From a virus: a stretch of 21,523 nucleotides of DNA. A model generated the notes under the pieces. It was not told the DNA's origin, made no database searches, and worked only from the letters and a program-made list of their open reading frames with translations. Positions 1 to 21,523 of the stretch are shown here, in pieces; within the stretch, counting starts at the first letter, position 1; every line of letters begins with the position of its first letter. Position numbers and translations under genes: made by a program. The stretch spans positions 1 to 21,523 of the IMG/VR virus record IMGVR_UViG_3300032282_006267; one strand, 5' to 3'.

Positions 1-1
1 A

Positions 2-46
2 TATGAAAATGAATTTGAACGAAAAGTATTTTATAAAACTTTGTAA
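2..46 (+). CDS. 3' end of an upstream gene (partial)
   Basis: Frame 2 is open from the window edge to a TAA at 44-46 and reads as 14 residues rich in Glu, Phe and Lys, with codons like the rest of the window. A second open frame (from 3, stop TAA at 66-68) overlaps the next start as TAATG, but it runs through the Shine-Dalgarno sequence AGGAGA at 56-61, so frame 2 seems the better choice. Nothing can be said about function. Confidence 0.35.
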   Translation, partial: YENEFERKVFYKTL

Positions 47-67
47 GCTTATATCTAGGAGATTCTA

Positions 68-556
68 ATGCCTTTAAAAAATTGTTCTGAAAATGGAAAA
101 GATGGTTGGAAATGGGGAGATCAAGGTAAATGTTATACTGGAAAAGAAGGTAAAAAAGAAGCAATAAGACAAGGTATTTCAATTGAAGGACCAGAAAAAT
201 TTTCTAAAATAATGAAATCTCAATCACATGAAGATCTTTATTTACAGCTTTCAGATGATGAAAAACATTTAGCAGATGCACTTATTTCACTATCTCAAAA
301 AGTTGGTCCATTAGATAAATCTGATGGTATTTGGGTAGGATATGAAAGTGCAGAAAATAACGCAGTAAAAGATATTGGTGTAAAATGTGGAAATTGTGCG
401 TTGCATAAATCAGAAAATGCATGTGTAATTATTGATCAAGCGATAGAACTTGATGGTGCTTGTAGATTTGCAGTAATTCCAGATGGTTATGTAACCTCTG
501 CAAAAGTAAAAAAACACATAGAAGAGTACTTAAATGAAAATAATTCTAAACAATAA
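68..556 (+). CDS. Cysteine-rich phage protein with KWGDQGKCYTG motif and a four-Cys HiPIP-like tail
   Basis: The 162-residue protein starts at an ATG preceded by AGGAGA at 56-61. Its N-terminus (C6, KWG at 15-17, GKCYTG at 20-25) matches a short Trp/Gly/Cys motif I recall at the N-termini of many phage structural or head-associated proteins. The C-terminal third has C107, C110, C119 and C132, a C-x2-C-x8-C-x12-C spacing reminiscent of high-potential iron-sulfur proteins or a small zinc site. There is no signal peptide or membrane segment. The deformylase gene begins 23 bases before this stop, so the two are probably translated together. The function is unknown: a metal-binding structural or accessory role is only an inference. 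Confidence 0.75.
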   Translation: MPLKNCSENGKDGWKWGDQGKCYTGKEGKKEAIRQGISIEGPEKFSKIMKSQSHEDLYLQLSDDEKHLADALISLSQKVGPLDKSDGIWVGYESAENNAVKDIGVKCGNCALHKSENACVIIDQAIELDGACRFAVIPDGYVTSAKVKKHIEEYLNENNSKQ

Positions 557-1028
557 TGATTTGTTAAAAAAAAAGTGTTTAAATGTAGATTTAAAAACTG
601 GATTTAAAATTGCCAAAAGAATGGGCATGTTTTTAAACGCATTAAAGAAAAAAACAAAGAATAAAATAGTTGGTTTAGCAGCAAATCAAGTTGGCATAGA
701 TGCTTGTGTGTCTATAGTTTTAAAAAATAATAAGCCATTTGTTTTGATAAATCCAAAAATAGTTTCTTTTTCTGATGTAAGAATTAGAAGTAAAGAACAA
801 TGTCTAAGCTATCCAGATTTAGAGCTAGATGTATACAGACATATGTGGATTGAAGTTTCTTGCGATAATCATAAGGAAACAATTTTTTTTGGAAATATTT
901 CTCTTGAAAGTGACACAACCAAAAATCTTGAAAGTGCTGTTGCTCAACATGAAATATGTCATTTAAATGGATTGACCTTTCATGATTTTCAATGGAACAA
1001 TGCACCAACACCAGCGGAGTGGAATTAA
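534..1028 (+). CDS. def: Peptide deformylase
   Basis: This 164-residue metalloenzyme should remove the N-formyl group from nascent peptides. All three family motifs are present in order: GLAANQVG at 47-54 (family GxGxAAxQ), EQCLSYP at 88-94 with metal ligand C90 (family EGCLS), and HEICHLNG at 139-146 with ligands H139 and H143 and catalytic E140. The length fits the usual 150-190 residues. The EQCLS and the loss of the first Gly in motif 1 are mild departures from bacterial enzymes. The start at 534 overlaps the previous gene by 23 bases; an AAGAG-like sequence lies near 522-526. Phage deformylases are known, especially in marine phages, where they are thought to help process newly made viral or host proteins. 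Family assignment is firm; the role in infection is inferred. Confidence 0.93.
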   Translation: MKIILNNNDLLKKKCLNVDLKTGFKIAKRMGMFLNALKKKTKNKIVGLAANQVGIDACVSIVLKNNKPFVLINPKIVSFSDVRIRSKEQCLSYPDLELDVYRHMWIEVSCDNHKETIFFGNISLESDTTKNLESAVAQHEICHLNGLTFHDFQWNNAPTPAEWN

Positions 1029-1029
1029 C

Positions 1030-1299
1030 ATGCAAACTCATTACACAAAAAACAAGTTGATTGGAAATGAAAGATTTTCTAGCGAGCTAGATAGTTTGAT
1101 ATATCAAAATATACCTTCTGATTATTTAATACCAGAAGAAATGCTTCTCGAAAAAATATACAAAGATATTCTTAAAGAATTTTCTCATAATAAATATTCA
1201 TCTAGAGAAATAAGTGACAGTTTAAAAAACATGATCCAAAAAAAACAAGTAAAAGAACTTTATGGAACAAAACTATCTAAATACATTTCTATACAGTAG
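1030..1299 (+). CDS. Hypothetical protein, 89 aa
   Basis: The reading frame could start at 982, but that would overlap the deformylase by 47 bases. The ATG at 1030 has GGAG at 1016-1019 and lies just past the deformylase stop, so it is preferred. The product is charged and probably helical, with no cysteine, signal peptide or membrane segment and no domain I recognise. It is the last gene before the terminator-like hairpin at 1307-1338. It may share a transcript with the two genes upstream. No function is proposed. Confidence 0.6.
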   Translation: MQTHYTKNKLIGNERFSSELDSLIYQNIPSDYLIPEEMLLEKIYKDILKEFSHNKYSSREISDSLKNMIQKKQVKELYGTKLSKYISIQ

Positions 1300-1306
1300 A
1301 GGATTC

Positions 1307-1338
1307 AAAAACATAATTATAATAATATTATGTTTTTT
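1307..1338 (+). terminator. A/T-type intrinsic terminator hairpin
   Basis: AAAAACATAAT at 1307-1317 pairs with ATTATGTTTTT at 1327-1337 across a nine-base loop, and the T run continues to 1338. It lies 8 bases past the stop of the 1030-1299 gene. The stem is A/T-only apart from one C-G pair, so it is weaker than a textbook terminator; the A-tract/T-tract symmetry and position support the call. Confidence 0.55.
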
Positions 1339-1377
1339 GATAATGTATGCAATATTTAGCTATATACTTGTAGATTT

Positions 1378-1405
1378 AACGCACAACAACAGTTGTAAGT
1401 GCGTT
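1378..1405 (+). promoter_or_regulatory. GC-richer hairpin in the 1300-1464 intergenic region
   Basis: AACGCAC at 1378-1384 pairs exactly with GTGCGTT at 1399-1405. Inside it, ACAA at 1386-1389 can pair with TTGT at 1393-1396 around a three-base loop, leaving a small internal bulge. No T run follows, so it is unlikely to be a terminator. It sits 60 bases before the next gene's start and could be an RNA structure in the leader or an operator. The function is unknown. Confidence 0.4.
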
Positions 1406-1420
1406 GATACTATAGATTAA

Positions 1421-1433
1421 GGGGTATTTAAGT
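1421..1433 (+). promoter_or_regulatory. Near copy of the GGTGTATTTATAT intergenic motif
   Basis: GGGGTATTTAAGT here resembles the exact 13-base repeat at 8282-8294 and 10017-10029, with a shared core GTATTTA. Like the 8282 copy it follows a terminator-like hairpin and precedes a gene start, here the one at 1465. It may be a promoter element of the phage, but the match is imperfect and the core is A/T-rich. Confidence 0.3.
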
Positions 1434-1464
1434 ATGGGTTGATATTTCTCTTTGGAGATTTCCC

Positions 1465-1659
1465 ATGACAACTTATTTTGAGGTTTGGGGAGTGGTTCCA
1501 GGAGGAAAGAATAGGATTAAAATAGCTGAATATGAAGAAAAATACTGGCAAAGAGCAGAAAAAAAAGCTGCTTTTTTAGAAGAAAACGAATATACAAAAA
1601 TTGTAATTTATGAAAAAACAAGATCAAATATCATTGATAGAGACAATCGCTTTCTGTAG
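1465..1659 (+). CDS. Hypothetical protein, 64 aa
   Basis: A small soluble protein with a strong ribosome site (TTTGGAGATTTCCC directly before the ATG). The first half holds short strand-like runs (YFEVWGVV, RIKIAEY), the middle is a charged helix (residues about 26-40), and the end is another strand (KIVIYEK), which suggests a compact beta-beta-alpha-beta fold. I do not recognise the family. It opens the transcription unit that follows the 1307-1338 terminator and comes 27 bases before the glycosyltransferase. Confidence 0.6.
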   Translation: MTTYFEVWGVVPGGKNRIKIAEYEEKYWQRAEKKAAFLEENEYTKIVIYEKTRSNIIDRDNRFL

Positions 1660-1686
1660 TATAATTTAGGAACAAAAGGAGGAAAA

Positions 1687-2754
1687 ATGAATATTAATTT
1701 ATCTGCCCCAATTAATCAACTTGGGTATGGTGTTGTTGGAACAAATCTGCTTATTGAACTTTCAAAATCACATAATGTTTCTTTGTGGCCAATTGGTCCA
1801 ATTGATTGCGAAGAAAAAATAATTCCAATTGCTAAAGCTAGTTTAAAAAATGCTTCATCGTTTGATTACGATGCACCAAGCTTTAGATTATGGCATCAAT
1901 GGGATATGGCATTGAATGCTGGTCGTGGAAAAAAATACGGAATGACTTTTTTTGAAATGGATAGTATAAAAGACAATGAAAGACATAGCCTTAACTTTTT
2001 AGATAAAATTTTTGTTTGTTCACATTGGGCAAAACAAGTAATTGTTAAATCTGGAATACACGAATCTAAAGTAAAAGTAATTACACTTGGCGTTGATAAA
2101 TCAATTTTTAAGCAATGCGAACCAGATAATGTTAAAACAACAAGAATATTAAGCATAGGCAAGTGGGAAATAAGAAAGGGTCATGATTTAATACTTGAAA
2201 TATTAGAAAGAACATTTAGTGTTGATGATGATTTTAAATTGATAATGTGTTGTTCTAATCCATTTCTTTCGCAAGAAGAACAAGATCAATGGATTTCATA
2301 TTACGAAAAAAGTAAATTCTTTGACAAAATAGTTGTACTAAAAAATAGATTAAAAACACAAAATGAAGTTTATGATCTTATGAAAAAAAGCGATATAGGC
2401 ATATTTCCCTATCGTGCAGAAGCTTGGAATTTAGAATTGGCAGAAATGCTATCTATAGGTAAAAACTGTATAGCTACAAACTACTCAGGACCAACTGAGT
2501 ATGGAGTTGATTCTGGTTGTCATTTGATTAATCCAGATGGGATAGAAATAGCTAATGATTCAAAATGGTTTGATGGAAGCGGATCTTGGGCAAAACTAGG
2601 TGAAAACTATATAAATAATTTTTCTAATCAATTAAAAGAATTGCATATTAAAAAACAAAATGATAATTTAAAAATAAATACTTCTGGAATAGAATTCTTT
2701 AAAAATAATACATGGGAAAATTCTTGCAAAACAATAATTAAGGAAATTTTATAA
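1687..2754 (+). CDS. GT4-type (GT-B fold) glycosyltransferase
   Basis: The 355-residue protein has the layout of a retaining glycosyltransferase of the group 1 family. The N-terminal half contains the glycine-rich QLGYGVVG at 11-18 and a CSHWAKQVIVKSG stretch at 111-123, followed by LGVDKSIF at 134-141. The C-terminal Rossmann-like half starts with SIGKWEIRKGHD at 156-167 and carries the donor-binding region PYRAEAWNLELAEMLSIG at 241-258, where E245 and E253 resemble the paired acidic residues of the family, then TNYSGPTEY at 264-272. It should transfer a sugar from a nucleotide-sugar donor; donor and acceptor cannot be read from the sequence. AGGAGG lies just ahead of the ATG, among the best ribosome sites in the window. 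The gene overlaps the next as TAATG. Family call is solid; specificity unknown. Confidence 0.88.
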   Translation: MNINLSAPINQLGYGVVGTNLLIELSKSHNVSLWPIGPIDCEEKIIPIAKASLKNASSFDYDAPSFRLWHQWDMALNAGRGKKYGMTFFEMDSIKDNERHSLNFLDKIFVCSHWAKQVIVKSGIHESKVKVITLGVDKSIFKQCEPDNVKTTRILSIGKWEIRKGHDLILEILERTFSVDDDFKLIMCCSNPFLSQEEQDQWISYYEKSKFFDKIVVLKNRLKTQNEVYDLMKKSDIGIFPYRAEAWNLELAEMLSIGKNCIATNYSGPTEYGVDSGCHLINPDGIEIANDSKWFDGSGSWAKLGENYINNFSNQLKELHIKKQNDNLKINTSGIEFFKNNTWENSCKTIIKEIL

Positions 2755-3143
2755 TGAAAATAAGTGTATCATTTTTAATTTGTTCTAGAGAAAAAAACAA
2801 TGAACCTATTGTAGCAGTTAAAAAAGTAAATGATAAGTATCAACTTCCAACATTTGATTTTGATAATTTATCTGATATAGATAATTTTGTAAAAGATAAG
2901 TTTAAAGAGCTATCTTCTTTTGATGCAAAATTTAAGTCAATAGATGGTTGGGTAAATATTTTTATATGTGGAACTATAGTTGACTTAGATTCATCTTCTA
3001 TAGTTTATGCATGTTATGCACCAGAAACATTTGAAAATAAAAATGGTGAATGGAAATCAATGTCTTTAATATTAGAAGATGGTGTTTTTGAATCATCGTA
3101 TACAGATCAAGTTATATCTTGCTTTAACTATTTTTCGAGATAA
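2754..3143 (+). CDS. Hypothetical protein, possibly a degenerate Nudix-like fold
   Basis: This 129-residue protein has AAGGA at 2740-2744 ahead of its TAATG-coupled start. Alternating strands (SVSFLICSR, EPIVAVKKV, YQLPTFDF) followed by a helix (residues about 44-58) recall the order of a Nudix hydrolase, but the catalytic GX5EX7REUXEEXGU box is absent, so nucleotide hydrolysis is not supported. It could equally be an unrelated alpha/beta protein. It sits between a glycosyltransferase and another unknown gene, in an overlapping string leading to thyX. There is no signal peptide or membrane segment. Confidence 0.6.
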   Translation: MKISVSFLICSREKNNEPIVAVKKVNDKYQLPTFDFDNLSDIDNFVKDKFKELSSFDAKFKSIDGWVNIFICGTIVDLDSSSIVYACYAPETFENKNGEWKSMSLILEDGVFESSYTDQVISCFNYFSR

Positions 3144-3144
3144 C

Positions 3145-3456
3145 ATGATAAACGCAAAAATATATTTTGAATTAATTGACAATGAAATAAATTCAATAGT
3201 TCAAATTCCAGAAGATCTTACATCTGAAGAACAAATGGTATTTGCAGACAGATTTGCAACTTTAATTGGAATGATACAAAGTGGAAGTTTATTCCCATCT
3301 ATATTTCAATCGGTTGTTGAAGCTGGAATATTGACAGAACAAAAAGCATTGTCTGAATTAATTATAAAAAAAATACTTGAAAGTTTTTCTGTTGATTCTG
3401 AAAAAATACCCCTTGTTTCGCCTAGTGAAGCTTTTCTATTTAGAGAGACAAAATGA
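3145..3456 (+). CDS. Hypothetical protein, 103 aa
   Basis: The frame extends upstream to 3079, but starting there would overlap the preceding gene by 65 bases, while the ATG at 3145 follows that gene's TAA by a single base. The product is acidic and mostly helical from residue 25 on (EEQMVFADRFATLIGMIQSG), with no cysteines or recognisable motif. Its last four bases overlap the thyX start (ATGA at 3453-3456), so translation is probably coupled to thyX. I do not recognise the family. Confidence 0.6.
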   Translation: MINAKIYFELIDNEINSIVQIPEDLTSEEQMVFADRFATLIGMIQSGSLFPSIFQSVVEAGILTEQKALSELIIKKILESFSVDSEKIPLVSPSEAFLFRETK

Positions 3457-4268
3457 TTGAGTGCAGAATAATTGCTGATTCTATAAGTGAATCTAAAAAA
3501 AGAATAACTACTTTTGTTTGTACTTTTCCAAGATTTATACTTGCTGAGTTTAACACACATAGAGTTTTCTCTAGAAATGCTGCTAGTTCTAGAGCTATAC
3601 CTTCTAAAAAATTTATTGATCAAATAAATAACTATCCAGCAATGCCAATTCATTGGGGCAAAGAACAATCTGGAATGCAAGCTAGATCTGAACTTTCACC
3701 TTCAGACATTCCTGTTGCTCAAGAAATTTGGCTTCAAGCTAGAGATAAAATGATACATTGTGCTAAAGAAATGATGTCTATAGGTGTTCATAAGCAAATA
3801 GTTAATAGGCTTCTTGAACCTTGGTTTAATGTTACTGTAATTCTTACAGCTACAGAGTTTGATAATTTTTTTAAATTAAGGTGTCATAAAGATGCACAAC
3901 CAGAAATACAAGATCTTGCATTAAAAATGAAAGATTGTTTAAAAGAATCAACTCCAAAAGCTATAAACTTTGGTGATTGGCATATACCATTTGGTGACAG
4001 GTTTATTGACGAAAAACTTTCTATTCAAGAAAAACTTAAAATTTGTGTAGCACGATGTGCTAGGGTTAGTTATTTAAATTTTGATGGCGTAATAGATCAT
4101 CAAAAAGATTATGATCTTCATGATATCCTTGCAAAAGAAGGTCATTGGAGTCCATTCGAGCACTGTGCTTCCCCATCTGCAAATCCTTGGGAATATTCTG
4201 GAAATTTTATGGGCTGGCATCAGTATAGGAAGTCATTTGAAAATGAACAAAAAAATATCATGGCTTAA
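3453..4268 (+). CDS. thyX: Flavin-dependent thymidylate synthase, divergent phage type
   Basis: The 271-residue enzyme should methylate dUMP to dTMP using methylene-tetrahydrofolate, FAD and NADPH. The signature THRVFSRNAASSR at 35-47 corresponds to the ThyX motif RHRxxSxNxxSxR, with Thr in place of the first Arg and Ala-Ile-Pro in place of the usual final Tyr. FFKLRCHKDAQPEI at 139-152 matches the conserved substrate-binding R-x-AQ-x-EI segment, and HWSPFEH at 231-237 matches the H-x-S-x-x-EH element, here C-terminal. The order of these blocks differs from bacterial ThyX (where H-x-S-x-x-EH comes before the signature), suggesting a circularly rearranged or distantly related subfamily. An ATGA overlap couples it to the gene upstream. 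With the ribonucleotide reductase at 10106 it would supply DNA precursors. Activity is inferred from family membership. Confidence 0.85.
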   Translation: MIECRIIADSISESKKRITTFVCTFPRFILAEFNTHRVFSRNAASSRAIPSKKFIDQINNYPAMPIHWGKEQSGMQARSELSPSDIPVAQEIWLQARDKMIHCAKEMMSIGVHKQIVNRLLEPWFNVTVILTATEFDNFFKLRCHKDAQPEIQDLALKMKDCLKESTPKAINFGDWHIPFGDRFIDEKLSIQEKLKICVARCARVSYLNFDGVIDHQKDYDLHDILAKEGHWSPFEHCASPSANPWEYSGNFMGWHQYRKSFENEQKNIMA

Positions 4269-4833
4269 ATGGGAAGATCCATTTTTCCCAAAACAAGATC
4301 CATACTCTGTTGATGATAATGAAATACAATCACAGAAAGATAGCTTTTTTGATAAAGATAAGGATGAGGAACCAGATAGGCATATGAGAGTTATTCTTGG
4401 TCCTTATGGCACAATACCCATAAATGAAAACGCAATAACCAGCAAGCTTTATAAAATGTGGGTTGGTCATTGTAATTTTGATATAACTAGAAATATAATG
4501 AAAACAATTGAAGAAGTTGAAGGAGTAGAAATACTACGAATATGGACAAGATATAGGTTTTGGATTGGATTCGGCAATCTTTTTGATGATATTGAAATTC
4601 AAAAAAACATAGAAGAAGCAATAAGTCCAACTAAGAAAAAACCTAAAAATGTTTCTATCAATGCACTTTCAAAAGTTTTAAATAAAAAATACAAAAATTG
4701 GATTATATATTCTTTAAAAAATGGAGAAATAAAAACATTTGGCAGCGAACAACTTGACGATGTTTTAAATATTGAAATTCAAAATAAAGACTCCATAACA
4801 CTTGCTTCTAGTTGGAGCAGTGATTATAATTAA
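4243..4833 (+). CDS. Conserved phage hypothetical protein, 196 aa
   Basis: The frame opens at 4111 inside thyX, but the ATG at 4243, with GGAAG at 4228-4232 ahead, gives a 26-base overlap and a sensible N-terminus. The first 50 residues are polar and acidic, probably flexible. A folded core follows, with ILGPYGTIPINEN, then MWVGHCNFDIT and EGVEILRIWTRYRFWIGFG at roughly residues 99-110 and 122-140. This set of motifs (GHxNFDIT, then TRYRF) recalls a conserved protein of unknown function in large phages. The last 60 residues hold two strands and a helix. No catalytic motif is recognised. Position after thyX does not indicate a role by itself. Confidence 0.65.
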   Translation: MNKKISWLKWEDPFFPKQDPYSVDDNEIQSQKDSFFDKDKDEEPDRHMRVILGPYGTIPINENAITSKLYKMWVGHCNFDITRNIMKTIEEVEGVEILRIWTRYRFWIGFGNLFDDIEIQKNIEEAISPTKKKPKNVSINALSKVLNKKYKNWIIYSLKNGEIKTFGSEQLDDVLNIEIQNKDSITLASSWSSDYN

Positions 4834-4870
4834 CAACCTAGACCTTTTACTTTTCAAATAGGAGATTACC

Positions 4871-5128
4871 ATGAGCGATGTTAAAACTTCAATTAGTCCA
4901 GAACAAGTTCAAAAAACAATGTCTATTGTTATTTCAACTTTAAAATTTGTTTCGACAATTATTCCTGGCGAAGCAGATGATAAAATTGTTGATGTTATTT
5001 CTAAACTTGCACAAGAACCTTGGGTTATTCCAGCTATTACATTCCTTATTAATAAATTTGACAATACAAAACCAATCACTTCTGAAGATTTTCTACTTGC
5101 TATAAAAGTAGCAAAGAATGAGGCTTAA
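4871..5128 (+). CDS. Hypothetical protein, 85 aa
   Basis: The start has a strong ribosome site (AATAGGAGATTACC) after a 37-base gap. The protein appears all-helical: a moderately hydrophobic stretch at 15-32 (SIVISTLKFVSTIIPG), a second at 49-64 and a final helix at 73-83. The hydrophobic runs are short and broken by charged residues, so a true membrane protein or holin is possible but not convincing. It lies two bases before the exported protein gene and two genes before the papain-like protease, and probably shares their transcript. Confidence 0.6.
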   Translation: MSDVKTSISPEQVQKTMSIVISTLKFVSTIIPGEADDKIVDVISKLAQEPWVIPAITFLINKFDNTKPITSEDFLLAIKVAKNEA

Positions 5129-5130
5129 TC

Positions 5131-5910
5131 ATGTTTAAAAAAACTTTGTTTTTTTTACTGGTATTTTGCAATCTTTCGCTTGCAGAAAACTTTATTGTTC
5201 CAGAACAAAAAATTGTTGGTGCAGAACTTCCTATCCCATTAGGTGAACTTGTAGATTTATCTATAAGTCCAATTCAATCTGCACCAAAGTTTTTAGTTTC
5301 AACCACATATGCATGGAAAGTATTTGATGGATACACAGAAAAAAGAATTCGTAATTATGAAAATGGCGTTTTCTTTGGCTCTGGTATACAAGCAAAAAAA
5401 CTTAAGGTCATTGTTTCAATAACTCATTTATATATAGTTAAAGACAATGAAAAACTTTTAGAGGCAGCTACTAGAACCAATTTTATTTCAACAGATGTTT
5501 TTATTGGAGAACCAGAACCTGAGACTCCATCAGAACCAGAAGCTGAACCAGAATTTGGAGAATCAAAGTATCAACTTTCTAAATTTGTTTATGATGGCGT
5601 TAAAAATATTAAGTTATCAAAAACAGACAAGATAAAACAATCTACTGCGATTGCATCATCTTTCGATAGTATTGCTTCTGCTATTGCTGCTGGAGCAATA
5701 ACGACTCTTGAAGATATACTAAAGAAAACAGCAGAATCAAATAAATTTGCATTAACTAAATCTGGTGGGGATAGAGCAAAATGGGAATCTTTATTTACAG
5801 AAATACAAGATAAACTTTTTGATCTATATAAAACTGGTAAAATGCAAACAAAAGAAGATTTTGCTGGTGCGTGGAGAGAAATATCCTCTGGACTTAAATT
5901 AGTAAAATAG
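5131..5910 (+). CDS. Exported protein with Ig-like region, acidic linker and helical C-terminal domain
   Basis: Residues 1-18 form a clear Sec signal peptide (MFKK, then a Leu/Phe core ending SLA, cleavage before E19). C13 lies in the core, but the surrounding LVFC is a poor lipobox. Residues 20-125 are rich in beta strands and read like a single Ig- or PKD-like domain (for example STTYAWKVFDGY at 57-68). A Pro/Glu linker follows at 126-144. Residues 145-259 are helical, with DSIASAIAAGAITTLEDIL and a final DFAGAWREISSGL. I recall this C-terminal pattern from proteins in planctomycete-like metagenomes, but cannot check it. The next gene, a papain-like protease, starts 7 bases on. The two may act together at or beyond the cell envelope. 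Function unknown. Confidence 0.75.
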   Translation: MFKKTLFFLLVFCNLSLAENFIVPEQKIVGAELPIPLGELVDLSISPIQSAPKFLVSTTYAWKVFDGYTEKRIRNYENGVFFGSGIQAKKLKVIVSITHLYIVKDNEKLLEAATRTNFISTDVFIGEPEPETPSEPEAEPEFGESKYQLSKFVYDGVKNIKLSKTDKIKQSTAIASSFDSIASAIAAGAITTLEDILKKTAESNKFALTKSGGDRAKWESLFTEIQDKLFDLYKTGKMQTKEDFAGAWREISSGLKLVK

Positions 5911-5917
5911 GTGAAAC

Positions 5918-6841
5918 ATGTCTGAATTATCAAAGCTTAATGGTTGGGCAGGAAAAGACAATCCTTCACTTGTTGAAAGTGAATTTAATTTAATTAAAGA
6001 TAGTGGATCATTTAGAGACTTTAATGTTTATGGTAAAAGCCAAGACACTAAAGGGAAAAAAATGATGTTGTATGATGTTGTTCGGAAAGTTCTTGGTAAG
6101 GATACTGAGAACTACGAACAGCAAATTGGAGATTGTATAAGTTTTGGTGCTAAAAATGCTATTGAGTATTTAATGGCTACTGAAAAACTTATGAAAGGCG
6201 ATCACGAAAAATTTGAACCTGTCTTTCCCCCATATCTTTATGGAATAGGAAGGGTTTTAATTGGGCGTGGACAGCTTAATGGCGATGATGGTTCTCTTGG
6301 AAGTTGGATGGCAGATGCAGTTATTAAGTATGGTGTTTTGCGTAGTGATTTTGATGGAGTTCCTAAGTATGCAGGAAGCGTAGCTAAAAAATGGGGTGAC
6401 ACTCCTGGTCCAGATAAAAAGTTTATTGAAGAAGGAACTAAACACCCAGTAAAATCTGCTGCCAAAATTAAAAGTTGGGATCAATTAGTTGAAGCTATTG
6501 TCAATGGCTATCCTTGCACAACTGCTAGTGATGTTGGTTACACAATGACAGCAGCAAATGATGGATTTCATCGTCAAACAGATAGTTGGGGTCATCAAAT
6601 GTGCTTCATAGGTGTTGATGATAGAGCTACCGATCCTTATGCTATTATAGTTAATAGTTGGGGCGATGCTCATGGTCATCTTAAAGACTTTGATACTAAT
6701 GAAAACCTTCCTATTGGCGTTCTAAGAGTTAGGAAGAAGGATGCTGAAAAACACATTAATGCTGGCGAAACTTTTGCCTACAGTAATTTTGATGGTTTTC
6801 CAGAACAATTAATAGACAAAAAATTATTTATGCTTATTTAA
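5918..6841 (+). CDS. Papain-like (C1 family) cysteine peptidase
   Basis: The 307-residue protein carries all four elements of the papain active site in order: Q69 of the oxyanion hole and nucleophile C73 in QQIGDCISFG, H226 in SWGHQMCFIG, and N246 in IIVNSWGD. SWGD is the hallmark NSWG of the family. There is no signal peptide and no obvious propeptide: the first 60 residues are polar and could be an interaction or inhibitory segment. The ribosome site AGGTGAAAC before the ATG resembles that at 8319-8328. Papain-like enzymes are uncommon in phages; possible roles include cleaving virion proteins, degrading host proteins or helping lysis. The exported protein upstream is a possible partner or substrate. 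The family call is firm and the role is open. Confidence 0.88.
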   Translation: MSELSKLNGWAGKDNPSLVESEFNLIKDSGSFRDFNVYGKSQDTKGKKMMLYDVVRKVLGKDTENYEQQIGDCISFGAKNAIEYLMATEKLMKGDHEKFEPVFPPYLYGIGRVLIGRGQLNGDDGSLGSWMADAVIKYGVLRSDFDGVPKYAGSVAKKWGDTPGPDKKFIEEGTKHPVKSAAKIKSWDQLVEAIVNGYPCTTASDVGYTMTAANDGFHRQTDSWGHQMCFIGVDDRATDPYAIIVNSWGDAHGHLKDFDTNENLPIGVLRVRKKDAEKHINAGETFAYSNFDGFPEQLIDKKLFMLI

Positions 6842-6852
6842 ATTGGTATATC

Positions 6853-7410
6853 ATGAAATTAGAAGAAATATATAAAAGTTATTGTGCTTTTGCAAATGAT
6901 ATAAATGAACATCTTCCAATATTAAGAGAATATGCATCTAAATGTTCTCATGTAACAGAGATGGGCGTTAGATGTATAGTTTCTACTTGGGCTTTTGTAA
7001 TTGCAAAACCTAAAAAATTAGTATGTGTTGATATTAATCATCCTAAAAATGTATGTGGCGATAACACATTTGATTTACTTGTACAAAAATGCGATGAAAA
7101 TAATATTGATTTTTCTTTTTTAGAAAATGACACAACAAAAATTGAAATAGAAGAAACAGATTTTCTTTTTATAGATACATTTCATAATTATAAACAAATT
7201 AAAATTGAATTAGATTTACATTCAAAAAAAGTTAAAAAATATATAGGTTTTCATGACACTATAAGTTATAGATCATCAGATGAAGGTGGAAATGGAATAG
7301 GTATTTATCCTGCAATAGAAGAATTTTTATTAAACAATAAAGATAATTGGAAAGTAGTTGAAGATAGAACTAATAACAATGGTCTTATGATAATAGAAAG
7401 AATAAAATGA
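6853..7410 (+). CDS. Class I SAM-dependent methyltransferase-like protein
   Basis: The 185-residue protein looks like a compact Rossmann-fold methyltransferase of the Methyltransf_24 or cephalosporin-hydroxylase-like type. TEMGVR at 35-40 fills the place of motif I (E/DxGxxxG, last Gly not evident), VCVDI at 57-61 ends in the acidic residue expected to hold the ribose of SAM, and FLFIDTFHNYKQI at 104-116 followed by YIGFHDTI at 130-137 match the D-x-x-H-x-Y-x-x-x and HD motifs of the family, where metal is often bound. The ribosome site is poor. An ATGA overlap links it to a second methyltransferase. Substrate unknown: the setting among glycosyltransferases suggests a glycan, but a small molecule is possible. 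Confidence 0.72.
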   Translation: MKLEEIYKSYCAFANDINEHLPILREYASKCSHVTEMGVRCIVSTWAFVIAKPKKLVCVDINHPKNVCGDNTFDLLVQKCDENNIDFSFLENDTTKIEIEETDFLFIDTFHNYKQIKIELDLHSKKVKKYIGFHDTISYRSSDEGGNGIGIYPAIEEFLLNNKDNWKVVEDRTNNNGLMIIERIK

Positions 7411-8270
7411 CTAGTAAAGAAGATGATGAATATTTAAAACAAGAAGTAGATTATGATGAATTTTTAAATTCAATTAAAGACTTAATAAAAAACAGAAAAG
7501 CACCACAAAAAAATAAAACAATTACATCTGATTGGTCTAATTTTTTAAATAGATTAAATCAAAGCAAGTCATCTAATTTAGATTATAAAAACTTTTTAAA
7601 TTGGCAAGTAATACGAGACACAATGTTTGTTTGTGATTCAAAATTTCATTCTATTGAATTAGAATATTTAAAAAAAACAAATGATTGGCAAAGATGGGAA
7701 TCTGCAATACAAGAATCTCCAATTGGAAACCCTAAAAAAAGCAAATTGCATCCTGCTTCTAGTGAAAATTTAGTTCATCATGCTTATCATCTATCTTTTT
7801 TTGAAAACTCTACAAAATTAAATATAAATGAATTTGATACAGTATTAGAATTTGGTGGTGGGTATGGAAGTATGTGTAGACTTTTTAGAAATTTAAACTA
7901 CAACAAAGATTATTATATATACGACATACCAGAATTTTTAGAACTTCAAAAAAATTATCTAGATAAATTAAATTTTAATTGCAACTATCTTTCTGGAGAT
8001 GATTTAAGTAAATTTAAATTTAAAGGTAAAAAGTTATTTATTGCTACATGGTCATTAAGTGAAAGCCCAAAATATTTAATTGATAAAACATTAAAAAAAA
8101 TAAAATGTTTTGATGCTTTTTTAATTTGTTTTCATAAAGATTATTCAAATGGTAATAATGTTAAATACTTTAATGATTTTGCATTAAAAAATAAGCAATT
8201 ATTTTTCACGCTAACACCAATACATTTTTTACCTGATAGCTACTATTTTATAGGTCAAAAAAACAATTAG
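7407..8270 (+). CDS. Putative sugar O-methyltransferase
   Basis: The 287-residue protein has a polar N-terminal third, then a helix with HHAYHLSFFE at 124-133, then a methyltransferase core. SAM-binding motif I is VLEFGGGYGSMCRLF at 146-160, and YDIPEF at 172-177 fits the segment after strand 2, with D173 as the ribose-binding acid. This order (HH-x-YH-x-x-x-F, LEFGGGYG, DIPE) matches what I know as the putative sugar O-methyltransferase family found in polysaccharide clusters. It is coupled by ATGA to the methyltransferase upstream and its stop lies inside the terminator-like hairpin at 8259-8278. It probably methylates a sugar made or attached by the phage glycosyltransferases; acceptor unknown. 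Confidence 0.78.
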   Translation: MTSKEDDEYLKQEVDYDEFLNSIKDLIKNRKAPQKNKTITSDWSNFLNRLNQSKSSNLDYKNFLNWQVIRDTMFVCDSKFHSIELEYLKKTNDWQRWESAIQESPIGNPKKSKLHPASSENLVHHAYHLSFFENSTKLNINEFDTVLEFGGGYGSMCRLFRNLNYNKDYYIYDIPEFLELQKNYLDKLNFNCNYLSGDDLSKFKFKGKKLFIATWSLSESPKYLIDKTLKKIKCFDAFLICFHKDYSNGNNVKYFNDFALKNKQLFFTLTPIHFLPDSYYFIGQKNN

Positions 8271-8278
8271 TTGTTTTT
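8259..8278 (+). terminator. Terminator-like hairpin over the stop codon
   Basis: AAAAACAA at 8259-8266 pairs with TTGTTTTT at 8271-8278 around the loop TTAG, which contains the stop codon of the gene upstream. The T tract on the right arm and the following spacer fit an intrinsic terminator of the same A/T style as that at 1307-1338. The stem has only one G-C pair. Confidence 0.5.
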
Positions 8279-8281
8279 ATA

Positions 8282-8294
8282 GGTGTATTTATAT
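8282..8294 (+). promoter_or_regulatory. Intergenic 13-base repeat, copy 1
   Basis: GGTGTATTTATAT is identical to 10017-10029 and close to 1421-1433. All three lie in gene-free gaps upstream of a start codon, two of them directly after a terminator-like hairpin. The simplest reading is a phage promoter element for the gene at 8332. Read on the other strand it contains TATAAATAC, the T4 late promoter sequence, but no leftward gene is present. Confidence 0.45.
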
Positions 8295-8331
8295 ATAGCA
8301 TTAATTTTATAGTCATATAAGGTGAAACAAC

Positions 8332-8715
8332 ATGTCTAAATATTTTTTAGATATTCAAAATTACTTTAGTATTTCTGCTGAAAGCTATGATGCTCCACAA
8401 TCAGCAAGAAACAACGCAAAAAAAGTATTAGGTTGGAAAGAAAAGTATGGAAAAGAATGCAAGGGAATGACTGCTGTAGGTTGGGCAAGAGCAAGAGATC
8501 TAGCTGGAAATGCTATGTTGTCTGCTGATACAGTAAAAAGAATGTCTCAATTCAATAGACATAGATCTAATTATGAAAAAGCAAAATCTAAACCAGAATA
8601 TAAAACTAAACCTTGGAGTATTCCAGCAGTTGTTGCATGGTTAGGTTGGGGTGGAACATCTGGTATTGATTGGGCGATAAGAACAAGCCAATCAATTTTA
8701 AAAAAGAAAAAATAA
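8332..8715 (+). CDS. Small phage protein with ARARDLA / WLGWGG domain
   Basis: This 127-residue protein is almost entirely one domain that I recall fused to, or next to, phage head and portal-region proteins: an amphipathic helix with QSARNNAKKVLGWKEKYG (about 23-40), GMTAVGWARARDLAGN at 45-60, LSADTVKRMSQFNRHRSNYE at 63-82 and WSIPAVVAWLGWGGTSGIDWA near 95-115. It is basic and has no signal peptide. Here the domain stands alone. The ribosome site is AAGGTGAAAC at 8319-8328, like that at 5918. It opens the unit after the terminator at 8259-8278 and may be expressed from the repeat motif at 8282. Its biochemical role is unknown to me. Confidence 0.7.
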   Translation: MSKYFLDIQNYFSISAESYDAPQSARNNAKKVLGWKEKYGKECKGMTAVGWARARDLAGNAMLSADTVKRMSQFNRHRSNYEKAKSKPEYKTKPWSIPAVVAWLGWGGTSGIDWAIRTSQSILKKKK

Positions 8716-8717
8716 TC

Positions 8718-8861
8718 ATGTTAAACCTAATTGTTTTTTTATTATTTAATCAAAATATAAGCAAAGAACAATTTGTATTAATAGAAAAAGATCCTATTTC
8801 ATTTTCTAAATTAATAGATGAAGTTAAAAAAAATAAAAAACAAGTAGTATGTTTTACCTGA
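8718..8861 (+). CDS. Small protein with hydrophobic N-terminus, 47 aa
   Basis: The start lies two bases after the previous stop, with no clear ribosome site. The first 12 residues (MLNLIVFLLFNQ) are hydrophobic and could be a short signal or anchor, but there is no positive charge before them. The pattern then reads SFSKLIDEVKKNKKQVVCF, which resembles the first helix and strand of exported thioredoxin-like proteins, cut off where the CxxC would come. It could therefore be a truncated gene or a small independent membrane peptide. The stop overlaps no usable downstream frame; the next gene begins 14 bases on. Confidence 0.4.
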   Translation: MLNLIVFLLFNQNISKEQFVLIEKDPISFSKLIDEVKKNKKQVVCFT

Positions 8862-8862
8862 C

Positions 8863-8866
8863 GGAG
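8863..8866 (+). promoter_or_regulatory. Ribosome site choosing the 8876 start
   Basis: GGAG sits nine bases before the ATG at 8876 and just after the previous stop. It favours 8876 over the in-frame ATG at 8849, which has no such site and would overlap the gene upstream. Confidence 0.6.
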
Positions 8867-8875
8867 AAAAAAATA

Positions 8876-9226
8876 ATGCGGTCGCATAAAAAAATACAAG
8901 AAATATTAGAAAAATCAGAAACTATAAAGCACTATGACTTTATTGGTATTATGACAATATTTATGTTAGTTGGATTAATTGTTGATGGAATATATATTTT
9001 AAAATATTGCAAATCATCTAAAGTAACAGCATTAATAATAAAAAAAGGTGGTCCAATTGTAAGAATGTTTATTAGAAAAAACTTATATAATAAAATAATC
9101 AAAGCAAATGTTCCAGAGAATGACGCTAAAATAATTTCTGACACAATAGTTGAGCTTATACAGTCTTTATCTATAAGTGAAATTACTAATCTTTTGGAAT
9201 TAGTTTATGCCGAACCCAAAAGTTAG
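8876..9226 (+). CDS. Predicted single-pass membrane protein, 116 aa
   Basis: A charged N-terminal helix (about residues 4-20) leads into one strong hydrophobic segment at 22-42 (DFIGIMTIFMLVGLIVDGIYIL), followed by a basic stretch and a longer helical C-terminal part that ends ELVYAEPKS. This arrangement fits a bitopic inner membrane protein. A holin or lysis accessory is possible, but nothing in the sequence proves it, and the 3' end overlaps a glycosyltransferase by 20 bases, which could instead point to a role with membrane glycan transfer. I do not recognise the family. Confidence 0.6.
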   Translation: MRSHKKIQEILEKSETIKHYDFIGIMTIFMLVGLIVDGIYILKYCKSSKVTALIIKKGGPIVRMFIRKNLYNKIIKANVPENDAKIISDTIVELIQSLSISEITNLLELVYAEPKS

Positions 9227-9959
9227 CTGTTACTGTGCAACATATGGAAGAACACAATTGCTTGAAGAAGCAATCTACAGTTTTTTAAATCAAGATTATG
9301 ACGGACAAAAAGAATTAGTTATATTAAATGATTTTTCAGAACAAACACTTTTTTTTGATCATCCAGAAGTTAAAATAATAAATTCAAAAGAAAGAATAGT
9401 TCCATTAAGTAAAAAATTTAATGATTGTATTTCATATTGCACTGGAGAATACATTTTTGTTTGGGAAGATGATGACATTTATCTTCCTTGGAAAATATCT
9501 TTGTCTATTAAAAAAATAAACAACAATGGTATTTTTCATACTGGCGATGCATTTATAGAACAAGGAAAAAATAATCTACAGCAATGTAGCAACTTACATC
9601 ATTCAAGTCTTTGCATGAATACCACTTGTTGGAAAAATGTAAACTATTATGAAATTCTAGAAACAGATCAATGTGATTTAGATGTAAATATTTTTAATAA
9701 AATATCTAAAAAATATGGCTACATACATCAAATCATTAATTTAGAAGAAATTTTTTACATATATAGATTTGGTTCATCTCAAGATTATCATGGTTCTCAA
9801 TTTGGAGCTTCCGAAAAAAATATTTCTGAATATGCTAAAAAATATGTCGAAGATAAAATAAAAAAAAACAAAGAACCAGTTGGTAATATTATGCTTAATC
9901 CACATTGGAAATATGATTATTTAGAAGCAAGAAACATTTGTTTAAAAAATAAAAAATAG
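9207..9959 (+). CDS. GT2-type (GT-A fold) glycosyltransferase
   Basis: The 250-residue protein begins with the typical GT2 opening VSCYCATYGRTQLLEEAI at 6-23, then SFLNQDYDGQKELVILNDFS at 25-44, where N41-D42 stand where the UDP-contacting acid is expected. The metal and sugar-nucleotide site is VWEDDDIYLP at 85-94, with the DxD at D88-D90. No membrane segment is present, so it should work in the cytoplasm. It is shorter than many GT2 enzymes but long enough for a full catalytic domain. The start overlaps the membrane protein gene by 20 bases. Donor and acceptor are unknown; together with the GT4 and GT10 enzymes it may build or alter one glycan. Confidence 0.87.
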   Translation: MPNPKVSCYCATYGRTQLLEEAIYSFLNQDYDGQKELVILNDFSEQTLFFDHPEVKIINSKERIVPLSKKFNDCISYCTGEYIFVWEDDDIYLPWKISLSIKKINNNGIFHTGDAFIEQGKNNLQQCSNLHHSSLCMNTTCWKNVNYYEILETDQCDLDVNIFNKISKKYGYIHQIINLEEIFYIYRFGSSQDYHGSQFGASEKNISEYAKKYVEDKIKKNKEPVGNIMLNPHWKYDYLEARNICLKNKK

Positions 9960-10016
9960 ACTATTGTCATATCCAAAAAAATAAGTAAGAATCTCTTCTG
10001 TCTTATCATTGTTGTG

Positions 10017-10029
10017 GGTGTATTTATAT
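10017..10029 (+). promoter_or_regulatory. Intergenic 13-base repeat, copy 2
   Basis: GGTGTATTTATAT, identical to 8282-8294. It lies 77 bases before the chosen reductase start. It is proposed as a promoter or regulatory element because both exact copies fall in the few gene-free gaps of the window. Confidence 0.45.
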
Positions 10030-10096
10030 CCGCTGGTAATCGCCAGTATTACATACCTTTAGAGTTCTGCTTATCCTTGCGGTCAGCATGGAAGAT

Positions 10097-10100
10097 GGAG
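10097..10100 (+). promoter_or_regulatory. Ribosome site choosing the 10106 start
   Basis: GGAG lies five bases before the ATG at 10106. The in-frame ATG at 10088 has only GCGG at 10079-10082 ahead of it, so 10106 is preferred; the two differ by six residues. Confidence 0.55.
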
Positions 10101-10105
10101 TTTTT

Positions 10106-12397
10106 ATGTCTATTAAAGAATTGCAAAAATATACTGCTGTTTCTAAGTACGCTAGATGGATAGAGTCTGAAAAAAGACGAGAAACTTGGGATGAAAGCGT
10201 AGATAGAATAAAAAATATGATGATTGAAGTTAATCCTTCCTTGCATGAAGATATTGAAAAATATTATGGGATGATTAAAAATCAAAAAATATTGGGTTCA
10301 CAAAGAGCATTACAGTTTGGTGGAAAACCAATTCTTAAACATAATGCAAGAATATTTAATTGTTCTGCTAGTTATTGCGATAGATTAAGATTTTTTCAAG
10401 AATGTTTTTATCTATTGCTTTGCGGATCTGGAACTGGTTTTAGTGTCCAAAAACATCATGTGGAATTATTACCAAAATTTTCATCTGTTAGATCAGATTC
10501 AGAAACATGTTGTTATCAACATCTTATTCACAGAGTTGAAGATTCAATCGAAGGTTGGGCAAATGCTCTTGGGGTTCTTCTTTCTTCATATTTTGAAACT
10601 CCAATAAAAGAATTTGAAAAATACAAAGATATTGAAGTTGGATTTAGTTATGTAGACATAAGAGAAAAAGGTTCTCCTTTAGGTTGTGGCATAGGCAATG
10701 CTCCTGGCCATGAACCATTAGAAAAAGCTTTAGAAAAAACTAGGGATTTACTTAATAGATGTCTTGCAAATGGGCAGACACAATTAAGAACAATAGATGC
10801 ATTCGATATAGTTATGTTTGCTGCTGATGCTGTTATATCTGGTGGTGTTCGTAGATCTGCAACCATAGCTTTGTTTTCTGCTGATGACGAATTGATGATT
10901 AATGCAAAGACTGGTGATTGGTATTTTACTAATCCTCAAAGGGCTAGGGCAAATATCTCTGCATTACTTCATAGAAAATACACTTCCAAAGAAGTATTTG
11001 AAAATCTCTTTAAGGCAACAAAAGAGTTTGGGGAGCCAGGATTTTTCTTTGCTGATTTTTATGATGTCTTATGCAATCCATGTTGTGAAATATCGTGGAT
11101 AACTAGGCACTTCTATAAGAAGAATAGTCCAGAACTGGCCGAGGCTTTATTAACATATGAAGGACCGATAACAACAAAAGAGTCTTGCAAAGATGACATG
11201 CCAGAAGATGAGGTTGGTCTTTCTGGTTGGGGATTCTGTAATTTGTCAACCATTAATGGCAAAACAATAACATCAGAACAAGACTTCTATGAAAGATGTG
11301 CTGCTGCTGCGTTTATTGGTACATTACAAGCATCTTTTACCAATTTCCCATACTTGGGTCATGTTACAGAGCTTATCGCTCGTAAAGAGGCATTATTGGG
11401 CGTTTCAATTAATGGTATGCAGCATCATCCAAAAATACTATTAAATCCAGAAATTCAGCAGAAAGGTGCTGAAATAGTAAAGAATACAAACAAAAAGTAC
11501 GCATCTATTTTAAACATAAATCCTGCTGCTAGAACGACTTGTGTCAAACCAGAAGGTAATTCTGCTGCCCTATTGGGTTCAACATCAGGCATTCATCCAG
11601 ACCATAGCAGGAGGTACTTCCGTATTGTCCAAGCTAATCAGCTTGAATCTCCTTATCAGCATTTTAAAACCATTAATCCTCAAGCATGTGAAGAGTCAGT
11701 ATGGTCATCTAACAAGACAGATGATTGCATAAGGTTTTGTGTGCAAACTCAAGATGGAACAGTACTTAAGGAAGAAATAGATGCTATATCTATGTTAGAT
11801 AATGTTGTTTCAACTTATAAAAATTGGGTAGTTTCTGGTAAAAATCCAGAGCTTTGCATTAGAAAAGAATTAAATCATAATGTATCTAATACAATACATG
11901 TTCAAGATGATGAGTGGGATAAGGTAAAAGATTATATTTATGATCATCGTGCAGATCTTGCTGGAATATCACTTATAGCTGCTACTGGAGATAAAGATTA
12001 CAATCAAGCTCCATTCACAGCAGTTTATTCAATTGAAGAACAAATAAAAAATTGGGGTTTTGAAGCTACATCTAGAGCTTACGAAATTTATCCAAAATTT
12101 TCTGAATATAATTTTAACTCTTTATGGGATGCTTGTTCTTGTGTTCTTGGTTATTTTGAACCAAAAGATGATAAGCAAGAAGCTTGGAAAAAATTAATTA
12201 AATCATATTCTGATCAGTGTTTTGGTTCTAATTTAAAATATGCCACATATGCACTTAAAGATGCATACAATTTAGACTTATGGAATAAGTTGATAGATAG
12301 TTATTCAGAAGTAAATTATTTAAATGTATTAGAAGAAAAATCTACAATAAATATACAAGGCGAACTGGCTTGTGCTGGCGGTGCGTGTTTATTATGA
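10106..12397 (+). CDS. rtpR: Adenosylcobalamin-dependent ribonucleoside-triphosphate reductase (class II, monomeric type)
   Basis: The 763-residue enzyme should reduce ribonucleotides to deoxyribonucleotides by radical chemistry with coenzyme B12. The active-site disulfide pair would be C86 (in FNCSAS) and C378 (in GFCNLSTIN), with thiyl radical C326 between N324 and E328 in NPCCEI. SGGVRRSATIALFS near 245-258 and the CVKPEGNSAALLG / SGIHPDHSRRY block near 478-505 are typical of class II enzymes, as is the C-terminal redox pair C756-x4-C761 in ACAGGACLL. The length is close to the Lactobacillus leichmannii RTPR (739). No separate small subunit and no ATP-cone is present, in line with the monomeric type. 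With ThyX it would feed phage DNA synthesis; dependence on B12 means the host must take up or make cobalamin. The class is assigned from motifs only. Confidence 0.9.
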   Translation: MSIKELQKYTAVSKYARWIESEKRRETWDESVDRIKNMMIEVNPSLHEDIEKYYGMIKNQKILGSQRALQFGGKPILKHNARIFNCSASYCDRLRFFQECFYLLLCGSGTGFSVQKHHVELLPKFSSVRSDSETCCYQHLIHRVEDSIEGWANALGVLLSSYFETPIKEFEKYKDIEVGFSYVDIREKGSPLGCGIGNAPGHEPLEKALEKTRDLLNRCLANGQTQLRTIDAFDIVMFAADAVISGGVRRSATIALFSADDELMINAKTGDWYFTNPQRARANISALLHRKYTSKEVFENLFKATKEFGEPGFFFADFYDVLCNPCCEISWITRHFYKKNSPELAEALLTYEGPITTKESCKDDMPEDEVGLSGWGFCNLSTINGKTITSEQDFYERCAAAAFIGTLQASFTNFPYLGHVTELIARKEALLGVSINGMQHHPKILLNPEIQQKGAEIVKNTNKKYASILNINPAARTTCVKPEGNSAALLGSTSGIHPDHSRRYFRIVQANQLESPYQHFKTINPQACEESVWSSNKTDDCIRFCVQTQDGTVLKEEIDAISMLDNVVSTYKNWVVSGKNPELCIRKELNHNVSNTIHVQDDEWDKVKDYIYDHRADLAGISLIAATGDKDYNQAPFTAVYSIEEQIKNWGFEATSRAYEIYPKFSEYNFNSLWDACSCVLGYFEPKDDKQEAWKKLIKSYSDQCFGSNLKYATYALKDAYNLDLWNKLIDSYSEVNYLNVLEEKSTINIQGELACAGGACLL

Positions 12398-12492
12398 TAA
12401 GAACTAGTTTAAAAAAACCAAAAAGATGTTCTTGTAGGATTAAAAAGCTTAAAAAGGAAAAAAGGAAAAATGTCAAAAAGAGGAACCCTTAA
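12394..12492 (+). CDS. Possible 32-aa basic mini-protein
   Basis: An ATG at 12394 overlaps the reductase stop as ATGA, the coupling seen repeatedly in this window, and the frame runs 32 codons to a TAA at 12490-12492, overlapping the next gene by 23 bases. The product is strikingly basic (about half Lys or Arg) with two cysteines in RCSCR at 11-15. It could be a nucleic-acid-binding peptide, or simply the result of an A-rich leader read in frame. It has no recognised homologue and no ribosome site beyond coupling. Confidence 0.3.
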   Translation: MIRTSLKKPKRCSCRIKKLKKEKRKNVKKRNP

Positions 12493-13339
12493 GGCATTTG
12501 GTGCTCCGTTTAACATCGAGCATTCCAGTTGTTCAAATATTAAGCCAACATTATTTGATTGGACAAAAAGTGATTCAAACATAGAAGTCTTTATGGATTA
12601 TTCTATAGTTCAAGAATCATTTTCTGTTCCCAAAAAACAATCTGTTCTTAGGGTTGGCTGGTTATGTGAATCCACTACTATTTATGGCAATCTTTACGAA
12701 TACATAAAATATAATTATAAGCATATATTCTCTTCTTTAGATTTTGTTTTTACATCTGATAAATATCTTTTGTCATTAGATTCAAAATTTAAATTTGCTT
12801 ACTCTTGCAGCAACATACCTTGGACACCAAGAGATCTTTGGGGCATTTACCCAAAAACAAAAAAATGTTCAATGATTTGTTCTAATAAAAAACTTTGTAA
12901 AGAACATTTATATAGACATTCTGTTGCTCAAATATACAAAGACAAAGTTGATATTTATGGTGGTGCTTTTGATTCTCCATTAACTGGAAAAAGATACGAT
13001 AATTTTTATAGAAAAGAAAATGCTTTAAAAGACTACATGTTTTCTATAGTAATACAGAATAATTTTAATTCTTATTTTTTTGCTGAACTATTAACTGATT
13101 GTTTTGCCTACGGAACAATTCCAATATATTTAGGTACTCCAGAGATAGGAAACTTTTTTGATGAAAACGGAATAATACAATACAAAGGTGGATTTGATGT
13201 TGGTACTTTAAATGAAGAATTGTATAATAGCAAGATGGATGCAATTAATAACAATCTAGAAAAAATAAAATCAATGCCCATGTCTGATGACTATCTATAT
13301 GAACAATGCACTAATATATATAGAGGTAATTATGAATGA
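12470..13339 (+). CDS. GT10 family glycosyltransferase (alpha-1,3-fucosyltransferase-like)
   Basis: The 289-residue protein matches the C-terminal catalytic domain of GT10 enzymes. After an N-terminal acceptor-side half with VGWLCEST at 62-69 and a possible loop DIYGGAF at 161-167, the donor-binding region at 187-222 reads as the family's YKF-ENS-DY-TEK...GTVPVVLG pattern in altered form: KDYMFSIVIQNN at 187-198, FFAELLTDCFAYGTIPIYLG at 203-222. E206 and the Gly-Thr-Ile-Pro turn are the best-preserved features. It would transfer fucose or a related sugar from GDP-activated donor. No signal or membrane anchor, as in bacterial members. Ribosome site AAAAGG. The family call is good; fucose itself is inferred. 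Confidence 0.78.
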   Translation: MSKRGTLKAFGAPFNIEHSSCSNIKPTLFDWTKSDSNIEVFMDYSIVQESFSVPKKQSVLRVGWLCESTTIYGNLYEYIKYNYKHIFSSLDFVFTSDKYLLSLDSKFKFAYSCSNIPWTPRDLWGIYPKTKKCSMICSNKKLCKEHLYRHSVAQIYKDKVDIYGGAFDSPLTGKRYDNFYRKENALKDYMFSIVIQNNFNSYFFAELLTDCFAYGTIPIYLGTPEIGNFFDENGIIQYKGGFDVGTLNEELYNSKMDAINNNLEKIKSMPMSDDYLYEQCTNIYRGNYE

Positions 13340-13571
13340 GTCATTTCAAAATGGTGATGTTGTTTGTTTGAAGTCTGGAAGTATGCCAATGACTGTTGTT
13401 AACACAAATAAAGAAACTAATGAAATTTTAGTTGCTTATTTTGATTTAGATGCAAATGTTATGCGTGATGGTTTTCCACCAGAAGCACTTGAGTTTACTC
13501 ACGATTCTTGGAAGATGAAATATTGCGTTGATTTACATGACGATGATGAAGAAGAAGAGGGTGGATTTTAA
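13332..13571 (+). CDS. YodC/DUF2158-like small protein, 79 aa
   Basis: The ATG at 13332 has AGAGG at 13322-13326 and overlaps the previous gene by 8 bases; a longer frame from 13287 has no such site. The N-terminus FQNGDVVCLKSGSMPMTVVN at 5-24 fits the small beta-barrel family DUF2158/YodC, whose hallmark is F-x-x-GD-VxLKSGxxxMTV. The family usually continues with a Cys-x-Trp strand and an FPxxxL ending; here FPPEALEF at 48-55 matches. The tail is highly acidic (DDDEEEEGGF). Function of the family is unknown to me; a small binding or regulatory role is plausible. Confidence 0.7.
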   Translation: MNESFQNGDVVCLKSGSMPMTVVNTNKETNEILVAYFDLDANVMRDGFPPEALEFTHDSWKMKYCVDLHDDDEEEEGGF

Positions 13572-13572
13572 T

Positions 13573-13938
13573 ATGCCAACCTACGAATACATATGTGAAA
13601 ATTGCAATGCTTCAACAGAACAGTTTCGTACCTTTGCAGAAGGGCATTTAGAAAAATGCCCAACTTGTAAAAAAAATAAATTGGTTCAAGTGTTTTCTGG
13701 TGGAATAATGAGTTATGTGAAAGGTGGAGAAACATTGGGTCAGATAAGCGAACAAAATTTTAAAAGAGAGGGTGGAAAAATAAAAGAAAAGATTGCAAAG
13801 GAAAAAGAAGAAGCAGATAATAAGCTTCCTTGGTGGAGATCAGGAAAAGTAAAAGGTCTTGAAAAACAAGACAAGATACTAAATGTTGATAAGATTAAGA
13901 ACATTAGGAAATACATAGACAAAGGAGAAAAAAAATGA
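13573..13938 (+). CDS. FmdB-type zinc-ribbon protein
   Basis: The N-terminus is a classic FmdB zinc ribbon: MPTYEYICENC with C8 and C11, then C29 and C32 in KCPTCKK, followed by VFSGG. The rest (residues about 45-121) is charged and helical with many Lys/Glu, and lacks known motifs. The ATG at 13573 follows the upstream stop by one base, with GAGGGTGG ahead. FmdB-like proteins are common small genes in bacteria and phages and are usually described as putative regulators. DNA- or protein-binding through the ribbon is an inference. It overlaps the next gene as ATGA. Confidence 0.75.
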   Translation: MPTYEYICENCNASTEQFRTFAEGHLEKCPTCKKNKLVQVFSGGIMSYVKGGETLGQISEQNFKREGGKIKEKIAKEKEEADNKLPWWRSGKVKGLEKQDKILNVDKIKNIRKYIDKGEKK

Positions 13939-14285
13939 GTAAGCTTAAACAAGAAGACGAAAAAGAAAAACCAAAAGAAGGTTTAGTAGATGGTGGACAT
14001 GTGATTATAAAATGCAGCAATTGCGATAAACCATTAGTAGATGTTTTGATTGTAAAACCAAACGAAAAGAAAAGTGACGGAACACCATTTGTTTGGAAAT
14101 GTGTGGCAGAATGTTGTTACTGCAACGACAAAAGCTTTATTACAGAAGTAAAAGGAATATTTCGTGCTGCTGGATTTATTATTGAAGACAAAGAAAATCC
14201 AGAACACTATACTGAAGTTACAAATTTAGATGATATTGTAATTGATGAAGATAACATATTGTTTAAAACTTCTAGGAGAAAATAA
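13935..14285 (+). CDS. Cys-rich putative zinc-binding protein, 116 aa
   Basis: AAGGAG at 13922-13927 and an ATGA overlap support the start. A Lys/Glu-rich leader (1-15) precedes KCSNCDK with C27 and C30, then C56, C60, C61 and C63 in KCVAECCYCNDK, enough for one or two zinc sites in a rubredoxin/zinc-ribbon arrangement. The second half is beta-rich (ITEVKGIF, FIIED) and acidic. It is the second zinc-ribbon-like gene in a row, which suggests a small cluster of nucleic-acid or transcription factors. I do not recognise a specific family. Confidence 0.62.
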   Translation: MSKLKQEDEKEKPKEGLVDGGHVIIKCSNCDKPLVDVLIVKPNEKKSDGTPFVWKCVAECCYCNDKSFITEVKGIFRAAGFIIEDKENPEHYTEVTNLDDIVIDEDNILFKTSRRK

Positions 14286-14629
14286 TGGAAATCTATGATG
14301 ATCCAGAAATAAAATCATATGGATATGATAAAGATGCAAATGACATAGATCCAAATGAAGCTTTTTGTTTAGCTAAAAAATCATTGGACATAACCAACAA
14401 CACTTATTCTTATTGGGTTAAGATGTGCCTTTCGTCTTTCAGCCCAAGCAAATTATTTGATCCAGAAACAGATCTTGTTGAAGAATTAAGAAGATTTGAT
14501 AACTATACTGGCAAAAACAAATATCACTATAGAAAAGTTAGTGAAGAATGTTTTAATCATTATATTTCATATCTTACAACAAAAAAAACATCTTTTATTA
14601 GAAACGCAGACAGGAGTGCCATAGCATGA
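14285..14629 (+). CDS. Hypothetical protein, 114 aa
   Basis: AGGAG at 14274-14278 lies six bases before the ATG, which overlaps the previous TAA by one base. The N-terminal 25 residues are acidic (YDDPEIKSYGYDKDANDIDPNEA), and the rest is helical and aromatic with no cysteine pairs beyond three scattered Cys. No motif is recognised. Its four-base ATGA overlap with the following gene places it in the chain of small genes leading up to the recombinase. Confidence 0.6.
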   Translation: MEIYDDPEIKSYGYDKDANDIDPNEAFCLAKKSLDITNNTYSYWVKMCLSSFSPSKLFDPETDLVEELRRFDNYTGKNKYHYRKVSEECFNHYISYLTTKKTSFIRNADRSAIA

Positions 14630-14913
14630 AAAATAAAAAGTTTGTTATTGACGAAGTGAAAGAGTTTTATATAAAGTCAAACTCACACTTACAAACAATT
14701 GAATCTATAGCAGAAAAAGTTGGTGCTAAGATTGAAGATATTCAAGAATTATATAATTCCTCAAAAACCAAAGCATCCAATGCATTTCAAGTTTATAGTG
14801 GAACAGTATCTATGACTGAAAAACAAGGTGTTGCAGATGACAATAGCACCAAAAAAGATAATATTAACCATGAATTCTTAGATAGATATAAGAATACAAG
14901 GCACAAGATATGA
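14626..14913 (+). CDS. Small HTH-like protein, 95 aa
   Basis: AGGAG at 14612-14616 supports the start. Residues about 21-45 (HLQTIESIAEKVGAKIEDIQELYNSS) have the length and hydrophobic spacing of a helix-turn-helix, with Ala-Glu-Lys-Val-Gly at the turn, so DNA binding is possible. The remainder (TVSMTEKQGVADD, then a short charged helix) is polar. It could be a small transcription factor of the phage; the HTH is judged by eye only. ATGA overlaps join it to both neighbours. Confidence 0.55.
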   Translation: MKNKKFVIDEVKEFYIKSNSHLQTIESIAEKVGAKIEDIQELYNSSKTKASNAFQVYSGTVSMTEKQGVADDNSTKKDNINHEFLDRYKNTRHKI

Positions 14914-15326
14914 TTTGCACTCAAGAAGATGATTTTATTTTTGAAAAGCCTAGATGGATAGCTGTACTATCTGATGGTACAAAAGTTTATCAAGATGATG
15001 ATAGGCCAAACTTAGAAATAAATTCTGCTTGGATTAGATTAAAAAAACATATAACTACTACTGGACTAAAGATTACAAAGCTTTACTTTCAGTTTAGATC
15101 TAATTTTTTTGAGCCTTTTCCAGAGAATGCACAAGGGTATTATTTTTCAAATGGGGTAATTGGACAGCTATCATCTGACTATTCCATAAATCTTTTTGTT
15201 TCTGGCGAAATAATTGGCAATCTTGCACGAATAAAGAGTATAAAGGTTCCTGAGTTAATAGTAATAAATGAAGAAGATAGGATCTTAGAAAACCTTTCTA
15301 TAGATCCAGTAATAATGAATGATTAA
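14910..15326 (+). CDS. Conserved phage hypothetical protein, 138 aa
   Basis: The start overlaps the previous stop as ATGA and has only AAGG upstream. The protein is beta-rich with the segments PRWIAVLSDGTKVYQDDDRP at about 13-32, KITKLYFQFRSNFFEPFPENAQGYYFSNG and INLFVSGEIIGNLARI, and a C-terminal KVPELIVINEED. WIAVLSDG with QDDDRPN recalls a conserved small protein found near phage recombination or replication genes, function unknown. No active-site motif is evident. Its position just before the recombinase block may point to a link with DNA metabolism, which is inference only. Confidence 0.6.
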   Translation: MICTQEDDFIFEKPRWIAVLSDGTKVYQDDDRPNLEINSAWIRLKKHITTTGLKITKLYFQFRSNFFEPFPENAQGYYFSNGVIGQLSSDYSINLFVSGEIIGNLARIKSIKVPELIVINEEDRILENLSIDPVIMND

Positions 15327-15328
15327 TT

Positions 15329-15760
15329 ATGGCAAAAAAACGCAGCGATGATAGTAAATACGAATCCAGACATGGTGGTGGTTGGATTACTCCAGCACAA
15401 TTCTTAGCTGAAGTTATGTGTGAAAGAACAGCCAAAGAAAACCTAGAAGAATTGCCTATTAAATTTTGGAACAAACCAAGATGGAAAAAGGAATTCTTTA
15501 AACAACTAAATTTAGCCAATATAATCTTAAAAGATCATGATGCAGCAGTTGTATCTAAAGCACTTAGATCTAAAGAAGGCAAAAAGATATTTTCATTAGG
15601 TGCTCCTTGGCTTAAGAAGTTAATTATCTTGGAAGAAAAAAGCTTTAAAGAAATTTCAAGCTTGACTGAATCAAAAGAAGCTGTAGAACTTCCAATTAGA
15701 AAAACTTTTCAGCAATCTAAATCTTTAATTAAAAGAATAAAGGAACTGGACAATGAGTGA
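15329..15760 (+). CDS. Conserved phage protein upstream of the recombinase, 143 aa
   Basis: The gene starts two bases after the previous stop without a clear ribosome site and ends 8 bases inside the recombinase gene, so the two are likely co-translated. The product is basic and helical: ITPAQFLAEVMCERTAKEN (about 20-38), LPIKFWNKPRWKKEFFKQLNLANIIL (42-67), HDAAVVSKALRSKEGKKIFSLGAPWLKKLI (70-99). I recall similar helical proteins next to uvsX in other large phages, possibly a DNA-binding recombination accessory, but no function is established here. Confidence 0.6.
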   Translation: MAKKRSDDSKYESRHGGGWITPAQFLAEVMCERTAKENLEELPIKFWNKPRWKKEFFKQLNLANIILKDHDAAVVSKALRSKEGKKIFSLGAPWLKKLIILEEKSFKEISSLTESKEAVELPIRKTFQQSKSLIKRIKELDNE

Positions 15761-17774
15761 CAATCTTGAAAAAATTCTAAAAGAAGTAGACAAACAATAT
15801 GGCAAAGGAGTTGCTATAAATGCTAATGACTTATTAGATGAAGAAAAGCATGTAATACCTTTATCTCCAGCATTAAACTTAGGTTTGCATGGTGGAATAC
15901 CAGAAGGCTCTTGGATTACATGTTCTGGACACCCAAAAAGTGGAAAAGAACAACCTGTCTCTGCCATAGTTTATACAGCTAATGGGCCAAAAAGAATTGG
16001 CGATATTACATATGGAGAAATGGTTTGTTGCCCAAATGGAACAACATCTATGGTTTGTGGCATTTATCCACAAGGCGTAAAAGATGTTTATACAGTAACA
16101 TTTTCAGATGGATCAACAGCAGAGTGTGGCGAAAATCATCTATGGAATATAAAAACTAGAGAGCAAAAATCTTATAAAACTGTAATGTTAAAAGATTTTA
16201 TGAACAAAATATATATAGGTAAAAGCACTAAGGCTAAGTATTCAATACCAATAACAGCACCAGCAAAATTTAATGCGATTAAAATTCCAATAAATCCATT
16301 TGTATTTGGTGCTTTACTTACTGTTGGATTTTTTAATAAAAAAATTACTGCGTTGATTGAGAATGAAAAGCTTCGTGATCGAATTTGTGATCTAATGAAT
16401 GAAACCAAGATATCTTACACAAAACAAGAAAATCAATTAACAATAAACATACATGATGAGTTAAGAGAGCTATGTCTTCTTGGTAAAAAAACATCTCAAA
16501 AATTTATACCGCCAAATTATTTATATAATTCAGTAGAAAACAGAATGTCTTTACTGCAAGGAATACTTAGCTTTGCACATATAACAAAAACAGAAACCCC
16601 AATTGTTACAGTTTCATCAAAGCAATTTGCTGAAGACTTTAGATTATTGGTTCAATCTTTAGGTGGAATATGTTTAATATCTAGACATCAAAATAATGAA
16701 GACAATTTTATTTATTATTGTTCTATTATCATTAAAAATAAAAAAAAGTTGTTTGAATTTAAAAAAGAAAAATTTAAAAAGAAAGATGTAAAAAACAATT
16801 TATCCAGAAAAATAATATCTGTAGTAAAAACAAGAAGAGAACAAAGTGTTTGTATTTCAGTTAGAGATAAAAGCGGTTTGTATTTAACGGATAATTTTGT
16901 TGTAACTCATAATACGCTTACCTCACTATCTTTTGCTGCTCAATGTCAAAAGCCAGAAAATGGTTCTAGACATGTGTATTATCTAAACATTGAAGGTAGA
17001 TTAAAGCCTATGAATCTAAGGGGCATAGCTGGCTTAGATTTGAACAAGATGACAATCTATAGATCTACTCAAGAAAAGATTCTTACCGCAAAGGACTACT
17101 TAAATTTGGCTTTTAAAGCCATCAATACTCATCCAGGCAGTTTAATCATCATAGATAGCGTTTCTGCTCTATGTGATGAGAAGGAAATGGATCAAGGTAT
17201 TGGCTATGAGAATAGAGGGGCTGGTAATAAGCTTTTTGCTGGTTTTTGTAGACAAGCAGCTAATATAGTGCCAGTACAAAACTGTATGGTTTGGGCGATT
17301 ATGCATCTAACGCAATCTCAAGGTATGTATGGTGGTTATACAGAAAAGGGTTCTAGAACATTGCAATATCAGGCAGATGTTCAAATGAGGGTAAAGTCTG
17401 ATAAGCCTTGGACTGTTGGTGGTGAAGGAAAAGACAAGCAAATTGGCCAGCAAGTGCATTGGCTAATTGAATCTTGTTCTTTAGGGTCACCAGGAATGGA
17501 AGTAGATAGTTATATAAGATATGGTATTGGAATAGATAATACATACGAAGCAATTAATTTAGGTTGTCAGCTTGGCCTTATAAACAAAGCTGGTGCTTGG
17601 ATGACATTAGATTTTATGGAAAGACATCTTAAGTTATTAAAATCTGAAGCTTGGGATGATGCCACTATAAAAATGGTTAAAACTCAAGGTGCAGAAAAAA
17701 TGTATAAATTATTGTTAGAAAATCCAAAGTGGATTGCTGCTTTAGAAAAAGAAATTAAGGCTATTATATCGTGA
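15753..17774 (+). CDS. uvsX: UvsX/RecA-type recombinase interrupted by an intein
   Basis: After removal of the 322-residue intein the mature protein would be about 351 residues, the usual size of a phage recombinase. It should coat single-stranded DNA and drive strand exchange for repair and recombination-dependent replication. Walker A is GHPKSGK at 59-65 joined to T388, so the intein splits it between Lys and Thr. The catalytic Glu is E414 in YLNIEGRL, Walker B is LIIIDS at 464-469, and H518 in AIMHLTQSQG ends the allosteric switch region. The N-terminal helix (1-20) should mediate filament contacts. The start overlaps the previous stop by 8 bases, with AAGGA ahead; the next gene begins at the GTGA of the stop. 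The protein would be inactive as an ATPase until splicing restores GK-T. Confidence 0.92.
   Translation: MSDNLEKILKEVDKQYGKGVAINANDLLDEEKHVIPLSPALNLGLHGGIPEGSWITCSGHPKSGKEQPVSAIVYTANGPKRIGDITYGEMVCCPNGTTSMVCGIYPQGVKDVYTVTFSDGSTAECGENHLWNIKTREQKSYKTVMLKDFMNKIYIGKSTKAKYSIPITAPAKFNAIKIPINPFVFGALLTVGFFNKKITALIENEKLRDRICDLMNETKISYTKQENQLTINIHDELRELCLLGKKTSQKFIPPNYLYNSVENRMSLLQGILSFAHITKTETPIVTVSSKQFAEDFRLLVQSLGGICLISRHQNNEDNFIYYCSIIIKNKKKLFEFKKEKFKKKDVKNNLSRKIISVVKTRREQSVCISVRDKSGLYLTDNFVVTHNTLTSLSFAAQCQKPENGSRHVYYLNIEGRLKPMNLRGIAGLDLNKMTIYRSTQEKILTAKDYLNLAFKAINTHPGSLIIIDSVSALCDEKEMDQGIGYENRGAGNKLFAGFCRQAANIVPVQNCMVWAIMHLTQSQGMYGGYTEKGSRTLQYQADVQMRVKSDKPWTVGGEGKDKQIGQQVHWLIESCSLGSPGMEVDSYIRYGIGIDNTYEAINLGCQLGLINKAGAWMTLDFMERHLKLLKSEAWDDATIKMVKTQGAEKMYKLLLENPKWIAALEKEIKAIIS
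15948..16913 (+). mobile_element. Class 3-type intein with degenerate LAGLIDADG endonuclease
   Basis: In recombinase numbering it runs from E66 to N387, inserted between Lys and Thr of the P-loop. Block A is VSAIVYTANGPKRIGDITYG near 69-88. Block B is ENHLW at 127-131 with H129 and W131. Block F is SVCISV at 365-370 with C367, and the end is FVVTHN with H386 and N387, then T388. No Cys or Ser stands at position 1. W131, C367 and T388 form the W-C-T triplet of class 3 inteins, in which the block F cysteine starts splicing. Between about 150 and 350 lies an endonuclease-like region: FGALLTVGFF at 185-194 and LLQGILSFAH at 267-276 fill the two LAGLIDADG positions but lack the catalytic Asp in both. 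KQFAEDFRLLVQSLGGI is a typical post-motif helix of this family. Confidence 0.88.
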
Positions 17775-18169
17775 AAGTAATAGGTCTTGATGGTAAAACT
17801 TACTCTTGGACTTCTGGCAATGTTCCAGATCACGATGATTCTAAACCTAGATCTTCATTGCATTTATTGGCTAGGTCTATACTTAAAGCAATGTATCCAA
17901 TGGATAGAATTTTAGAAGAAGCAACTTTGCCTGGTTCTGGAGGTCTAACCGCAGATTTTTGGTTGCCATTAAGAAAAACAATAGTTGAAGTTCATGGGGA
18001 ACAACACTACAAATTCATACCTTTTTTTCATAATACAATGTTGAACTTTTATCATTCCAAAAAAAATGATAAGAATAAAATAGAGTGGTGTGAAAAAAAT
18101 AACATTTACCTTATAGAGTTACCATTCAATGAATCAGAACAACAATGGCGAAAAAGAATTGAAGGTTAG
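17771..18169 (+). CDS. Small endonuclease-like protein (PD-(D/E)xK / Vsr-like fold)
   Basis: The gene starts with GTG overlapping the recombinase stop as GTGA. The 132-residue product has the core of a restriction-endonuclease-like fold: ADFWLPLRKTIVEVHGEQHY at 61-80, where D62 and E73 with H75/Q78/H79 occupy the metal-site positions, followed by a helix with NFYHSKKNDKNKIEWCEKNN (92-111) and a closing strand IYLIELPF. DUF559/Vsr-type nucleases share this D-x10-E...QH layout and KNDxxKxxWC helix. It may be a recombination nuclease, given its position between uvsX and other recombination genes, or a free-standing homing endonuclease serving the intein upstream. Metal-dependent DNA cleavage is expected but not shown. 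Confidence 0.72.
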   Translation: MKVIGLDGKTYSWTSGNVPDHDDSKPRSSLHLLARSILKAMYPMDRILEEATLPGSGGLTADFWLPLRKTIVEVHGEQHYKFIPFFHNTMLNFYHSKKNDKNKIEWCEKNNIYLIELPFNESEQQWRKRIEG

Positions 18170-18641
18170 CGAAGAAGAAAAATTTGATTCTCTTTTAGAT
18201 AGCTATGAAAATTCAATAGGTTTATCCTCAATCCCTAAAGATTTAGAATTTACTTGTATGAAATACTTATATCTATCTCAAGAAGAATTAAAAAAAATGA
18301 CTTCTGAAGATTGTGCAGAAGCGTGTGTTCTATTAAACAGTTTTTCTTTTCATTTATCTAGAATGCTAAACAGAGAAAAAGCGAAATTAAGATGGTGCAA
18401 TGAAAAGATATTAAAGGCTGTTTCATCTAAGCTTACAGATTATAGATACTTTTCTCCAGATGAAAGAATGGCATTGTCAGTTAAAGATGATGATTATGCA
18501 CAAAAAGTAAAAATGCTTGCAGTAAAAATACAAGCAAGGATAGACAGAACAGAGTATTTGCCTATAAGGGTAGAGAAGGTTTCTGATACATTTTCTAATC
18601 TTTCTTATAATAAAAGGAAAAACAATGAGCGTAATATCTAA
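18129..18641 (+). CDS. Possible UvsY-like recombination mediator
   Basis: The 170-residue protein overlaps the nuclease gene by 41 bases. Its first 20 residues are polar. The middle and C-terminal parts form long helices: FHLSRMLNREKAKLRWCNEKILKAV (about 77-102) and DYAQKVKMLAVKIQARIDRTEYLP (123-146), followed by VEKVSDTFSNLSYNKR. This layout (one helix with basic face, a variable middle, then a helix and a short C-terminal segment) resembles T4 UvsY and related mediators that load UvsX onto single-stranded DNA. The gene order uvsX, nuclease, this gene, helicase, primase supports such a role. Sequence similarity to UvsY is not evident by eye, so the call is tentative. Confidence 0.5.
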   Translation: MNQNNNGEKELKVSEEEKFDSLLDSYENSIGLSSIPKDLEFTCMKYLYLSQEELKKMTSEDCAEACVLLNSFSFHLSRMLNREKAKLRWCNEKILKAVSSKLTDYRYFSPDERMALSVKDDDYAQKVKMLAVKIQARIDRTEYLPIRVEKVSDTFSNLSYNKRKNNERNI

Positions 18642-19110
18642 ATTAAAAGAAGCAATACAAAAAAGTGATTGGGCATTAGTAGATGAAGTATTGCAGGATT
18701 TGGCTGGCGTTGTAGTAATTAATAATAAAAAAGAAAAAATAGTTGAGCAAAAAAAAGAATCTATTGTTGAAACAATTAGAAACGATGATATTCAATTGAA
18801 TAAATTTATGGTGAATACGAATAATACTAAAGCAAAGACAAAAGAATCAGTTGCTAGGCCAGTATTTGAAAACAAATTTGTAGATGATCAAACTTTAGAA
18901 TGTTCTTTTATTGAAGAGCAATCTAAAGAGCTACAACCTAAGAAATACAGAAGGCCAGTAGATGAATCTTCTGGATTTCAAAGCGTTAATTGTACAAAAT
19001 GTTCCAATACTATGGAAATAACCTCAGAGGAATATGCATTTAAATCTAGGGATAATGAGTCTTCTGGATTTATATGCGTTCCTTGCATGAAAAAAGCGGT
19101 GAGAAGATGA
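18625..19110 (+). CDS. Zinc-ribbon protein of the recombination operon
   Basis: The 161-residue protein begins with a helical segment (MSVISKLKEAIQKSDWALVDEVLQDLAG, 1-28). A long Lys/Glu-rich, probably disordered linker follows (33-110). The end is a compact zinc site: C123 and C126 in NCTKC, then C151 and C154 in CVPC. AAGGA precedes the start, which overlaps the previous gene by 17 bases, and its stop overlaps the helicase start as ATGA. The helix-linker-ribbon layout suggests a tether that binds one partner by each end. It might link recombination and helicase proteins, but this is inference, and I do not know its family. Confidence 0.65.
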   Translation: MSVISKLKEAIQKSDWALVDEVLQDLAGVVVINNKKEKIVEQKKESIVETIRNDDIQLNKFMVNTNNTKAKTKESVARPVFENKFVDDQTLECSFIEEQSKELQPKKYRRPVDESSGFQSVNCTKCSNTMEITSEEYAFKSRDNESSGFICVPCMKKAVRR

Positions 19111-20567
19111 TAGATGTTGGTGCAGAAAGGGTAGTCTTAGCTGGACTTTTTCAGAAAGGCTATGACTGTTTTATTGAAGTTGCAGATATTATCGATGAAA
19201 ACTGTTTTTCTAGCGATGACAATGCTGCTATATTCAAATGTTTCTCAAAAATTATTACTGATAAGAATTCAAGAGTAGATATACCAACAGTTATTTCTAC
19301 TGCTGAATCTTTAAACCTATCACAATTTTTTAAGACATCAGAACAAGCAAAGTATTTAAGATCATTAACTAGCTTTCCAGTTGAGTTAGTCAATGCTAGA
19401 AAAAGTGCAGCAAAACTTAAGAAGTTGAGTATTGCTAAAAACTTATCTTTGAATTTAATCAATGGTGCAAATACACTTGAGAATGTGACTGGTGATGAAC
19501 CTATAAGCCACATTATTTCTATTGCAGAATCTTGTGTTTTGGATGCAACATTTAAGATTTCAAACTCTGAAGATCCCAATCCAAAGTTAATGAGCGATGG
19601 CATAGAAGAGTATGTTGAATATTTAGAGTCAAATCCAATTTCACAGTTGGGTATTTCTTCTGGATTCAAGGCATACGATATGGCTATTGGTGGTGGATTT
19701 AGGCCAGGAACAGTAAATCTTATTGGTGCTAGAATGAAAACTGGCAAAAGCTTTTTTGCTGATAATGTTGGGATTAGCGTATCATCAAACAATATTCCAG
19801 TTTTGATGCTTGATACAGAAATGACAGAAAAAGATCATTGGCATAGAATATTGGCTTGTATTTCTGGAGTTAAAATAGAAGAAATTGAAAGTGGTTTGTT
19901 TTCAAAAGATGTTTCAAAAAGAAATAGCGTTAAAAAAGCCATTGAAAAAATTAAACTAATGCCGTTTCAATACAAGTCTATTGCAGGAAAAAGCTTTGAT
20001 GAAGTTATAAGTATGGCTAGAAGATGGGTAATTAAAGATGTTGGGCTTGATGATTCTGGAAAAGCAAATCCATGTTTAATTATATATGACTATATAAAGC
20101 TAATGGATGATTCTGGCATTGGTAAAAATATGGCAGAATATCAAGCTCTTGGCTTTTTAATGACAAATCTACATAACTTTATGGTTCAATATAATGCTTC
20201 ATGTTTAGCATTTACTCAGCTAAATAGGGATGGCATTAATCGTGAAGATACTGATGTAGCATCTGGTTCTGATAGAATACTTTGGCTATGTTCTAACTTT
20301 TCAATCTACAAGAGGAAAAGTGAAGAAGAAATGGCAGATGAAGGATTTTCTCAGGATAAGATTAGATATAACTTAAAATTAGTTCCTGTTGTTGCAAGAC
20401 ATGGCAAAGGAATGGATCAGGGTGATTATATAAACATATTTGCCAATTATGAATTTGGAAAAATAGAAGAAGGTCCAACTAGAAGTCAAATTTTTAAATC
20501 TCAGTCTACAAGACAGAATAATGGTTTTGTAGTGGAAGGATTACCAGATGAAATCGAAGTCAACTGA
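19107..20567 (+). CDS. dnaB: DnaB-type replicative DNA helicase
   Basis: The 486-residue protein should form a hexamer that unwinds DNA ahead of the fork. The N-terminal domain starts with ERVVLAGLFQKG and has the helical pattern of the DnaB N-domain (to about residue 100). The RecA-like motor holds Walker A GARMKTGKS at 207-215, catalytic E238 in MLDTEM, Walker B LIIYDYIKL at 324-332, the Q-motif FTQLNR at 369-374 and the arginine-finger region ARHGKG near its end. The frame opens earlier (19074), but the ATG at 19107 forms an ATGA overlap with the gene upstream. Its neighbours, primase downstream and recombination proteins upstream, form one replisome operon. A T4 gp41-like role is likely; no loader gene is recognised here. 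Confidence 0.9.
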   Translation: MIDVGAERVVLAGLFQKGYDCFIEVADIIDENCFSSDDNAAIFKCFSKIITDKNSRVDIPTVISTAESLNLSQFFKTSEQAKYLRSLTSFPVELVNARKSAAKLKKLSIAKNLSLNLINGANTLENVTGDEPISHIISIAESCVLDATFKISNSEDPNPKLMSDGIEEYVEYLESNPISQLGISSGFKAYDMAIGGGFRPGTVNLIGARMKTGKSFFADNVGISVSSNNIPVLMLDTEMTEKDHWHRILACISGVKIEEIESGLFSKDVSKRNSVKKAIEKIKLMPFQYKSIAGKSFDEVISMARRWVIKDVGLDDSGKANPCLIIYDYIKLMDDSGIGKNMAEYQALGFLMTNLHNFMVQYNASCLAFTQLNRDGINREDTDVASGSDRILWLCSNFSIYKRKSEEEMADEGFSQDKIRYNLKLVPVVARHGKGMDQGDYINIFANYEFGKIEEGPTRSQIFKSQSTRQNNGFVVEGLPDEIEVN

Positions 20568-21523
20568 AATAACTAAGAACGAATATTTAAATGCTGTAAT
20601 ATGCGATAAAATAGAATTTCTTATGGACTATTTTAATATTCAATATAAAAATGTTTCTGATTCAATAGTTTGTGCATGTCCAGTTCATGGTGGGGATAAT
20701 AGGACAGCAGTAAATCTTTTTATGTCTGGACATACAAGAGTTGGTAATTGGGTTTGTTATACACATCATTGCGAAAACACATTTATAAATACATCTATAG
20801 GTTTTTTCCGTGGAGTGATGAGCAATAAAAAATATGGTTGGTCAAAAGCTGGAGATAGAACAGTTAGTTTTTCAGACACAATTGCTTCTCTTTGCGGTTT
20901 ATTGAAAATAGATCTTTCAAGCATAAAAGATGATGTTCCTTCTCATGCTTTTGATAAACATGCACATTTATTTACAACTGTTAAAAAACAAAAAGAATTT
21001 TTATATACTAAAAAAGTTGTAAGAGAAAGGCTTGATATACCATCAAAATACTTTGTTTCTAGAGGTTATTCTGCAAATATATTGGATATGTATGATATTG
21101 GAGAATCAAAATCAGATAATAGGTTTTTTAGAAAAAGGGCAGTAGTTCCAGTATATGATTCAGACAATAAAACAATTGTAGGTTTTACTGGAAGAACTAT
21201 ACTTGATAAGTGCAGCAAGTGCAGTAACTATCATGAAAATGAAAGTTGCGATCCACAAAACGCTATTAGCAAATGGATTCACAATAAGGGATTCTCAAAA
21301 AAGAATTATCTTTATAACTTTGGAAACGCTAAAGATGAGATTAAAAAAACTGGAATAGTTATATTGGTTGAAGGTCCAGCAGATGTTTGGAAATTTGTTG
21401 AGAACGGAATACACAATGTTGTTGCTGTTTTTGGTTCTTCGCTTACAGATACACAACAGGTTTTGCTAGAATCTTCTGGTGCTACTACATTAATATTGCT
21501 TTTTGACTCAGATAAAGCTGGCA
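20548..21523 (+). CDS. dnaG: DnaG-type primase, 3' end beyond the window
   Basis: The 325 residues seen begin with a CHC2-like zinc finger: CPVH with C44 and H47, then C70 and C75 in VCYTHHC, for template recognition. A linker of about 80 residues leads to the RNA polymerase domain, with FRKRAVVPVYD at 194-204 and GFTGR at 212-216. KCSKCSNYHENESC at 221-234 is an extra Cys/His cluster inside this domain. The TOPRIM motif begins with ILVEGPADV at 272-280, where E275 is the first catalytic acid, and LFDSDKAG at 318-325 gives the DxD at 320 and 322. AAGGA lies at 20536-20540, and the gene overlaps the helicase by 20 bases. The helicase-interaction domain is outside the window. Confidence 0.9.
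   Translation, partial: MKSKSTEITKNEYLNAVICDKIEFLMDYFNIQYKNVSDSIVCACPVHGGDNRTAVNLFMSGHTRVGNWVCYTHHCENTFINTSIGFFRGVMSNKKYGWSKAGDRTVSFSDTIASLCGLLKIDLSSIKDDVPSHAFDKHAHLFTTVKKQKEFLYTKKVVRERLDIPSKYFVSRGYSANILDMYDIGESKSDNRFFRKRAVVPVYDSDNKTIVGFTGRTILDKCSKCSNYHENESCDPQNAISKWIHNKGFSKKNYLYNFGNAKDEIKKTGIVILVEGPADVWKFVENGIHNVVAVFGSSLTDTQQVLLESSGATTLILLFDSDKAG

Follow-up and report, generated by a model that had tools for sequence, protein, structure and literature searches.

A candidate class 3 intein with a degenerate LAGLIDADG domain in the Walker A motif of a phage UvsX-like recombinase

The window analyzed here, a stretch of 21,523 nucleotides spanning positions 1 to 21,523 of IMG/VR virus record IMGVR_UViG_3300032282_006267, carries on its plus strand an open reading frame (ORF; 15753-17774) for a 673-residue protein whose two ends form a UvsX/RecA-like recombinase: the whole ORF matches phrog_97 (UvsX-like, E 1.2e-23), and residues 388-594 match Pfam RecA (E 1.3e-11). 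The N-extein, residues 1-65 (15753-15947), ends in GHPKSGK, and the C-extein (16914-17771, stop codon at 17772-17774) begins with Thr388, the Walker A Thr. Between K65 and T388 lies an insert of 322 residues (66-387; 15948-16913), with a G+C content of 28% against 36% in the rest of the uvsX gene. Its excision in silico leaves 351 residues with a RecA core and a Walker A motif, GHPKSGKT at the join. An earlier note on this DNA had described a 322-residue insertion between the Lys and Thr of Walker A and a spliced product of 351 residues; the translation bears out both, and naturally empty sites also attest to the former. Elsewhere the window holds phage-encoded genes for a peptide deformylase (534-1028, E 2.5e-23), ThyX (3453-4268, E 3.7e-19) and a ribonucleotide reductase (10088-12397), the last matching phrog_367 at E 3.4e-89 and the adenosylcobalamin-type model TIGR02505 at E 1e-47, below that model's cut-off; a papain-like cysteine peptidase match at 5918-6841 falls right at the Pfam cut-off (E 0.00049).

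Class 3 inteins are defined, in passages of PMC7891396 and PMC5050341, by a missing nucleophile at position 1 together with a Trp/Cys/Thr (WCT) triplet in blocks B (N3:12), F (C2:4) and G (C1:5). The insert has Glu66 at position 1, where Cys or Ser would be the nucleophile. What alignments and a structure model delimit as the N-terminal part of a Hint splicing domain (residues 66-165, boundary approximate; 15948-16247) matches the gp41-1 intein at E 7.7e-08 and contains block B, H129-L-W131 (16137-16145), with the Trp of the triplet. The C-terminal part, placed by alignment (residues 351-387; 16803-16913), contains C367 (16851-16853), the putative block F:4 nucleophile and Cys of the triplet, and T385-H386-N387 (16905-16913) in block G, which supplies the triplet Thr, the penultimate His and the presumptive cyclizing Asn immediately before the +1 residue T388. 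The residues that the earlier note had picked out (H129, W131, C367, HN|T and a position 1 without a nucleophile) are thus all in place, as is the W-C-T triplet that it invoked, with the proviso that the triplet Thr is T385 (block G:5 in PMC5050341), because the definition puts this Thr in block G, and T388 is the +1 residue. In the AceL NrdHF intein, the mutant corresponding to T385A is some tenfold slower (passage of PMC7891396).

The same residues recur throughout the close relatives. Searching IMG/VR with the C-extein gave 68 loci, which include the contigs of the 18 loci that a whole-protein query recovered, and in 51 of the 68 the ORF is complete, that is, uncut by the end of the stretch. 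The intein is present in 47 of these 51 loci and absent from four (L076-L079). The 51 loci yield 36 distinct proteins, 33 of them with the intein, so that the window brings the intein-bearing rows to 34; the three empty rows were left out of residue counts, their TGK having been aligned under THN. All 34 rows share H129, W131, C367, T385, H386, N387 and T388; K65 is present in 33, with one missing, and position 1 is Glu in 32, Ala in one, L012, and missing in one. The single missing cell at K65 and position 1 belongs to L073, counted among the 47, in which the junction between N-extein and intein is lost to an in-frame stop and a missing stretch (about 1900-2000); this could reflect an assembly error or a broken allele. 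Assignment to class 1 or class 2 is ruled out by Glu at position 1 together with the full set of W, C and T marks, and the sequence supports a class 3 intein in the UvsX P-loop, the identification made in the earlier note, to which relatives, empty sites and predicted fold also lend their weight.

Homology to known inteins emerged from some searches and not from others. With the insert as a tblastn query, 314 of 50,697 phage records match at E up to 1e-5, 162 of them covering at least 80% of the query at one place; among the 40 matches listed, the best E is 2e-44 and the alignments span residues 2-322. The matched proteins carry annotations that include terminases and helicases, and the eight phage inteins inspected individually all have H-L-W or H-I-W, a block F Cys and THN|T, with Ala (seven) or Glu (one), never a nucleophile, at position 1. 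The insert also matches PHROGs at E 5.5e-23 and 3.5e-20, and its best PDB profile match is gp41-1 (6riz, E 1.8e-15), an entry whose title lists C1A F65W D107C, substitutions that, according to passages of PMC7664689, introduce the WCT marks. No Pfam or NCBIfam intein model scored over its cut-off on the window intein, the best intein-related values being Hom_end_hint at E 0.016 and LAGLIDADG_3 at E 0.16, and a search of the whole record for PF14890 returned no match, its control being positive in 6 of 14 genomes. The profile comparison proposed in the earlier note is therefore divided: Pfam, NCBIfam and PF14890 stay below cut-off, whereas PHROGs, tblastn, relatives and fold comparison are positive. 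A match to a curated profile (Pfam PF14890, NCBIfam) is customary for inteins but does not define class 3. Among the 10 members of alignment A1 compared with Pfam, five match LAGLIDADG_3 (best E 6.9e-10; the window's own sequence is not one of the five), four Hom_end and two Hom_end_hint, and several also hit NCBIfam models for proteins that contain inteins.

The structure model suggested in the same note, built from 10 aligned sequences (pLDDT 85.6, pTM 0.87), has the predicted Hint fold, superposing on the class 3 intein of Mycobacterium smegmatis DnaB (6bs8) with Z 17.9 over 123 residues (rmsd 1.8), on gp41-1 (6riz) with Z 18.0 and on the Mtu RecA intein (2imz) with Z 15.9. The whole intein aligns with PI-SceI over 312 residues (Z 25.9, rmsd 3.5).

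Natural relatives without the intein place its boundary. A pattern for the unoccupied site found 18 stretches on 16 contigs, all reading GHPKTGKTL and all encoding a relative of the window recombinase: 17 are complete 350-residue proteins with 68-70% identity to the predicted spliced product, and one (L192) is partial, with 74% identity over 237 residues. The intein gave no tblastn match in these 18 stretches at E up to 0.01. The pattern for the occupied site found 32 stretches, and empty sites of the GQPK type were absent by exact pattern. When the joined extein is aligned with four empty-site proteins (L204, L206, L195 and L076), the GHPKSGKT segment aligns and the K|T junction is free of gaps, and three of the four have a 3-residue gap about 14 residues downstream. 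The boundary, read from these sequences, is fixed at K|T. Two records, IMGVR_UViG_3300024358_000009 (L192, L194) and IMGVR_UViG_3300024509_000007 (L196, L199), each hold two different intein-free uvsX sequences, which may represent mixed bins or true duplicates.

The site is a familiar one. Passages of PMC5050341 call insertion between this Lys and Thr the "classic" P-loop insertion and state that ATP-binding proteins host about 70% of inteins. An intein profile search confirmed 166 stretches, and all 32 inteins examined from the best 80 of these, some of them copies or known contigs, lie directly after GK, with Glu (24), Ala (six) or Asp (two) at position 1. By PHROGs and Pfam, the C-exteins are UvsX-like in five (L159, L161, L162, L169 and L174), DnaB in L166 and L180, terminase in L164, Sak4-like in L187 and SNF2 in L170; that of L177 has no Pfam match, and L185, seemingly broken in frame, was left out at its C end. 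Since class 3 inteins after GK recur across phage ATPase genes, in keeping with those passages, the window intein is an ordinary resident of the P-loop niche.

Mycobacterial RecA inteins belong to class 1. They share with the window intein a RecA-family recombinase host, according to passages of PMC5050341, and the comparison with 2imz given above. The mycobacteriophage terminase inteins TerL1-a (passages of PMC5050341) likewise interrupt Walker A between Lys and Thr, and the class 3 inteins treated there have the WCT triplet and no position-1 nucleophile, although those passages do not call TerL1-a class 3; the window intein departs from both in its UvsX-like host and in the loss of its endonuclease catalytic positions. 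The DnaB inteins of M. smegmatis and M. chimaera (6bs8, 6rix and 6riy), class 3 by title or abstract, have a Hint fold like that modeled here (Z 17.6-17.9) but reside in DnaB, and their solved sequences, at 139-146 residues, leave no room for an endonuclease domain. Closest in kind are the five inteins in UvsX genes of uncultured phages named above, which follow GK in a phrog_97 host and bear the class 3 marks; they differ in keeping both LAGLIDADG acids (LGDG or IGDG, LMDTDG), and their exteins are more distant from the window and fall into two groups. A metagenomic split intein in UvsX is reportedly named "VidaL UvsX-2", so UvsX may already be a known intein host. The passages on uvsX or inteins in PMC5259590, PMC10638138, PMC2988022, PMC7824862, PMC2530865 and PMC6690015 describe none inside UvsX. 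Rather than a new system, the window intein represents a new member of an already known type of element.

Within the intein lies a feature that the earlier note does not mention, a degenerate LAGLIDADG endonuclease domain at about residues 177-350 (16281-16802, boundaries approximate), to which the PI-SceI alignment and the LAGLIDADG_3 matches of A1 members attest. An active LAGLIDADG homing endonuclease has an acidic residue at the end of both motifs. At the two positions that are catalytic in this family, the window has Val191 (16323-16325) and Ala275 (16575-16577). Of the 34 rows, 21 combine Val, Ile, Ala or Cys at the first position with Ala at the second, and the other 13 have Asn at the first and Asp at the second; both acids are thus lost in the window's clade and near relatives, one in the L054-L073 clade, and neither in the five distant UvsX genes. 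Seven of the eight inspected phage class 3 inteins have GDG, with its Asp, as the first motif and DTDG or DSDG as the second. Vibrio phage 5 TSL-2019 (L104) carries at 1501-2379 a class 3 intein with altered motifs, GGN and DSRG, and in a near-identical phage the same region bears a terminase annotation. Because Val and Ala occupy both catalytic positions in the window, homing has probably been lost.

The domain has not simply been left to drift. Within the dead-domain clades, its Nei-Gojobori dN/dS is 0.06-0.33 in ten pairs, and across these clades the pair of window and L035 gives 0.64. In the L054-L073 clade, L056/L060 and L060/L067 give 0.05 and 0.03 for the domain, with a higher value, 0.10 in both, for the N-terminal splicing part; three further pairs of that clade and, across clades, window/L058 are saturated and yield no ratio. 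Synonymous changes in the domain exceed the neutral expectation in all six chosen dead-domain pairs (p 2.0e-15 to 6.5e-5, raw ratio 0.10-0.52), in a test that assumes a transition bias of 4 and in which L035/L048 and L049/L051, sharing tree branches, are not fully independent. Neutral decay of the domain is not supported by this excess. With dN/dS low and synonymous changes in excess, the dead domain is still under purifying selection, its constraint relaxed and not gone. Its open frame and its constraint are both kept, and a useless remnant would lose both in time.

The trees do not establish a purely vertical history for the intein. In the intein tree (41 rows, 19 of them UvsX), the UvsX inteins form three well-supported groups, the joins between which the tree does not resolve; the UvsX label needs two changes, and a single origin appears in 19% of bootstrap trees. 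In the extein tree (19 intein-bearing and eight empty rows), six of the empty rows, from L189-L206, group with the window's clade (98/100). The starred branches of this tree require that intein state changed at least twice, so the intein has been precisely lost or separately gained. Gene order around uvsX is largely common to occupied and empty genomes. Overlapping the uvsX stop is an endonuclease-like ORF (17771-18169; phrog_9084 homing endonuclease, E 6.1e-15), whose counterpart adjoins uvsX in 66 of the 68 relatives, intein-free ones included, and in 17 of the 18 empty-site stretches; the remaining two relatives and one stretch are cut inside uvsX.

We consider it highly probable that the window carries a class 3 intein in the Walker A motif of UvsX that splices to give a 351-residue enzyme and whose LAGLIDADG domain, formerly mobile, is dead and no longer homes. 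By analogy with the class 3 chemistry laid out in passages of PMC5050341, C367 would attack the K65-E66 peptide bond and take up the N-extein, which would then pass to T388; cyclization of N387 would release the intein, and K65 would be joined to T388 in an enzyme with an intact GHPKSGKT P-loop. Because the P-loop stays split until splicing, the precursor is expected not to use ATP. Such an intein would be retained since the enzyme depends on clean splicing and nothing short of precise deletion removes the element.

That the splicing function has gone the way of the endonuclease, leaving a pseudo-intein and a dead or cleaved gene product, is the least probable of the readings weighed here: the degenerate endonuclease would fit it, but the catalytic splicing residues are kept in every row, the ORF is open, and C-extein dN/dS is only 0.02-0.05 in six pairs within the window's clade. 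Continued mobility through a nuclease supplied in trans is very unlikely. The endonuclease-like ORF beside uvsX is an obvious candidate, given its phrog_9084 match and its overlap with the uvsX stop, and trans homing by the free-standing mobE is described for T4 in passages of PMC2988022; yet this ORF also adjoins intein-free uvsX genes, in genomes that would be harmed if it cut the empty site, and as the intein's homing partner it is therefore rejected.

A greater, though still small, likelihood attaches to the idea that intein and dead domain are kept as a conditional-splicing switch on the recombinase, responding for instance to the redox state of C367. The P-loop position means that recombinase activity should need splicing, the dead domain shows synonymous excess in all six chosen pairs, and conditional splicing is reported for other inteins. 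The argument from position, by which the earlier note suggested that splicing could control recombination, applies equally, however, to every P-loop intein, folding alone can explain the constraint on the dead domain, and relatives with the same gene neighbors live without the intein. It is improbable that the dead LAGLIDADG domain persists because it serves a second role, aiding, sensing or timing splicing, and that a formerly selfish element has become an on-switch for phage recombination.

The intein described here, predicted to splice and probably immobile, adds UvsX-like phage recombinases to the class 3 intein hosts seen in this analysis. One gene family presents a graded series, from inteins with both endonuclease acids through those with one changed and those with both lost to empty sites, and intein gain, decay and loss thereby become directly comparable. 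If the dead domain does have a role, this family would offer a clean case for testing domestication.
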